64,000 bases of DNA, taken from an uncultured Bacteroidota bacterium. Its GTDB lineage: Bacteria > Bacteroidota > Bacteroidia > Bacteroidales > UBA12077. Each line of letters opens with the position of its first letter. Position 1 is the first letter of the stretch. Of the stretch, positions 1 to 64,000 are shown one piece after another. The stretch is from contig CAJXLK010000022.1 in the NCBI GenBank assembly GCA_913055635.1, forward strand, positions 1 through 64,000, read 5' to 3'. Under the pieces are notes generated by a model, which was given only the letters and a program-made list of their open reading frames with translations, was not told the origin of the DNA and ran no database searches. A program made the position numbers and the translations under genes.

Positions 1-786
1 TTTCGGTTTTTTTGGAGCAACCTGTTTAGCGAGAGTCAGGAGCCTGCCGATATAAACAATTTGCACGAAACACCCATTGCCAGCGCGCGTCAGCCGTTCG
101 ATGAAGTTACCGGTCTGCCTTCTTCCGATCTGACCTTCCAGGAGGTGGAACAACTGCGTCCCGAAGTATATCGTTTTCAGGCACAGGAGTTGGATGGCAT
201 TCAATACCGCAAGGTTCATGATGCTTATACCTATTTAGAGGATGGGAGCCCTCTTTTTCCCACCGATGTATCGCTGGGGGCCATTTATTTTGTTCGCAAT
301 CCCCTGGACGTGTTGATCTCTTTTGCCCACCACAGTGCCAAGGAGCCGGCCGATATGATTGAGGTGTTGAATGATCCGGGTAAAGCTTTTGGCAAGAGTC
401 CCAAAAGACTTTTTAATCAACTTTGTCAAAGACTCAGCACCTGGAGTGGTCATGTAAAAAGCTGGGTTGATCAACAAAATATACCTGTTCATGTAATGCG
501 TTATGAAGACATGCGCCGTTGGCCAAAAAATACTTTCCTTCAGGCTGTAAATTTTTTAAATTTGGAGGTAGGGGAAGAAGCAGTGGAAGAGGCACTTGAT
601 AAGAGTGACCTTTCTGTTTTAAAGGAACAGGAAAAGAAAAGCGGTTTTAAGGAAAAGATGATCAAAGCTGGATCTTTTTTCAGAAAAGGCCAGGTTGGCG
701 AGTGGAAGGAAATCCTGACCCGGGAGCAGGTTGAACAAATAGTAAACGAACACGCCGAAGTCATGAAACGCTTCGGATATCTATAA
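1..786 (+). CDS. Sulfotransferase family protein, 5' end outside the window
   Basis: The reading frame is open from base 1, so the true start lies left of the window; the in-frame TTG at 61 is probably internal. The visible 261 residues match the PAPS-dependent sulfotransferase family (PF00685): the 3'-phosphate-binding strand and helix carry the motif FVRNPLDVLISFAHH (bases about 286-330), and the C-terminus carries RKGQVGEWK followed by LTREQ, the family's RKGxxGxWK signature that closes over the cofactor. The N-terminal P-loop is expected in the missing part. It would transfer sulfate from PAPS to a hydroxyl group. Followed by PqqD-like and B2-like genes, it is probably a tailoring enzyme of a RiPP locus; this role is inferred from context. 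Two CCGCTAAGCGG palindromes follow the stop codon. Confidence 0.85.
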   Translation, partial: FRFFWSNLFSESQEPADINNLHETPIASARQPFDEVTGLPSSDLTFQEVEQLRPEVYRFQAQELDGIQYRKVHDAYTYLEDGSPLFPTDVSLGAIYFVRNPLDVLISFAHHSAKEPADMIEVLNDPGKAFGKSPKRLFNQLCQRLSTWSGHVKSWVDQQNIPVHVMRYEDMRRWPKNTFLQAVNFLNLEVGEEAVEEALDKSDLSVLKEQEKKSGFKEKMIKAGSFFRKGQVGEWKEILTREQVEQIVNEHAEVMKRFGYL

Positions 787-793
787 TCACCAA

Positions 794-902
794 CCGCTAA
801 GCGGCCCCTCCAATCCCGCTAAGCGGTCTAAAGCATCAGGGAGCCATTAAGCAATAAGGTTAATAAGCACAATAATATAAGAACACAAAGACCGCTAAAC
901 GG
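794..902. repeat. Short palindromic repeats (CCGCTAAGCGG), 2 copies plus 1 decayed
   Basis: Copies lie at 794-804 and 816-826, with a decayed copy (CCGCTAAACGG) at 892-902. They belong to the CCCCGCTTAGCGGGG family found in four other intergenic clusters of this window. Here they fill the 139-bp gap between the sulfotransferase and the PqqD-like gene. Confidence 0.75.
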
Positions 903-925
903 TAAAGTAATGCTAAAACAGTTAT

Positions 926-1213
926 ATGGAAAAAAAAATCACCCCAGACACATATATAAAACGCAACAACGAAGTCTTTGCCTCAACCATTGATGATGAG
1001 GTGGTGATGATGAACATACAGAGTGGCAAATATTACGGCATGGATTCTGTGGGCAGCCGCATATGGGAATTGATCAGTGAAAAGATCCAGGTGCAACAGG
1101 TTATTGATCAGTTGCTTGAGGAATATGATGTATCAGAAGAACAATGCCGGTCGGACGTATTGGAATTTTTGCAGGAGCTGAATCAAAACAAGCTTTTAAA
1201 AGTTTTTGAATGA
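926..1213 (+). CDS. PqqD-like RiPP recognition protein (lasso B1 type)
   Basis: A 95-residue protein of the PqqD fold, called the RiPP recognition element or B1 protein in lasso peptide loci. It binds the leader of a precursor peptide and presents it to the B2 protease. Visible family features are the strand pattern around residues 12-40 (EVFAS, DDEVVMMN, SGKYYGMD), then VGSRIWELI and the helical half ending in DVLEFLQELNQNKLL, matching PqqD's ..G..iW.ll....t...i...l...y and ..dv..fl..L...gll. The stop overlaps the start of the next gene by 4 bases, implying translational coupling with the B2-like protein, as in lasso loci. Substrate is inferred to be the small peptide encoded at 1778-1927. 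Confidence 0.8.
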   Translation: MEKKITPDTYIKRNNEVFASTIDDEVVMMNIQSGKYYGMDSVGSRIWELISEKIQVQQVIDQLLEEYDVSEEQCRSDVLEFLQELNQNKLLKVFE

Positions 1214-1659
1214 GAGCTTTACAACGAATCATAAAATTTATCCGTCTTCCATTGAAGGAGAAGCTATTGATGGGAGAGGCGTCAGTTTTGTTGCTTTGGT
1301 ATAGCATCTTAATCTATGTGATTCCGTTTCAGTGGTGGGAATTTAAAATTGGGAAGAAAATGCAACCAATAAAAAAAGCTAGTTTAGATGATTATCAAAA
1401 AATTGAAATAATAAATATACGAAAGGCTGCTTTTCATGCTAACAAATTATTGTTAGGGATTGGCAAGTGTTTTGCAATGTCATTGACATTGAAGCGCATG
1501 TTAAAATGTCGAGGTATAAATCCTTCATTGTTAATTGGCTTCCAAAAGTATAAAGAAAATCATTTTATTGCTCATGCTTGGCTACAATATGATGACACCT
1601 TATTATATGGCGGTAACAATTTAAATGAATTTTACAAAGAATGTATAATATATACTTAG
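1210..1659 (+). CDS. Lasso peptide B2-like leader peptidase (transglutaminase-like)
   Basis: A 149-residue protein resembling the B2 family (Transglut_core3, PF13471), cysteine proteases that cut the leader from a precursor delivered by B1. The N-terminus has a hydrophobic stretch at about residues 25-40, typical of the family. The likely catalytic residues are Cys87 (GKCFAMSL) and His122 (AHAW), with Asp128 or Asp129 as the third member; the segment ending KRMLKCRGI is the usual helix after the catalytic Cys. The length is normal. The gene is visibly AT-rich compared with the chromosomal genes right of 8.8 kb, suggesting transfer or a recent origin. It overlaps the PqqD-like gene and lies 118 bases before the putative precursor. 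Confidence 0.78.
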   Translation: MRALQRIIKFIRLPLKEKLLMGEASVLLLWYSILIYVIPFQWWEFKIGKKMQPIKKASLDDYQKIEIINIRKAAFHANKLLLGIGKCFAMSLTLKRMLKCRGINPSLLIGFQKYKENHFIAHAWLQYDDTLLYGGNNLNEFYKECIIYT

Positions 1660-1777
1660 ATAAAGCTTTTTATAGATAAAGAAAAACGGTTAGTCTATTA
1701 AAAGGTATATTTTATCAAAATAAATGTTTCTCTTTTAACCTATGTATTTCAATTTCGTAAATATTAATATTTTAGCT

Positions 1778-1927
1778 ATGAAAAATCGAAATCATTATTA
1801 TACTGAACAAAAAAAGAAATGGAGCAAACCTAGGATACAAGTTCTGAGTATAAACAGTATTAAAAATGGTGATTACCCTGGAAATTCAGAAAGTAATACA
1901 TATTTAGGTACACACGTTGGTTCTTAA
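1778..1927 (+). CDS. Candidate lasso/RiPP precursor peptide (49 residues)
   Basis: A 49-residue ORF directly after the B1 and B2-like genes. Residues 15-23 read WSKPRIQVL, matching the lasso leader rule YxxPxL with Trp for Tyr and Ile for Leu. If cleavage occurs before Gly31, the core is 19 residues starting GDYPGNSE, so Gly1 and Glu8 would be placed for an 8-residue macrolactam ring with an 11-residue tail. The Thr usual at leader position -2 is Lys here, which is a weakness. I chose the ATG at 1778; an in-frame ATG at 1742 would add 12 hydrophobic residues and is less like a leader. It could instead be the precursor of another PqqD-dependent peptide. Cleavage site and ring are predictions. 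Confidence 0.6.
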   Translation: MKNRNHYYTEQKKKWSKPRIQVLSINSIKNGDYPGNSESNTYLGTHVGS

Positions 1928-1937
1928 TTAAAACAAT

Positions 1938-4900
1938 ATGAGAAAATTATTTTTCTTAATATTTTTATTTTCCATAAGTACGATAGGATATTCACAAAAT
2001 TGGTTTAATTCAAGTCATTTTTGGTCTAGTGGAAATATAGGTGCTGAATTTTCTTTTCTTGATGATCAAGTTACAATAGAAGATGCTATTTATGATAATA
2101 AAAGAGATGTATACTATGTTTCGGGTAGATTTGTTGATTCTCTTGTGACTGAAACAGATAGTTTACTTGCCTCGGGACTTAGTATTTTCTTAGCAAAATT
2201 TGATTCAAATTTTAATCTTAATGAGATTAGACAAATTGATGGTAACTCTGGAGAAGGTTTCACGAAATTAGCTTTGGATTCTAAAGGTAATTTATATTTA
2301 GGTGGAGTTTTATCTAGTAGTAATTGTAATTTTCACAATGATACATCCATAAACACTTCTGGCAAACAAGATGTTTTCATAGCTAAATATCATCCTGATA
2401 ATTCTTTGCAATGGGTGAAAAATGTTGGACAGGGTGATACGGTGCAAAACCAAATTGCTTTAAAAACAGATAATGATAATAACGTTGTTTTTTCTGTTTT
2501 TTATACTGATTCAGCAAGAATAAGGGATTATGTGTCAACTGATACCCTCTTATATTCCATTGATTCATCTGGTAAGAGTACTGCATTGGCAAAAATCAAT
2601 GGCGAAGGTGAAATATTGAACCTTGTAAATTTACCTTCCAATAAACGAAGCGAAGTAATTAATATCACTACCAATGATAACAATTATTACTTAAGTGGAA
2701 GATTTGAACAGTCTGTTGACTTGATTAACCAAACCATTCAAAGCACAAATGATACGAGGGATGTTTTCATTTATAAACTGGATGATAATTTTTCTCCATT
2801 ATGGTTGAGAAGAAGTTATGGAAATGACCATGATTATACCGGGTCATTGGTTTCAGATGAATTTGGCAACGTTTATCAAACAGGGTTTTTTGAGAGTTCT
2901 GATTTTCAGGTCGATTCCACAGGTTCAACAAAGTCGAGTTCTTTGTATCATAGGGGTAACTGGGATATCTTTATTTTAAAGTATAGTGAAGGTGGAGATT
3001 TACAATGGGCCAAATCGTATGGTACATCACAAGATGACTGGTCCCGACAGATAGCTCAGAATCGTAACATACTTTATATTACAGGTTATCATGAAAATGA
3101 TATAGGGTTTGGAAGTGATACCCTTTACCATCAGGGCGGAGAAGACTTTTTTGTTGGATCCTTCGACACAGATGGTAATAAATTAAGGGCATTTGGCTTG
3201 GATCAGCAGGGGAGTGGAGATGAGTCAGGTGTAACCATTGATATTGCACCCGACAATTCGGTTTATGTAGGTGGCTATTTCACCTCCAACAGCATTGGCA
3301 TTGGAGACACGACTTTTAACCTTAATGGTAGCCAGGATATGTTCCTGGGAAGATTTACTTCTGACCTTGCCGCCACTTTTTCTGAGATCCAACAACCCTC
3401 CTGTCATGGCTCCAGCGATGGCAAGCTGGTGGCAAAACCAGAATTTGGAGTTACTCCATATACAAATTATTCCTGGAGTCCGGATGTATCCAGTGATTCA
3501 ACTGCCGAAGGCCTTTCGGCTGGCGAATATACAGTAACCATAACCGATGCGGTGGATTCCACTGTCACGATCAGCCATACACTGGAAGAGCCAGACCCAA
3601 TTGTTTTTAACGGTGACACCACCAACATCGAAGGGTGTTATGGCGACAGCACAGGCGCCATAGCCCTTAACCCTTCGGGGGGAACCACTCCCTACGAACA
3701 TTTCTGGACCACCCAGGACGGGGGCGGACTTAACACCACCGCTGAAGATCAAAGCGGGCTGGCTGCCGGCACCTACACCGATACCCTGACCGATGCCAAC
3801 GGTTGCCAGGTGGATACGACCATCACCCTGACCCAGCCCACCAGGATGAGCTTCGAGGGCACCACCGTCGATCACATCACCAATGCCGATCCCCAGGGGG
3901 CGGTTGACCTGACCGCCACAGGGGCCACCGACCCCTACCAGGGCTACAGCTGGAGCGGCCCGGAAGGGTTCACCGCTTCAACTGAAGACATCAGCTCCCT
4001 TGATGAGGGTGGCCCCTACCAGGTGACCGTCACCGACAACAACAGCTGCCAGTTCGATACCACCGTCCAGGTGGTCGATTCAACCCAGCTCGATGTCTTC
4101 TTCCACGAAGACAGCATTGAACATGTCAGCTGCTATGGCGGCAACGACGGGCGGGCTATCGTAACGGCCATCCAGCCCGAAACCGCACCAACCTATACCT
4201 GGAGCCCCGATACCATCGACACCAACGACTCGCTGGCCTATAACCTCGCCGCAGGTACATACGAAGTGACTGTGGATGACGGGGATACGGCCATCACCAA
4301 GTCGGTGACCATCAACCAGCCCAATCCCCTGGAAATAACATTCACGGGCAATTCCACTTCGTCGCTCGATTGCAACGGCGATGCCGACGGCATCATCGAC
4401 ATCGACGTATCCGGCGGTACATCATCTTATGCTTACAGTTGGTCGACCGGCTCAACCCAGGAGGACCTTAACAACCTCTCGGCCGGCACCTATGAGGTGA
4501 CCGTCACCGACGCCAACGGATGTACCGTAACGGCCAGCTATACCATTAGCGAGCCGGATCCCTTAAGCGCGAGCGTGTTGATCAACAGTGAAATAAGCTG
4601 TTACGGTTTTTCCGACGGCAAGCTGGAGGCCACCGTTACAGGAGGCACCGGCCCGAACTATACTTACCAGTGGGACGACGGAGCGAGCCAAACTACCCGC
4701 ATAGCCGATGGCTTGAGTGAAGGAACCTATGAGGTTACCGTTACGGACGAAAATGGCTGTACTGCAGCTGATTCGCGAACCCTCACCCAACCCGATTCCA
4801 TCCAGATCGACAATTATTACAGCACCGATATTAGCTGCAATGGCGCCAGCGATGGCGAAGTCCACCTGAGCGCTTCCGGCGGAAGCGGCACCAAATGGTA

Positions 4901-7900
4901 CACCCTCACCCCGGAAGGCGGCTCCGGTAATACCAACACCGAAGGCGATTTTACCGGCCTCTCCCCCGGCAACTATACCGTTTCCGTCAGTGACGATAAC
5001 AGCTGCCCGGGCCCCGAGGTCAAGGATACCATCACCGAACCGGCCCCACTGTCGATCAACCTGGTGGAAAGCACCAACATCACCGGCTGTCATGGCGATG
5101 CCACCGGCTCAATCAACGTGGATGCCGATGGGGGCAACGGCAGCTTAACCTATACCCTGAAAGACAATGGTGGCTCTACTGTTGGCGAAAACGGCAACGG
5201 CGAGTTTACCGGACTCACAGCAGGTACTTACACCGTGGAGGTAGATGATAGCGAAGGCTGCGGCCCCATCACCACCAGCGATATTGTGATTGATGAACCC
5301 GCTGCAATTGACATCACCAACACCTCCGCAAGTGATGCCAGCTGCAACGGCGGTTCGGATGGCTCCATTACCGTCACCTCCGACGGCGGCACCGGTACCC
5401 ATACCTACCTGCTGAAACCCGACAGCGTGTCCAACACCAGCGGCGATTTTACCGGCCTGGACGCCGGCACCTACACCGTGGAGGTAACCGATGAAAACAA
5501 TTGCGGGCCCGTGGAAACTTCTGACCTGGTCATTGGCGAACCCCAGGCCATTAATGTTACCGTCAATTCTTCTTCAGATGTGAGCTGCAACGGTGGTTCG
5601 GATGGCAGCCTGTCGGTCAGCGCCGACGGCGGTACCGGTACCCTTACCTATACACTGTACCCGGGGGGAACGAACAGCAATGAAACGGGAGATTTTTCCA
5701 ACCTCTCAGCCGGCACCTACCATGTGGAGGTCACCGACACGGAAGGTTGCGGTCCGGTTTCGTCCAGCGATGTGGTCATTGATCAGCCCAGCCAGATTCA
5801 AATCACCAACGTAGCCTCACAGGACGCCACGTGCAACGGCTGTGGCGACGGCAGCATCACCGTCAGCGCCGACGGCGGCACCGGCACCCTTTACTATACC
5901 CTCCAGCCCGACAGCATCACCAATACTTCCGGTGAATTTACCGGCCTGGATGTGGGTACCTATACAGTGGATGTGAGCGACGACAATGGCTGCGGTCCCG
6001 TCACCACCAGCGATATTGGCATTGGTGAGCCCTCGGAAGTGACCATTGTCAGTTCTTCGGCTACCAACGTCAACTGCCATGGCAACAGCGACGGGACCAT
6101 CTCGGTGGATGCCAGCGGCGGCAACCAGCCCCTTATCTATACCCTTCAACCCGATGGCCTTGAGAACAACGACGGCGAGTTTAGCGGCCTGGAACCAGGT
6201 ACCTATACGGTTGATGTGACCGATCAGGGCGGCTACGGGCCGGTCAGCACCAGCGAGCTGGTGGTGGGTGAACCCGACCCGGTGAGCATCGCTTCCACCT
6301 CTACAACATCGGTAACCTGTAACGGTGGTTCCGACGGGGCGGTTAACGTAACAGCCAGCGGAGGCAGCGGCCGATATGAATATACCCTTGATCCAACCGG
6401 AGCAACGGATAGTTTAGGTAATTTCACCAACCTGACGGCCGATACCTATACCGTTGAGGTTTACGACAACAACGGCTGCGGTCCGGCCAACACCACCGAT
6501 TTGGTGGTCAGTGAACCTGCCGCCATCACCGTCGATGACACCTCATTCACCGATGTTACCTGCAATGGTGGTGCGGATGCCAGCATCAGCGTGGAGGCCT
6601 CCGGCGGAAGTGGGACCCTGACCTATACCCTGCAACCCGATAACGTTGACAACAACAGCGGCGACTTTACCGGTCTGGATGCCGGTACCTATCACGTCGA
6701 AGTGAATGATGCCGAAGGCTGCGGACCTGTGGCAACAGACGATATGGTTATCGATCAACCAACCTCCATCAGTATTGCCAGTATATCGCGCAGTGATATT
6801 ACCTGCCATGGCGGCAATAACGGCAGCATCACGGTTAGCGCCAACGGAGGCAGCGGTTCGTACAATTATACCCTGTTGCCCAATGATACCACCAATTCCA
6901 CCGGCGAATTCACCGGCCTGGATGCGGGCACCTATAACGTTGAAGTGACCGATACCGAAGGTTGTGGTCCCGTTACCAGCAGCGATATTGTTCTTGAACA
7001 GCCAACGGCCATTACCATTACCGATACTTCTTCAACCAATGTAACCTGTTACGGTGGAGCTGACGGCACCATCACCGTGTCGGCCAGCGGCGGCAACGGT
7101 TCATTGAGCTACACCCTCCAACCCGATAATTTAACCAACAGCCAGGGCGAGTTTGCCAACCTGGATGCCGGGACCTATACGGTAGAGGTATTCGACTCCG
7201 AAGGCTGCGGCCCCGTTGCTACAGATGAGATGACCATCACCCAACCCAGCGCCATTGAGGTCACCAGTGCTTCCACTACACCGGTTACCTGCCATGGCGG
7301 CAGCGATGGAGCCATAACAGTGGCCGCCCAGGGCGGAACAGGAACCCTGGATTATACCCTCCAGCCTGTAGGTACCGATAATACCACCGGCGAATTTACC
7401 AACCTGGATGCCGGTAATTATACCGTTACAGTGACTGATGCCAATGGCTGTAGCTCAGCCGATACAGCCCTGCATATTACGCAACCCGATCCAATCACCT
7501 TTGACAACCTTGACCTTACGCATATAACCACTTGTGCAAGCAACGCCAACGGGGCCATCAATGTATCGGCTTCCGGCGGAACCAGCCCCATGAGCTATAC
7601 CCTCCTGCCGGACAATGTTTCCAACGAAACAGGAGAATTCACCAGCCTGGATACCGGCCGCTACACCATTGAAGCAACCGATGCCAATACCTGCTCGACT
7701 ATTGACACCACAGTAGAGCTGACCGGGCCCGAGCCGATCGCCATCAACAATATAAGCGTCAAGAATGTGCTGAGCTGTGCCCGCGATGCCAACGGTTCAA
7801 TCGAGGTCGATGCCTCCGGCGGCACCGGAACACTGACCTATACCCTTAACCCCGGAAACGTCAGCAATTTTATCGGTGAATTTACCGGTTTGACCGGGGG

Positions 7901-8765
7901 CACCTACACCCTTGAAATCACCGATGAAAACAATTGCGGACCGGTCGATACCACCGTTGAAGTCACCGCACCCGATTCGATCCTCATCAATAACGTCAGC
8001 GCTACTGATATCACCGGTTGTTATGGCGACACCACCGGTTCGATACAGGTGGATGCTTCCGGCGGGAGCGGCAGCCTCAGCTATACCCTGAACCCGGGAA
8101 ATGTCACCAATTCTGACGGTCAGTTCAACAGCCTGGGCGCCGATACTTACAGGGTGGAAGTAACCGATGCCCACAACTGCGGGCCGATCAGCACACAAGC
8201 AATTACCCTGGAGCAGCCAGAACCACTCACCATCGATAACATTGATACCACCCATGTTTCTATGGAGGGCGCTGCCGATGGAACCATCACGGCCAGCGCT
8301 TCAGGTGGCACAGCCCCGCTGACCTATATCCTGAACCCCGATTCGGTGAAGGTCAACGAAACAGGCGAGTTTACGGGCCTGGCAGCGGATGACTACCGCG
8401 TGGTTGTTACCGACATCAACAATTGCGGGCCCGATACCAGCTCAACCATTGAGATCGTGGTGGGTCCCGATACCGGCAACGATGAACTGGATTCAGATTA
8501 CGGGCTGAACATCTATCCCAACCCGGCCCATGAAACAGTGCAAATTGCCATGCAGCTGAAAGACAAAGCGGCGGGCAGGCCCGATATTCAGATTCGGATC
8601 ATCAATACCGCCGGTCAGCTCCAGAAAGTGATCCGCTTCAACGCCGATCAGCGTCAGTTTGAGCGGGAAGTCAATATCAGTTCCTTTAAAGGCGGGGTTT
8701 ATATACTGAAGTTCTTCACTTCTGAGCAATATCTGGGTCAACGCAAGTTGATCATCAGCAGGTAA
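1938..8765 (+). CDS. Giant secreted adhesin with SprB repeats and T9SS sorting domain
   Basis: A 2275-residue surface protein. An N-terminal signal peptide ends near GYSQ (residue 20). Residues about 20-480 form repeated blades of the kind 'W.k.yG....D....i..D..gn.Y..G.f', a beta-propeller related to SBBP repeats. From about residue 484 there are roughly 21 tandem SprB-type repeats (PF13573-like), each with a CxGxxDGxIxVxxxGG start and a GLxAGTYxVEVTDxxGCG end. The last ~80 residues (LNIYPNPAHETVQI to LIISR) are a type A T9SS C-terminal sorting domain, so the protein should be exported by T9SS and held at the surface. SprB of gliding Bacteroidota is the model; a role in adhesion or gliding is inferred. 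Codon and base usage change sharply near base 3370. A terminator hairpin follows the stop. Confidence 0.9.
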   Translation: MRKLFFLIFLFSISTIGYSQNWFNSSHFWSSGNIGAEFSFLDDQVTIEDAIYDNKRDVYYVSGRFVDSLVTETDSLLASGLSIFLAKFDSNFNLNEIRQIDGNSGEGFTKLALDSKGNLYLGGVLSSSNCNFHNDTSINTSGKQDVFIAKYHPDNSLQWVKNVGQGDTVQNQIALKTDNDNNVVFSVFYTDSARIRDYVSTDTLLYSIDSSGKSTALAKINGEGEILNLVNLPSNKRSEVINITTNDNNYYLSGRFEQSVDLINQTIQSTNDTRDVFIYKLDDNFSPLWLRRSYGNDHDYTGSLVSDEFGNVYQTGFFESSDFQVDSTGSTKSSSLYHRGNWDIFILKYSEGGDLQWAKSYGTSQDDWSRQIAQNRNILYITGYHENDIGFGSDTLYHQGGEDFFVGSFDTDGNKLRAFGLDQQGSGDESGVTIDIAPDNSVYVGGYFTSNSIGIGDTTFNLNGSQDMFLGRFTSDLAATFSEIQQPSCHGSSDGKLVAKPEFGVTPYTNYSWSPDVSSDSTAEGLSAGEYTVTITDAVDSTVTISHTLEEPDPIVFNGDTTNIEGCYGDSTGAIALNPSGGTTPYEHFWTTQDGGGLNTTAEDQSGLAAGTYTDTLTDANGCQVDTTITLTQPTRMSFEGTTVDHITNADPQGAVDLTATGATDPYQGYSWSGPEGFTASTEDISSLDEGGPYQVTVTDNNSCQFDTTVQVVDSTQLDVFFHEDSIEHVSCYGGNDGRAIVTAIQPETAPTYTWSPDTIDTNDSLAYNLAAGTYEVTVDDGDTAITKSVTINQPNPLEITFTGNSTSSLDCNGDADGIIDIDVSGGTSSYAYSWSTGSTQEDLNNLSAGTYEVTVTDANGCTVTASYTISEPDPLSASVLINSEISCYGFSDGKLEATVTGGTGPNYTYQWDDGASQTTRIADGLSEGTYEVTVTDENGCTAADSRTLTQPDSIQIDNYYSTDISCNGASDGEVHLSASGGSGTKWYTLTPEGGSGNTNTEGDFTGLSPGNYTVSVSDDNSCPGPEVKDTITEPAPLSINLVESTNITGCHGDATGSINVDADGGNGSLTYTLKDNGGSTVGENGNGEFTGLTAGTYTVEVDDSEGCGPITTSDIVIDEPAAIDITNTSASDASCNGGSDGSITVTSDGGTGTHTYLLKPDSVSNTSGDFTGLDAGTYTVEVTDENNCGPVETSDLVIGEPQAINVTVNSSSDVSCNGGSDGSLSVSADGGTGTLTYTLYPGGTNSNETGDFSNLSAGTYHVEVTDTEGCGPVSSSDVVIDQPSQIQITNVASQDATCNGCGDGSITVSADGGTGTLYYTLQPDSITNTSGEFTGLDVGTYTVDVSDDNGCGPVTTSDIGIGEPSEVTIVSSSATNVNCHGNSDGTISVDASGGNQPLIYTLQPDGLENNDGEFSGLEPGTYTVDVTDQGGYGPVSTSELVVGEPDPVSIASTSTTSVTCNGGSDGAVNVTASGGSGRYEYTLDPTGATDSLGNFTNLTADTYTVEVYDNNGCGPANTTDLVVSEPAAITVDDTSFTDVTCNGGADASISVEASGGSGTLTYTLQPDNVDNNSGDFTGLDAGTYHVEVNDAEGCGPVATDDMVIDQPTSISIASISRSDITCHGGNNGSITVSANGGSGSYNYTLLPNDTTNSTGEFTGLDAGTYNVEVTDTEGCGPVTSSDIVLEQPTAITITDTSSTNVTCYGGADGTITVSASGGNGSLSYTLQPDNLTNSQGEFANLDAGTYTVEVFDSEGCGPVATDEMTITQPSAIEVTSASTTPVTCHGGSDGAITVAAQGGTGTLDYTLQPVGTDNTTGEFTNLDAGNYTVTVTDANGCSSADTALHITQPDPITFDNLDLTHITTCASNANGAINVSASGGTSPMSYTLLPDNVSNETGEFTSLDTGRYTIEATDANTCSTIDTTVELTGPEPIAINNISVKNVLSCARDANGSIEVDASGGTGTLTYTLNPGNVSNFIGEFTGLTGGTYTLEITDENNCGPVDTTVEVTAPDSILINNVSATDITGCYGDTTGSIQVDASGGSGSLSYTLNPGNVTNSDGQFNSLGADTYRVEVTDAHNCGPISTQAITLEQPEPLTIDNIDTTHVSMEGAADGTITASASGGTAPLTYILNPDSVKVNETGEFTGLAADDYRVVVTDINNCGPDTSSTIEIVVGPDTGNDELDSDYGLNIYPNPAHETVQIAMQLKDKAAGRPDIQIRIINTAGQLQKVIRFNADQRQFEREVNISSFKGGVYILKFFTSEQYLGQRKLIISR
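3388..8460 (+). repeat. Tandem SprB-type coding repeats, about 21 copies of ~240 bp
   Basis: Coding repeats inside the adhesin with a period of roughly 81 codons. The first copies (to about base 4800) are diverged; those from about 4830 to 7450 are much more alike, often sharing CNGGSDG and GLDAGTYTVEV. The last copy (near 8260) has lost the cysteine (MEGAADG). The copies are a likely substrate for unequal recombination. Counting was by eye. Confidence 0.85.
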
Positions 8766-8790
8766 GATCGATACATGTCAACTGACAATT

Positions 8791-8826
8791 AAGGCTTTCA
8801 TTGGATGGATGAAAGCCTTTTTTATT
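8791..8826 (+). terminator. Rho-independent terminator after the adhesin gene
   Basis: AAGGCTTTCAT and ATGAAAGCCTT form an 11-bp stem with a short loop, followed by a run of T. It lies 25 bases after the adhesin stop codon. Confidence 0.85.
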
Positions 8827-8833
8827 ATTTTTG
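8801..8833 (+). promoter_or_regulatory. Possible promoter for purD
   Basis: TATTTTTG at 8826-8833 fits the Bacteroidota -7 element TAnnTTTG, with TTG at 8801-8803 22 bases upstream. It overlaps the terminator and lies 25 bases before the purD ATG. Confidence 0.35.
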
Positions 8834-8858
8834 ACCAGGAAAGCAAAACAACAGGCCC

Positions 8859-10127
8859 ATGAATGTATTGATTATAGGATCAGGCGGGCGGGAGCATACC
8901 CTTGCCTGGAAGATCAAACAAAGCCCTTTGCTGGGGAAGCTATATCTGGCACCCGGCAATGGGGGTACCACTGAAACCGGTGAAAACCTGGATGTTAACC
9001 CCACCGATTTTGAGGCCATACGCCAGGTGGTGTTGAATAAAAAAATCGATATGGTGGTTGTTGGGCCGGAGCAGCCACTTGTAGGGGGTATTGGCGATTA
9101 TTTCCGTCAGGACCTGGTGCTCAACCGAATTCCTCTGATCGGCCCTGAAAAGGCCGGGGCCCTTTTGGAGGGGAGTAAGGATTATGCCAATCGGTTCATG
9201 GACAAATACGGCATCCCTACGGCACGGTTCCGGAGTTTTGCTGCCAGAGAGATGGAGGATGCCATGGAATACCTCCAGAGGCTGGAAGCTCCTTATGTGC
9301 TGAAAGCCGATGGCCTGGCCGGCGGCAAAGGCGTGGTGATATGCCAAAACCTCGATGAAGCGCGCCAAACACTTCAAACATTTTTTGAAGGACGCTTCGG
9401 CGAATCAAGCAAAAAGGTGGTGGTCGAAGAGTTTCTTGAAGGAAAAGAACTATCCGTATTTATTTTGACCGATGGACGTAATTATAAAATGTTTCCGGCA
9501 GCTAAAGATTATAAACGCATCGGTGAAGGTGATACCGGCCCCAATACCGGTGGTATGGGTGCTCTTTCACCGGTGCCATACGGCGGGGAAGATTTTATGG
9601 AGAAGGTCCGCCACCAGGTTATTGAACCCACCATGGAGGGGCTTCGCAATGAACGCATCGATTACCGTGGATTTTTGTATTTCGGGCTGATGAAAGTTGG
9701 CGATCACCCCTATGTGATCGAATATAATGTGCGCATGGGCGATCCTGAAGCCCAGGTAGTCATACCACGAATAGCCTCTGATTTGCTGGAAGCCCTCGAT
9801 GCTGTCGCTCATCAACGACTTGAAGATTATGAGCTGAAAATAAGCCCTTCTGCCGCTGCAACAGTTATCCTGGCCAGTGAGGGATATCCCGGTAAATATG
9901 AAAAGGGCCAACCCATCACCCTGGCCGGGGGCCTGGAAGATGTCTACGTCTTTCATGCCGGTACCGAGCAAAAAGATAGCCAGTTGGTGACTTCCGGCGG
10001 CCGTGTGATGGCCGTTACCGCCTTGGCCGAACATTACCGCAATGCCCTTTCAACCATATACAGCAACATTGAAAAAATTCAGTTTGAGGGGCGCTATTAT
10101 CGCCGGGATATTGGATATGACGTTTAA
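8859..10127 (+). CDS. purD: Phosphoribosylamine-glycine ligase (GARS)
   Basis: A 422-residue GARS, which joins glycine to 5-phosphoribosylamine with ATP in the second step of purine synthesis. The start MNVLIIGSGGREHTLAWK is the family signature, followed by LAPGNGGT. The ATP-grasp domain includes VLKADGLAGGKGV and the glycine-rich segment GPNTGGMGALSP; the C-terminal part has the conserved YNVRMGDPEAQ and the ASEGYPG region. The length is normal for stand-alone bacterial PurD. The gene stands between a terminator and a membrane protein gene 112 bases downstream; no other pur gene is nearby. Confidence 0.97.
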   Translation: MNVLIIGSGGREHTLAWKIKQSPLLGKLYLAPGNGGTTETGENLDVNPTDFEAIRQVVLNKKIDMVVVGPEQPLVGGIGDYFRQDLVLNRIPLIGPEKAGALLEGSKDYANRFMDKYGIPTARFRSFAAREMEDAMEYLQRLEAPYVLKADGLAGGKGVVICQNLDEARQTLQTFFEGRFGESSKKVVVEEFLEGKELSVFILTDGRNYKMFPAAKDYKRIGEGDTGPNTGGMGALSPVPYGGEDFMEKVRHQVIEPTMEGLRNERIDYRGFLYFGLMKVGDHPYVIEYNVRMGDPEAQVVIPRIASDLLEALDAVAHQRLEDYELKISPSAAATVILASEGYPGKYEKGQPITLAGGLEDVYVFHAGTEQKDSQLVTSGGRVMAVTALAEHYRNALSTIYSNIEKIQFEGRYYRRDIGYDV

Positions 10128-10239
10128 TTACAGTTAGTGGATTCTGCCGGGATTCGTTAAATGAATATTTAAATCCCTGATGTCTGGATCTGGAAGGAAA
10201 ATGACCATAGAACAGAATATACCCCAAAAATTATAGCCC

Positions 10240-11229
10240 ATGCTTGTTCGTGCCGCAAGAAACAAATCTCCCATACTCCTCTTTTTCCTTGCCATTATTA
10301 CCCTGCTGTTGTGGTGGTCTTCCTTTACCGGCGCCGAGATAAGCCGGTTTCATTTTCATGAGCCGCAAATGCCTTTATATCAACTTACCACCAACTGGAT
10401 TGGGGGCAATGCCTTTGTCAATGTTTTGGTGGCTTTTGTGCTCATGTTCATTCAGGCTCTGATCATTTTGCGTTTTAACCAACGCTATATCTTCATCACC
10501 ACGCAGACTTACCTGCATCCGATCTTTTATCTGCTAATTGCCAGTAGTTTTGTTCAGCTTCAGCAGTTCCATCCGGCTTTACCGGCCAGCTTCTTTATCA
10601 TTCTGATGCTCGATCAGCTTTTTTCCGGCTACCGCAAGCGTTACATCCTGAACAAACTTTTTATGGCCGGCTTGTTTGCCGGGCTTGCCACCCTGTTTTA
10701 TGTGCATGCCATCTTTTTTATCCTTTTGATCTGGATCGCCCTGATCATATTGCGGGCCTTCGATTTGAGGGAATGGTTCGTGCCGGTTTTGGGATTTGCT
10801 TTTCCGATGGCTTTTCTGCTGGCGTATTTTTACATCGCCCGCGATCATTCCGTTCAGGGATTGATTGATACGGTAGCCCGCTGCTATTACAGAAATACCA
10901 CGGTCACCTATTACAACTGGTCATATTACCTGTTTTATGGTTTTCTGGTTTTCTGGTGGCTGATCGCAAGTTTTGCTCTGTTGGGCAGACTTCACAAGAT
11001 GAAGATTTACGTGCGTAAATTCCATGAAATCCTCTGGTGGTTCTTTGTCGGCAGCCTGGCCCTTTTCATCCTGCGCGAACCCATCTCGGTGGAAATGCTG
11101 TACCTGACGGCCCTGCCATTGTCTTTCCTGCTGGCCGATCACATTCACACCATGAGGGGCCGTGGCCTGGGCAATATGCTGTTGCTGCTGATGATCGGAT
11201 TGCTCGTGCTCATCCAGTATATGAACTGA
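10240..11229 (+). CDS. Multispanning membrane protein, DUF6427-like
   Basis: A 329-residue integral membrane protein with about nine hydrophobic segments spread over its length (first at residues 12-28, last at 309-327). It starts with LVRAARNKSPILLF and has an aromatic-rich middle (RCYYRNTTVTYYNWSYYLFY). This pattern resembles the Bacteroidota DUF6427 family; I assign it by resemblance only. No catalytic motif is visible and the function is unknown. It follows purD in the same direction at 112 bases and may be co-transcribed with it. Confidence 0.7.
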   Translation: MLVRAARNKSPILLFFLAIITLLLWWSSFTGAEISRFHFHEPQMPLYQLTTNWIGGNAFVNVLVAFVLMFIQALIILRFNQRYIFITTQTYLHPIFYLLIASSFVQLQQFHPALPASFFIILMLDQLFSGYRKRYILNKLFMAGLFAGLATLFYVHAIFFILLIWIALIILRAFDLREWFVPVLGFAFPMAFLLAYFYIARDHSVQGLIDTVARCYYRNTTVTYYNWSYYLFYGFLVFWWLIASFALLGRLHKMKIYVRKFHEILWWFFVGSLALFILREPISVEMLYLTALPLSFLLADHIHTMRGRGLGNMLLLLMIGLLVLIQYMN

Positions 11230-11352
11230 TCATGGCGAGATCATGGTCCCTTGCATGAAGTGGCCAAAGGAAAAAACCGGCTAATCACTTTCTTTGGGGG
11301 TATAAACTTTTGGGTGTTGGGCTGGACCCGTGAACCGAATCAGATTAGCGGT

Positions 11353-11805
11353 CTACATCTTCTTGACAAAAGAGAGGATCACCACCGCCAGGCCTTCCTT
11401 GCCGTCTTCAAACTCGACCCATAGGTGATAGGGCCCTGTTTTCTGGCATTTAAAATCGACCGAATTGAAAATTTTGCCGGTGGCTGGCACGTAGTTGGAA
11501 ACAAGCAACTTGCTGCTGCTGTAGACTTTGAGTATGCCACGCCCTGGGTGGTCGCGCGAGCTGCATATGGTGAAACGGTAATGGGTGTTCTTTCTAAGCA
11601 TCAGCGATTTCTTCTGCGAGGGCGGATCTTCCCCCGGCGCTGCCGCACTGAGCTTAACGGTATAATCTTTCAGGTATGTCGCATCATCGGCAAGCTTGGA
11701 ACACATATTCACAAGCTCCTCCCCGGTTTGTGCCTGTGCCGACCTGATATTCACAACACCCATAGCCAGTATCCCCAGGAAGATGATGATGGTTAATTTT
11801 TTCAT
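11353..11805 (-). CDS. Small exported protein of unknown function
   Basis: A 150-residue protein with a clear signal peptide (cleavage likely after AQAQ near residue 26). The mature part has two cysteines, at MCSKL and FTICSS, and a third at FKCQKTG, and looks beta-rich, ending in LWVEFEDGKEGLAVVIL. It begins 3 bases after the stop of the lipoprotein gene, so the two are almost certainly translated from one mRNA, at the end of the ten-gene signalling/ABC operon. I do not recognise the family. Position suggests a periplasmic or surface partner of the lipoprotein and the ABC protein. Confidence 0.75.
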   Translation of the reverse strand: MKKLTIIIFLGILAMGVVNIRSAQAQTGEELVNMCSKLADDATYLKDYTVKLSAAAPGEDPPSQKKSLMLRKNTHYRFTICSSRDHPGRGILKVYSSSKLLVSNYVPATGKIFNSVDFKCQKTGPYHLWVEFEDGKEGLAVVILSFVKKM

Positions 11806-11808
11806 ATC

Positions 11809-12717
11809 TTATTGATTGATGATTTTCTTTCTCACTCTAAAAGATTCTTCAATGATTTTGTTCAGCAAGGTGTCATTGATGTGTACGACACTTTTGGTGT
11901 TTTGTTTAATCACCAGCCTTCCGTCTACCACCTTGCGGGTAGGTTCACCTTTTTCGATGGTCACTTTCACATCTTTATACAATTGGTGGATTTTGTTGAA
12001 TTCTTTGATCAATTCGCGAAAATCCTTGCTATCTCTGAAATTTTTCAACAGGATCATCAGATCGCCCAGGATGATCTTTTGTTCCCCGATGGCTTCCCTC
12101 AGCTCCGGGTCAGGCTTCGACTGGTAGACCTTCCCCGAGAGATAAAGCCCTTCGATCCAGCCGCCGGCTACCATCAGGGTGCTGAGGTTGCTGCGGTTGT
12201 TCTCCCTCAGGTATTTGTCCATCTGGTTGAAATTGCGCTGGGAAATGTACATCAGCGAATCGAGGTTCTCATCATTCTTGGCCAGGCGATGCAGGGTGGC
12301 AAAATCGAAGAACTGACCCACCTTGATGCTGTTGGCCATCTGGCGGATGGAACTTAAATAATCCAGGGCTACAGTGGTTTTGCTGTACATGTTGAGGTAG
12401 CCCAGGTCCGCTCCATAAATGCCCAGAAGAAGGGCCTGGTCGAAGTTGGTGGTGTATTGATCCACATTTTTAGTGGGCGCCAGGTATTCCTTTGAAAAAG
12501 GTGCATTCAGATTCTTGATCAGGGCAGCCGTTTCAATGTGGGAAGAGATGTTTTGGGTCACGTTTTTCATCGCCTGATCCGAAACTTCCAGGGCCCCCTT
12601 GTTGGCCACCGAGTCGGGTACCTGAAATTCATCGTCGGCGCTATTATCATTGGAAGATTTGCAGGAGAAAATCAGGGGAAGGAAAAGCAGAATATATAGT
12701 AAGTATTTACCGTTCAT
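11809..12717 (-). CDS. Predicted lipoprotein of unknown function
   Basis: A 302-residue protein with a lipoprotein signal: a hydrophobic stretch and lipobox IFSC, giving lipidation at Cys19 followed by KSSNDNSADDE, an acidic +2 region compatible with surface export in Bacteroidota. The mature part is mostly helical, without recognised catalytic residues. It lies between the TerB-ABC fusion (33-bp gap) and the small exported protein (3-bp gap). It may be an outer membrane component or load-sensing partner of the ABC protein; this is inferred from operon position only. Confidence 0.8.
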   Translation of the reverse strand: MNGKYLLYILLFLPLIFSCKSSNDNSADDEFQVPDSVANKGALEVSDQAMKNVTQNISSHIETAALIKNLNAPFSKEYLAPTKNVDQYTTNFDQALLLGIYGADLGYLNMYSKTTVALDYLSSIRQMANSIKVGQFFDFATLHRLAKNDENLDSLMYISQRNFNQMDKYLRENNRSNLSTLMVAGGWIEGLYLSGKVYQSKPDPELREAIGEQKIILGDLMILLKNFRDSKDFRELIKEFNKIHQLYKDVKVTIEKGEPTRKVVDGRLVIKQNTKSVVHINDTLLNKIIEESFRVRKKIINQ

Positions 12718-12750
12718 AGTGTTCCAATGACGATTTTTACAAAAATAACA

Positions 12751-15700
12751 TTATCGTGTAAATTTAAAAAAATATTGGGATTTACTGTGTAAGAATTTTT
12801 TTAAATTAACCACATGCGGGAGATTAAGAATTTTGTAAAGCACATTATAGTATAGGGTCACGTAGAGGATCAGGGCCATCACCACAACAATGGCGATATT
12901 GAACCAGTAGGTGCTGAAAAAATGACCCATAAAATGTTTTCGGGGGGCAAAGAAGTGGGCCCTGAAATTAAAGAAGCCTTCTACTTCCGGGTCGTGGTAG
13001 ATCGGATCAATGTGCTGTATGAGTTCATCCTTGTACTGGATGATTTTGTTTTTCTCAAAGACTTTTTTCACCTGATCGGCCACACTTTCATTGTAGTGGT
13101 TGTCTTTTTTGCGCTGGTAAAGTTTGGGTTGTTTTTCCGAGAGGTAACCCCGCATGTTGTCGAGCTTACGGTTGGCCTTTTGGAATTTTTGCTGATAGTG
13201 GCGGTCGAGGCGTTTCAGGTAACTGCGGGTTTTTTGCAGTGCCTGCCGGTCAATGTCTTTGGCATTTAAAGCCTGAAGGCTGCTGAACTCCAGGTTAGTT
13301 CGTTCCTTCTCTTCCCCCAGTTCATTTTCCAGGAGTTCCAGGTGGGGCCCGACATGGTCCTTCACTTTTTCCGGTTCCGCGCTGTTGTGATTGGTCAGGT
13401 AATTTTTTACCGAATCGACGCTTTTGCGGAGTTCGGGGATGTAGTAGACCGTTTTGAAATTGGCCTGGCTTTCCTTTTTTTTCAGGTCATAGAAGTAGGC
13501 TTCAAAATCGTTGTTTTTGTATTGGTTCACCATCAGGGCTTCATAGGACCATTTGGTGGGCATAATTTCGGCAATCAGGGGCACCTTTTCAACGCTGGAA
13601 ATGTTGCGGTTGAGTTTGTCAAAGGGGAACATGGCGCCGCTGAGGATCATCATGGGGATCATCAGCAGGGGGATGATGATGTAGATGGTGACCGCCGAGT
13701 TGAAGGTGGCTGATATATTGAGTCCGAGCATGTTGGCGCATACTGAAGTAATAAACAACACCAGCCAGTATTCGAAGTACATATCTTGTATTTCCAGGAT
13801 GCTGTTGGCGATGAGCACAAACAGAAGGGCCTGGATGGCAGAGATGAGCATCAGCAGCAGCACTTTGGCCGCCAAATAGCTTGATTTGCTCAGGTTAAGG
13901 AATTGTTCCCGCCGCAATATTTTCCGGTCCCGGAAGATTTCTTCGGCGCTCACAGTCAGGCCCAGGAACAGGGCCACAATGATCGACATGAAGATGAAGA
14001 TGGGGATGTTTTCATTGAGCCGGAAGATGTACTCTTCGGACGAGGGATCGGGTATATAACGAATGATATAGGAAAGGATAAAAGCCAGGATGGGGGCTTC
14101 CAGCAGGTTGAGGGCCACGTACTGCTTGTTGCTGATTTTCGAGAGCAGGTCGCGGATGGTATATATTTTGAACTGCGAGAGCCATTTGGGCAGGTTGGTG
14201 CTGGAAGGGGGCTGCTCGTGCACCTCGGGTTTTTGATCGATGGTGATGTTTTCGTGGAGGCGTTCTTCCCATTTTGGAGGGGGTACTTTGCGTTGGTCGG
14301 TATACTGACCGTATTCGTCCACCACCCGGGCCTCCATGATGTTGAAGATCAGCTCGGGGTTTACGTTACCGCAGGTGGGGCATTCGCCCACGTCGCTGTT
14401 GATTTGGGCATCCTGCCTTTTGAAGTACATCACGCTTTCCACCGGGTTGCCGTAATAGACCATGTAGCCGCCTTCATCCAGGATGATCATATTGTCGAAC
14501 ATCTTGTAGATCTCTGACGAAGGCTGGTGGATCACTACAAAGATCAGAATGCCTTTGAGGGTGAGCTCCCGCAACAGGTCCATCACGTTTTCCGAATCCC
14601 TCGAAGACAACCCGGAGGTGGGCTCATCGACAAACAGTATGGCCGGCTCGCGGATCAGCTCCAGGGCAATGTTCAATCGCTTGCGCTGGCCCCCGCTGAT
14701 GAGTTTGTTCAACGGGCTGCCCACCTTTAAATCTTTTATGTCGCCCAATCCCAGGCTGTAAAGGGTGTCGTTAACCAGGGTGCGTATCTCTTCTTCCTCC
14801 TTGTCTTTGAATACAAGCTTGGCGGCATAATAAAGGTTCTGAAAAACGGTGAGCTCTTCGATCAACAGGTCATCCTGGGGAATATAGCCAATCACGCCCT
14901 TTACCTTTTCTTCTTCTTCGTGCAGGTTCACCCCGTTGATGCGTATTTCCCCCCAGGTGGGCTTGTTGATCCCGGCCATTACATTGAGCAGGGTCGTTTT
15001 GCCGGCGCCGCTGGCCCCCATGATGCCGGCCAGCTTGCCCTGGTTCTCGGAAAAGCTGATGTTGCGCAGGCCAATGGCCCCGTTGGGAAACTGGTAGCCA
15101 ATGTTCTCGGCTACATAAGAGATCTTGAGGGAGGTTTTGTCGGCCAGATAATGGGCCACTACATCGCTGTAATAGATGGGTTTGCCTTTGGGAAGCTTGA
15201 TCGACCCCCCATGGGCAAACAGGTATATTCTCTTGTTGTTCAGCGGCAGTCCGTTGAGGTAAATCTCCTCTTCGCCGGTGTAGCGCAGGAAATATAAGTC
15301 GACCGTGCTGATGTGCAAAATAAAGATGTGCCCGTCCAGGGCCCCCGTGCTTTGTATATGTTTGCACGCACTGCAGCGATTTTCCTTGTCGTCGATGATC
15401 AGGATGTTGGGGTTGTCCAGCTTCTCCACATCATTGTGGATCACATACGTCTCAATGCTGCTGTATTCTTCCTTGCTGATCTTAAAAACTTCGGCTACCG
15501 TGTTGATGATGGCCATGCGCTGCTCGGTGAACTTGCGGTCAGCATTGACCAACTCAAAAAGCCGCAGCAGGACAATGACCTTTTGTTTTTGGGTAAGGGT
15601 CTTGTTGATCTTCTTGCAAAGACTCAGGATGCGAACCGAATCCTTGACTGAGGTAAGCTTGCGTTGATTGTTCTTATCGCTGTTGGATTCTCCGGTGTAG

Positions 15701-15867
15701 CCCGCCTTCTTGTCAAACAGGGCAATGTACTCCTCGGTGGCTTCATCATTCAGCTGCTGGGTGAGGAAATTCAATACATAATCCCGCTCATTGGTCTCCA
15801 CCCCATCATCCTGTTTGGCAATGATGGCAAATAACTGCATTAAGGCTTTGAGAATCTCTTCACTCAT
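12751..15867 (-). CDS. TerB-like / FHA-like / ABCG-type ABC transporter fusion
   Basis: A 1038-residue protein. Residues 1-150 look like a TerB-like helical domain (acidic helices, ..KQDDGVETNERDYV.. and NADRKFTEQR). Residues ~155-245 contain YLNGLPLN...HGGSIKLPKG...IYYSD, reminiscent of an FHA domain. An ABC ATPase follows: Walker A GASGAGKT at 284-291, Q331, signature ISGGQ at 390-394, Walker B ILFVDEP at 410-416 and H447. CPTCG lies at 495. An ABC2/ABCG-type membrane domain (TMs from ~590 to 750) is interrupted by a charged, coiled-coil-rich loop (~790-960) before the last TM near residue 990. Substrate is unknown. An FHA-like and TerB-like front end next to a kinase/phosphatase switch suggests phospho-control of transport (inference). 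Confidence 0.88.
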   Translation of the reverse strand: MSEEILKALMQLFAIIAKQDDGVETNERDYVLNFLTQQLNDEATEEYIALFDKKAGYTGESNSDKNNQRKLTSVKDSVRILSLCKKINKTLTQKQKVIVLLRLFELVNADRKFTEQRMAIINTVAEVFKISKEEYSSIETYVIHNDVEKLDNPNILIIDDKENRCSACKHIQSTGALDGHIFILHISTVDLYFLRYTGEEEIYLNGLPLNNKRIYLFAHGGSIKLPKGKPIYYSDVVAHYLADKTSLKISYVAENIGYQFPNGAIGLRNISFSENQGKLAGIMGASGAGKTTLLNVMAGINKPTWGEIRINGVNLHEEEEKVKGVIGYIPQDDLLIEELTVFQNLYYAAKLVFKDKEEEEIRTLVNDTLYSLGLGDIKDLKVGSPLNKLISGGQRKRLNIALELIREPAILFVDEPTSGLSSRDSENVMDLLRELTLKGILIFVVIHQPSSEIYKMFDNMIILDEGGYMVYYGNPVESVMYFKRQDAQINSDVGECPTCGNVNPELIFNIMEARVVDEYGQYTDQRKVPPPKWEERLHENITIDQKPEVHEQPPSSTNLPKWLSQFKIYTIRDLLSKISNKQYVALNLLEAPILAFILSYIIRYIPDPSSEEYIFRLNENIPIFIFMSIIVALFLGLTVSAEEIFRDRKILRREQFLNLSKSSYLAAKVLLLMLISAIQALLFVLIANSILEIQDMYFEYWLVLFITSVCANMLGLNISATFNSAVTIYIIIPLLMIPMMILSGAMFPFDKLNRNISSVEKVPLIAEIMPTKWSYEALMVNQYKNNDFEAYFYDLKKKESQANFKTVYYIPELRKSVDSVKNYLTNHNSAEPEKVKDHVGPHLELLENELGEEKERTNLEFSSLQALNAKDIDRQALQKTRSYLKRLDRHYQQKFQKANRKLDNMRGYLSEKQPKLYQRKKDNHYNESVADQVKKVFEKNKIIQYKDELIQHIDPIYHDPEVEGFFNFRAHFFAPRKHFMGHFFSTYWFNIAIVVVMALILYVTLYYNVLYKILNLPHVVNLKKFLHSKSQYFFKFTR

Positions 15868-15898
15868 AAATTAACCGCAATCTGGTTTTTAGGGGCAT

Positions 15899-16279
15899 TT
15901 ATAACACGTAACTCACCTGCTCAAAGGGTACATCCACAATGTCAGAGTATTCCTCTCCGGCTTCTTCCATGTCCTCATCGTCCTCCGGATAATACCATTT
16001 GATCAGAATGTCATTGCCGTTTTCATACATCTCTTCCAGTTTCATCAAAATATCAAGCAGGAGCTTGGAAGAAGCTGTATTGAAATAGACCAGTTTGAAG
16101 GCAAATACGGTTTTGGAATTGGGGTTTTCGGCGTATTCGTCGAGCCAGTTGAGTATCGGTTCGTAAAAAGTGGTCACATCTTCCGGGAGCGAGCGGCCTG
16201 AAATCTCAAAAATCTCATTGTCCTTGTCCAGTATAACGCTCGGGGTATCATCCGTTCCTTTTATCTTAATAACTTCCAT
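15899..16279 (-). CDS. siaC: SiaC-type regulatory phosphoprotein (DUF1987)
   Basis: A 126-residue SiaC/DUF1987 protein. In Pseudomonas aeruginosa SiaC is phosphorylated on Thr68 by SiaB and dephosphorylated by SiaA, and the unphosphorylated form activates the diguanylate cyclase SiaD. Here residue 68 is also Thr, inside VYFNTASSKLLLDIL, exactly the expected place. The acidic C-terminus (EDDEDMEEAGEE) is typical. It is coded 17 bases after siaB and 31 bases before the TerB-ABC gene. No GGDEF gene is present in the window, so the output partner must be something else, possibly the ABC protein next door. Confidence 0.88.
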   Translation of the reverse strand: MEVIKIKGTDDTPSVILDKDNEIFEISGRSLPEDVTTFYEPILNWLDEYAENPNSKTVFAFKLVYFNTASSKLLLDILMKLEEMYENGNDILIKWYYPEDDEDMEEAGEEYSDIVDVPFEQVSYVL

Positions 16280-16296
16280 AATGTGTGATTTACTTT

Positions 16297-16872
16297 TTAT
16301 AGGGTTCTAGATATGGATGAAGAAAGAAGGAAAAAAGAGCTTGTCTCGTCAATGGGCAGGAAATGGTATTCCAGCTTGTTGCCGGTTTTGCGGGCAATGT
16401 CGATGAAGCCCAGGCCTGCACCGCCTTTGTCTGAAAGCCGGCCCTGCCGCATTTGCTGCTTGTAGAGCTGCTTGAGTCCCTCTTTGTCCAAACTGTTGAT
16501 TTCTTCGAGCATATCGGTCAATTCTTCAATCTTTCGGTTTTCAATTACGTTGCCAGTGGTCACATGGTAATCCTCCGAACCTTTGCTGACCATAAAAATG
16601 CCCCTTCCTGCAAACAGGTAATCGTCCGATCCAAATGTGTCGGCATGCTTGCTGATGTTTTGCAAACATTCGACCATCACGTGAAAGACTTTTTTCTGAA
16701 CGGTATTGGATTCCTCCTGCTTGGCCATATTGGATTCCGTCAGGGAAGTAAAGGCTTTGGTGATCTGGTGGGTGATCTCCCCCTCATACACCAGGGTGAT
16801 TTCATGGGCCTTCATGGAGCGGTAGAAATCGTATACAAATTCTAAAAAGCCCTTTACATTATGTTTGTCCAT
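16297..16872 (-). CDS. siaB: SiaB-type protein kinase
   Basis: A 191-residue SiaB family kinase (DUF6272), a GHKL-type protein kinase of partner-switching systems that phosphorylates SiaC. Visible features are the N-box-like helix VMVECLQNISKHAD (about residues 67-80) and the C-terminal ATP-lid glycines SDKGGAGLGFIDIARKTG, followed by the terminal strand FFLLSSSI. The gene sits between the SpoIIE phosphatase (36-bp gap) and siaC (17-bp gap), the normal A-B-C order. It has no sensory domain, so input probably comes through the phosphatase. Confidence 0.88.
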   Translation of the reverse strand: MDKHNVKGFLEFVYDFYRSMKAHEITLVYEGEITHQITKAFTSLTESNMAKQEESNTVQKKVFHVMVECLQNISKHADTFGSDDYLFAGRGIFMVSKGSEDYHVTTGNVIENRKIEELTDMLEEINSLDKEGLKQLYKQQMRQGRLSDKGGAGLGFIDIARKTGNKLEYHFLPIDETSSFFLLSSSISRTL

Positions 16873-16908
16873 AACATGAACCGTATTTAGTTAAACTTAG
16901 TAAATATA

Positions 16909-19515
16909 TTAAAATTCTATGCCAATCAACAAGACGTCATCTATTTGTTTGTTGTTTTTTTTCCACTTACGGTAGTCGCTTTCGAAGAAACTGTTAAATT
17001 GTTGCATGGTCAGTTCCTGGTTGGCGACGATGTTTTCGCGTATTTTTTTGGGGGTGTATTTGCGTCGGTTGGGTCCGCCCACCTGGTCGGGCAGCCCGTC
17101 GGTAAAGAAGAAGACTTTATCGCCACGCTGGTAGTGGATGGTATGGTTAACGAAATCTTTTTCGGGTTTTTTGCGGTGGGGGATGCCACCGATGGCTTTG
17201 CGGTTGCCTTTATACTGGGTTAGTTCGCCTTCGCGCAGCAGGTAGAGGGGGCGGTGGGCGCCGGCGTATTGCAGTTCGCCTTTTTTCTTGTCGATGCGGC
17301 ACAGGGCGATGTCCATGCCATCGCGGGCCTCGGCATCAAACTGGTCCTGCTTGAGGGTGGTGCGCACCCCAAAGTGGAGTTTGTCAAGGACCTGGGCGGC
17401 TGTATAGTTTTTGTTGTGGTCGACGATGTTGTTGAGTTGGAAATAACCGATGAACGAGAGCAGGGCGCCCGGTACGCCGTGGCCGGTGCAGTCGACGGCT
17501 GCGATGAAGATGATGTCTTCATTTTTGTAGAACCATGGAAAATCGCCGCTCACCACATCCCGGGGTTCATAAAAGATGAAGGATTTGGGCAGGTGTTCCT
17601 GCACAATGGTGGTATTGGGCAGGATGGACGACTGGATCCGCTGGGCGTAGTTGATGCTTTCGGTGATCTTCTTGTTTTTTTCCTGGATCTCCATCTCAAT
17701 GCGCTTGGCTTCAGTGATGTCGTGGCCCACGAAAAGGATGGTCTCCAGCTCGTTTTCATTGAATTCGGGGATGCTTTTAAAATTCATGATCCGCTCGCCC
17801 AGGTTGGCCGTGGGGATGGTGATCTCCTGGGTCTGGTGGTTGTTGTTGGCCTTGATCTGTTTGATCGATTCATTGAAGAAGGAGGCCAGGGTTTCTTCCA
17901 TCTCCAGGTCCCGGATGCGGGTGTTTATCAGTTCTTTGGGCTCGATGCCCAGGTAATCGGCCGTGACGGGGTTGGCATAGAAAAACTGACCGCGGGTGTT
18001 CAAACGTAAAATCAGGTCGGGGCTGTTTTCACTGAGCGATTGCATCTTGCTTTTCATGCGCTCCTCTTTCTCAGCCCGCTTGCGTTCAGTGATGTCGCGT
18101 GAATTGAGAATGATCCCGTTGATGGCCGGGTCGTCCAACAGGTTGCGGCCCGTGGTCTCCAAAAATATTTTCTTCCCGTCCTTTTTGATGAAGGTGTATT
18201 GCAGACTCTGAGGCTCCTCGGGGTTTTCCTTGAGTTTTTTGAACATGTCTTTCAGGGCGGCTTCCCCTTTCGCTGTGAGGCGGCTCATGTCCTTGCCTTC
18301 CATCATCTCCTGCTGGGTATACCCTAAAATTTTATCCACATTGGGACTCTGGTATTTGAGCTTGATGTTTTCATCGTAAATGGAGATTACCTCGGAAGCA
18401 TTTTCCAGCAGGGCCTGCATGCGTTTTTGTGCATTTTCCACCTCTTTAACCTGCTGTTCCAGCTTCTTGTTGGATTTCTCCAGCTCATCCTGGGTGGCCC
18501 GCATTTCTTCAGCATTCTGACGCAGCTGCTCCTCATTCTCTTTCAGCTCCTGGGTCATTTGCTGGGACTCCTGAAGCAACCGCTCGGTCTTCTGGTTCAT
18601 CTTCAGGTTGTAAATGGTCCGGGCAATGATTTCAGCCAACTCGCGCAGGAAATTGATCGTCAGCTCCGGGATCTCGTCCTGGATGTCGGCAAATTCAATG
18701 ACCCCCTGCAACTTCTCATCGGCGATCAGGGGCACAATGAGCAGGCTTTTGGGCTTTTTATCCCCCAGAATGCCGCTGGTAATGGTGGCATATTCGTCGG
18801 GAATCTCGGTGCGGTAAATGTAATCCATCTCGTAAGCACATTCACCGATCAGCCCTTCGCCTATTTGAAACTCCTGGTTGATGAAGCGTTTGCGGTTGTA
18901 GGCATAGGTGGCCACATTGACCAGCTTCTGCTCATCTTCATTGTATACGTAAAGGGCCCCCTGGATGATGTTGACATATTTGATCAACTGGACGATCACA
19001 TCATAGGCCAGATCGTCAATGCTGTTGTGAATCCTCAGTATATCGGATATCAGGTCTTTCCCCTCGGAAATCCAGTTCCGTTCTTTCTCCCGCTTGCTGC
19101 CCTCCAGCAGATTGTCGCGCATGCGCAGCAACGATTTGCCCAATACGTCGTTCTCATCCTTGACGTCCAGTTGGGCATCATATTTTCCTTCCCCGATTTT
19201 CTTGGCAAAAATGGCGTTGCGGTCAATGTCCAGATCCCGCTGCTGTATGATCTCCTCAAACAACTCCACCTCTTTTTCCCGCTTTTTATAGTAATAATAA
19301 ATCACACCGGCAACCACCAGCGGCAATAAATCGATGAACCAATGGATGGGGTTGGCGGCATGGATCTTTGCAATGGCCTGAAAACCAAAGGTGAGATCGC
19401 GCGAAAGGATGTCGGTAAACCAGGCTGCCAGAACCAGCAGAAGCGCGCCGCCCACGCCGGTGAAGATGTCGTTTTTAGTGATGGTAACTGAGTTATGATT
19501 TTCCTGATTCATCAT
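16909..19515 (-). CDS. Membrane GAF/PAS SpoIIE-type phosphatase (SiaA-like)
   Basis: An 868-residue sensor phosphatase. Two N-terminal TM segments lie near residues 15-33 and 57-76, followed by a cytoplasmic linker, a GAF domain (~160-300), a coiled coil (~310-370), two PAS domains (~370-495 and ~500-620; the ends NSRDITERK and VGHDITEAKR are typical) and a SpoIIE-type PP2C phosphatase (~650-868). The metal-binding Asp motifs are intact: SGDFPWF, AAVDCTGHGVPGA and FTDGLPDQ. It should dephosphorylate SiaC in response to a signal, as SiaA does in P. aeruginosa, although SiaA carries a HAMP/periplasmic sensor instead of GAF/PAS. It lies 15 bases after a separate GAF protein gene and 36 bases before siaB. 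Confidence 0.92.
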   Translation of the reverse strand: MMNQENHNSVTITKNDIFTGVGGALLLVLAAWFTDILSRDLTFGFQAIAKIHAANPIHWFIDLLPLVVAGVIYYYYKKREKEVELFEEIIQQRDLDIDRNAIFAKKIGEGKYDAQLDVKDENDVLGKSLLRMRDNLLEGSKREKERNWISEGKDLISDILRIHNSIDDLAYDVIVQLIKYVNIIQGALYVYNEDEQKLVNVATYAYNRKRFINQEFQIGEGLIGECAYEMDYIYRTEIPDEYATITSGILGDKKPKSLLIVPLIADEKLQGVIEFADIQDEIPELTINFLRELAEIIARTIYNLKMNQKTERLLQESQQMTQELKENEEQLRQNAEEMRATQDELEKSNKKLEQQVKEVENAQKRMQALLENASEVISIYDENIKLKYQSPNVDKILGYTQQEMMEGKDMSRLTAKGEAALKDMFKKLKENPEEPQSLQYTFIKKDGKKIFLETTGRNLLDDPAINGIILNSRDITERKRAEKEERMKSKMQSLSENSPDLILRLNTRGQFFYANPVTADYLGIEPKELINTRIRDLEMEETLASFFNESIKQIKANNNHQTQEITIPTANLGERIMNFKSIPEFNENELETILFVGHDITEAKRIEMEIQEKNKKITESINYAQRIQSSILPNTTIVQEHLPKSFIFYEPRDVVSGDFPWFYKNEDIIFIAAVDCTGHGVPGALLSFIGYFQLNNIVDHNKNYTAAQVLDKLHFGVRTTLKQDQFDAEARDGMDIALCRIDKKKGELQYAGAHRPLYLLREGELTQYKGNRKAIGGIPHRKKPEKDFVNHTIHYQRGDKVFFFTDGLPDQVGGPNRRKYTPKKIRENIVANQELTMQQFNSFFESDYRKWKKNNKQIDDVLLIGIEF

Positions 19516-19530
19516 ATACCTGATACGTCT

Positions 19531-20313
19531 TTATAAAAATTCGGTTAGCCGATTCCCTATTTTTTCGGACAATGCATTGAACAATTCTTCCGTGCGGTGT
19601 TCGAAGTTCTTGAATGCCGCCAGTTCAATCAAGCCGATGGTTTTTTCCTGATGAATCACCGGCACGAAAAGCAGGCTGCTGGGGGAACTGCTTCCCAGAC
19701 CGGAAAGAATGGTGAAGTAATTTTCCGGTATTTTATTCAGCCTCAATGATTTTTGGTTTTTGGCTGTCTGGCCGGGCAGGGCTTTGCCCAGTTCAAAATC
19801 CTGCGGCTCTTCTTCACCATAATAAGCGTATTTTCCGGCGATGGTGAACTCGTCGGAGTCCTGTTTGCGGACGTAGAAAAGCCCCTGAACGAGCTCAAAC
19901 GGGCCGGCGGCGTTGCTGAGTAATTTTTCACTGAACTGGCTCAGAGTTTGCCCCGATTCGGAAGGGGGGATGATTTGTTCGGCATAGGCCTCGGGGTCGA
20001 GTTTTTCTTCCTCGGCTTGTTGTTTCGGGGAAGCAGTGCCGGGGGTATAATCCTGCTCGTCCACCTGGGCAAACGATTTCTTCAGGTAATCCTCGCTCCT
20101 GATGGTATCAGCTGTTAACCGCATGATTTGCAGCAGGTTAGTCAGGCTCAGGGCAATGATGGCCACCACCAGCACGTAAATGCCTGCCGGTAAGCCTGCA
20201 TCGCTTTGGTTTTGAAAGGCTCCCACCAGAACAAAGGCAAGCACCAGGATGACAACAAACGAAGAAAAGGCCAGTATCTTAGCAGATCGTGTAGATTTCA
20301 TCAAATGGTTCAC
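19531..20313 (-). CDS. Membrane-anchored GAF domain protein
   Basis: A 260-residue protein with two TM helices (about residues 13-33 and 42-64), a charged linker rich in Glu/Gln/Pro, and a C-terminal GAF domain (~120-255). The GAF part parallels the one in the downstream SpoIIE phosphatase: both contain a Y-A-Y(N/Y) segment, a gatekeeping 'G..LpGQ/GE' region, LLFVPVI or LLIVPLI, and LIELA or VIEFA. The two therefore probably arose by duplication. Its start overlaps the end of cheB by 4 bases, implying coupled translation. It may sense the same ligand or dimerise with the phosphatase (inference). Confidence 0.82.
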   Translation of the reverse strand: MNHLMKSTRSAKILAFSSFVVILVLAFVLVGAFQNQSDAGLPAGIYVLVVAIIALSLTNLLQIMRLTADTIRSEDYLKKSFAQVDEQDYTPGTASPKQQAEEEKLDPEAYAEQIIPPSESGQTLSQFSEKLLSNAAGPFELVQGLFYVRKQDSDEFTIAGKYAYYGEEEPQDFELGKALPGQTAKNQKSLRLNKIPENYFTILSGLGSSSPSSLLFVPVIHQEKTIGLIELAAFKNFEHRTEELFNALSEKIGNRLTEFL

Positions 20314-20867
20314 TTTATTTTTAATAAAAAATCAATTATTTGCTGGGTATTCAATACATGGTCTACCTGGCTCATGCCCAGGGCAGCTTCGGTCATGGTC
20401 GGAACCTCGCATTCTTTGGGATCCTGAACGATGGTGGTGCCCCCCCCGTCTTTGATTTTCTTCAGTCCCCAAGCCCCGTCTCGGTTGGCCCCCGAGAGGA
20501 TAATCCCCAACAGGTTGCGGCTGTACGTTTGGGCCGCTGTCTCAAACGACAGGTCGATGGCGGGGCGCGAATGATTTACCGCTTCCTCGGTGGAAAGGGC
20601 AATTTTCTTGTTCAACTCAATGTACATGTGGTAGTTGGAAGGGGCCAGGTAAGCCGTCCCTGGCTTGATCGAGTCCTTATCATAGGGTTCGATTACCGGT
20701 ATATTCGATTTGATCGATAAAGCCTCTACAAACCCCGAACGTACATGCTTGAGCCGATGCAAATTCAATAAAATGGGTGCCGGAAAATGCCGGGGCAGCG
20801 CATGAAGAATACGCGTGATTACCCTGAAGCTGCCGGCCGACCCCCCTATGACAATGGCCTTGTACAT
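20310..20867 (-). CDS. cheB: CheB-type methylesterase domain protein
   Basis: A 185-residue stand-alone CheB methylesterase catalytic domain without a receiver domain. The catalytic triad is visible: Ser10 in IGGSAGS, His37 in NLHR and Asp130 in GANRDGAWG. The family feature PGTAYLAPSNYHM and the C-terminal CEVPTMTEAALG are also present. CheB hydrolyses glutamyl methyl esters (and deamidates Gln) on chemoreceptors. No chemoreceptor, CheA or CheW gene is in the window, so the target may be a non-chemotaxis sensor encoded elsewhere or in this operon. The absence of a receiver means it is not controlled by CheA phosphorylation. It starts one base after the upstream CheR-like gene ends. Confidence 0.9.
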   Translation of the reverse strand: MYKAIVIGGSAGSFRVITRILHALPRHFPAPILLNLHRLKHVRSGFVEALSIKSNIPVIEPYDKDSIKPGTAYLAPSNYHMYIELNKKIALSTEEAVNHSRPAIDLSFETAAQTYSRNLLGIILSGANRDGAWGLKKIKDGGGTTIVQDPKECEVPTMTEAALGMSQVDHVLNTQQIIDFLLKIK

Positions 20868-21698
20868 CTATGAAAACCTTTTTTTGTAAATATTCTCTTT
20901 TTCACCTACTAATATATAATCTTTGCCCGAATTCCAATAGTCAATCCGCTCATTCATCCCGATGATCAGGTGTCCTCCCGGTACAAGGGCCCGGCAAAAA
21001 GATTTGAGCAGCCGCTCCTGCAATATCTGGTTGAAATAAAGCATCTGGTTGCGCCACATGATCAGTTTGACATTGTTGGGCTGGCGCTCGTAATAGGTGT
21101 TTTGCCGCTCAATTTCCACATTTTTCAGCAAACCGGTGTCGATGTATCCCGTTTCTCCCCGGGTGGTGTAGTAATCCTCCAGCCTGGCATCATTGAAGAT
21201 GCGCTTAAAATTGGCGTGGTTTACCTCCATCTTCTTCATATCCAGTAACCCCTTTTGAAGCTCATCCAGGCGAAGCTGGCTGATGCTCCCTACCACAAAA
21301 CGCACCTTGTCAAGATGGCCCATTTCATTCAAAAGAATGGCCAGCGAATAAAGCTCCTCCCCCGAGGAAACTTCCGGAAACCAGATTTTGAAACGGTTCG
21401 CTCCCCTGAGCAGGCCCGGGAGAAATTTGTCCTTCAAATACCTCCACAGGGATGGATCGCGGAAAAGTTCCGTGGTCTCAATACAAACCTCTTTCAGAAA
21501 GAACTCAAAAAACTCCGGGTCGTTCTTGATTTTGTCGACCAGCACATCGGGACCTCTTAAACGGTACGTGTCTAAAATGTGCTCCAGCCGGCGCTTGAAA
21601 AAAGTCAGGGCATGGTTCTTGAAATCAAGATCATGCCTCTCGCTGATCGATTTGAGTATATTTCGCGTGTCGACAATCCCGATTTCCTGTTTGCTCAT
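20868..21698 (-). CDS. Divergent CheR-like protein, probably impaired in SAM binding
   Basis: A 276-residue paralogue of the CheR at 21714-22556, collinear with it along the whole length (for example TELFRDP, EELYSLAILLNEMG, LYFNQILQ). Key CheR motifs are altered: the SAM-binding WHAGCSTGQE becomes WFPEVSSGEE, the acidic ATDI becomes VGSI, and MCRNVIIYF becomes MWRNQMLYF. These changes suggest it may not methylate and may act as a binding or regulatory partner of the intact CheR or of CheB. Whether any SAM binding remains cannot be told from sequence. It abuts cheB directly. Confidence 0.82.
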   Translation of the reverse strand: MSKQEIGIVDTRNILKSISERHDLDFKNHALTFFKRRLEHILDTYRLRGPDVLVDKIKNDPEFFEFFLKEVCIETTELFRDPSLWRYLKDKFLPGLLRGANRFKIWFPEVSSGEELYSLAILLNEMGHLDKVRFVVGSISQLRLDELQKGLLDMKKMEVNHANFKRIFNDARLEDYYTTRGETGYIDTGLLKNVEIERQNTYYERQPNNVKLIMWRNQMLYFNQILQERLLKSFCRALVPGGHLIIGMNERIDYWNSGKDYILVGEKENIYKKRFS

Positions 21699-21713
21699 GA
21701 GCGCAGAAATTTA

Positions 21714-22556
21714 TTAGTACTTTTTACGGTAAAAATGCCCCTTCTTTTCAAATTTATTGGCTATATCTCCCAGCATGCTCTCATGCATCCCAAACAACAG
21801 ATAGCCCTGATTATACAGATGTTGATGGAGCATTTGAAAAACCTGTGTTTGCAGTTCGTATTTGAAATAAATGATCACATTGCGACACATGATCAGGTCA
21901 AATTTGGCAAAATAAATATCTTCTCCCTTGACCAGATCGTGTTTTCTGAAAATGGGCTTTTGCTTTAAAAAATCATTGATCAACAGGCTGTCATCTGATT
22001 TGTTGATCCTGAAATACTTAGAGTAAGGCACATCGTTGTACTCCTCATAATTGAAAGGATTTTCCTTGATCACCTTGTCAAAGTTATCCAGGTAGCCGAT
22101 GTTGAACCGATATTTGTAAAGCCCCTTCCTGGCTTCGGCCAGGGCATCCTCATTGATGTCGGTGGCCAGTACCTTGGCTTTGTCAAACATGCCCATTTCG
22201 TTGAGCAGGATTAAAAGCGAATAAACTTCCTGGCCGGTTGAACACCCGGCATGCCAGATGTTGATGTTTTTATTGTTTTTAAACCGGGGCAACACCCTGA
22301 ACCTTAAATCCTGCCACACCTTCGGGTCTCTGAAAAGCTCGGTGGTGTTGACCGTAATATCTTTGATGGTTTTTTCCAGAAAATTGCGATCACGCTGCAA
22401 CCGCTTGATCAGAGATGCCATGTCCATGCGGTTGTCATCAATGACTTTCTGTATCCTCCTTTTTAGGCTTTTTTCAGAATATCCGCTAAAATCGTATTCC
22501 GAGTGATTCTTTATGGTTGATATGAAATATTGGATTTCTGTCTCGGATAATCCCAT
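21714..22556 (-). CDS. cheR: CheR-type glutamate methyltransferase
   Basis: A 280-residue CheR, a SAM-dependent protein-glutamate methyltransferase. The N-terminal helical domain (residues ~1-75) is followed by TTELFRDP and the SAM motifs IWHAGCSTGQEVYSL, ATDINEDAL and MCRNVIIYF, all canonical. It should methylate glutamates on a receptor-like coiled coil; a chemoreceptor is not present here. It is the first gene of the ten-gene minus-strand run ending at 11353, with 15 bases to the divergent paralogue. Upstream, on the minus strand, TTTACTTTTTT is a weak match to a -7 element. Confidence 0.9.
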   Translation of the reverse strand: MGLSETEIQYFISTIKNHSEYDFSGYSEKSLKRRIQKVIDDNRMDMASLIKRLQRDRNFLEKTIKDITVNTTELFRDPKVWQDLRFRVLPRFKNNKNINIWHAGCSTGQEVYSLLILLNEMGMFDKAKVLATDINEDALAEARKGLYKYRFNIGYLDNFDKVIKENPFNYEEYNDVPYSKYFRINKSDDSLLINDFLKQKPIFRKHDLVKGEDIYFAKFDLIMCRNVIIYFKYELQTQVFQMLHQHLYNQGYLLFGMHESMLGDIANKFEKKGHFYRKKY

Positions 22557-22699
22557 GCAGCAACCTCACTTAAAAAAAGTAAATATTTTTCCTTTCCTAC
22601 GATAAAAAAATTGATAGGTTTTGACTAATTTATCCCTCTTGCAGATATAAGCGATAAAAGTATCAAAAATTATTGAAAAACGATGAAGATCACTCCCAA

Positions 22700-24352
22700 A
22701 TGCACAACAAATCATTGACAGTAGCGATTTATGGCATTCAGGACACCGGCGATCACGACTACCCGGATTACGTGCATGACCACAACATCACCCTTTTCGA
22801 GGGGGGGAGGATCCGCCGGCATCTTGCCCTGGAGCGGCATACACGCAATAAGTATGACAAGGCGATGCCGGAGCATCTGTATGGATTATTAAAGGAGGAA
22901 GGATTGCTGGGGCGCAGCGATTTGGAGCTTGTTTTTGTCGACAACCCGATTGGCCGGGCTTTTATCAATCAACAGGGGAACATTCGATTTGAAGCGCCCC
23001 TGAGGGAAGGGTTATTGGCCCGCCCGGAAAAAGGCCGCCTCTATTTCCCGGGGGCTGAACCGCCTGCTTATGTGGTGAACCATGAACTGGCCCATGTTTT
23101 TTCAAATTTGCCTTTTCATGGCCCCTTCAAAGACAACAGCCTGCATGTCCATTTTGACGGAGGCGCCAGCCAAAGCAATTTTTCGGCCTGGATGTATAAA
23201 AACGGTTCCCTTTCTTTAATTGAGAAGAACTGGGATCTGCAATACCTGTCGGCTTTGTTCAATGCCAATGCCCTGAATTTTGCCATCATTGGCGCCGGCA
23301 AAAAGGACCAGAATGGCATGCCGGGGAAGTTCATGGGCTATTCAGCTTACGGGCAGTATGACAAGAAGATTGAGGCCTGGCTCCGGCGCCATCGGTTTTT
23401 CAATGATATCTGGGCCAGCCGCAAGCCTTTTTTTGAGAGGTTGAAGAAAGACTGGCGGATTGAAATGAACCATTTTAATTTGCAGCATCCTTTTATTCAG
23501 GATATAGCGGCGACGGTTCAGGCCATCTTTCAGCGCGATTGGTATGATAAGATCAAGGATTTGAAGCGGCATACCGGGGCGGAGTATTTGTACTATTCCG
23601 GCGGATCGGCTTTGAACATAAAAGCCAACACGGTTTTAGCCGATGGGGGGCTTTTTCGGGAAGTTTATGTGCCGCCTGCCACCAACGATTCGGGCCTTTC
23701 CATCGGGGCCGGGGCCTTTATGCAGTGGCAGCGGAACCGGGAAGTGGCCCGTCACGGGCCCTATTTGAACAACTGGGGCCTTGACGGTCAGCCCGTGGTC
23801 TATAACCAGGCAGATTTGGAGGAGACGGCCCGGAGGATCAGCCAGGGTCAGGTGGTGGCCCTGTGCAACGGCCCCGGCGAAGCCGGCCCCCGGGCTCTGG
23901 GCAACCGAAGCCTGCTGGCCCGCGCCGACAATCCTGAACTGGCCCAGCATGTGAGCATGGAGATGAAAGCCCGGGCCTGGTACCGCCCCCTGGCCCCGGT
24001 CATGCTGGCCAAAAACCTGCCAAAGCTCATCCCCGGCGCAAAGGCTGACGCCCTGAGCCGTTATATGCTGCGCGAGTTTAAAGTGCCCTATTCCCTTAGC
24101 CAACCCTTTAGCGGCGTTGTCCATGTGGATGGGTCCCTGCGCATTCAAACCCTGGAGCAACGACAAGATAATCCTTACCTGTATGACCTGCTCGAAATGC
24201 TCGAAAAGAAATATGAACTGATGGCCCTGCTTAATACCTCCTTTAATGCCCCGGGTAGGCCCATTGTCCATACCACCCACGACGCACTCCAGGAAGCCCG
24301 CCAGATGGGCGTAAAATGCCTGGTGGTCAACGGTCAACTCCAATCCCTCTAG
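22700..24352 (+). CDS. Carbamoyltransferase (NodU/TobZ/CmcH family)
   Basis: A protein of about 550 residues of the O-carbamoyltransferase family, which uses carbamoyl phosphate and ATP to carbamoylate hydroxyl groups. The N-terminal Kae1-like domain has the family's metal-binding segment (NHELAHVFSN, corresponding to NHH.AHA) and later the YSGGSALN and GLSIGAG motifs; the C-terminal YrdC-like domain has GEAGPRALGNRSLLA, KARAWYRPLAPVM and LNTSFNAPGRPIV, where Arg replaces the common Glu. I chose the ATG at 22700; a TTG at 22673 is also in frame. It is divergent from cheR. No antibiotic or nodulation genes surround it, so the acceptor is unknown, perhaps a surface glycan. Confidence 0.85.
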   Translation: MHNKSLTVAIYGIQDTGDHDYPDYVHDHNITLFEGGRIRRHLALERHTRNKYDKAMPEHLYGLLKEEGLLGRSDLELVFVDNPIGRAFINQQGNIRFEAPLREGLLARPEKGRLYFPGAEPPAYVVNHELAHVFSNLPFHGPFKDNSLHVHFDGGASQSNFSAWMYKNGSLSLIEKNWDLQYLSALFNANALNFAIIGAGKKDQNGMPGKFMGYSAYGQYDKKIEAWLRRHRFFNDIWASRKPFFERLKKDWRIEMNHFNLQHPFIQDIAATVQAIFQRDWYDKIKDLKRHTGAEYLYYSGGSALNIKANTVLADGGLFREVYVPPATNDSGLSIGAGAFMQWQRNREVARHGPYLNNWGLDGQPVVYNQADLEETARRISQGQVVALCNGPGEAGPRALGNRSLLARADNPELAQHVSMEMKARAWYRPLAPVMLAKNLPKLIPGAKADALSRYMLREFKVPYSLSQPFSGVVHVDGSLRIQTLEQRQDNPYLYDLLEMLEKKYELMALLNTSFNAPGRPIVHTTHDALQEARQMGVKCLVVNGQLQSL

Positions 24353-24587
24353 AAGATGGTATGGCTTTTACCCAACACTGAAAAATGTTCCTGTTTAAAG
24401 GCCTTTCCTGTCGGTTTAAACATTTGCCCCGGTCATTTGTTATAACAGAACAAACATGATCATCCTGCTAGCGATTCGTTCTTAAGAAACAATCACAATC
24501 AAACACCCCTTTGGATTTATGACGAGGATGATTTTGTGATTATAAGGCAAACTACTTAAGGTATAACCCAGTTAAAGCGTTTATAAA

Positions 24588-24974
24588 ATGAGTTATTACA
24601 CCAATAAAAGAATCGAAGGCAACTTTACCAATGTGATGGACCGGGTGATAGATGCACTAAAGGAAGAAGGTTTCGGCGTGTTAAGCGACATCGATGTCAA
24701 AACCACCATGAAAGAAAAACTCGATGTTGACTTCAGAAATTACCGGATCCTTGGAGCCTGCAATCCGCCCAACGCCCATAAAGCGCTAACGGCTGAACCG
24801 CACATCGGATTGTTGCTGCCTTGCAATGTAGTGGTTCAGGAACCCGAGAAAGGCATCATTGATGTCTCGGCCGTCGATCCCAAAGCCTCCATGGCTTCAG
24901 TGAATAATCCCGATATCACGCCGGTGGCCGATTTTATCAAAGAGAAACTCGAGCGTGTCATCAACAGCCTTTAA
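24588..24974 (+). CDS. DUF302 family protein
   Basis: A 128-residue DUF302 protein. The family features are visible: an N-terminal strand-helix (MDRVIDALKEEGFGVLSDIDV), the segment YRILGACNPPNAHKAL with a conserved Cys, and GLLLPCNVVVQEPEKG. The biochemical role of DUF302 is unknown; members often lie in metal or redox-stress loci. It begins the metal island and is separated by 3 bases from a small membrane protein gene, implying co-translation. The 235 bases upstream contain only a weak inverted repeat (AATCACAATC near 24491 and GATTTTGTGATT near 24529). Confidence 0.88.
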   Translation: MSYYTNKRIEGNFTNVMDRVIDALKEEGFGVLSDIDVKTTMKEKLDVDFRNYRILGACNPPNAHKALTAEPHIGLLLPCNVVVQEPEKGIIDVSAVDPKASMASVNNPDITPVADFIKEKLERVINSL

Positions 24975-24977
24975 GTT

Positions 24978-25181
24978 ATGGCTCTATATCTGAAACTGAT
25001 TATTCTGGCCATTGTACTGGTTGCCGTCGTCATGGGGGTCTTCGGCCTGAAGTTCTTCCATGACCGCGGCGAGCAGTTCAATGTCGATACCGATCCCGAT
25101 AAATACAAAAAGATTAAAAAAGATGGGATTTATAGCGTCTATTCAGAACAAAATAAGAAAGCGGAAAAGCGTAGACAATAA
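24978..25181 (+). CDS. Small single-TM membrane protein
   Basis: A 67-residue protein with one TM helix (residues 5-27) and a charged Lys-rich tail predicted to lie in the cytoplasm. It starts 3 bases after the DUF302 stop. The family is not recognised. Together with DUF302 and the HMA proteins it probably belongs to the copper/metal island; this is inferred from position. Confidence 0.6.
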   Translation: MALYLKLIILAIVLVAVVMGVFGLKFFHDRGEQFNVDTDPDKYKKIKKDGIYSVYSEQNKKAEKRRQ

Positions 25182-25416
25182 AAAGCGCAACCAGGAGATC
25201 CTTACATTCCAGACCACTTTTCATTGTGCCGGTTGTGTCAATAAGGTCCAGCCCCACCTGAATGCCATAAAAAACATCAGGGCCTGGAATGTGGAACTGG
25301 ATAAAACCGGGCAAAAATTGAATGTGAGAACCAGGTCGGCCCATTCAGATGAGGTGACCCGGAAGGTTAAGCAGGCACTGGCCCGTGAAGGGTACCAGGC
25401 TGAGCGGCTAAACTAG
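25123..25416 (+). CDS. HMA-type metal-binding protein (copper chaperone-like)
   Basis: A protein of up to 97 residues whose residues ~25-97 are a heavy-metal-associated (HMA) domain: FHCAGCVNKVQPHL with metal-binding Cys35 and Cys38, then the strand WNVELD and the C-terminal EGYQAERL. The loop is CAGC. Such small proteins carry Cu(I) or a similar ion to a P-type ATPase such as CopA encoded 2.3 kb away. The start is uncertain: the ATG at 25123 overlaps the previous gene by 59 bases, and no other in-frame ATG precedes the domain. Confidence 0.7.
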   Translation: MGFIASIQNKIRKRKSVDNKKRNQEILTFQTTFHCAGCVNKVQPHLNAIKNIRAWNVELDKTGQKLNVRTRSAHSDEVTRKVKQALAREGYQAERLN

Positions 25417-25658
25417 AAAATATCTGGCCCGGTCCAAAAAATTGATCTGCGTTGCTGAAGCGTATCGGATGATTGAGCCGTTTAACATCAATCTGACTGG
25501 CCCCGTTCCATATTACGCTTTGGATACCTCTTGTCAAAATGCCGGGCATTCACCAAACATCTTACATCAATGAGGTAAGCGCAAAGTAGTGGCCAGATAA
25601 GGAGGGGCAAAATGTTTCTTTCCCCATTACCGAATTGAATTTTTGTTCATCATAACTT
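25417..25658. other. Intergenic gap with a 9-bp inverted repeat
   Basis: No gene is visible. TATCTGGCC at 25421-25429 and GGCCAGATA at 25591-25599 form an inverted repeat enclosing about 160 bases without coding potential that I can recognise. It lies just before the HMA-AraC regulator gene and may include its operator. Confidence 0.4.
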
Positions 25659-26234
25659 ATGCACTCCGATTATAAACTTTACATCAAGAACATGGTGTGC
25701 CCCCGATGCATCATGGCCGTCCGTGACATATTGAACCGCCTGGAGATTCCGTTTGTGGAAGTCAAACTGGGGGAGGTCTACCTCAAGGAGCCCAAACAAC
25801 AATATGATTTAAAGGCCCTTCAGGAAGAGCTCCATGGTGTTGGGTTTGAACTCGTTGAAGATCAACAGATTCAATTTGTATCACGCATCAAAGCACTCAT
25901 TGTTGACCTGGTGCGAAACCCCGAAAGCCGTAAAAATCCGTACAATTTTTCCACTTATCTGGCCCAAAACCTGGGGAAAAATTACCATTACCTGAGCAAT
26001 GTCTTCTCCGAAAATGAAGGCATTACCATTGAAAAATATATGATTCAGCAGAAAATTGAATATGTCAAGGAACTGTTGATCTACAACGAGCTTACTTTGA
26101 GTGAAATCGCCTGGAAGCTCAATTACAGCAGTGTAGCCCATCTCTCCAATCAGTTCAAGCAAATCACCGGGTTTGCGCCTACCGCTTTCAAAAAATTGCA
26201 GCATAAAGAACGCAAATCCCTTGACCAGCTTTGA
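25659..26234 (+). CDS. HMA-AraC fusion, probable metal-sensing transcription regulator
   Basis: A 191-residue protein. Residues 1-~75 are an HMA-like fold with Cys14 and Cys17 in MVCPRC; residues ~95-185 are an AraC-type double helix-turn-helix domain (IEKYMIQQKIEYVKELL, LTLSEIAWKLNYSSVAHLSNQFK, ITGFAPTAFK). The first domain most likely binds a thiophilic metal ion and the second binds DNA, making a one-component metal sensor. It is placed between one HMA chaperone gene and the SHOCT/HMA/CopA genes, so it probably regulates copA and neighbours (inference). The second helix-turn-helix is complete and the length is normal for such short AraC fusions in Bacteroidota. Confidence 0.85.
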   Translation: MHSDYKLYIKNMVCPRCIMAVRDILNRLEIPFVEVKLGEVYLKEPKQQYDLKALQEELHGVGFELVEDQQIQFVSRIKALIVDLVRNPESRKNPYNFSTYLAQNLGKNYHYLSNVFSENEGITIEKYMIQQKIEYVKELLIYNELTLSEIAWKLNYSSVAHLSNQFKQITGFAPTAFKKLQHKERKSLDQL

Positions 26235-26267
26235 TTCCGGCACTTAGAACAGGTTCCTGGCCATTCA

Positions 26268-26545
26268 TAAGGATATACTTTAATTAACAGCTTGTAACTC
26301 AATATGGTCTGAATCTTAAAACAGACATTATGTGGTCAATCATTATGGAACCCGCATGTTTATTCATGTCCTTGTTGTGTAAGTCCTTGCATGCGGGTTT
26401 CATTCATATAAAGTTTAATTAACGTTCTGTATTTCAGTATAATAATAGCAAACAATTCGTTGGTCTCGGTAACTTCTGCCAGGGAACCCCCATGCTTTAC
26501 TTGTTGCCTTGTTGTGTCTGTTACTGGATGGGGGTTTCATAAAAA
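26268..26545. repeat. Left array of the covarying hairpin family (2 units)
   Basis: Two hairpins, with stems 26349-26358/26390-26399 (AACCCGCATG with CATGCGGGTT) and 26485-26493/26528-26536 (AACCCCCAT with ATGGGGGTT). Both contain CCTTGTTGTGT, the reverse complement of the family loop ACACAACAAGG. The period is 136 bp and the segments between hairpins are homologous to those of the right array. The stretch is a near-collinear inverted copy of about 36815-37079, by eye close to 90% alike. No gene is visible in 26235-26687 otherwise. Confidence 0.85.
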
Positions 26546-26687
26546 CAATTCCTTTGATTGTTTTGTCTCCAACCAATAAGTCTGTTGCCAGGCTGAAACA
26601 TGAGATTAGACAGCTCGATCATTGAGTCAGCTTATCATCAGGCATTGAATAAAATAAAGAATATGAACCTGAAAAATCAGTTGAATT

Positions 26688-26915
26688 ATGATGCAAGGAA
26701 TAGGACACGGAATGGGGTTTGGTATGGGATGGGGCTGGATTATCGGCCTCATCGTACTGGTATTGGTGATCTGGGTGATCGTTCGTTCAGTGGGCTCAGC
26801 ATCATCCCAATCCCTCAATAAAGAAGAAACTCCGCTGGATGTGCTCAAGAAAAGGTATGCCCGGGGAGAAATTGACAAACAGGAATTTGAGGAGAAGAAA
26901 AGGGATCTGCTCTGA
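26688..26915 (+). CDS. SHOCT domain membrane protein
   Basis: A 75-residue protein: a short Gly/Met-rich start (MMQGIGHGMGFGMGWG), one TM helix (residues ~17-37), and a C-terminal SHOCT domain (LDVLKKRYARGEIDKQEFEEKK). SHOCT is a short C-terminal oligomerisation motif. Proteins with this make-up are common in copper/silver islands of many bacteria and the Met/His-rich start could bind Cu(I); this is inference. It lies after the left hairpin array and 0.5 kb before the HMA/CopA genes. Confidence 0.85.
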   Translation: MMQGIGHGMGFGMGWGWIIGLIVLVLVIWVIVRSVGSASSQSLNKEETPLDVLKKRYARGEIDKQEFEEKKRDLL

Positions 26916-27088
26916 AGGCGAATGGTTGACCCTTAGTTTTGTATGCAAGTTATCCATGCATTGTTTAAATGAATGAACCATTAAACTAATGATACCCCCT
27001 TACCATCGATGATTGGATAGGGAGGCTTCATCAAAATCAACCAAAATTTGGGGTTTAACCATAAGTTTTAATAAGTCTTTCTAAAAAG

Positions 27089-27138
27089 AACCCGCATGCA
27101 CTGTCTCATTTGACAGGGACCAGGCATGCGGGTTTTTT
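27089..27138 (+). terminator. Terminator-like hairpin after the SHOCT gene
   Basis: AACCCGCATGC at 27089-27099 pairs with GCATGCGGGTT at 27124-27134, with an inner CTGTC/GACAG hairpin, followed by a run of T. The outer stem resembles that of the covarying hairpin family, but the ACACAACAAGG loop is absent. Confidence 0.55.
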
Positions 27139-27237
27139 GGGCGGATTCCTCGTTAATTTGGCGCATTCATTGTTAATCATTTGATCTTCCCCGGAATTAA
27201 GCCACCATCTTTAGATGGGAGACGCTGTCCATTTTTA

Positions 27238-27358
27238 ATGAGGCCCATCCCCAATAGACCGGCCGGGGTGTTTTTATATGAGGCCCATCCCAATAGACCG
27301 GCCGGGGTATTTTTATATGAGGCCCATCCCCAATAGACTGGCCGGGGTATTTAAAATG
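27238..27358. repeat. Three tandem ~40-bp repeats before the HMA/CopA genes
   Basis: Units start at 27238, 27278 and 27317. Each contains ATGAGGCCCATCCC(C)AATAGAC followed by TGGCCGGGG or CGGCCGGGG and an AT-rich tail. The array ends about 80 bases before the HMA gene start. Even spacing near 40 bp (about four helical turns) and the position suggest protein-binding sites, perhaps for the HMA-AraC regulator; otherwise it is a simple tandem duplication. The rest of 26916-27436 has no visible gene. Confidence 0.75.
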
Positions 27359-27436
27359 TAAATATCTGCCAAAATTCTGTAAAACTTTTTGCTGCTCAGT
27401 TAGTTTATTTGTGTAAAGCATTTGTTTTACCCGTCA

Positions 27437-27673
27437 ATGAACAGAGCTATGAAGAAGTTGCGATTCAAAACCGATTTAAAATGTGGGGGCTGTATAGAGG
27501 CCATCACCCCTTATATGAACGAAGTTGAAGGCATTGAATCCTGGGAAGTGGATTTAAGCAGCCCCAACAAGGTTGTTGAAGTGTCGACCCGTTCAGCTTC
27601 AGCCGAAAGCATTCAAAAGGCCATAGAGAAAGGCATCAGTGAAGCGGGTTATACAGTGGAACGGATCAAATAG
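27437..27673 (+). CDS. HMA-type metal-binding protein (copper chaperone-like)
   Basis: A 78-residue HMA domain protein with [14 protein letters not shown] (Cys16 and Cys19 counted from the ATG at 27437), the strand WEVDL and the C-terminal EAGYTVERI. The loop is CGGC. It resembles the product of 25123-25416 along its length, so the two are paralogues. It probably carries Cu(I) to CopA, encoded 65 bases downstream. A TTG at 27422 is also in frame. Confidence 0.85.
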
Positions 27674-27738
27674 CTTATTTCAATGAAGGGGTAGTTTTTT
27701 TGGTGTCAAAAACAGGTGTCAAAAACAATGGTAAAGCG

Positions 27739-29970
27739 ATGAAAGAAGAACAAACGATGACTAAGCAAAGCTATAAAGTAGAAGGCATGCACTGTGCCTC
27801 ATGCGCCAAGAGTGTAGAGACGATGCTAACATCCCAGGAAGGGGTAGAACAGGCGAAGGTTAATTTTGCCGACGAGTCGGTATTGGTGGAGTATGATGAT
27901 GCCGTTATTCAGGCGGGAAAGATGAAGGAGGCAGTGCGGCAGATTGGTTATGACCTGGTCATCGGGGGAAAAACTGATTTGGAGGAAGAACAGGCCAGGG
28001 AGCAGCGGAAATTGAGACAGGCCCGTAACAATGCCCTACTGGCCATTGCTTTTTCCCTGCCGGTTTTTGTGATCTCTATGTTTCTGAATAACATACCGCG
28101 GGCCAACTGGATCATGCTGGCATTGACCGCACCGGTGATTGGCTGGTTTGGCCGGGAATTTTTTCAAATTGCCTGGAAACAGGCTCGTCATTTTTCTGCC
28201 AACATGGATACCCTGGTAGCTCTTGGCACAGGTGCCGCATTTGTTTTTAGCCTGTTCAACACCCTGTTTCCTGAATATTTACAATCCAGAGGCATTACAC
28301 CCCATGTTTATTATGAAGCCGCTTCGGTGATCATCTCCCTGATCTTACTGGGACGCTATTTCGAGGCCCGGGCCAAGAGCCGGACTTCAGATTCGATCAA
28401 GCGGCTGATGGGCCTGCAGGTTAAGACGGCCCGGGTGGAACGCCAGGGTGAAGAGATCGAGGTGCCTGTTGATCAGGTGCAGGTCGATGATGTGGTGTTG
28501 ATCCGTCCCGGTGAAAAAATCCCGGTCGATGGGGTTATTCTCCGGGGTTATTCTTCGGTGGATGAGTCCATGATCACCGGCGAGTCGCTGCCACTCGACA
28601 AGCGGCAAGGCGACCGGGTGATCGGGGCCACCCTGAACAAGACGGGCAGTTTTCGCATCCGTGCTGAAAAGGTGGGCTCAGATACGGTGCTTTCACAAAT
28701 CATTCAGATGGTTCGTGAAGCCCAGGGGAGTAAGGCCCCTGTCCAACGTTTGGCTGACCGCATTGCCGCAGTCTTTGTTCCTGTTGTCATCAGCATTGCT
28801 TTGGTCAGTGCTGCTATCTGGTATCTGGTGGGGCCCGAGCCACCCCTGACCTATGCTTTCGTGACCCTGGTTACCGTTTTAATCATTGCCTGCCCCTGTG
28901 CCCTGGGCTTGGCTACCCCCACCGCTTTGATGGTTGGCATCGGCAAGGGCGCTGAAAACGGCATCCTGATCAGGGATGCTTCGGTACTGGAGCAGGTCAA
29001 CCGAGTGGATGCCCTGGTGGTGGATAAAACCGGCACCATTACGACCGGCCAGCCTGTGGTGCGCGACATGCAATTCATTAATAATAGAGAGGATCAACAG
29101 CTGCTTAACCTGGTCTACAGCGTGGAGGCTCAGTCCGACCATCCCCTGGCTGAAGCCGTCACCCGTTATCTGAGCGGCTATGCCCAAAACGGCATCGAGC
29201 CCCGGGAGTTTGATTATATGACCGGACAGGGCATACGCGCCAAGTACCAGCACGATGAACTGCTCATCGGCAACCAGGCCCTGATGGAACAATATGAGGT
29301 TCAGATGAGTGATGATTCACCCGGCCTGCAACAAGCCCACCCCAATCTGGCTTCCCGTGTCTATGTGGCCAAAAACCGCCGCCTGGAACTGTTGTTTACC
29401 ATCGAAGACCGGATTAAAGCCACCTCGGTGCAAGCCATTGCCGACCTGAAAGCATCAGGCATTGAAGTGCATATGATGACCGGCGACCGCCAACAGGTGG
29501 CCCGCCAGATAGCCGCCGAAACCCGCATCGACCATTATCAGGCCGAGGTCATGCCCGAAGACAAACTCAATTATGTGAAAAAACTTCAACAGCAAGGTTA
29601 CCATGTGGCCATGGTGGGCGACGGAATCAACGATTCACCTGCCCTGGCCCAGGCTGATATTGGCATTGCCATGGGCAAGGGAACCGATGTGGCCATCGAA
29701 AGTGCTCAGATAACCCTGGTGAAAGGCGATTTGGAAAAGATCCGCGATGCCATTTCCCTGTCTCGGGCAACCCTTAAAACCATCCGGCAAAACCTGTTCT
29801 GGGCCTTCTTCTACAACGTCATTGCCATTCCCATCGCCGCCGGTGTTTTGTATCCAATCAACGGGTTTATGCTTAACCCCATGATTGCCGGTGGGGCCAT
29901 GTCGTTTAGCTCGGTTTCGGTGGTCTTCAATAGCCTTCGTCTGAAAAGAAGAAAGCTGGCCGAAAACTGA
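27739..29970 (+). CDS. copA: Copper-exporting P1B-type ATPase
   Basis: A Cu(I) P-type ATPase of 743 residues. Order: one N-terminal HMA domain (GMHCASC, Cys19 and Cys22); TM helices from ~100; actuator loop with ITGES; the membrane motif CPC in [13 protein letters not shown], defining metal specificity; phosphorylation motif DKTGT; nucleotide-binding SDHPLAEA (the HP motif); hinge [11 protein letters not shown]; and the last TM pair with YN (FFYNVIAIP) and MSFSS. CPC, YN and MxxSS together are the P1B-1 Cu(I) signature. It pumps cytoplasmic Cu(I) out. I chose the ATG at 27739; a TTG at 27700 and an ATG at 27757 are also in frame. It is preceded by an HMA chaperone gene and the 40-bp repeats. 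Confidence 0.93.
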
Positions 29971-30111
29971 ATCCACACCCAAATTTTTCACCAGGTTCTT
30001 TTGGTATTAACACCCCCGTTGATATGTTTGGTGGCGAATATTTTATTTTTTGTATAATAATCTCTATCTTGCTCCTGTTAAAGAGAATGTAAACCACTAT
30101 AGCCAAACATC

Positions 30112-30813
30112 ATGACAACCAGCAATGTGTTAAGCGGATCAGGCTCGATCAATAAAAAAGAGTTTGTCCGCAGTATAAAAGTTAAGCCACTGAAAGACTA
30201 CGTCATCCTTGAGTCAACCGATCCTTTTCCGGAGGCTCATCTCAGACATAAAAGCCATTTTGTCAAGTTTTATTATATTCCGATTAAGGCCGAGAATCTG
30301 AACCAGGATATTAAGATAGCAGCTCAGAGTGCTGAAAGCAGGTTGGGCGAAGAACTGGCCTCTGCCTTGGGCGATATTACCATTGGCGATACCACCTACC
30401 ATTCCATCCGCCTGAGAAATATCGATCCCCATATCTTGCCCCAAATCATTAAATATTATGAGTATGAAGGCATCAAGGTGGTTTCTCCCGGCACCAACAT
30501 CCGCGACTATGCCTTTATCCACATCGATAAATTCTTTCACCTTGAAGAAATAGACCCCGGCATATTTACTGACCTGGACGATCCACAGATCGGTTACCTG
30601 GAAACTCCCAGGAAACTTAAATGGGAAGAGCTGGAGCAAATCACCTCCAAAGTCAAGGGGGATACCCAACACAATAATTTTGACCGGGCCCTGGGTACCA
30701 TTTCCAAACATGGGGAAACCACCGAGGTCATCCGTATATATTGCCCCGAGATGGATGAAGAAGTGCTCAAAGAAATCAGTAAAATTTACCGTAAATACTT
30801 ACCCGAGCAATAA
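30112..30813 (+). CDS. Hypothetical protein upstream of a LuxE-like gene
   Basis: A 233-residue soluble protein with no signal peptide or TM segment. I do not recognise the family. It has mixed alpha/beta character and its last third (GTISKHGETTEVIRIYCPEMDEEVLKEISKIY) looks like a small domain of its own. The next gene, a LuxE-like acyl ligase, begins 18 bases after the stop with a strong AGGAGG site, so the two probably work together. Upstream, TATCTTGC near 30064 is a weak -7 match. The 140 bases before it contain nothing else visible. Confidence 0.75.
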   Translation: MTTSNVLSGSGSINKKEFVRSIKVKPLKDYVILESTDPFPEAHLRHKSHFVKFYYIPIKAENLNQDIKIAAQSAESRLGEELASALGDITIGDTTYHSIRLRNIDPHILPQIIKYYEYEGIKVVSPGTNIRDYAFIHIDKFFHLEEIDPGIFTDLDDPQIGYLETPRKLKWEELEQITSKVKGDTQHNNFDRALGTISKHGETTEVIRIYCPEMDEEVLKEISKIYRKYLPEQ

Positions 30814-30831
30814 AGTAGGAGGTTTCCCGGA

Positions 30832-31818
30832 ATGGGAGCGTGGGCGGAGAAAATTTTCAATCTTTCTTCACAAGGGGATTTCCGGCAACTGGCGCTGGAG
30901 GCGTTCCTTTATCAATACCGTCATAATCCTGTTTATCGCAAGTATTGTGATTTGCTGGGCAAGTCTTCGGATCATGTCCACCAAATCGAAGATATTCCCT
31001 TTCTACCCATAGAGTTTTTTAAGACCCGGCAAATTTATGCCGGGCAGCGGAGGTGGGAACATGTGTTTACCAGCAGCGGCACCACCGATATGAGCGTTAG
31101 CCGCCACTATATTGGTGATCTGGAACTTTACCGCCAAAGTTTTCGCCACACCTTTCAATGGTTTTACGGGTCGCCCCGTAAGTATTGTCTTCTTGCTTTA
31201 TTGCCCGGGTACATGGAGAATAAAAATTCATCGCTCATTTTTATGGTCGATGACCTGATCAAACAAACCCATCACCCGGACAGCGGTTTTTATCTGGAGG
31301 ATCGCCGGGGGTTGGTGGATAAACTGGATGATTTGGAGAAACAGGGCCAACCCACCATTTTGTTGGGCGTTAGCTTTGCCCTGCTTGAACTGGCTGAGCG
31401 ATATCAGTTTAATCTGCAACACACACTGGTTATGGAGACCGGTGGCATGAAAGGCAGGAGAGCAGAACTGACCCGCGAGGAACTGCATGGACTCCTTAAA
31501 AAGCGATTCGGTCTTGCTCGGATCCACTCTGAATACGGAATGGCCGAGTTGCTTTCTCAGGCTTATTCTACCGGAGAAGGCCGCTTTTTCACCCCGCCCT
31601 GGATGAAAATCATGATCCGGGATTACGACGACCCTTTCTCCTGGGTGGATAAGGGTAGCAGCGGCGGAATCAATGTCATCGACCTGGCCAATCTCTATTC
31701 CTGCCCTTTCATCGAGACGAAAGACATAGGCCGCCAGCACCCCGACCAGTCGTTCGAAGTGCTGGGCCGCTTTGATTACAGTGACATCCGCGGTTGCAAC
31801 CTTTTGGTTATTCAATGA
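30832..31818 (+). CDS. LuxE/PaaK-type acyl-protein synthetase-like ligase
   Basis: A 328-residue protein of the LuxE acyl-protein synthetase family (PF04443), ATP-dependent enzymes of the adenylate-forming superfamily that activate fatty or aryl acids. Visible motifs: PFLPIEFFKTR, the Ser/Thr/Gly-rich nucleotide loop TSSGTTDMS, LALLPGYMENKNSSL and the SEYGMAEL segment with the conserved Tyr/Gly/Met. No luxABCD genes are nearby, so light production is not implied; Bacteroidota carry such proteins in several surface-lipid and pigment contexts. A canonical Shine-Dalgarno site (AGGAGG, 30817-30822), rare in this window, precedes the ATG by 9 bases. Confidence 0.85.
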   Translation: MGAWAEKIFNLSSQGDFRQLALEAFLYQYRHNPVYRKYCDLLGKSSDHVHQIEDIPFLPIEFFKTRQIYAGQRRWEHVFTSSGTTDMSVSRHYIGDLELYRQSFRHTFQWFYGSPRKYCLLALLPGYMENKNSSLIFMVDDLIKQTHHPDSGFYLEDRRGLVDKLDDLEKQGQPTILLGVSFALLELAERYQFNLQHTLVMETGGMKGRRAELTREELHGLLKKRFGLARIHSEYGMAELLSQAYSTGEGRFFTPPWMKIMIRDYDDPFSWVDKGSSGGINVIDLANLYSCPFIETKDIGRQHPDQSFEVLGRFDYSDIRGCNLLVIQ

Positions 31819-31865
31819 TTATATCCCTCAGAGGCTTCAGTTGAATTCCCCCATTAATTGCAATC

Positions 31866-31964
31866 TTTCCCGGTCAATCCAAATCAAACCCACATGCACC
31901 AACCTGCACAATAAGGCTGTGTATAAATCATGTGGGTTCATTGAAATGTTTCCCGGTCAATCCA
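31866..31964. repeat. Single hairpin copy flanked by a 16-bp direct repeat
   Basis: The hairpin AACCCACATG (31887-31896) with CATGTGGGTT (31929-31938) has loop CTGCACAATAAGG, close to the family loop. It lies between two exact copies of TTTCCCGGTCAATCCA at 31866-31881 and 31949-31964. The right copy covers the stop codon of the C1 peptidase gene. The arrangement looks like an insertion that duplicated its target, or a duplication around the hairpin. Confidence 0.75.
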
Positions 31965-33093
31965 GGTTCAGCTGGCCGGCAATGTCATCAGGTATGGCAT
32001 CTTTATGCACCATGATGGCAACCGTATTCAGGCGAATGAAAGGTTTCGACATATAAAGGAAACCGCCGAATGCATTGCTGTCGGTATTCCAGGAATTTTT
32101 GGTCAGGTAATAGCGGGTATTTTTTTGATCCCTGGCGATACCGGTCAGATGCATCAGATGGTCGTCGGTCATGATCTGCCGGTTGAACTGCTGCTGACGC
32201 ATCTGTTGGTTAATTTGCTTTTCCCGGACGGGATGTTGCTTGTAGTTGCTGTTCTCGTTGGCAGGGACCACTGCTATTCCATTGGTGTGGGAGAAGCCAT
32301 CGCTGCTGACGTCGCCATCCCATACCACCGAATAGCCCTGCTCAAGGCTGTGGTCGATTACCTCTACCAGTTCATCCAGGGGCAGGTTGTAATAGGGTTT
32401 GTGGGCCCAGTTGTCGGGCACCTCAAGATCAAAAGCCTTATACCAGGGATGATGCGAAAAGGAAGTCAGCTCCACATAATCATTGGGTTGGATCTCCAGC
32501 GATTCGGCAAAGCTTTGGGGGGTGTAGGTCTTGCCCTGGTATTCAAACTCTGTGGGAACCTCGCCGAAATAACTGTCGAGAATCCTGGCAAATCCTTCAT
32601 CCCAGGCCGGGGTTAAAGGTTTCCGGGTATCTTCCACCACAGATTCCAGGTATCCGCCCATTACAGTAGCCAGCTCTCCATGCTTGTGATCCTGTGTGCC
32701 GTACTCAAGGCCCGGGTAAACGTCCTGTGGAACAATGCCGTGTTGGATCCATTCAACCGTAACATCGTGGGCCTGACCACCCTGGCTGAAATTGTTTTCA
32801 CCGTGGAAGCGAACATAATCTTTTGCCTTTTGCATATAGGCGTGCCTGACCAGGTACATCTCCGAGAGGTTATGGGCAGGCTGATCCATCCTCAAAAGCT
32901 CTGTCTCAAGGAAGGAAAGGGTGGCATAGCACCAGCAGGTGCCCGAATGATCCTGGTCTTTAACCGAAGTGGTCTGCAGGCGAACCACCTCCTGAAAACG
33001 ATAATCTTCTGCCTCTTGCTGGGCCCGGGCAGAGGGGACCATCAGTGCGAAAACAACCAGAATGACCAGGGTCTTGTTAATCCGTTTTTTCAT
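31957..33093 (-). CDS. Exported C1-family cysteine peptidase (PepC/bleomycin hydrolase type)
   Basis: A 378-residue papain-superfamily peptidase of the C1B (aminopeptidase C/bleomycin hydrolase) type. A signal peptide ends near SARAQ. Catalytic motifs: QDHSGTCWCYATLSF with Gln of the oxyanion hole and the catalytic Cys, His in HLMHLTG, and Asn in LTKNSWN. C1B enzymes are usually cytoplasmic hexameric aminopeptidases; the signal peptide makes this an envelope or secreted version, as found in other Bacteroidota. The C-terminus (QLNLD) is short. The start lies 17 bases inside the end of the DUF502 gene, so the two are co-expressed. Confidence 0.88.
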   Translation of the reverse strand: MKKRINKTLVILVVFALMVPSARAQQEAEDYRFQEVVRLQTTSVKDQDHSGTCWCYATLSFLETELLRMDQPAHNLSEMYLVRHAYMQKAKDYVRFHGENNFSQGGQAHDVTVEWIQHGIVPQDVYPGLEYGTQDHKHGELATVMGGYLESVVEDTRKPLTPAWDEGFARILDSYFGEVPTEFEYQGKTYTPQSFAESLEIQPNDYVELTSFSHHPWYKAFDLEVPDNWAHKPYYNLPLDELVEVIDHSLEQGYSVVWDGDVSSDGFSHTNGIAVVPANENSNYKQHPVREKQINQQMRQQQFNRQIMTDDHLMHLTGIARDQKNTRYYLTKNSWNTDSNAFGGFLYMSKPFIRLNTVAIMVHKDAIPDDIAGQLNLD

Positions 33094-33679
33094 AATTGCT
33101 GTTTTTATAGTTATAATTAGCTACTCCTCCAGATACAATGAATTTCATTACCTCCGAGGGGGGTCCCTCAATCTTGCGGACATCGCCGGCGGGAACAATG
33201 AAAAGTTCACCCGACCAGTTGTAGGAGTGGGGAAAATAGACCGCCACTTTGTTCCCTTCCACCCCGATGTTGGTGACGTCTTCCTGGGTGAGAAAACCCA
33301 GCTTTTCCAGGTCTGATACGGCATTGACCCGCACCAGCACGGGTTGGTTGAACTTGCCTTCCTTCCCGACAAAACCGGTAAAAATATCCTTAAAAGCTGA
33401 ATTCAGCAACTTCAGAAAAGGCACCCGCTCAACCAGCCTGCCCAACGTCATCTTTACCGGTCGTGCTATAATGGTCTGACCCACAAAACCCAAAAGGGCC
33501 AGCAGCAATATGATCGCCACTACTCCAACCCCTGGAATGTTAAAGTGAAACAACTCCTGGATATAAGGCTGAAGCAAGCCATCAACGAATTTTAATACAT
33601 TGTAAAGGATGAAAAGGGTCAGCCCCAATGGCGCTATATAAAGCAAACCCTGCAGAAAATAGTTGATGAATTTTTTCAT
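33077..33679 (-). CDS. DUF502 family membrane protein
   Basis: A 200-residue DUF502 protein with two N-terminal TM helices (about residues 7-30 and 48-70) and the family segments YIAPLGLTLFILYNV and VPFLKLLNSAFKDI, followed by a soluble half ending in FIVSGGV. DUF502 proteins occur in many bacteria and in plants; the function is not settled. It precedes the exported peptidase gene and overlaps it by 17 bases. Upstream are 212 bases and then the tandem palindrome array. Confidence 0.88.
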   Translation of the reverse strand: MKKFINYFLQGLLYIAPLGLTLFILYNVLKFVDGLLQPYIQELFHFNIPGVGVVAIILLLALLGFVGQTIIARPVKMTLGRLVERVPFLKLLNSAFKDIFTGFVGKEGKFNQPVLVRVNAVSDLEKLGFLTQEDVTNIGVEGNKVAVYFPHSYNWSGELFIVPAGDVRKIEGPPSEVMKFIVSGGVANYNYKNSNYEKTD

Positions 33680-33891
33680 GACTGATTGATTTTTAAGCTT
33701 TTGCTTACCATTTAGCCTTCTTTGTTTTGTATGAGCCGGGAGATCCCCTATAAGCTTCTGTGTTTTGCCTCTTGCGGGGAGCCCCGCAGGCCAATGTTTT
33801 TAACCTGTTACCGCCCCATATTAGGATGAACCCTATTTAGACACTGCTTTGTTCTGTAGGATTAAAACGGTTTGTTGCTTTTTATGTTCGA

Positions 33892-34003
33892 CCCCGCTTA
33901 GCGGACCCCCGCTTAGCGGGGTACCGGACCCCCGCTTTACCGGACCCCCGCTTAGCGGACCCCCGCTTAGCGGACCCCGCTTAGCGGACCCCGCTTAGCG
34001 GGG
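33892..34003. repeat. Array of seven CCCCGCTTAGCGGGG-type palindromes
   Basis: Copies start at about 33892, 33907, 33930 (decayed: CCCCGCTTTACCGG), 33946, 33961, 33975 and 33989. Spacing is 14-16 bp except for one step of 23. The complete form is a hairpin with a 6-bp stem and TTA loop. This is the densest cluster of the family. A separate hairpin TGCGGGG/CCCCGCA lies at about 33774-33789. No gene is visible in 33680-34123. Confidence 0.9.
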
Positions 34004-34123
34004 TAAATTCTAGCGGGATCATGTTTTAAAGCTCCCTGCTGAGTATGTGCCAAGTTAGAGAACTCCAACCAGCCTTGATCTGGATCGTTTTTGCCGTGGA
34101 TGGGGAGATTGCCCACAAGGGCC

Positions 34124-34504
34124 TCAGGGCTCGGGGAGGAAGGCATCGGGTATGTGTTCCAGGTGGTAACGCTGCAGATCACCATCTTCAAAAACGATAA
34201 TGAGCAGATCAAAACGCACTTCTTTATCAATTCCACGTTGTTGAATATAGGCATCTGCTGCCCGTATTAAGTAATTTTGCTTGGTTTTGTCGACCATCTC
34301 TCCGGGGGCTTCCAGGAATATATCGGCCCTTGCTTTTACTTCCGCAATGATTAAAAACCTCTCATCCTGGCCGATGATGTCGATCTCTTTGTGCCGGTGC
34401 CGCCAGTTTTGCTCTAAGATTTGAATCCCTTGCTTTACAAGGTATTCAGCTGCCAGACGCTCGCCTATGCGCCCCAATTCGGTCTTTCTATAAAAATTTT
34501 TCAC
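34124..34504 (-). CDS. yraN: YraN (UPF0102) family nuclease-like protein
   Basis: A 126-residue UPF0102 protein with a PD-(D/E)XK-type fold. The motifs are GRIGERLAAEYLVKQG at the start, RHKEIDIIGQD...LIIAEVKAR, which holds the predicted active-site Glu, Asp, Glu and Lys, and RFDLLII near the end. YraN homologues are widespread but their function is not settled; a nuclease role is inferred from the fold. It is transcribed divergently from the DUF4412 gene. Confidence 0.93.
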   Translation of the reverse strand: MKNFYRKTELGRIGERLAAEYLVKQGIQILEQNWRHRHKEIDIIGQDERFLIIAEVKARADIFLEAPGEMVDKTKQNYLIRAADAYIQQRGIDKEVRFDLLIIVFEDGDLQRYHLEHIPDAFLPEP

Positions 34505-34570
34505 TCTAAAATGAAACTTTCACAGGGATATTTCGAACAAAGGATACGCAAGCCATAGAAGAGTAAAATT

Positions 34571-35233
34571 ATGCAAATTTTACGAAAAAGTCTAAGTCTG
34601 TTTGTTCTGCTTCTGATCGCCATAGCTTCTGTGGCCAATCATTTTGAAGGGCAAATTACTTTTGTCAGGAAATCTTTTTATGATACCACCTACCTGCAGT
34701 ACTACATCAAACAGGATCGCATACGAATTGATAAATATGAGGAAAAAGGCGGCCCATTGATACAAACCCTGCTGGTGGATCTGGAAAAGGAAACCGTAAC
34801 AGCGGTCAATCCGGAAAAAAAATTATACCGGCCCCTGAACATTTCCTCTGGGGGAAGCGGAAAAAAGAGCCATTTTGAGGTGATCAAAACCAATAATTTC
34901 CGCCGCATCAAAGGGATAAAGTGTTATCAGTGGCGGGTGCGCAATGAAAAGCTAAACAGCGAAATCGCCTATTGGGTAACTAAAAAGCGGTTTGGTTTTT
35001 TTGATGATTTGTTTGATCTGCTGAAAAGGACAGAACGAACCTACCATTTTTTTTCCCAAATACCCGGCAATGAAGGCTACTTTCCTATGTTGGCCGTGGA
35101 GCGCACTTTGCTGCGCGATGAACGGGAACGCCTGGAGGTAAAAAACATCAACCGCAATAAGCTGAGTGAAAGTTTGTTCATCATCCCTGACAACTACCGC
35201 GAACTGCTGCTTAGCCAAAAAATCAGGAACTAG
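34571..35233 (+). CDS. DUF4412-type exported protein
   Basis: A 220-residue protein resembling DUF4412 (PF14371). It has a signal peptide (residues 1-~22, ending SVAN) and then FEGQITFVRKS and YYIKQDRIRID, a beta-rich fold similar to LolA/LolB-like barrels, with LLVDLEKETVTAVNPEKKLY following. Function is unknown; such proteins are common in the Bacteroidota envelope. It is divergent from yraN with 66 bases between starts. Confidence 0.8.
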   Translation: MQILRKSLSLFVLLLIAIASVANHFEGQITFVRKSFYDTTYLQYYIKQDRIRIDKYEEKGGPLIQTLLVDLEKETVTAVNPEKKLYRPLNISSGGSGKKSHFEVIKTNNFRRIKGIKCYQWRVRNEKLNSEIAYWVTKKRFGFFDDLFDLLKRTERTYHFFSQIPGNEGYFPMLAVERTLLRDERERLEVKNINRNKLSESLFIIPDNYRELLLSQKIRN

Positions 35234-35430
35234 CCTCTGGGGTGCAATGGAGATAGACTAAAAATTTGACTTTTGACGGATCCGGTTACCTTTTCTTAAA
35301 GGTTATACTTCAGCCCGATCCATTTCCTTTCGGGCTGAGCCGGGAGTGGGGTTACCTTTTTTATGGTTGCATTTCAGTGGAATCTATCCCTGATTTGTCG
35401 TTAATTAGCATTTCAGAAAGATGCCTTGTT

Positions 35431-36354
35431 TTAATCATTAAACTCAAGGTTGATTTTCCCCTCGTGTTGGTATAATTTGACATGGCTTCCCATGATCAGC
35501 GGCAGGTTGGGGTCCTGGTGGCCTGCCGGACAATCGGGTACAACGGGTATTTCCAGTTCATCCATGATGTCAAAGACGATTTGGTAGGCATTTTTGCCAA
35601 AAGGCACGCTGTTGTCGTTCATGGAAGTCATCCCTCCCAGGACCAGCCCTGCGATATGATCGAGTTTGCCCGATAATTTAAGATTCATCATCATGCGGTC
35701 GATGTGATAGAGGTATTCATCCACATCTTCGAGAAAGAGGATGGCGCCTTTGGTTTGCAAATCATAGGGTGTGGCATTGAGGCTGTAGAGTACCGAGAGA
35801 TTTCCGCCGGTAAGCCTACCGCAGAGTGTGCCGGGAATGTGGCATGGATGCGAAGGGTTCCAGGAATAGCTCAGCGGCTTTCCAAAGAGGACATTTCGCA
35901 GCATTTGGGTAGAGGTGTTGTCGGTTTGTTCTTTGGGAAAGTTCAGGGGCATTTGCCCGTGAATGGTTTTAATATGCAGGTGGTGATTGATGTAGGAATG
36001 GAGTATGGTGATGTCGCTAAAGCCCACGATCCATTTAGGATGCTTTGAAAAGTGATGAAAATCCAGGTGCTGCAGCATCCGAACAGTGCCATACCCGCCC
36101 CGCGCACAAAGAACGGCTTTGATGTTGTCATCGTCCAGCATCTGCTGCATATCAGCTGCCCGGTCCCGGTCTTTACCTGCAAACTGATGTTCGCGCGCAT
36201 AAAGGTTTTTACCTACCACTACCCATAAACCCCAGCTTTCAATCAGCCGGATGGCAGGCTCCAGTACCTGGGGATCAATGCTTCGTGCCGGAGCTACAAT
36301 ACCTACCGTATCGCCTTCTTCCAGAGGAGGCGGTGTTGTCATTTTTGTGGCCAT
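35431..36354 (-). CDS. LD-carboxypeptidase (S66 family)
   Basis: A 307-residue S66 peptidase (LdcA/MccF family). Motifs: GDTVGIVAPAR at the start, CARGGYGTVRML, the nucleophile Ser in VGFSDITIL, Glu in LFLEDVDEY and His in CPAGHQDPNLPL, giving the Ser-Glu-His triad. LdcA removes the terminal D-Ala from cytoplasmic L-Ala-Glu-DAP-D-Ala during cell wall recycling. MccF-type paralogues cut microcin C-like compounds; the general form here favours wall recycling. No signal peptide. The gene is alone on its strand. Confidence 0.92.
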   Translation of the reverse strand: MATKMTTPPPLEEGDTVGIVAPARSIDPQVLEPAIRLIESWGLWVVVGKNLYAREHQFAGKDRDRAADMQQMLDDDNIKAVLCARGGYGTVRMLQHLDFHHFSKHPKWIVGFSDITILHSYINHHLHIKTIHGQMPLNFPKEQTDNTSTQMLRNVLFGKPLSYSWNPSHPCHIPGTLCGRLTGGNLSVLYSLNATPYDLQTKGAILFLEDVDEYLYHIDRMMMNLKLSGKLDHIAGLVLGGMTSMNDNSVPFGKNAYQIVFDIMDELEIPVVPDCPAGHQDPNLPLIMGSHVKLYQHEGKINLEFND

Positions 36355-36814
36355 GTTGCTTGATTGAATATATTTGACCGGCTTTTAAAACCGGTTGGTT
36401 GATTGATGTTTCCCGTCTTCCACCCCGGTTGGTATCCCGGTTTTTTATGTCTCCATATACCAGCTACTTGCTTGATCTTTCAAAGAATCTGTCCCCTGTT
36501 TGCTTACTCAATTTTAGATGTCTTCAAATACCAGGGGCTTGCTTAATTTTATACGGCTCAATATCCTTCCTGACAGGTATCTTTTGCCCGGCTGCCAGGC
36601 GCAGCAAACATCGCCCGGGCTGACATTGTTCTTCTGTTTACCTCGGGCTGATTATTATAACAAAATATTCTTCACTATATTTGCCGGATAAAGTTAAGCA
36701 TTTCCGAACAGAAGAAAAACGAAAATATACAACCTCCACGATCAAAATGGCTCGAGCGGGAAATGATGATTTGATCTGGAGGGTGGCCGGTGAGTCAATC
36801 AGAAATTGATTGCA
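36355..36814. other. Non-coding stretch left of the right hairpin array
   Basis: No convincing gene. It holds two diverged copies of a ~35-bp sequence (TTTTATGTCTCCATATACCA near 36445 and TTTTAGATGTCTTCAAATACC near 36511), a 10-bp inverted repeat (TTCTTCTGTT at 36629 and AACAGAAGAA at 36708), and TATATTTG near 36675, a match to the -7 element without a good upstream element. Confidence 0.45.
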
Positions 36815-37146
36815 TGAAACCCCCATACAAATACTTACACAACAAGGCAATGAATAAAGCATGGGGGTTCCATGGCAGAGGTTACCGAGACCAACGAATC
36901 ACATACTATTATTATACTGAAATACAAACTGTTAATTAAATTTTATGACGAATGAAACCCGCATGCAAGGACTTACACAACAAGGACATGGATATACATG
37001 CGGGTTCCATAATGATTGACCACATAATGTCTGTTTTAAGATTCAGACCATATTGAGTTACAAACTATTAACTAAGTTATCTCCTTATGAAACCTGCATC
37101 CAGTGTACTACACAACAAGGAAATGATTATTCCATGCAGGTTCCAT
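36815..37146. repeat. Right array of the covarying hairpin family (3 units) before metG
   Basis: Hairpin stems: 36818-36826/36861-36869 (AACCCCCAT), 36956-36965/36997-37006 (AACCCGCATG) and 37091-37099/37134-37142 (AACCTGCAT), each with its exact complement. All three loops contain ACACAACAAGG. Periods are 138 and 135 bp. The sequence between hairpins is repeated too, so whole units were amplified. Compared with the left array the sequence is inverted. The array ends 33 bases before the metG ATG. Confidence 0.88.
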
Positions 37147-37182
37147 AAGGCCAAAAAATTAAATAAAAAAGGAACTGTATGA
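37087..37182 (+). other. 31-codon upstream ORF overlapping the metG start
   Basis: The last hairpin unit contains an ORF starting MKPASSVLHNKEM whose TGA overlaps the metG ATG as ATGA. Comparable ORFs starting MKP....LHNK occur in the other array units. The ATG is part of the hairpin stem, so the ORF may be a by-product of the structure. It could still couple translation to metG. Confidence 0.35.
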
Positions 37183-39227
37183 AAGACCCCAAAAGATATC
37201 TTGTTACCGCAGCGCTGCCTTATGCCAATGGCCCCCTGCACATTGGCCATATTGCCGGGGCTTACCTTCCCGCCGACATATATGTACGTTACCTGAGGCT
37301 GAAGGGCAAAGATGTGGCCTTCATATGTGGCTCCGATGAACACGGGGTCCCCATTACCTTGAGATCCCGAAAGGAAGGCATATCCCCCCAGAAGATTGTC
37401 GACAAGTATCATGAGATCAACCGCAAGGGTTTTGAAGATCTGGGCATTGAATTTGATATTTACCACCGTACTTCCGATCCCCTCCACCACCAAACGGCAT
37501 CCGATTTTTTCAGGACCCTCTATGAGAAGGGTGAATTTGTGGAAAAAGAGGAAGAGCAGTTCTATGATGAGGCGGAAAACCAGTTTCTGGCCGATCGATA
37601 TATCGTGGGAACCTGCCCCCACTGCAATTATGATAAAGCTTATGGTGACCAGTGCGAGCAATGTGGCGCCAGTCTGAGCCCCAAAGAGTTGATTGATCCG
37701 GTTTCTGCCCTTTCCGGGAATAAACCCCAGCTGAAGCGGACCAGGCACTGGTACCTGCCCCTGGACAAGCATCAGGATGAATGGCTGGAACAGTGGATTG
37801 ACAGCCACAGCCAGGACTGGAAGTCCAATGTGTATGGTCAGTGCAAATCGTGGCTGAACCAAAGATTGCATCCCCGGGCTGTGACCCGCGACCTGGAATG
37901 GGGCGTGCCCGTGCCGGTGGAAGGAACTGAAGGTAAGGTGCTTTACGTATGGTTTGATGCCCCCATTGGTTATATTTCCGCAACCAAGGCCTGGGCCGAA
38001 CAACAAGGCAAAGACTGGGAGAAATACTGGAAAGATGAAGAAACCAGCCTCATACACTTCATCGGAAAAGACAACATTGTGTTTCATTGCCTGATTTTCC
38101 CCTCTATGCTGAAGGCCCATGGCGGTTATATCCTGCCCGACAACGTGCCTGCCAATGAATTTTTGAACCTGGAGGGGGATAAACTCTCAACATCCCGAAA
38201 CTGGGCGGTATGGATCAATGAATTTGTGGAGGATTTTCCCGATAAGATCGATACCCTGCGTTATACCCTTGCGGCCAACTTCCCCGAGCAAAAAGACAAT
38301 GATTTTACCTGGAAAGATTTCCAGAACCGCCACAACAATGAGCTGGTAGCGGTGTTGGGGAATTTTGTAAACCGGGCTTTGGTGCTGACCAAGAAATACT
38401 TCAACAAACAGGTTCCTGAGGTCACCGAATGGACCGATTACGACCGGGATATCATCCGGCGGGCTGCACAGATTAAGGAAGATCTGGAGGACCGCATTGA
38501 ACATTATAAGTTCCGCGAAGCCGTTAAGCTGGCCATGGACATTGGACGGCTGGGCAACAAGTACCTGGCCGATACCGAACCCTGGAGCCTTTATAAGGAG
38601 GATCCCGGCCGGGTAGCTACCATCCTGAACCTGTCTTTGCAGTTGGCTGCCAGCATATCCATTGTGATTGAGCCTTTCCTTCCATTCACGGCCGAACGCC
38701 TGCGCAATTTCCTGAACATCGGACAATTGAACTGGGAGCTGGCCGGAAAGCCCGACATCCTTAAGCCCGGCCATGAGGTGAAAAAGCCCAAACACCTTTT
38801 CCAGAAGATTGAAGACCAAACCGTTGAGCGGCAACTGGAGAAGCTCAAGGAGGCCCGCCGTAAAAAGGAACAGGAAGAGCAGGGCGTTGAGCCGGCCAAG
38901 GAGAACATCAGTTTTGATGATTTTAGCCGCCTTGATATCCGGGTGGGCCAGATCCTGGAAGCCGAAAAAGTGCCAAAGACCAAAAAATTGATGAAATTAA
39001 CGGTCGATACCGGTTTGGATCAACGTACCGTTGTGGCGGGCATTGCAGAACAGTTCTCGCCCGAGCAGGTCAGGGGCAAACAGGTCAGCATTGCGGTTAA
39101 TTTGGAGCCCAAAAAGATCAAGGGCATCCAGAGCCAGGGCATGATCCTGATGGCTGAGGATGCCCAGGGCAACCTTACCTTCCTTAGCCCCGGCACCCCA
39201 ACCCAGAAAGGCGCTGTGGTGAAGTGA
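37179..39227 (+). CDS. metG: Methionyl-tRNA synthetase
   Basis: A 682-residue MetRS, which charges tRNA-Met. Motifs: the HIGH-type [20 protein letters not shown] near the start, zinc-binding knuckles [18 protein letters not shown], the KMSKS-type loop [11 protein letters not shown], the anticodon-binding helical domain, and a C-terminal tRNA-binding OB domain ([19 protein letters not shown] onward, EMAP-II/Trbp111 type) fused after a Lys/Glu-rich linker. The domain order is that of long bacterial MetRS. It is preceded by the hairpin array and an overlapping short ORF; both could matter for expression. After the stop, two imperfect ~35-bp direct repeats (AGCAAGGAT...) occur at 39228 and 39263. 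Confidence 0.97.
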
Positions 39228-39363
39228 AGCAAGGATAGAATGCGTAAATGAGTGAATGGGAAAGCAAGGATTACATGCGCAAATGATTCGTATTGTCCCA
39301 TTCACGTAGATATATATTTATTTAGTTAATCAGTTATATAGCTATAGTTATTTAATCATTCTA

Positions 39364-41208
39364 TCATTGCTTCATTGACTCATTTCCCCATTCTTCCTTC
39401 CAGTCTCCGTAAGCCTTAATGAGGTTGACCAGTTCGTCGACGGCCTTTTCCTCGGGGATATTGCGTTTGACTACTTGTTTGTTGCGGTAGAGGGTTATCT
39501 TGCCGGGGGCGGCACCCACATAGCCATAGTCGGCATCTGCCATTTCACCCGGTCCGTTGACGATACATCCCATCACCGCAATTTTTAGTCCTTTCAGGTG
39601 GCTCATCCTCTGGCGGATGCTGGCCACGGTTCGCTCCAGGTTAAATTGAGTTCGTCCGCAACCCGGGCAGGAAATAAACTCGGCTTTGAATATCCGGCTT
39701 CTGCTGGCCTGAAGGATGCCATAGGAGAGGTCCAGTATTTTTTGATCGGTGATATCTCCTTTGTTTTCAATCAACAACCCATCGGCCAGCCCGTCGGTAA
39801 ACAGCAGTCCTGTATCTGAAGCGGCTCTGAGTTGCAGATCTTCGGGGTTGTCTTCCTGGTAAATTCGGTGAAGGATTACGGGCAAATGGATGCCCCGGTT
39901 CATTAAACCAAAGATGAAACGCCTCTGTTCGGCCGGCGGATGGGAAGAGGTGGTTCGCAGCAACAGCACCAGGTTTGACCGGTCGCGCATCTTTTCTGTT
40001 TTTTCCATTTCATCAATTGTGGTACTGATGAAGCCTGCCAAGTGGTCGGGGGGAGCGCCCCGGAGGTAATGTTCCACCGAATTGAAAAGCGGATATGGGT
40101 TTGCGGGTCTACCTTGTTTTTCCCACTCATCGTGGGGGATAATCACCATACCTTTATGTTGATCCGGGAGCTGATGATGGGCGTCGAAAAAACTCAGATC
40201 GGCAGGCGGATTACCGCCCTGGCTGTTTTTCAGTGCCACCACCGGTGGACTTTCTCCACCTGTCGACAGCACCGGCTGGGTTCGTCTTTTTTGATAATCG
40301 AAGGGATTGATCGGGATGTCATTGAGGGTCGGCAAATGGGCAGGCCGGGCCGGGGTGGCATAAAGAACCAGTTTACGGGCCACGGGGACTTCCTTCTCCG
40401 GGGCTTCGGTCAGGCTTACCCGAATGGTGTCGCCAATGCCGTCATTCAAAAGGGAAGCTATCCCTACGGCTGATTTGATCCGCCCGTCCTCGCCTTCTCC
40501 TGCCTCAGTCACCCCAAGGTGAAGGGGGTAAACCATGTTTTCCGTAAGCATTCGGTGCGCCAAAAGCCGGTTGGCTTGAACCATGACCCTGGTGTTGCTC
40601 GATTTCATGGAAATCACCACCTGGTGAAAGTCTTCCTCCCGGCATATCCGTATAAATTCCAGGGCCGATTCCGTCATGCCCTGTGGGGTATCCCCGTACT
40701 GATCCATGATGCGTTGCGAAAGCGAACCATGGTTCACACCAATGCGCAATGCGGTGCCGTGCTTTTTACAGGCATTCAGCAATTCAGTAAATTTTGCGCG
40801 AACTCCCTGATAATCTGCCTTTTTTATGTCTCCAATGGCATAATTGCCCGGATTGATGCGGACTTTCTCGACAATAGCAGCTGATGTCTCTGCAATTCTC
40901 GGGTTGAAGTGGACATCTGCAATCAGGGGAATGTGATAACCCTGGCCGCGCAGTTGATGTTTGATCTGCTCCAGATTTCGTGCTTCCTGAAGTGTGCGCA
41001 CCGTCATCCTTGCATAATCAGCACCCGCATCCGCAATGCCTTTGATCTGTTCTACTGTGGCTGCGGTATCCAATGTACTGGTGTTGGTCATCGACTGGAT
41101 GCGCACCGGATGGGTCCCGCCCATGGGTACAGGCCCAACCTGAACTTCCCGCGTCCTTAACCGCTGATAATCCGTCAAACTTTCGCAATATCGATAGGTA
41201 ACTTTCAT
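39364..41208 (-). CDS. ispG: 4-hydroxy-3-methylbut-2-enyl diphosphate synthase, long form
   Basis: A 614-residue IspG, which reductively converts methylerythritol cyclodiphosphate to HMBPP in the non-mevalonate isoprenoid pathway. The N-terminal TIM barrel has VRIQSMTNTSTLD and IADVHFNP; the C-terminal ferredoxin-like domain carries FISCPGCGRTQFNL and GCIVNGPGEMADADYGYVG, with the Cys residues of the [4Fe-4S] cluster. The extra ~230 residues between them are the insert domain seen in Bacteroidota, Chlamydiae and plants. The promoter side contains two 74-bp direct repeats. The gene is transcribed toward metG. Confidence 0.96.
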   Translation of the reverse strand: MKVTYRYCESLTDYQRLRTREVQVGPVPMGGTHPVRIQSMTNTSTLDTAATVEQIKGIADAGADYARMTVRTLQEARNLEQIKHQLRGQGYHIPLIADVHFNPRIAETSAAIVEKVRINPGNYAIGDIKKADYQGVRAKFTELLNACKKHGTALRIGVNHGSLSQRIMDQYGDTPQGMTESALEFIRICREEDFHQVVISMKSSNTRVMVQANRLLAHRMLTENMVYPLHLGVTEAGEGEDGRIKSAVGIASLLNDGIGDTIRVSLTEAPEKEVPVARKLVLYATPARPAHLPTLNDIPINPFDYQKRRTQPVLSTGGESPPVVALKNSQGGNPPADLSFFDAHHQLPDQHKGMVIIPHDEWEKQGRPANPYPLFNSVEHYLRGAPPDHLAGFISTTIDEMEKTEKMRDRSNLVLLLRTTSSHPPAEQRRFIFGLMNRGIHLPVILHRIYQEDNPEDLQLRAASDTGLLFTDGLADGLLIENKGDITDQKILDLSYGILQASRSRIFKAEFISCPGCGRTQFNLERTVASIRQRMSHLKGLKIAVMGCIVNGPGEMADADYGYVGAAPGKITLYRNKQVVKRNIPEEKAVDELVNLIKAYGDWKEEWGNESMKQ

Positions 41209-41228
41209 TTGGTATAACGAACGTATTT

Positions 41229-41378
41229 AAAGGTTGCAGATCTACATGTAATATGTACATAACGTAATATCCGGGCCTGATCCGTTAAAATAACCCTTAT
41301 TGAAAGGTTGCAGATCCACAGGTATAATGTATAGATAACCTAACATACAGGGCGTAACCGTTAAAACAACTATTATTC
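41229..41378. repeat. Two tandem 74-bp direct repeats upstream of ispG
   Basis: Copies begin with AAAGGTTGCAGAT at 41229 and 41303 and stay alike through TCCGTTAAAATAAC / AACCGTTAAAACAAC. They fill the 183-bp gap between the starts and ends of the two minus-strand genes, so a duplicated ispG promoter region is possible. Confidence 0.75.
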
Positions 41379-41391
41379 CAATCAACAAGCA

Positions 41392-42369
41392 TCAACTGTT
41401 ATTTTTGACTTCCGGGTTGATCAGATTCGGCGGGGTGTTGCCCTTGAAATATTCGCTGATATTGACCGCTGTCTCTCCCGCCATTGCTTTGCGGGTTTCA
41501 TAATTGGCCGTACCAATATGCGGGGTCAGCACCACATTGTCCATACCCAGAAGTTCCTGGGTGATTTGAGGTTCAAACTCGAATACATCGAGGCCGGCCC
41601 CGCCCAGCTGTCCGTTTTGAAGTGCTGCGACCAGGGCTTTTTCTTCGATCACTGCGCCCCGGGCCGTATTGATGATGAAAGCCCCGGGTTTCATCATCCT
41701 GAAGGCTTCCTCATTCAACATATGGTGCGTCTTTTCGGTGAGGGGGGTGTGGAGCGATATGACATCCGACTGGCTCAACAGCTCTTCCAATGTGGCCCGG
41801 CGTGCTCCGTAGGTCTTTTCATCGGTAAGATCCAATGGGGTGCGCGTGTAGTATAGGATGTGCATCCCAAATGCCCTGGCCTTTAAGGCAAAATCCTTGC
41901 CGATGTTCCCCATGCCTATGATGCCCACAGTCTTATCCTGGAGGGTATGCCCCAGGTTGGCCATCACCTCCCATTGTACCGGCTCCCGGTTCTTAAGTTT
42001 ATGATTGAGTTCACATACACGCCGCGACAGGGCAAGCAGCAGCGAAAAAGCCAGTTCGGCTGTCGGTTCGATCACCATCGCCGGGGTATTGGTCACCATA
42101 ATACCTTGTCGGGTGGCTTGTTCCACGTCAATGTTGTTGTAACCCACCCCAAAATTGGCTATCAGCTGAAGTTTTTTGCCCCGCTCAATGAGTTCGCGGT
42201 CAATGCTGAAGCCGAAAACCGGGATCAGTACATCATAGTCGGCGATCCGCTCCAGCAATTCTTCCCTGGAAAAATGTTTCTTTTCGGGAGCAGTGATCTC
42301 AAATTCACGTTGCGAAAGATTCATCCCCTCAAGGGGAATGCGGTGGGTTGAAAGAATCTTGTAAGCCAT
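41392..42369 (-). CDS. D-2-hydroxyacid dehydrogenase (NAD(P)-dependent)
   Basis: A 325-residue enzyme of the D-isomer-specific 2-hydroxyacid dehydrogenase family. Motifs: LIANFGVGYNNIDV, the Rossmann signature VGIIGMGNIGKDFALKARAFGM, catalytic Arg in NTARGAVIEE, Glu in DVFEFEPQ, and His in LTPHIGTANYETR. It most resembles glyoxylate/hydroxypyruvate reductases; phosphoglycerate dehydrogenase is less likely because there is no ACT domain and serC is not adjacent. The substrate cannot be fixed from sequence. It lies divergent from gldA. Confidence 0.88.
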   Translation of the reverse strand: MAYKILSTHRIPLEGMNLSQREFEITAPEKKHFSREELLERIADYDVLIPVFGFSIDRELIERGKKLQLIANFGVGYNNIDVEQATRQGIMVTNTPAMVIEPTAELAFSLLLALSRRVCELNHKLKNREPVQWEVMANLGHTLQDKTVGIIGMGNIGKDFALKARAFGMHILYYTRTPLDLTDEKTYGARRATLEELLSQSDVISLHTPLTEKTHHMLNEEAFRMMKPGAFIINTARGAVIEEKALVAALQNGQLGGAGLDVFEFEPQITQELLGMDNVVLTPHIGTANYETRKAMAGETAVNISEYFKGNTPPNLINPEVKNNS

Positions 42370-42487
42370 AGGGTTATTTTCGATTTTTTGGGATTGAATG
42401 TTTTACAATTTGATTTTCGCCGGTAAAGTTAATAAATAAGGGCTTCAAATGTCAGCAGGCCGCTGCGGATTTTGTTGGTTGAAATTG

Positions 42488-42517
42488 TTGGTCTTTATGA
42501 CAGGTTTCTTAATTTTG
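42488..42517 (+). promoter_or_regulatory. Predicted promoter of gldA
   Basis: TTG at 42488-42490, 19 bases, then TAATTTTG at 42510-42517, an exact TAnnTTTG. The gldA ATG follows 21 bases later. Confidence 0.6.
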
Positions 42518-42538
42518 AGTGCATAAAGATTTAGGGAT

Positions 42539-43450
42539 ATGTCCATTAAAGTTAAAGGGTTGGTTAAATATTACGGGGAACAGAAGGCATTGGATGATGT
42601 GGGATTTGAAGTTCACCCCGGCGAGATTGTTGGCTTTGTCGGGCCCAACGGTGCCGGCAAAACTACGACCATGAAGGTCTTAACCGGTTATACCATGCCT
42701 GATCAGGGGGAAGCCTGGGTGAATGACCGGCGGGTGGCCGACGATCATTTGAATATCCGGCGCAATATTGGATACCTGCCCGAACACAATCCCCTTTATC
42801 CCCATATGTATATCAAGGAATACCTCGAATATGTCTCGGGATTATACAGCCTGGGAAGGCAAACCTCTGAACGGATCAACCAGGTGATTGCCCTGACGGG
42901 TTTGGAAAAAGAGAAAAAGAAAAAGATCGGGGCCTTATCCAAAGGTTATCGCCAACGCACAGGCCTGGCCCAGGCCATTATCCATGATCCCGATGTTTTG
43001 ATCCTGGATGAGCCCACCTCGGGCCTTGACCCCAATCAAATTGAGCAGATCCGCAACATGATTTCCCGGCTTGGCCAGGAAAAGACCGTATTGCTTTCAA
43101 CCCATATCATGCAGGAAGTGGAGGCCATTTGCGACCGCATCGTGATCATCAATAACGGCCGCATCGTGGCCGATGATAAGGTGGACCAGATTTCTGCCAG
43201 CTTTGAAGGAAGCAAGCAAACAGTTGTGGTTGAATTTGACCGCGCCGTTGATCCTGAGCTGCTGCATAGGATTGAGGGAGTAAGCCAGTTGAAAAAAATG
43301 GATGATACGAACTGGCTGTTTGAAAGTGTCAGTGATGAGGATATTCGCCAGCGCATCTTTCAGTTTGCCGTCAGCAACAGCCTCTCCGTCCTTTCCATGC
43401 AGAAGAAACAAAAAAGCCTGGAGGAAGTGTTTCGGGAATTGACCCAATAA
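42539..43450 (+). CDS. gldA: GldA-type ABC transporter ATP-binding protein
   Basis: A 303-residue ABC ATPase. Motifs: Walker A GPNGAGKTT, Q-loop in IGYLPEHNPLYP, signature LSKGYRQR, Walker B VLILDEPTSGLDP and the switch His in LSTHIMQEVEAI; the C-terminal ~70 residues are the long GldA-type extension. In Flavobacterium johnsoniae GldA works with GldF and GldG and is required for gliding; homologues exist in non-gliding relatives too. No gldF or gldG gene is adjacent here, so partners are encoded elsewhere. The link to gliding is supported by the SprB-type protein in this window but is not proven. Confidence 0.85.
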   Translation: MSIKVKGLVKYYGEQKALDDVGFEVHPGEIVGFVGPNGAGKTTTMKVLTGYTMPDQGEAWVNDRRVADDHLNIRRNIGYLPEHNPLYPHMYIKEYLEYVSGLYSLGRQTSERINQVIALTGLEKEKKKKIGALSKGYRQRTGLAQAIIHDPDVLILDEPTSGLDPNQIEQIRNMISRLGQEKTVLLSTHIMQEVEAICDRIVIINNGRIVADDKVDQISASFEGSKQTVVVEFDRAVDPELLHRIEGVSQLKKMDDTNWLFESVSDEDIRQRIFQFAVSNSLSVLSMQKKQKSLEEVFRELTQ

Positions 43451-43954
43451 GCTTTTTCGATCCTTTTGATCTGATGCTCAAGTATTTCGCCTGGATGGTC
43501 CAGCCCCAGGTAAAAATCACCCCTCAATGCCCCGGAGGAATTTTTTTACCAAGAGGTTGTTTAAGTTGGTTTTGATTTATACATTTGGGAAAACTGGATA
43601 TCGGGGTGTTTTTTGTAACTGGCCATTCCCGGTGTCTTGACTTGAACAGCTCTTTCTATACCTCCATCATTGGGAAGGACAGCAGAGGGTGATATTTTGA
43701 GCAGAAAGCTCAAATGCTTCAACGCATCGGGTCATCAACCTTTTGATAATTTAGAAGGGCGATGGATGATTAAAAACAAACGGTGCATTTATTTTTTTGT
43801 TAAAATTACAGGCTCCGGGAAAATTTTCCGGAGATTTTGAATCCGGCTCAGGCCATTGAGCGCTTGTACGGGTAATTTCCAACCAAAACAGAACAGTGGC
43901 ACAATGAATATTTTACATGTATAATTTTTAATTTAAAACAAATTAATTTTTACT
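43451..43954. other. 504-bp gap before the pyrophosphatase gene
   Basis: No gene is visible. The main feature is the inverted repeat CTCCGG(G)AAAA/TTTTCCGGAG at 43814-43834, followed by an AT-rich leader. It could be part of the 5' untranslated region of hppA. Confidence 0.4.
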
Positions 43955-46156
43955 ATGGGAAACGTTAGTCCAATTTTCTGGGTAGCCCCAGCGAGTTCGA
44001 TTCTGGCCCTCTTATTTGCTTATATGTTTTTTAAGCAGATGATGAAGGAAGATGAGGGCAATGATACGATGAAAAAAATTGCCAAAAACGTAAGGAAAGG
44101 GGCTATGGCTTATATTCGCCAGCAATATAAAGTCGTGGCCATTTTCTTTGTTGTTTTGGCGTTGCTATTAGCTGGTTTGGCGGGCATCGGTTTACAAAAC
44201 GGATGGGTGCCCTTTGCCTTTCTCACTGGCGGTTTCTTTTCCGCCCTGGCCGGTTACTTTGGCATGAAAACGGCCACGCAGGCAGCGGCCCGTACGACCA
44301 ATGCCGCGCGCAGTTCGCTGAACAAGGGCCTTCGCATTGCCTTCCGCAGTGGTGCTGTGATGGGCCTGGTTGTAGTAGGGCTGGGCTTGCTTGACATCAC
44401 TTTTTGGTTCATCCTGTTGAATTATTTTGCCCCGGAAGCTTTAACCATGACCCATAAGCTGGTGTTCATTACCACGACCATGCTGACCTTTGAGATGGGG
44501 GCTTCCACTCAGGCCCTGTTTGCCCGTGTTGGTGGCGGTATTTATACCAAAGCCGCTGATGTGGGGGCTGACCTGGTAGGAAAAGTCGAAGCCGGCATAC
44601 CGGAGGATGATCCACGCAACCCTGCCACCATTGCCGATAACGTAGGTGACAACGTTGGTGACGTAGCCGGCATGGGCGCTGACCTTTACGAGTCGTATTG
44701 TGGTTCTATTCTGGCCACCATGGCCCTCGGGGCGGCCGCTTATATGGGGGATGCTGCCATGCAGATGAAGGCCGTTTTGGCCCCCATGCTTGTGGCTGCC
44801 GTCGGCATCCTGCTTTCTATACTGGGCATTTACCTGGTTCGTACCAAAGAGGGGGCCTCTCAAAAGAACCTACTCAAAGCCCTGAACAGGGGTATTAACA
44901 CCACCGCCATCCTGATCCTTGTCTTCTCCTGGGTGATCCTTTATTACCTTGGTTTTGACAACGTTTGGGGTATATGGATGGCCATGGTAATTGGTTTGCT
45001 CGTGGGCATTGTCATCGGTAAGGCCACTGAATGGTTTACTTCCTCTGAATACAAACCCACCCGGAACATCGCCAAGAGCAGTCAGACCGGAACGGCTACC
45101 AACATCATCTCTGGTGTTGGCGTGGGACTGACCTCCACTTCCATTGCCATTCTGGCCGTTGTGGTCGGTATTATTCTGGCTTTCCTGTTTGCTTCCGGTT
45201 TTGATATGTCGCCTGAAGGCATGCGCCTCGGGGTATATGGCATCGGCATGGGTGCTGTTGGGATGCTCTCAACCCTGGGCATCACCCTTTCCAGCGATGC
45301 TTATGGGCCGATTGCCGACAATGCAGGTGGCAATGCCGAGATGGCTGAGCTGGGACCTGAAGTGCGCAAACGCACCGATGCCCTCGATGCCTTGGGCAAT
45401 ACCACCGCTGCCACCGGTAAAGGTTTTGCCATCGGCTCGGCAGCACTTACTGCCCTGGCACTGCTGGCCAGCTATATTGAAGAGCTGAAGGCCGGCCTTG
45501 ACCGGATTGGACAAACCACCATGCAAGTCGGCAGCGAAATGGTGCCCATTGAGGAAGCCACCCTGCTCGACTTTATGGAACATTACAACGTCAACCTGAT
45601 GAACCCCGAGCTGCTCTCCGGGATCTTCCTTGGTGCCATGCTGGCTTTCTTCTTTGCCGGGCTCACCATGAACGCAGTTAGCCGGGCAGCCGGAAAGATG
45701 ATTGATGAGGTTCGCCGTCAGTTCCGCGAAATCAAAGGCGTGCTTACCGGTGAAGCCGAACCTGAATATGCCCGTTGCGTGAAAATAGCCACCAAGGGCG
45801 CCCAACTGGAAATGATTGCCCCCTCCCTGACGGCCATCGCCGCACCCATTGTTGTGGGCATCATCTTTGGCGTACCCGGTACCATGGGACTGCTGGTGGG
45901 TACCCTGAGTACCGCCTTTGTACTGGCGATCTTTATGGCCAATGCCGGCGGTGCCTGGGACAATGCCAAGAAATACATTGAAGAAGGCAATTATGGAGGC
46001 AAAGGCTCGGAAGCTCACAAAGCCTCTGTCGTAGGTGATACCGTGGGTGATCCCTTTAAGGATACTTCCGGTCCCAGCCTGAACATCCTGATTAAACTGA
46101 TGATGATGGTCTCCATCGTTATGTCAGGCGTTATTGTTGCTTTCGACCTGATCTAA
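43955..46156 (+). CDS. hppA: Membrane-bound ion-pumping pyrophosphatase, K+-dependent type
   Basis: A 733-residue polytopic enzyme (about 16 TM helices) that couples pyrophosphate hydrolysis to Na+ or H+ pumping. The active-site loop is complete: [40 protein letters not shown] and, later, [27 protein letters not shown]. The next residues are [17 protein letters not shown]: Ala at the position that is Lys in K+-independent enzymes, which marks the K+-dependent subfamily. That subfamily includes Na+-pumping and dual Na+/H+-pumping forms, the latter known in Bacteroides. Which ion is pumped cannot be settled from motifs alone. A strong bidirectional-looking terminator follows. Confidence 0.95.
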
Positions 46157-46197
46157 GCCTCAGGGCCTTCTCTTTATATAAGACCAAAATATTTCTC

Positions 46198-46231
46198 AAA
46201 CAGGCATATCCTCCAGGGTATGCCTGTTTTT
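46198..46231 (+). terminator. Terminator after hppA
   Basis: ACAGGCATA (46200-46208) pairs with TATGCCTGT (46219-46227) and a T run follows. The remaining bases to 46453 show no gene. Confidence 0.85.
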
Positions 46232-46453
46232 GTGATGGCAGGGATAGCCTTCATCCCAGGGATCCAAAAAAATCCAAGGTAAACCTTCACTCTGAAACCA
46301 CGCACTGCCAGGATGTCATCAATGAAGGGCATTATAAATTTTAAGCTAAGAGGCACCCATGTAAAGCATTTGCTGTTAGTGGCATAAATCACCTTGGATG
46401 CCTTTGCCCGGAGTCGTCTTTTTTATTGGAAACGGCAGGCCTGGGTTATTTGG

Positions 46454-47992
46454 CTACGACCCCCAGGATTCGCGGTCGAGGCTTCGGTACTGGATGGCTT
46501 CGGCCAGGTGAAAAGCCTGGATGTTTTGGGATTGATTGAGATCGGCGATGGTGCGGGATACTTTTAAGATCCGGTCGTAGGCCCGTGCTGATAATCCCCG
46601 GCTTTCCATGGCTTTTTTCAGCAGGTTGGCCCCGGCCTTGTCAATCTGGCAATAATGATGGATCATTTTGCTGGTCATTTGGGCGTTGGAATACACCCCG
46701 GGGTAATCCCTGAACCGCTCTGTCTGCATTTGGCGGGCCTGGGTTACCCTTTCCCGGACCTCCCTGCTGGTTTCGTTTTCTCTGGTAGTGGACAGCTCGT
46801 CGTAGTTGACCGGTACCACTTCTGTATGCAGGTCGATGCGGTCGAGCAGAGGGCCGGAGATTCGGTTTTTATACCTTTGAATATGACCGGGCGGACAAAC
46901 GCATTCTTTTTCAGGATGGTTGTAATATCCGCAGGGGCAGGGATTCATCGAGGCCACCAGCATGAAGTTGGCCGGATATTCAACGGTTGTTTTGGAACGC
47001 GAGATGGTGATGGAGCGCTCCTCCAGCGGCTGGCGCATTACTTCCAGTACATTCCGCGGAAATTCCGGCAGTTCATCCATAAAAAGCACCCCGTTGTGGG
47101 CCAGGGATATTTCCCCGGGTTGGGGGAAGCTGCCCCCGCCGATCAGGGCCACATTCGAAGAGGTATGGTGGGGCGATCGAAAAGGCCGGCGGGTCATCAA
47201 CGAGGATTCTGAATCAAAAGTGCCGGCCACCGAATGAATTTTTGTTGTCTCCAGGGCTTCATGCAGGGTGAGTGGGGGTAATATCGTGGGTAGGCGTTTG
47301 GCCAGCATTGTTTTGCCGGCCCCCGGCGATCCGATCATGATGATGTTGTGGCTGCCTGCAGCCGCTACTTCCAACGCCCGCTTGACGCTCTGCTGGCCCT
47401 TGACATCGGCGAAATCCATTTCATGATCGGCCAGGTTGGCAAAAAATTCTTCCCGGGTGTTGACCACCGTTTTCGCCGGGCTCGCTTGTCCGTTAAAAAA
47501 GCGGGTGACCTGCCCGATGTGGTCAACTCCATATACTTCCAGGTCATTGACAACGGCAGCTTCACGGGCATTGCGGGCCGGAAGCACCATGCCGGTGAAA
47601 CCTTCTTTCCGGGCCTGAATGGCAATGGGCAGCACCCCACGAATCGGTTTTAACCCCCCATCCAGGGATAGTTCCCCCATCATCAGATAATCCTTCAGCA
47701 TCCCGGGGCCTACCTGCCCCGATGCCCCCAGTATCCCCATGGCCAGCGGCAAATCATACGCCGAACCCTCCTTGCGGATGTCGGCCGGGGCCATGTTGAT
47801 CACCGTTTTGTAATGGGGCATCTCATACCCGCTGGTGCGGATCGCTGAATCAATGCGCTGATAACTCTCTTTGACCGCACTGTCAGGTAAACCCACCAGG
47901 TGGAAGCTGATCCCCCGCGAGACATTGACTTCAATGGTTACTGTCGTGGCATCTATGCCCTGGACAGCACTGCCGTAAGTTTTAACCAGCAT
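46454..47992 (-). CDS. yifB: YifB/ComM family Mg-chelatase-like AAA+ ATPase
   Basis: A 512-residue protein: N-terminal ChlI-like domain ([24 protein letters not shown]), AAA+ core with Walker [10 protein letters not shown] and Walker [12 protein letters not shown], a Cys cluster [15 protein letters not shown], and a C-terminal helical domain ([20 protein letters not shown]). ComM of naturally competent bacteria is a branch-migration helicase used in transformation; most bacteria, including non-competent ones, have it. No competence gene is adjacent. It lies upstream of, and opposite to, nothing else on its strand except gmhA, 32 bases away. Confidence 0.93.
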
Positions 47993-48024
47993 GTTCCGGG
48001 ATTTGGTAATAGAAGATACTAAAT

Positions 48025-48603
48025 TTATTGGTCATTCACCAATTTATCCTCGATAAAGTGGATCAGGGCATGAATGATTTTAATATGGATCTCCTGGGCC
48101 CGGTCTGAATACTTGGACCAGGGAGCCCGAACCTCAGCGTCTGCCATATTGGCGAGCTTGCCGCCATCTTTGCCGCTTAAAATGATGACCTGCATGTTGC
48201 GCTCCCGGGCTGATTCCACAGCTTTTATGATGTTGCCCGAATTGCCACTGGTGCTGATGCCCAGTAAAACATCCCCCTTGGCCCCAAATGCTTCCACATA
48301 CCTGGAAAAAACATACTCGTAACCGTAATCATTGGAAGTGCAGGAAAGATGCGTCGGATCAGAAATGGCCAGTGCCGGAAAAGGCCGACGTGCCTCCCTG
48401 AACCGGCCGGTTAACTCTTCGGCAAAATGCATGGCGTCACTCATTGACCCCCCGTTCCCGCAAGCCAGAATCTTATGCCCTCCACTCAGGGCTTCTACCA
48501 ATATATTTCCGGCCTGTTCAATGGATTTAAAATTTTTGGCATCCGCATTGAACTGTTCCAAAAGGTTTTGGGCTTCGAAAAAATTATTCCTGATGCTTTC
48601 CAT
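48025..48603 (-). CDS. gmhA: Sedoheptulose-7-phosphate isomerase
   Basis: A 192-residue SIS-domain isomerase that makes D-glycero-D-manno-heptose 7-phosphate for lipopolysaccharide or S-layer heptose. Motifs: [24 protein letters not shown], the conserved segment around [12 protein letters not shown], and [18 protein letters not shown], with the terminal His region [13 protein letters not shown]. No other heptose gene (hldE or gmhB) lies in the window. Its promoter side contains two CCCCGCTTAGCGGGG palindromes about 55-100 bases upstream. Confidence 0.94.
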
Positions 48604-48656
48604 ATCTGCTATTTTCTTTGCTTATCACTCGGGCTAAGATAATTTATTTTTTTTGA

Positions 48657-48703
48657 CCCCGCTTAGCGGGGTCTGTTAAAAAATTCAACCCCGCTTAGCG
48701 GGG
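48657..48703. repeat. Two CCCCGCTTAGCGGGG palindromes
   Basis: Exact copies at 48657-48671 and 48689-48703, 32 bases apart start to start, in the gap upstream of gmhA. Confidence 0.9.
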
Positions 48704-48720
48704 TGCCTAAGCAGGTTCTT

Positions 48721-48772
48721 ATGGTAGGTAATTATGGTAGGTTCTTATGGTAGGTTATCATGGTAGGTTCTC
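48721..48772. repeat. Four tandem copies of a 13-bp repeat
   Basis: ATGGTAGGT begins at 48721, 48734, 48747 and 48760, an exact 13-bp period with a variable 4-base end; a partial copy (AGGTTCTT) precedes it. Further right, 48869-48879 and 48971-48981 form an inverted repeat (AGGAGGCC/GGCCTCCT). The remainder of 48604-48982 shows no gene. Confidence 0.85.
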
Positions 48773-48982
48773 TTGAGTAAGGTGAGATAGACCGGTCTCA
48801 TTCCTCAACCATTTGCATGCTTCGGGTTGGTCGTGTCCTGAGCATGATGTAATGGGCAGAGCCCCGAAAGGAGGCCTTCTTGCAAAGCCGACAAATTTCC
48901 GGGCTGGCATTTGCATTTTTACAGCAATTTTTTTATTTTTATTTAGACGAAATTTAAATAAAAACCACAAAAAGGCCTCCTC

Positions 48983-49183
48983 ATGGTAAAACCTACCCAA
49001 AAAGATTTTGACAAGGCCTCTGAAATGCTTCATTCCAACCGATTGGATTATGATGAGGCGGTGGTGTGCATTGGAATATTGAGGGCCTATTTGCAGGATG
49101 AGTTCGTCTCCCGCTCTTTTTTATCGCGTTTTCGGCATCTGTTGGATAAGTACCGGATGGGGCTTTGTCGTCGTACATTCTGA
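48983..49183 (+). CDS. Small hypothetical protein (66 residues)
   Basis: A 66-residue charged, helical protein with three predicted helices (TQKDFDKASEML, DYDEAVVCIGILRAYLQDEF, SRSFLSRFRHLLDKYRM). I do not recognise it. It is preceded by an AT-rich leader and an inverted repeat and lies 107 bases before a histidine kinase gene that has its own promoter. It could be a genuine small gene; coding evidence is only its regular composition. Confidence 0.4.
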   Translation: MVKPTQKDFDKASEMLHSNRLDYDEAVVCIGILRAYLQDEFVSRSFLSRFRHLLDKYRMGLCRRTF

Positions 49184-49240
49184 CTGATTATCTGAGTTAT
49201 TGGTTTTCATTGCAAATCTTTCTCCAGGTGAGTTAAAATA

Positions 49241-49270
49241 TTTGCAAACCGCAAAATTTAGATTAATTTG
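49241..49270 (+). promoter_or_regulatory. Predicted promoter of the histidine kinase gene
   Basis: TTTG at 49241-49244, 18 bases, then TTAATTTG at 49263-49270 (7 of 8 to TAnnTTTG). The ATG follows 20 bases later. Confidence 0.5.
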
Positions 49271-49290
49271 CGTGTCAAAAAAATATAACT

Positions 49291-50412
49291 ATGACTCAGG
49301 TAGGAGAGGAGCTTCAATCCGGCCAATATCTTTTGAACACCTTGATGGATTCCATTGCCGACAGCATCTATTTCAAAGATCTGGAGAGCCGTTTTGTCAA
49401 GGTGAGTAGAAGTTTTGCAGACAAACATTCCATCGGCTCAGCAGAAGAAGCCATTGGCAAAACCGATTTTGACTATTTTAAGATCGATCACGCCCGCAAG
49501 GCCTATAGCGATGAGCAGCATATTATTCAGACCGGTGAAACCCTCGGGCCTGTTGAGGAGAAGGAAACGTGGAGTGACGGCCATGTAACCTGGGCCTCGA
49601 CCATTAAAATGCCCCTTAAGGATACGCAGGGCAATATTATTGGCACTTTCGGCATTTCACGCGATATAACTGAAGGTAAGCAGGCTGAACAATCCCTGAA
49701 AAAGAACGAAAAGCAACTGAGGGAACTAAACGCCACCAAAGACAAACTCCTGCGCATCATTTCCCACGACCTGAAAAACCTTTTCAATTCCATATTGGGT
49801 TTCTCCCGCATGCTTAAAGATACGAACCCCAATGAGGATGCTGAACAAATCAAAAGATTTGCCCAAATCATCCATCAATCGGCAAGCGACAGCCATGATT
49901 TGCTTCAAAATCTCCTGCAATGGTCTTCCATTCAAACCGGGCAAATGAAATTCAACCCCCAGAGCATCAAAGTTTATGATAAGGTCCATGAAACCCTTTC
50001 CATGCTGGAGCCCAATATCGATGAGAAAGACATCACCGTTCAGATTCATGTGCCTTCAGATTTGTATGCTTTTGCGGATGAATTCATGTTGGGTACCATT
50101 CTACGGAATTTAGTTTTAAATGCGATAAAATTCACCCCGGAAGGAGGGTATATTGAGGTGAAAGGGGAAAAGGATCCTGATAAGGTTTTAATTTCAGTGA
50201 AGGATACCGGCATCGGCATTGACCGGGAAAATCAGGAGAAATTATTCAGGATGGAGCAGGCTTATATGACCAAGGGAACCAACAATGAACAGGGTACCGG
50301 CTTGGGATTGATCCTGTGCAAGGATCTGACTGAAAAACACGGGGGCATCATTTATGTTGACAGTGAAGTCAACAAAGGCAGCACCTTTACTTTTACCTTG
50401 CCGGTTGGCTGA
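49291..50412 (+). CDS. PAS-domain soluble sensor histidine kinase
   Basis: A 373-residue hybrid-free kinase: PAS domain (residues ~12-130, ending GISRDITEGKQAE), short coiled coil (~130-150), HisKA with phospho-accepting His159 in ISHDLKN, and HATPase with NLVLNAIKFTPEGG, KDTGIGI and GTGLGLILCKDL. No TM segment, so it senses an internal signal through PAS. No response regulator is adjacent, so it is an orphan kinase. The conserved SHDLKN box resembles other Bacteroidota PAS kinases. The ATG follows a predicted promoter closely. Confidence 0.93.
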   Translation: MTQVGEELQSGQYLLNTLMDSIADSIYFKDLESRFVKVSRSFADKHSIGSAEEAIGKTDFDYFKIDHARKAYSDEQHIIQTGETLGPVEEKETWSDGHVTWASTIKMPLKDTQGNIIGTFGISRDITEGKQAEQSLKKNEKQLRELNATKDKLLRIISHDLKNLFNSILGFSRMLKDTNPNEDAEQIKRFAQIIHQSASDSHDLLQNLLQWSSIQTGQMKFNPQSIKVYDKVHETLSMLEPNIDEKDITVQIHVPSDLYAFADEFMLGTILRNLVLNAIKFTPEGGYIEVKGEKDPDKVLISVKDTGIGIDRENQEKLFRMEQAYMTKGTNNEQGTGLGLILCKDLTEKHGGIIYVDSEVNKGSTFTFTLPVG

Positions 50413-50610
50413 ATAAAGGGGTATCGCCCCATCTTTAAGATCTTCCGGCATTTGATGGACCCAGAAATTCAGGATGGCCCCGTAAACCCTTAAGACATTT
50501 CCCATTTGAAAGCCCTCCCTTTCAGAAAGCCTTCCCATAAATGCTTCTTTGTGAACAGGTTACACTTCATTAAGTGTCTGATGAAGGTTCTTTAATGAGC
50601 CATGATGATA

Positions 50611-50642
50611 TTTGCCGGTGCTCCAAATATTTATTATCTTGG
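50611..50642 (+). promoter_or_regulatory. Predicted promoter that decides the AmrB-AmrA start
   Basis: TTTG at 50611-50614, 20 bases, then TATCTTGG at 50635-50642 (7 of 8). Transcription would begin near 50649, excluding the upstream in-frame ATG at 50602 and favouring 50653-50665. Confidence 0.5.
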
Positions 50643-50661
50643 AAGGCATCTAATGATTGCA

Positions 50662-52194
50662 ATGATGAGACATATAGTGGTTGTTTTCATTGGGCTTTTT
50701 TTTCTGTTGACCGGACCTCTGGGATGTGCACAGGTTGGCCAGGAGGGGGCAGCAGGGAAAGATCGCCAGCCTGCGGTGGCAGGGCAGTTTTATCCGGCCA
50801 GCGCTTCAGCCTTGAAACGTCAGCTGGAAAATTTTTTTGCAGCCAACCGTCAGGTGGAGGAAAAGAAGGGGGTTGCAGCCCTTGTAGCGCCCCATGCCGG
50901 ATACAGATACTCCGGGCAGGTTGCCGCCGCTGCTTATAGCCAGGTTCCAGCAGGAAAAGCTTATGACAATGTTTTTATTCTGGCCCCCAGCCACCATCAT
51001 TCCTTTGATGGGGTTTCCATTTATCATCCGGGAGATTATCTCACCCCGCTCGGACGCGTTCAGGTAAACCAAACCCTGGCTGATAAGTTGATCAAAAACA
51101 ATGAATTTATTGATTATCATCCCCGGGCCCATACCAAGGAGCACAGCCTGGAGGTGCAGCTGCCTTTTTTGCAATATCGGTTGAACGAGAACCTAAGGAT
51201 TGTCCCGATCCTTACAGGGACGCATGATCCGCAGATCCTTCGCCGGTTGGCAAATGTTCTGGCTCCCTATTTCAATGAAGATAATCTTTTTGTGGTGAGC
51301 ACCGATTTTTCTCATTTCCCACCATCGCAGGAAGCCAGGCAGGTAGATGCAGCAACGGCCAATGCTGTTTGTAAAAACAAACCCGACGCCTTCCTCAATG
51401 CCATTCGCAGTAATGCCCAAAGGAGTATCCCTCAGCTTGCCACAAGCATGTGTGGCTGGCCGGGTATGTATTGTCTGTTGAACATGACCAGCACGGAGGG
51501 CCGCAACATCAGGATTCAGAAGCTCCTTTACCGGAATTCCGGCGATGTGACCGGCGACAGCTCGCGGGTGGTTGGTTACTGGGCTATGGGTTTCACTAGA
51601 AATAAAAATACTGAAAGTCAAAATGATATGGGTTTCCAATTAAATCAACAGGACAAGCAGGCTTTACTCCGAATTGCCCGACAAACGCTCAATGGTTATG
51701 TCAGGGAAGGAAAGGTTTCGGAGGTGGATGAATCGAATATCACCGAAACGATGCAGGTCCATACCGGGGCCTTTGTTACTTTGACCATAAATGGCGAATT
51801 GAGGGGGTGCATTGGCAGGTTTGACGCTGAAATGCCGCTTTATCAGGTGGTACAGGAGATGGCTGTGGCGGCAAGTTCACAGGATGCCCGCTTTCCGCCT
51901 GTGAGCGAAGAAGAGTTGGATGAGATCAACATTGAAATTTCTGTGCTGACCCCCATGGAGAAAATATCTTCGCCTGAAGAAATTGAACTCGGTGAAGACG
52001 GGATTTATATAAAGAAAGGACCTCTAACCGGCACTTTGCTGCCCCAGGTGGCTGAGAAAACGGGCTGGACGAAGGAAGAGTTCCTGGGCCATTGCGCAAG
52101 GGATAAAGCTGGCATTGGCTGGGATGGATGGAAAGACGAGGAGACTGAACTTTATACCTATCAGGCCATTGTCTTTCATGAAGGTTCAACCTGA
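50662..52194 (+). CDS. AmmeMemoRadiSam AmrB-AmrA fusion, predicted lipoprotein
   Basis: About 510 residues. Residues ~1-20 form a lipoprotein signal with lipobox PLGC. Next is a Memo/AmrB domain (PAVAGQFYPAS, APHAGYRYSGQVAAAAY, LAPSHHHSFDG, HSLEVQLPFLQ, VVSTDFSHF), related to extradiol dioxygenases with His-rich metal site; then an AMMECR1/AmrA domain (~residues 330-505) with TLTINGELRGCIGRF and VAVAASSQDARFPPV. AmrA, AmrB and the radical SAM AmrS co-occur across prokaryotes as the AmmeMemoRadiSam system (TIGR04335-04337); the biochemical role is not settled as far as I know. The predicted lipidation puts this fusion outside the inner membrane. Starts at 50653 or 50665 are also possible. Confidence 0.88.
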   Translation: MMRHIVVVFIGLFFLLTGPLGCAQVGQEGAAGKDRQPAVAGQFYPASASALKRQLENFFAANRQVEEKKGVAALVAPHAGYRYSGQVAAAAYSQVPAGKAYDNVFILAPSHHHSFDGVSIYHPGDYLTPLGRVQVNQTLADKLIKNNEFIDYHPRAHTKEHSLEVQLPFLQYRLNENLRIVPILTGTHDPQILRRLANVLAPYFNEDNLFVVSTDFSHFPPSQEARQVDAATANAVCKNKPDAFLNAIRSNAQRSIPQLATSMCGWPGMYCLLNMTSTEGRNIRIQKLLYRNSGDVTGDSSRVVGYWAMGFTRNKNTESQNDMGFQLNQQDKQALLRIARQTLNGYVREGKVSEVDESNITETMQVHTGAFVTLTINGELRGCIGRFDAEMPLYQVVQEMAVAASSQDARFPPVSEEELDEINIEISVLTPMEKISSPEEIELGEDGIYIKKGPLTGTLLPQVAEKTGWTKEEFLGHCARDKAGIGWDGWKDEETELYTYQAIVFHEGST

Positions 52195-52215
52195 TCAAAT
52201 CATTTGATATCTAAC

Positions 52216-52290
52216 CCCCGCTTAGCGGGGTCAGTCCAATTCTTACCCCGCTAAGCGGGGGTGTTATCTGAATGACCCCGCTAAGCGGGG
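52216..52290. repeat. Three CCCCGCTTAGCGGGG palindromes at exact 30-bp spacing
   Basis: Copies at 52216-52230 (TTA centre), 52246-52260 and 52276-52290 (TAA centre, the reverse complement). They separate the AmrB-AmrA gene from the spermidine-synthase-like gene. Confidence 0.9.
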
Positions 52291-52334
52291 TTATATAAAT
52301 CGGGGTTAGTGAACCCGGCAGGGAAATTTTTTCT

Positions 52335-54485
52335 ATGAACGTGGATCCATTGCGCCGACAAGAAGCAATAGGCTATTTTTGGGTGGTTTTTTTGCTGGGA
52401 TTGACCACCATTGCCGCTCAGATTGTACTTTTGCGTGAGTTCTTAAGCTTTTTTTATGGCAATGAGCTTATTCTGGGCCTTATCCTGGCCAACTGGATGC
52501 TTTTGACCGGGCTTGGGGCTTATCTGGGCAAAAATGCACGCAGGCGCATCTTTTCCCTCTCCTCAGTGCTGCCTGTAATGATTGTTCTTGCCGTATTGCC
52601 TTTCATTCTGGTATTTTTAATGTATTACCTGCGCAACATCGTTTTTGTGCAGGGTACCATGCTGAATGTGCTGCAAGTCTTCGTGAGTTCACTGGTGCTG
52701 TTGACCCCCTTCTGCCTGTTGGCGGGTTTTGTTTTTACGATGCTGGGTGAACTGGTTAGCCGGTTTTATCAGGAGAACCGCATCAGTAAAGTTTATGCAT
52801 GGGAAGCTTTTGGCAGTCTGATCGGAGGCATCATTTTTAATTTGGTATTGATCTGGTTCCTTAAAACCTTTCAGTCCCTTACCCTGCTGGCTGGTATCAA
52901 CTTGTTGGCGATCGTTTATCTTACCTGGCAGCAGGGGTTTAGGATTGCCCGGTGGTTGGCTGTCCCCCTGATCCTGTGCCTGGCGGCTTTTCATATTTTT
53001 TCCAGCCCCGACCGCCTTGCCCGCCAGTTTTTGTATCAGGGCGATCAACTCGAATATTATAAGTCCAGCCCTTATGGCAATATTGTGGTAACCCGTCAGG
53101 GAAAACAAATTAATTATTATGAGAATCAAGTGTTGCTTTTTTCTTCCCAGCAAACGGCTTTGAATGAGGAAACCGTCCATTATCCATTGCTTCAGCACCG
53201 TGGTCCGGAAAAGGTCCTGTTGTTGTCGGGTGGCATTCCAGGGGTTATTGAGGAAATACTTAAATATGATATACAGCAGCTCGATTATGTTGAAATTAAT
53301 CCCTGGTTGTTGGATGCGGTGCGCCAGCGCTCTGATGTGTATAAAGATCCCCGCCTTGGGGTGATCAATCGCGATGCCCGGATGTATGTGGAAAGAACCG
53401 ACAAAAAGTACGATGCCGTATTGATAAATCTCCCAGAGCCCTCCACTGCTCAACTCAATCGCTATTATACACAGGCTTTTTACCGGGAGCTGAAAGAGCA
53501 GCTGAATCGTGATGCGGTGGTCAGCTTCAGCATTGCAGGAGCCGCCAATTATATGAGTGAGGAAGGGCGGGCGTTGAATTCTTCCCTTTACCAAACCCTT
53601 CATTCGGTCTTTGAAAACGTATTGATTGTACCGGGCAAGAAACATTATTTCATCGCTTCCGACCAGCCCCTTACATACGATATTTCGCGGTTGGTAAAGG
53701 AAAGGGGATTTGAAAATGTCTATGTCAATCCCTATTACATCCAGGATGATTTGCTTAAACGCCGGGGCCAGCTTTTGATGGATGAACTGTTGAAGGAGGC
53801 TGAAATAAACCGGGACTTCCGGCCCATCACCTATTATCTTAAAGTCAGGCAGTGGTTGAGCCATTTTGATTTCAATTACTGGCTTCCATTAGCGGTGGCC
53901 GCTATTATGGCACTGTATTTTTTCATCCGCCTGCATCCGGTGGGGTTGGGTATGTTTGCTGCCGGGTTTGCCGGGGCCTCGGTGGAAGTGGTGTTGCTGG
54001 TGGCTTTTCAGATCCTCTACGGGTATGTCTATAGCATGGTGGGCATTATCGTTACGGTCTTTATGGCCGGACTGGCAGCCGGAACCTTCTACCGCGAGCG
54101 GATCATTCCCCGGGCACGCCTTAGGGATTACCGACGGGTGATATGGATTATGGCAGGATACATCCTGTTGCTGCCCCTGATCATAGAGGGCCTGCACCGA
54201 AGCACTGCTCCTGCCAGTGCCATCCAGGTTATTTTTGGGACCATGATGTTTATTACCGCTGCACTGGTGGGGATGGTTTTTTCTCTCTCTTCCCAGCTGA
54301 GGCTTAAACCCTGGATCACCGTCGTATCAGAAATATACAGCGTTGATTTGTTGGGGGCGGGCATCGGAACCTTCATCGTCTCAGTCTATCTGATTCCTTT
54401 GTTGGGCCTGATGAACGTGCTGATCATTACCGCGGCACTTCCCCTTGCAGCAGGCCTGATGGCGCGTTTGCGCCTGGGCAGATAG
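52335..54485 (+). CDS. Membrane-embedded spermidine synthase-like protein
   Basis: A 716-residue protein. Residues ~15-230 contain about six TM helices, residues ~230-490 a spermidine-synthase-like Rossmann domain (KVLLLSGGIPGVIEEILKY, LDYVEINPWLLDAV, DARMYVERTDKKYDAVLINLPEPSTAQLNRYYTQAFY), and residues ~500-716 about seven more TM helices. In true spermidine synthases the YDVIxxD motif has a catalytic Asp; here it reads YDAVLIN, with Asn. The first Gly motif is SGGIPG instead of GGGDGG. The enzyme may bind a SAM-like or polyamine ligand without classic aminopropyl transfer. It lies between AmrB-AmrA and AmrS, so it is probably functionally linked to them. Confidence 0.85.
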   Translation: MNVDPLRRQEAIGYFWVVFLLGLTTIAAQIVLLREFLSFFYGNELILGLILANWMLLTGLGAYLGKNARRRIFSLSSVLPVMIVLAVLPFILVFLMYYLRNIVFVQGTMLNVLQVFVSSLVLLTPFCLLAGFVFTMLGELVSRFYQENRISKVYAWEAFGSLIGGIIFNLVLIWFLKTFQSLTLLAGINLLAIVYLTWQQGFRIARWLAVPLILCLAAFHIFSSPDRLARQFLYQGDQLEYYKSSPYGNIVVTRQGKQINYYENQVLLFSSQQTALNEETVHYPLLQHRGPEKVLLLSGGIPGVIEEILKYDIQQLDYVEINPWLLDAVRQRSDVYKDPRLGVINRDARMYVERTDKKYDAVLINLPEPSTAQLNRYYTQAFYRELKEQLNRDAVVSFSIAGAANYMSEEGRALNSSLYQTLHSVFENVLIVPGKKHYFIASDQPLTYDISRLVKERGFENVYVNPYYIQDDLLKRRGQLLMDELLKEAEINRDFRPITYYLKVRQWLSHFDFNYWLPLAVAAIMALYFFIRLHPVGLGMFAAGFAGASVEVVLLVAFQILYGYVYSMVGIIVTVFMAGLAAGTFYRERIIPRARLRDYRRVIWIMAGYILLLPLIIEGLHRSTAPASAIQVIFGTMMFITAALVGMVFSLSSQLRLKPWITVVSEIYSVDLLGAGIGTFIVSVYLIPLLGLMNVLIITAALPLAAGLMARLRLGR

Positions 54486-54728
54486 CCCGCTCGCCTGGCC
54501 CGACATGATGAATGATTCAGGTCCAAATACTTGTTTCGATCAGCTTGATTGATAAAAATCAGGGGTGTTCAACAGAGCAATGAAATAATGATCGGCCCTA
54601 TGTATATTTAAATCAACCACCATGAAGATTTTGAACATTTAAAATCAATAAAAATATGACATCCTTCAAAATATTGGCTCATATTGAAGCGTCTTATACC
54701 CATAGCATCTGCTCAATGAGGTGCCCAT

Positions 54729-54774
54729 GATCAAATAATCTTTACCATTACCAAGTCAATGGTGTTTTTTGATC
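54729..54774 (+). terminator. Imperfect hairpin with T run upstream of AmrS
   Basis: ACCATT...AATGGT with a following T6 and outer GATCAAA/TTTGATC pairing. It lies 245 bases after the spermidine-synthase-like gene and could terminate it or sit in the AmrS leader. The rest of 54486-54819 shows no gene. Confidence 0.4.
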
Positions 54775-54819
54775 GCAGAGGAACATTTATTTACGAATTC
54801 AATCTAAAAAAGGATTGCC

Positions 54820-55971
54820 ATGGCCAAAAAGATGACCAAGCGGGATTTTATTAGGTACGCCCTTCTTGGAGGCGGGGCTGTTGTGGGACTTTCCGGGATG
54901 AAGATGTTCGCCTCCACCATGCCCATGCCTGCACCCGGTGAAATAAAGGGTGGGGTATGGAAATGGAGCAAGGAAGCTGAATTTTATGTGCCCACTCCCC
55001 GGGGCATGAGGTGTCAGTTATGTCCCAATGAATGTGACATAGAAGAGGGGAAAACCGGCGACTGCCGTACCCGGGTAACCGAGGACGGTAAGCTTTATTC
55101 CATCGTCTATGGCAATCCCTGTTCAATGCATATTGACCCGATTGAGAAAAAACCCCTGTTTCATTTTCTTCCACAGAGCAGGGCTTTCTCGGTGGCTACA
55201 GCCGGGTGCAACCTGGCCTGTCTGAATTGTCAGAACTGGCAGATCTCCCAGAAAAGCCCCAAAGAAACCCGCAACTATGATTTAATGCCCGAAAAGCTGG
55301 TCGATAAAGCTGCCTCCAATCAATGCGATTCCATTGCCTATACCTACTCGGAACCCATCGTTTTTTATGAGTATATGTATGATTCAGCCCGGATGGCCCG
55401 GGACCGAGGCATAAAAAATGTCATGATTTCGGCCGGTTATATTAAGGAACGCCCCCTGCGTCAGCTTTGCCGGTACATTGATGCCGCCAATATTGACCTG
55501 AAAAGCTTCAGCAATGACATATACATGCGGCTGAATGCCGGCGATCTGGATACGGTTTTGAATACCCTGAAGGTTTTCAAGGAAGAAGGGGTATGGCTGG
55601 AAATCACCAATCTGGTGGTGCCGGAATGGACCGACGACCTGGACATGATCAAACGGATGAGCCAGTGGCTTTATAAAGAGGGCTTTGAGGATACCCCGCT
55701 TCACTTCAGCCGATTTCACCCCATGCATAAATTGACCCATCTGCCGGCAACCCCCGTCTCTACACTGAATGAGGCCAGGCAGGCCGCTAAAGACGCTGGC
55801 CTGAATTATGTTTACGTCGGGAATGTGCCCGGGTCAGAGGCGGAAAATACTTTTTGTCCCTCCTGTGGGAAAAAGATCATTTGGCGCCGTGGATACCACA
55901 TCCTGAAAAACCATGTCAAAGACGGGCAGTGCGAATATTGTGGACAATCCATCCCGGGGGTATGGCATTAG
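54820..55971 (+). CDS. AmmeMemoRadiSam radical SAM enzyme AmrS with Tat-like N-terminus
   Basis: A 383-residue radical SAM protein. The N-terminus (TKRDFIRYALLGGGAVVG) resembles a Tat signal with KR in place of RR. A Cys-rich front (RCQLCPNECDIEEGKTGDCRTR) is followed by the radical SAM cluster motif CNLACLNCQNW (CxxxCxxC), YTYSEPIVFYEYM, and a C-terminal zinc ribbon CPSCGKK...CEYCGQSIPGVW. This matches the AmrS family (TIGR04337). Radical SAM enzymes need SAM and a reductant, so export would be unusual; family members with Tat-like leaders are known in Bacteroidota. It follows the spermidine-synthase-like gene in the same direction. Confidence 0.92.
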   Translation: MAKKMTKRDFIRYALLGGGAVVGLSGMKMFASTMPMPAPGEIKGGVWKWSKEAEFYVPTPRGMRCQLCPNECDIEEGKTGDCRTRVTEDGKLYSIVYGNPCSMHIDPIEKKPLFHFLPQSRAFSVATAGCNLACLNCQNWQISQKSPKETRNYDLMPEKLVDKAASNQCDSIAYTYSEPIVFYEYMYDSARMARDRGIKNVMISAGYIKERPLRQLCRYIDAANIDLKSFSNDIYMRLNAGDLDTVLNTLKVFKEEGVWLEITNLVVPEWTDDLDMIKRMSQWLYKEGFEDTPLHFSRFHPMHKLTHLPATPVSTLNEARQAAKDAGLNYVYVGNVPGSEAENTFCPSCGKKIIWRRGYHILKNHVKDGQCEYCGQSIPGVWH

Positions 55972-56228
55972 CGCAGGGCATCTCCTGTCTTCCTGCCGGA
56001 ACGCACTTACCTGGCGGGGCAATGCATATAGCCTGAGAGGAATAAAATGGTCCCTCGCAGAAACCCATGAAGCCTCGAAAAAGATAATTCAATTCAGTTT
56101 TTCCCCATCAAATGGCCCGGTTTGCCAGAGTCAGATTTTAATCTGGCTTCCGGGATTAATGCAGGTTGAAGCTGCCCCAACGGTAAGATTCGTTCCAAAG
56201 GAATGCTTCAGGCGCTGATTAACCCTGT

Positions 56229-57704
56229 TTATTCATTCTCAATTTCCCATTCAAAGCCTTCCTTGGTGTCTTTAACGATAACTCCCAGCTCTTTCAGCCG
56301 GTCGCGAATTTTATCGGCTGTGTCGAAGTCCTTGTTCTTTTTGGCTTCGAGTCGGATGTGAAGGATCATCTCAATGAGTTCACTGGTCAGCCTGCTGCCT
56401 TCTTCCTGTTGGCTTTCCCGCTCCAGGCCCAGGATATCCTGGACAAAATGCTGGTAGATGCCCCGCAATTTATCGATGTCATCCCGGTGAATGGTGGCCT
56501 GCTTTTGGTGGACGGAATTGACGAACCGTACCATCTCAAACAACCTGGAGAACAGCACCGGTGTATTCATGTCGTCGTTCATCGCCTGGTAACAATCCCG
56601 TTCAAGTTGGTCCAGGTCCATATCTGATTGCTGGCCGGGTTTCAGCTGGTCAATGATTTCGCCTGCCTTCAGCAGTTTTTCCAGGCCTTTTTCGGCGGCC
56701 TGGAGGGCTTCGCTGGAGAAGTCCAGGGGGCTGCGGTAATGGGCCTGCAGGGTAAAAAAACGGATGGTCATGGGGCTGAAGGCCTTATCCAGGAGTTCAT
56801 GATCACCGGAGAAGAACTGGTTCAGGGTGATGAAGTTGTGCAGGGATTTGCCCATTTTTTGGCCCGCGATCGTGACCATGTTGTTGTGCATCCAGTAGCG
56901 CACCGATTCCTCTCCCTCCGCTGCTGTGGATTGAGCAATCTCGCAATCGTGATGCGGAAATATCAAATCCATCCCACCTCCGTGAATATCGAAGGGATGC
57001 CCAAGGTATTTGGTACTCATCGCTGAGCACTCCAGGTGCCAGCCCGGAAAACCATCGCTCCAGGGAGAAGGCCATTGCATGATGTGTTCCGGTGAGGCCT
57101 TCTTCCAAAGGGCAAAATCAAAGGGATTTTTCTTTTCTTCCTGACCCTCCAGTTCCCGCGTGTTGGATCTGAGTTCTTCAATGTTGCGCCCGGAGAGTTT
57201 GCCATAATTGTGTTCGCGGTTGTATTTCTCCACGTCGAAATAAACCGAACCATTGCTGACGTAGCCATATCCCTTCTCGAGGATTTTTTTGACCATTTGT
57301 TGTTGTTCGATGATGTGACCCGAGGCACGGGGCTCTATGTTGGGCCTCAGCACATTCATCTGATCCATATTGTGGTGGTAGCTGCGGGTGTAATGTTCGG
57401 CAATCTCCATGGGCTCAACTTTTTCGAGCCGGGCTTTTTTGGCGATTTTATCCTCTCCCTGGTCGGCATCGCTTTCCAGATGCCCTACATCTGTTATGTT
57501 GCGCACATAACGCACCCGGTAACCCAGATGAAGCAGGTACCGGTGCAGCAAATCAAAGGTCACCGCAGGCCTGGCATGACCCAGGTGAGCCTCCCCGTAA
57601 ACAGTAGGACCGCACACATAAAGACCTACATAAGGCGGACGCCGTGGTTCAAACTTTTCGTTTTTGCGCGTCAGGGAGTTGTGAATATATAAGGCTTGTT
57701 CCAT
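56229..57704 (-). CDS. cysS: Cysteinyl-tRNA synthetase
   Basis: A 491-residue CysRS (starting [11 protein letters not shown]; an upstream ATG at 57731 adds nine residues and is less likely). Motifs: zinc-binding Cys in [17 protein letters not shown] containing the HIGH motif, [18 protein letters not shown] with further zinc ligands, [17 protein letters not shown], and KMSKS as [10 protein letters not shown]. The C-terminal DALR-type and anticodon region ends in [14 protein letters not shown]. Charges tRNA-Cys. It is transcribed toward AmrS with a 257-bp gap. Confidence 0.97.
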
Positions 57705-57783
57705 AAGGTGAAGATGATTTTCGGGTACCATTGAATGCAGACAAAGTTAAAAAGAAAATAGAGCCTGAAAGCAGGCTTCCGGA

Positions 57784-58596
57784 TCAGGAAGCCTTTACGG
57801 CCTGGAGCCTGAGGGGGTGCTTTTTAAGGACCTCCCTGGCTTTTTCATATCCCAGCTCAAACAATTCCTGACCGGCGGAAGCATTCAGCAGCCCGTACTG
57901 GTTGACTTTATCGGGTTGGATGAACAGATCGCATTTTTGGGCCATTTCCTTGATCCTTGAATTGACCGAGACGTGAAACGACCGCTCTGCTATTTGGATC
58001 AGCCCCTTTATTTGTTCCTCCCTGCCGGTGGGATTCACATGGACACCGATGATATGATCCGCCTTCCCCTGGATGGGCCTGACCGGGAAATTATCCAGCA
58101 CGCCCCCGTCAACATAGGTGATGTTATCAATGTAGACGGGTTTAAAAAGCACCGGTATGCTGGCTGAAGCTACAATCCGCGGAACCAGCTCTCCCTGGTG
58201 AAAATAGTCACTCACCCCGTCGTTCAGATTCGTGGCGTTGCAGTAAAAAGGAATTTGTAGTTCTTCAAAGGTTTTCGCCCGCAGGGATTCTCTCAGGACC
58301 TTGCCCAGATTGTCGATCCCCAGCAATCCATCCCGGGGAATGGTGATGCTGGCAAACCTCAACAAACTTTTGTCCTTGAAAATACTGAATATTTCATCGG
58401 CCGTATAGCCGTCACAGTACAACACCCCTGCCAGGGCACCGGCACTCACCCCTGAAACCACTTCCGGATAGATACCGTGCTCGTTGAGCGCCTTGAGTAC
58501 CCCAATGTGAGCAAAACCTCGGGCTGCCCCTCCGCTTAGCACCAGGGCCGTTTTGTACTGCTTTTTTTTCCTGTTGAAAATCGGTAAAAGCTTCAT
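57784..58596 (-). CDS. Patatin-like phospholipase
   Basis: A 270-residue patatin family protein (RssA-like). Oxyanion motif LSGGAARGFAHIGVLKAL, nucleophile Ser in GVSAG, and catalytic Asp in VDGGVLDNFPV. Such enzymes hydrolyse acyl ester bonds of lipids. I chose the ATG at 58596: a minus-strand promoter match (TACTTTTG at 58639-58632) lies downstream of the alternative ATG at 58665, which would leave that start outside the transcript. No signal peptide follows from 58596. It is divergent from rbfA. Confidence 0.9.
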   Translation of the reverse strand: MKLLPIFNRKKKQYKTALVLSGGAARGFAHIGVLKALNEHGIYPEVVSGVSAGALAGVLYCDGYTADEIFSIFKDKSLLRFASITIPRDGLLGIDNLGKVLRESLRAKTFEELQIPFYCNATNLNDGVSDYFHQGELVPRIVASASIPVLFKPVYIDNITYVDGGVLDNFPVRPIQGKADHIIGVHVNPTGREEQIKGLIQIAERSFHVSVNSRIKEMAQKCDLFIQPDKVNQYGLLNASAGQELFELGYEKAREVLKKHPLRLQAVKAS

Positions 58597-58631
58597 GGCT
58601 CGATCCTTAGATTGTATGGTGTATTGATCTG

Positions 58632-58639
58632 CAAAAGTA
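58632..58639 (-). promoter_or_regulatory. Predicted -7 element of the patatin gene
   Basis: On the minus strand TACTTTTG fits TAnnTTTG exactly, with TTG 16 bases further upstream. It places the start of transcription near 58625 and supports translation from 58596. Confidence 0.5.
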
Positions 58640-58698
58640 GAATAATTTTCCCGTTCAACTATCAACCTTAAAGTTATTTAACTTTATGCAAAAACCCT

Positions 58699-58730
58699 TA
58701 ACTTTGATCATTGGATTAAGATTAGGAGGT
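58699..58730 (+). promoter_or_regulatory. Predicted promoter element and strong RBS of rbfA
   Basis: TAACTTTG at 58699-58706 fits TAnnTTTG; no clear upstream TTTG is present. AGGAGGT at 58724-58730 is a canonical ribosome binding site 7 bases before the ATG, rare in this window. Confidence 0.5.
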
Positions 58731-58737
58731 TTGCCTT

Positions 58738-59196
58738 ATGCCATCAACCAAACAAAATAAAGTGGCCCGCCTGCTTCAGAAAGAGTTGGGGGATATTTTC
58801 CAAAAGAAAAGCCGCCGGCTTTTCCAGAATAAAATGATTACCGTTACTGTCGTGCGCATATCGCCCGATCTATTAATTGCCAAGGTCTACCTGAGCATAT
58901 ACCCCAGCAAAAACAATGAAGATACCCTGGCCCTGGTCAGACACCATGCCGGCGAAATCCGCTATGAACTGGGCAACCGTATCCGGCATCAGGTCAGGAA
59001 GATCCCCGAGCTTAACTTTTTCATCGATGACTCCCTGGATTATATCGAGAACATTGATCGCTTGCTGAAGGAAGATCAGAACGAAAGCCCGAACCAAAAC
59101 CCGGACCCCGGGTATCGGGCTGAAAACCCCGACAATAACCCCGATAATAAACCTGACCAAAACTCTGACGATAATTCAAACAAGAACTTGACGTGA
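58738..59196 (+). CDS. rbfA: Ribosome-binding factor A with Asn/Asp-rich tail
   Basis: A 152-residue RbfA, a 30S maturation factor that binds 16S rRNA helix 1. The KH-type core (residues 1-~112) has NKVARLLQKELGDIFQ, TVTVVRISPDLLIAKVYLSIYP and RKIPELNFFIDDSLDYIENIDRLL. The last ~40 residues are an unusual low-complexity tail of Asn, Asp and Pro with repeated NPD/NPDN units, absent from typical RbfA of 110-120 residues. Its stop overlaps the next start as GTGA, so the pair is translationally coupled. Confidence 0.94.
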   Translation: MPSTKQNKVARLLQKELGDIFQKKSRRLFQNKMITVTVVRISPDLLIAKVYLSIYPSKNNEDTLALVRHHAGEIRYELGNRIRHQVRKIPELNFFIDDSLDYIENIDRLLKEDQNESPNQNPDPGYRAENPDNNPDNKPDQNSDDNSNKNLT

Positions 59197-60431
59197 AATT
59201 TCCACTTTTTGTTGCACGGCGTTATTTTTTTACCAAAAAGCTGCGGAATGTCATCAACATCATTTCGTTGATTTCCGTGGTAGGAGTGGCCGTGGGTACC
59301 ATGGCCCTGGTGGTGGTACTCTCTGTATTCAATGGTTTTGAAGACCTGATCAAATCCACCTATAACGCCTTTGATCCGGATATTGAAATCACGCCTTCCT
59401 CGGGTAAGACCTTTATTCCTGGTGAAGAGAAGCGTTTTCAGCAGGTCGAAAAGCTGGCTGGAGTGGAAGTTTTTTCCCGGGTGCTCGAAGAGAATGCCTT
59501 GATTCGGTATGACGATAAACAGTATATTGGCCGGGTTAAGGGCGTGGAAGACAATTTTAAGGAGCTCTCAGGGGTGGATAGTATGATGACCCAGGGCCAT
59601 TTTACCCTGGAAGACCAAAACAAACAATATGCAGTAGTGGGAAAGGGATTGGCTTATTTCCTGTCCATAAGCCTGAATTTTATGGAACCTTTGAATATCT
59701 ATGTCCCCGAAAGGGGCCGATCTGCCACGTATAACCCCAGAGAGGCTTTCAACCGAAAATATATTTTTCCCTCCGGCATCTTTAGTACCCAGCCCGAATA
59801 CGATAAACAATATGTGATTGTTCCCATCGGTTTTGCCCGCCAGCTGCTTGATTATGACCAGGAAGTTACCTCGGTCGAAGTGAAAGTCCAAAAGGGACGT
59901 CAGGTTGGGGAGGTAGAAGAACAGATCGAAAAAATCCTGGGCGATGACTTTGTCGTCCAGAATCGCTATGAACAGCATGAAGTATTCTATAAAGTCATGC
60001 AATCGGAAAAATGGTATATTTTCCTGATTCTTACTTTTATTCTAATCGTGGCTTCTTTTAATATCATTGGATCCATAACCATGTTGATTATTGATAAAAA
60101 GAGCGACATTCTTATCCTGAGAAGCCTGGGCGCCAGCCTGAAAACCATCCGCCGTATATTCTTTCTGGAGGGATGGCTCATCTCTTTCATCGGAGCGGTA
60201 GGGGGTGTTATCGTGGGATTGTTTGTTTGCTGGTTACAGGAAACCTATGGTCTGATCCGCCTGGGATCGGCCGGATCTTTTATGACCGATTTTTATCCGG
60301 TGAATATACAATGGCTGGATATACTTGGAGTGTTTGGAACGGTCCTTGTTATCGGCTTTTTCGCTGCCTATTATCCCGTAAGATATATTACCCGAAAATA
60401 TATTATGGAAGATCTCAGGGAAAATATATAG
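59193..60431 (+). CDS. LolE/FtsX-type ABC transporter permease
   Basis: A 412-residue permease of the LolCE/MacB superfamily: TM1 at ~20-45 (IISLISVVGVAVGTMALVVVLSVFNGFEDLI), a ~220-residue periplasmic domain and three C-terminal TM helices (~270-300, 320-345, 375-400) with ILRSLGASLKTIRRIFFLEG, the FtsX-type coupling segment. It probably takes part in lipoprotein release to the outer membrane, with an ATPase encoded elsewhere. Start is GTG at 59193, overlapping the rbfA stop by 4 bases. Pairing with rbfA is common in Bacteroidota. Confidence 0.9.
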   Translation: MKFPLFVARRYFFTKKLRNVINIISLISVVGVAVGTMALVVVLSVFNGFEDLIKSTYNAFDPDIEITPSSGKTFIPGEEKRFQQVEKLAGVEVFSRVLEENALIRYDDKQYIGRVKGVEDNFKELSGVDSMMTQGHFTLEDQNKQYAVVGKGLAYFLSISLNFMEPLNIYVPERGRSATYNPREAFNRKYIFPSGIFSTQPEYDKQYVIVPIGFARQLLDYDQEVTSVEVKVQKGRQVGEVEEQIEKILGDDFVVQNRYEQHEVFYKVMQSEKWYIFLILTFILIVASFNIIGSITMLIIDKKSDILILRSLGASLKTIRRIFFLEGWLISFIGAVGGVIVGLFVCWLQETYGLIRLGSAGSFMTDFYPVNIQWLDILGVFGTVLVIGFFAAYYPVRYITRKYIMEDLRENI

Positions 60432-60497
60432 CCAGCTGCTTTATCGCTCCTTTATTTGATTTGCGAAAGCCTACCTTTAAGACCCCGCTTTTTTGAA

Positions 60498-60541
60498 CCC
60501 CGCTAAGCGGGGTTATTTTTTTTGGACTCCGCTTAGCGGGG
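60498..60541. repeat. Two CCCCGCTTAGCGGGG-type palindromes
   Basis: CCCCGCTAAGCGGGG at 60498-60512 and CTCCGCTTAGCGGGG at 60527-60541, in opposite orientation and 29 bases apart; a truncated CCCCGCTT precedes at 60483. The gap 60432-60759 otherwise shows an AT-rich leader only. Confidence 0.88.
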
Positions 60542-60759
60542 TCTTTTATACGATTTGTTTGCCATTGCTTTTACATATTCCAGCTAAAAGATATCAACAT
60601 ATTTGGTTTTTTCAGGATGAATATTTTTTTCGGGATGTTGATAAAAAATCCCCCGGTTAACGCTTAGTGCCTGAATTTTTGCAACAAAACACACTGTTTG
60701 TCGTACAAATTTATTAACATTGTGAATATGTTTTTGAATTCATCAAAAAATCCGATAGC

Positions 60760-63700
60760 ATGTCCAGATATTTAAAACCCACCAAGGTTTTTCTTCTTTT
60801 ATTATTTTCTGCTCTGTTCAGTTCAACATCTCTCTCCTCCCAAGAATTATACTGGGTTAATGGCAGTGGTTCGTGGAGTGATTCCACCCACTGGTCGCAA
60901 GAAAGTGGCGGCCAGGGTGGAGCTGGTATACCCGGGCCCAATGTCGATGTCCATTTTGACCAGCATTCTTTCGGCAGTCCGGGGCAAACCGTTAAGATCA
61001 AGGGCCAGGCCAGTTGCCATGATCTGAACTGGAAGGTGGATAAACCGCAAACCACCCTTAAAAGTGGTTCATTCATTTTTAACCGGTGGACCGGTGCCGA
61101 GCTAAATATACATGGATCTTTTGTTGCCAATAACAACATCAAAAATGATTTTTACGGCGAACTCATACTGGCTAAGGGCGAAGGTGAAAGAACGGTGGAT
61201 ATACCCTTCCGGCTTCATTCTGATGTATTGATCGATGGTGGTTCTGGAAAGGTTACTCTGCGAAGTAATCTGAATACCGAGGGCAATGTCCGGGTTCAGT
61301 CGGGTTCGTTTATTGCCCGTGACCGCCAGATCTCCTGTGATGCCTTTATTGGCAAAGGCAGCGATCCAAGAACGGTCGATCTGAAAGATTCCAAAATTGA
61401 AGTCAATGCATGGGATTTTTCCTCCGCGCAAAACCTTGACATGCCTTCTTCCGATTATTCGCTGGCATTCAGGGAGGGGTTCAACCAGAATAATTTTAAG
61501 AGTGCTTCCGGACTTGATTATGACAACATTGAGACGGTCGGCCAGAAAGCCGGTCTTTCTTTTTCGGCGACCATTAATGATGCTTTATGTAATGATACAG
61601 CCACCGGCTCCATCAAAGTAGATGTCTCCGGGGGAACATTGCCCTTCGACTATGAAATTTTTGAGGGGGCCACTACCGATGAAAATGAGCGTGAGGAGGA
61701 AGCGCTTAGTGTGGATTCGAGGACTTATACTTTTACGGATCTTTCCGGGGGCACCTATATGATTCGGATCACCGAGTCGACTGGCAGTAATCCTAAAACG
61801 ACGGCCCGTACCGAAGATGTGGGGCCCGAACCCTTCCTGATTGATACCGTAAGGAACCTGAAGGCTTTGTCCTGTTACAACAGCATGGATGCCTGGTTTG
61901 ATGTTGTTGCCACCGGTGGTACCCGGCCCTATAGCTATTCCTGGCAATGGAAGAGGCAATTTGAAGATCCCTGGACCACCCTGGGCTCCGATTCCATTGA
62001 AAAGGATATTGGCCGGGGCTTTATCAAAGTCACCGTGGATGATTACAACGGATGCGGACCAGCAACCCAGGATATTTATTTTGAAACCGATGGGACAGAG
62101 GAATATCAAGATAGCATCCCCCCGAAAATTGAAATTGACACTGCTGCGCTCACCTCTACGGATGCCTGTGAAGCGGAAGATGATGGTACGGTTAGCGTAA
62201 CGGCCAGTGGAGGCACCGGTGATATTGATTATTACCTGGTGGCAGAAAGTACCATGGATACCATTCCTTCCGGTGATTTTGATGAGGACGGCGATTTTAC
62301 GGGTTTGGCTCCTGATACCTATCAGACATGGGCCATTGATTCTGAAGGATGTCGTCAGCAGGGGCCTGATGCAGTGGTCGGAACCATTCCGGCCACCTCC
62401 ATTACCAGCCAGCCTTCGGATGAAACGGTTTGTGAGGGCAATACAGCCAGTTTTGTGGTCAGTGCCGAAGGCGGGGGCAACATCACATATCAATGGCAAA
62501 GCAATGCCAGTGGAAGCTGGCAGGATCTTTCCAACGGTGGGGATATCAGTGGAGCCACCTCTGATGTGCTCTCCATCTCCAATACCACCAATGTCGACGA
62601 GGGAGATTACAGGGTAATCGTTTCCAGTGAATGCGGCTCAGACAAAACATCGGATCCGGCCACCCTGACGGTTAATGATGCCACCCAAATAAATACCCAG
62701 CCTTCCGATCAAGCGGTTTGTGAAACCAATGATGTGACATTTAGCCTGGAGGCCGACGGCACCAACCTATCTTATCAGTGGCAGAGCAATGCCAGTGGCA
62801 GCTGGCAGGACCTTTCCGATGGGGGCGATATCAGCGGGGCCACAACGGATTCATTGACTATTTCCAATACCGATGCTACCGATGAAGCCGATTACCGGGC
62901 GCTGGTCAGTGGAGAGTGTGGTGACGAAACCAGTGATGAGGTTACCCTGACTGTGAATACCAATACCCAGATTACAACCCAGCCCGGTGATCAGACCGTA
63001 TGCGAAGGCAGTAATGCCAGCTTCACGGTAGGGGCCGATGGAACCAACCTGGGCTATCAATGGCAAAGCGATGTCAGTGGTAGCTGGCAGGATATGACCA
63101 ATGGCGGGGATATCAGTGGGGCCACCACCGATCAGCTGACCATCTCCAATACAACCAATTCGGATGAGGCCGATTACCGTGTTGTGGTTAGCGGCGATTG
63201 CGGGGGCGATCAAACATCAGATCCGGCCTCCCTTACGGTTCATGATACCACCCGGATTATATCCCAGCCCTCCGATCAAACGGTTTGTGAAACCAATGAT
63301 GTAACTTTTAGCCTGGATGCCGACGGCAACAATCTTTCCTATCAATGGCAGAGCAATGCCGGTGGTAGCTGGCAGGACCTTTCCGACGGGGGTGATATCA
63401 GCGGGGCTACCACCGACCAGTTGACTATAGACAACACGGAAGAGGCCGATGAAGCCGATTATCGTGCGGTGGTCAGCGGCACCTGTGGAGATAAGACCAC
63501 CAATACAGTGAGTCTGACGGTCAATCCCAGTACCGATATTACCAGCCAGCCCAGTGACCAAAACGTATGTGAAGGGACCAATGTAACTTTTTCTGTGGGG
63601 GCCGACGGCAGCAGCCTTTCCTATCAATGGCAGAGCAATGCCGATGGCAGCTGGCAGGACCTCTCCGACGGGGGTGATATCAGCGGGGCCACCACCGACC

Positions 63701-64000
63701 AACTGACCATAGACAATACAGAGGAAGCTGATGAAGCCGATTACCGCGTTCAGGTCAATGGCGATTGCGGCAGTGATACCAGCAATACAGCAACCCTGAC
63801 GGTCAATGCCAACACCGAGATTACTGACCAGCCCAACGATCAGACCTTGTGTGAGGGATCCAATGTAACTTTTTCGGTGGAGGCCGATGGCAGCAGCCTT
63901 TCCTATCAGTGGCAGACCAATGCCGGTGGCAGCTGGCAGGACCTCTCCGATGGGGGTGATATCAGCGGGGCCACCTCCGACCAGCTGACCATAGCCAATG
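60760..64000 (+). CDS. Giant secreted adhesin, 3' end outside the window
   Basis: At least 1080 codons, open to the right edge. A signal peptide of about 28 residues is followed by LYWVNGSGSWSDSTHWS and a GxxIPGPNVDVHFD segment, the N-terminal module common in giant Bacteroidota surface proteins with SprB or Ig repeats. Residues ~25-270 form a beta-helix-like region, ~280-540 contain three degenerate SprB-type units (CNDTATGSIKVDVSGG, CYNSMDAWFDVVATGG, CEAEDDGTVSVTASGG) and from ~548 on Ig-like repeats begin. A T9SS sorting domain is expected at the missing end. It is probably a surface adhesin or gliding-related protein. Confidence 0.88.
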   Translation, partial: MSRYLKPTKVFLLLLFSALFSSTSLSSQELYWVNGSGSWSDSTHWSQESGGQGGAGIPGPNVDVHFDQHSFGSPGQTVKIKGQASCHDLNWKVDKPQTTLKSGSFIFNRWTGAELNIHGSFVANNNIKNDFYGELILAKGEGERTVDIPFRLHSDVLIDGGSGKVTLRSNLNTEGNVRVQSGSFIARDRQISCDAFIGKGSDPRTVDLKDSKIEVNAWDFSSAQNLDMPSSDYSLAFREGFNQNNFKSASGLDYDNIETVGQKAGLSFSATINDALCNDTATGSIKVDVSGGTLPFDYEIFEGATTDENEREEEALSVDSRTYTFTDLSGGTYMIRITESTGSNPKTTARTEDVGPEPFLIDTVRNLKALSCYNSMDAWFDVVATGGTRPYSYSWQWKRQFEDPWTTLGSDSIEKDIGRGFIKVTVDDYNGCGPATQDIYFETDGTEEYQDSIPPKIEIDTAALTSTDACEAEDDGTVSVTASGGTGDIDYYLVAESTMDTIPSGDFDEDGDFTGLAPDTYQTWAIDSEGCRQQGPDAVVGTIPATSITSQPSDETVCEGNTASFVVSAEGGGNITYQWQSNASGSWQDLSNGGDISGATSDVLSISNTTNVDEGDYRVIVSSECGSDKTSDPATLTVNDATQINTQPSDQAVCETNDVTFSLEADGTNLSYQWQSNASGSWQDLSDGGDISGATTDSLTISNTDATDEADYRALVSGECGDETSDEVTLTVNTNTQITTQPGDQTVCEGSNASFTVGADGTNLGYQWQSDVSGSWQDMTNGGDISGATTDQLTISNTTNSDEADYRVVVSGDCGGDQTSDPASLTVHDTTRIISQPSDQTVCETNDVTFSLDADGNNLSYQWQSNAGGSWQDLSDGGDISGATTDQLTIDNTEEADEADYRAVVSGTCGDKTTNTVSLTVNPSTDITSQPSDQNVCEGTNVTFSVGADGSSLSYQWQSNADGSWQDLSDGGDISGATTDQLTIDNTEEADEADYRVQVNGDCGSDTSNTATLTVNANTEITDQPNDQTLCEGSNVTFSVEADGSSLSYQWQTNAGGSWQDLSDGGDISGATSDQLTIAN
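62401..64000 (+). repeat. Tandem Ig-like coding repeats of 94-96 codons
   Basis: Units start at 62401, 62689, 62971, 63256, 63538 and 63820 (cut by the edge). Each reads I.....QP.DQTVCEG..., LSYQWQSNA.GSWQDL, GGDISGATTDQLTI, EADYR..V.G.CG and LTVN, with two Cys that could form the Ig disulfide. Neighbouring copies are very alike, suggesting recent expansion. Confidence 0.9.

Follow-up and report, generated by a model that had tools for sequence, protein, structure and literature searches.

Hairpin units at metG and at other gene starts form a family of putative site-specific mobile cassettes in one bacterial order

Immediately upstream of metG, in an uncultured Bacteroidota bacterium, three hairpins follow one another that share a loop and differ in their stems. 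The locus raises the question of what kind of element these hairpins belong to and how such elements came to lie against the start of a housekeeping gene. We analysed the whole stretch of 64,000 nucleotides in which they occur (contig CAJXLK010000022.1, positions 1 to 64,000), here called the window. A sequence-only reading had listed six such hairpins in it, and a covariance model built from 58 copies of the same genome found all six in place, with E-values from 1.7e-19 to 8.5e-14 (the six are themselves among the 58 model copies). The loop motif ACACAACAAGG occurs exactly five times in the window, against a shuffle mean of 1.14 with one mismatch allowed. No matches at the gathering score were obtained with Rfam 15 in the window, and phage and plasmid records gave no match to positions 36810-37190.

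The region before metG reads as a row of units, all on the plus strand. The native leader ends in ATACAA (36727-36732), a decayed ancestral metG start recognised by eye in a comparison of five genomes, with the letters checked. It is followed by a presumed old, degenerate unit (36733-36817, also by eye) with an imperfect hairpin, CCTCCACGATCAAAAT..ATTTGATCTGGAGG, then GGCC and an ATGA end; the covariance model reported no match there. Hairpin 1, of subfamily C, covers 36814-36873 with its left ATGA, and together with a C linker (GGCAGAGG...) and a terminal ATGA it makes up unit 1 (36818-36955). Hairpin 2, of subfamily B (36952-37010, left ATGA included), belongs to unit 2 (36956-37090), with a B linker (AATGATTGACC...) and again a terminal ATGA. 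Hairpin 3, of subfamily A (37087-37146, left ATGA included), opens unit 3 (37091-37182), which has an A linker (AAGGCCAA...) and a terminal ATGA whose ATG is the start codon of metG. The three hairpins were placed by the covariance model. The metG frame, for methionyl-tRNA synthetase, runs from 37179 to 39227, starting within the last 4 nt of unit 3, and matches the Pfam families tRNA-synt_1g (7.5e-161) and Anticodon_3 (3.2e-22).

Elsewhere in the window, the model placed two hairpins in a minus-strand array of two units, C then B (26265-26536): a subfamily C hairpin that opens it (26481-26540) and a subfamily B hairpin in the second unit (26345-26403). The last ATGA of this array, at 26268-26265, opens a frame of only 26 codons, so the array end is not a gene start. 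The sixth hairpin (31883-31942, plus strand, covariance model) is single and divergent, with ATCA on its left and no recognised right end. In G002 and G003, two genomes of the same genus, no unit was found at the counterparts of 26265-26536 and 31883-31942. The divergent hairpin is bracketed by a perfect 16-bp direct repeat (TTTCCCGGTCAATCCA) at 31866-31881 and 31949-31964. We also noted a terminator-like hairpin at 27085-27138, which has the shared AACCCGCATGC stem, a different loop and then T's, and a 39-nt tandem repeat in about three copies at 27231-27352.

In the 4.08 Mb of the source genome (G000), ACACAACAAGG occurs exactly 84 times, against 3 times for the reversed pattern. The covariance model gave 143 matches there at E<=0.01, probably including some reverse-strand shadows, and 102 copies were located in the retrieved stretches. 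Other genomes of the genus gave 92 (G001), 66 (G002), 44 (G003) and 27 (G004) matches, with 150 candidates scored per genome. Outside the genus the family is patchy: under stricter filters, 23 of the 98 genomes searched had a match at E<=0.001, the genus itself counted, and 75 had none. The larger sets came from G031 (47 copies), G067 (21), G062 and G096 (11 each), G035 and G082 (8 each) and G015 (7), with 2 copies in G051. Among the matches listed by a DNA-pattern scan of genome contigs, many were isolated ones from unrelated organisms. The set collected for analysis holds 246 copies from 13 genomes, all of one order. It leaves out four near-identical copies of G067 (L369, L371, L372, L373), weak or cut matches (L157, L002 1076, L028 1543, window 27085, L006 1881, L150 747), overlapping loci (L007 and L008 among them), reverse-strand shadows and a 31-bit match in L117/L191. 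The sequence-only reading had proposed a covariance-model search of this kind, naming copies restricted to one locus with random stem changes as an outcome that would speak against its claim; the search recovered the family in the source genome and its relatives, dispersed over both. A literature search outside subscription journals and preprints found no publication on hairpin repeats inserting at start codons. As far as genome sequences can tell, the units are a real, sizeable family of site-specific hairpin cassettes, and start codons are a frequent landing site.

Each unit is made up of a hairpin and a linker of 25-80 nt with an RTGA end, and stands 3' of an NTGA. The order within a unit is AA-stem-CATG, the loop (CACAAnAAGG and ATG), CATG-stem-TT, a foot CCAY directly after the stem, the linker and the terminal RTGA. 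Linkers of type A measure about 31 nt and contain GGCCAA, those of types B and C about 76-78 nt, and each type ends in ATGA. Most copies are units with linkers, often in head-to-tail tandem arrays, in which the next hairpin or host sequence follows directly after ATGA. When right ends were located by the linker motif, without use of the tetramer, an end was assigned to 167 of the 246 units and none to the other 79; the right tetramer was ATGA in 117, GTGA in 20 and something else in 30, of which 11 read TGAA, probably a one-base slip of the motif. Their left tetramer was ATGA in 129 and GTGA in 20. After an NTGA unit end the next base was A in 135 of 137 units, so the insertion site lies between NTGA and A, mostly ATGA/A. 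The two ends of a unit are unlike each other, the hairpin being on the left and the linker on the right.

Two related arrangements were seen. At L139 (G000 C1:42643) a CCACCTGGCAGCGA-type minisatellite seems to stand in the place of the hairpin's linker. The other arrangement concerns a second family of hairpins, long-stemmed (ATGAAACGTCCATGACAAAA...) and usually with the loop CACAAAAG, whose linkers are of the same kind and whose ends are also RTGA; its members share mixed arrays with the first family (L144, L147, L173, L179, L182, L184, L188, L194, L104, L106).

To describe the fold, we counted stem pairs by distance from both ends, without an alignment, in all 246 copies (150 distinct combinations of genome and arms from the 13 genomes). 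The pairs at stem positions 2-3, 5-6 and 11-13 were nearly fixed. Two-sided changes were found at position 7 (CG, GC, TA), 8 (CG, AT, TA, GC), 9 (CG, TA) and 10 (GC, CG, TA, AT). Over positions 7-10, 188 copies were fully Watson-Crick, 20 more paired with a wobble and 38 were mismatched, 24 of these in the source genome. Among the 44 distinct combinations of the four-base arms, 13 were fully Watson-Crick, ranging from CCCG/CGGG and CATC/GATG to GTCG/CGAC and TGCA/TGCA. The loop had CACA in 220 of the 246 copies, with ATG 3' of it in 203. Thus the conserved loop with compensating stems, first proposed from six hairpins, is borne out across 13 genomes at positions 7-10.

Within the source genome, an alignment of 58 sequences (48 distinct) contained two stem pairs that change on both sides. 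Cells changed on both sides numbered 25, against a shuffle mean of 4.5, and none of 500 shuffles reached that count; the covariation score was 0.116, against 0.065 when shuffled. In this alignment the shuffles were not exceeded in the number of pairs changing on both sides (2, against a mean of 1.8) or in that of additional pair types (8, against a mean of 8.0). In 82 clean copies of the same genome, both variable pairs were Watson-Crick in 58 (shuffle mean 24.1, maximum 37), 12 had a wobble and 12 a mismatch. The many rare mismatched stem forms are what recombination between subfamily halves, or the decay of old copies, would be expected to produce, and the mismatched combinations of left and right arms in the source genome are plausibly recombinants between subfamilies. 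The earlier claim that the fold itself is selected therefore holds, in the sense that the fold is under selection or was so when the subfamilies formed. Its companion hint about which strand folds, drawn from an A-C off-pair, is not supported, and either strand may be the folded one: the base concerned, at position 4 (A-C in 128 of 150 distinct arm pairs), comes from the target according to the boundary analysis, and the off-pairs at positions 9-10 on the ACACAACAAGG strand (T-G 22 and G-T 1, against C-A 7 and A-C 1) point in the opposite direction.

The comparison of five genomes at metG shows where the units lie. Upstream of metG, G003 reads ..GAAAAT-ATGAA-AGAGCC with no unit, and G001 and G004 likewise join the native leader to the start. 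The source genome reads ..GAAAAT-ATACA-ACCTCC..units..ATGAA-AGACCC and G002 reads ..GAAAAT-ATGAT-GCGGCC..GGCC..ATGAA-GGACCC, the oldest unit of both being recognised by eye only. The ancestral start is ATGAAA in G003, G001 and G004, against ATACAA in the source genome. The units thus lie exactly within the start codon, with the old start, now decayed, on their left and the new one on their right. For seven further genes (metF, larC, moxR-like, cysK-like, cinA-like, metE and nadE-like), 21 sister-species matches taken as orthologues were inspected over 260 nt, and none had a unit touching the start; metF of G002 had one unit further upstream, ending at another ATGAA.

Start codons are over-represented at array ends. 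In the genus there were 137 array ends, 114 with an ATGAA boundary, a number that is not an independent count of the target since the search looked for ATGAA; the count by the motif rule over 167 units is. A frame of at least 60 codons, or of at least 30 running off the locus, opened at 61 of these 114, which makes 61 of the 137 ends overall. As a control, 11 of 56 non-disruptive ATGAA sites in the window were gene starts and 45 were non-coding, unit-internal sites included. The excess had p 1e-10 against a null of 25%, an estimate that leaves the unit-internal ATGAA words of the window uncounted (11/56 without this correction), and p 0.004 against a generous null of 40%. The downstream gene was on the strand of the unit in 93 of 122 placed arrays, a count that leaves aside 12 arrays at an edge and 3 that lie within a frame. 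Ten genes starting at unit ends matched Pfam, nine over the cut-off, and eight of these matched within the first seven residues, which makes the unit-borne gene starts credible. Array-internal units included, 46 of 96 A-type, 14 of 23 B-type and 42 of 48 C-type units were not at gene starts. The excess of start codons could come from selection against other insertions.

The origin of the right end was examined in 20 units of G031. Of these, 16 have ATGA on the left and one each GTGA, CTGA, TTGA and ATAA, and the right tetramer begins with GTG in 17 and with ATG in 3. A right GTG despite a left ATGA means that the right end is borne by the unit and is not a target duplication. A long frame opens from the unit's GTG in 12 of the 20, mnmE among them (TrmE_N 4.4e-43). 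Given the retained left ATGA, it appears that the unit end can change a start codon from ATG to GTG in this genome.

The foot after the stem varies together with this end, being mostly CCAT in units ending in ATGA and mostly CCAC in those ending in GTGA. With the first end-finding rule and all units, the last foot base and the first base of the unit's own right end were T-A in 122, T-G in 3, C-A in 6 and C-G in 20. A second rule, which assumes [AG]TGAA, adds 55 units; with both rules and the second hairpin family, G031 omitted, the counts were T-A 172, T-G 5, C-A 4 and C-G 9 (Fisher 1.8e-9), Fisher values here being overstated because copies are related. Three of the nine C-G cases are single copies in G003, G035 and G015 and six come from the second hairpin family, which by itself gave T-A 3, T-G 1, C-A 0 and C-G 6, with one end reading GTAA. 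Under the first rule alone, G031 omitted, the association was not significant (p 0.12). Against the left flank the foot gave p 0.21 over all units and p 0.019 without G031, on six C feet. The CAY of the foot adjoins the unit's own RTG only when the ends of the unit are joined, which leads to a model with a circle or tandem junction. The covariation of CAY with its own RTG suggests that the mobile form is such a circle or tandem junction.

The units are, in our judgement, probably non-autonomous, site-specific mobile cassettes that insert 3' of NTGA before an A and bring their own RTGA end. Sequence comparison shows the repeat family, its boundaries, the covariation, unit-free sites and a right end borne by the unit; from these features we infer a start-codon swap during insertion, a circle, single-strand processing and the class of the enzyme. 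Insertion would occur 3' of NTGA followed by A, mostly at ATGAA, without duplication of the target, the left NTGA being the old site and the right RTGA the unit's own end. ATGAA is common as a gene start, so a unit landing there would not alter the encoded protein. The previous start codon would be displaced upstream along with the native leader, the unit end would become the new start codon (ATG, or GTG in G031), and the unit would serve as the new 5' leader. Each new RTGA would again be a possible target, giving head-to-tail arrays. Selection would most likely act on the hairpin formed at the junction of an excised circle, or of a tandem array, with a trans-acting enzyme processing it in single-stranded form.

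A different source of movement, an atypical REP family mobilised by the lineage's own TnpA_REP (RAYT), is suggested by the palindrome, the high copy number and the tetranucleotide at the foot, and by a RAYT-like protein encoded in G002, G003, G004 and, in two pieces at contig ends, G000. This protein, of 194-205 aa where whole, carries NHFH and YIHQNP. Passages of PMC6006769 give YIH[QN]NP and NH[LIV]H as motifs of RAYT subclass 2.6 of Bacteroidetes, whose genes are reportedly flanked by "atypical secondary structures"; compared with these passages, the Y motif fits and the HuH letter F falls outside. A RAYT connection had also been raised from the sequence alone, but none of the 47 retrieved Y1/RAYT loci (21, 16 and 10) contained a unit; some of these loci overlap or come from family-free genomes, with flanks of about 1.5 kb or less, several ended by the contig, and scanned with a model (R1) that covers one hairpin family. 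Other palindromes stand there instead, differing from genome to genome, on both sides of the RAYT-like gene in G003 and G004 and upstream of it in G000 and G002. NF047646 matched at E<=0.01 in 8 of 10 carriers, never over its curated cut-off, and G062 and G096, which are 98-99% complete with 11 copies each, had no Y1/RAYT match by PF01797 or NF047646. We had considered RAYT to be absent from G002, G003 and G004, which lack a PF01797 match, and dropped this when NF047646 matched each. The tetramers 5' of the stem, ATGA and GTGA, are not GTAG or GTGG either, and movement by RAYT appears unlikely to us.

The palindromes beside the RAYT-like gene form a second repeat family, with CCCCGCTTAGCGGGG in the source genome, GCGCTTAGCGC in G003, CCCCTTAGCGG in G002 and CCGGTCCGACCGG in G004. 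It is seen in the window at 33892-34016 and near 795, 48661, 52220 and 60501, and at L009, L419, L420 and L422, and has the look of a REP set that belongs to the RAYT and varies from species to species. At L335 (G067) a RAYT-like domain lies in frame inside a long open frame (775 codons or more) that looked like a DNA methylase on inspection by eye; the domain is placed between the in-frame repeats TIQSRDALG and SIPAGG. Among the ten clusters listed from 478 frames at 164 loci, nothing transposase-like shared beside the units was seen by eye.

The position of the units directly before start codons, on the strand of the gene, would also fit a 5'-UTR RNA under selection, which would act as a translation switch or a leader frame, would have spread through gene conversion or duplication from time to time, and would pair its CCAU foot with the start codon. 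RNA folding z-scores for three window copies were -2.0 to -5.5 on both strands, and in the genus of the source genome the displaced start opens a leader frame of about 24-42 codons, mostly ending in the linker. However, the leader frame is not general: it has four codons in G082, and in G051 and G062 it meets a stop within the hairpin (by eye). Many units lie away from gene starts, such as those at 26265-26536, and among the 20 G031 units there are 5 that pair a CAC foot with a GTG end while standing away from any gene start. An RNA leader seems to us quite improbable. Two narrower proposals were rejected: a leader peptide, whose frame is open through the hairpin in the genus of the source genome but meets stops inside it in other lineages, and an ATGA serving as a stop/start overlap for translational coupling, as described in passages of PMC6728339, since a leader frame stopping at the TGA of the closing RTGA was seen in 1 of 138 units.

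We give similarly little weight to a cassette moved by a tyrosine recombinase or by a bridge-RNA recombinase of the IS110 kind, with the crossover at RTGA/A. The conserved shape with a variable stem, the cassette arrays, the core shared by both sides and the absence of target duplication would suit it, but the targets are dispersed, no attI-like platform was seen and the units hold no long gene. A classical MITE moved by a DDE transposase can be set aside as extremely improbable: the units are small, dispersed and palindromic with similar short tetramers on both sides, but their ends are unlike, without terminal inverted repeats or a matched duplication, and in G031 the right tetramer does not follow the left (ATGA on the left in 16 of 20, GTG on the right in 17 of 20).

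If mobile, site-specific cassettes are the correct reading, they would show how a genome can accept numerous insertions next to housekeeping genes (metG, mnmE, metE), leaving the genes unbroken and exchanging their 5' leaders; the starts and leaders of genes there could then be of imported origin. A start-codon-targeting element whose end becomes the new start would have an unusual habit for a mobile element. The units would also give a natural setting in which selection on a DNA hairpin, and guide-like pairing of the foot with the element end, could be put to the test, with a possible site-specific activity at ATGAA.

Among known systems, REP/REPIN sequences with TnpA_REP are alike in being high-copy, intergenic, non-autonomous palindromes with a foot tetranucleotide and presumed single-strand processing. 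The units differ in having no GT[AG]G foot, one hairpin with a long loop and a defined 3' end with its own RTGA; they stand at RTGA/A, often at start codons, and they occur in two genomes without a detectable RAYT and away from the tnpA_REP genes scanned, where REPtron copies would flank the gene. Elements of the IS608 type keep the target tetranucleotide on the left and bring their own on the right, without target duplication. In this respect the units are like the IS200/IS605 family, having a fixed 5' target tetranucleotide (NTGA/A), a unit-borne right RTGA and no duplication. A guide sequence that pairs with the cleavage site is described for IS200/IS605 in passages of PMC8266576; in the units the complementary foot is found on the 3' side of the stem instead of the 5' side. 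They also have one hairpin per unit, at the left end, in place of two, and no Y1 gene was detected in two near-complete carriers. Integron attC cassettes are recognised by structure over sequence and stand in tandem arrays. Unlike these, the units have no gene inside and no platform was seen, and AAC/GTT is not invariant (AAG stems in G096, AAT in G051; boxes compared by eye). The TAACTGA repeats of Beggiatoaceae, which according to PMC4679880 form sets no more than several nucleotides ahead of start codons and are present in some Bacteroidetes too, are plain heptamer direct repeats, in contrast to hairpin units with defined ends. The units thus resemble REP- and IS200-type elements in logic but depart from defining features of both. 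We tentatively propose that they may be mobile elements of a new class with start codons as their homing target: RTGA/A would be recognised, integration would proceed from a circle by way of its junction hairpin, the native start codon would be displaced, and the gene would receive a start codon (even GTG in place of ATG) and a 5' leader from the unit's 3' end, all by means of an enzyme outside the Y1/RAYT, DDE and integron types.
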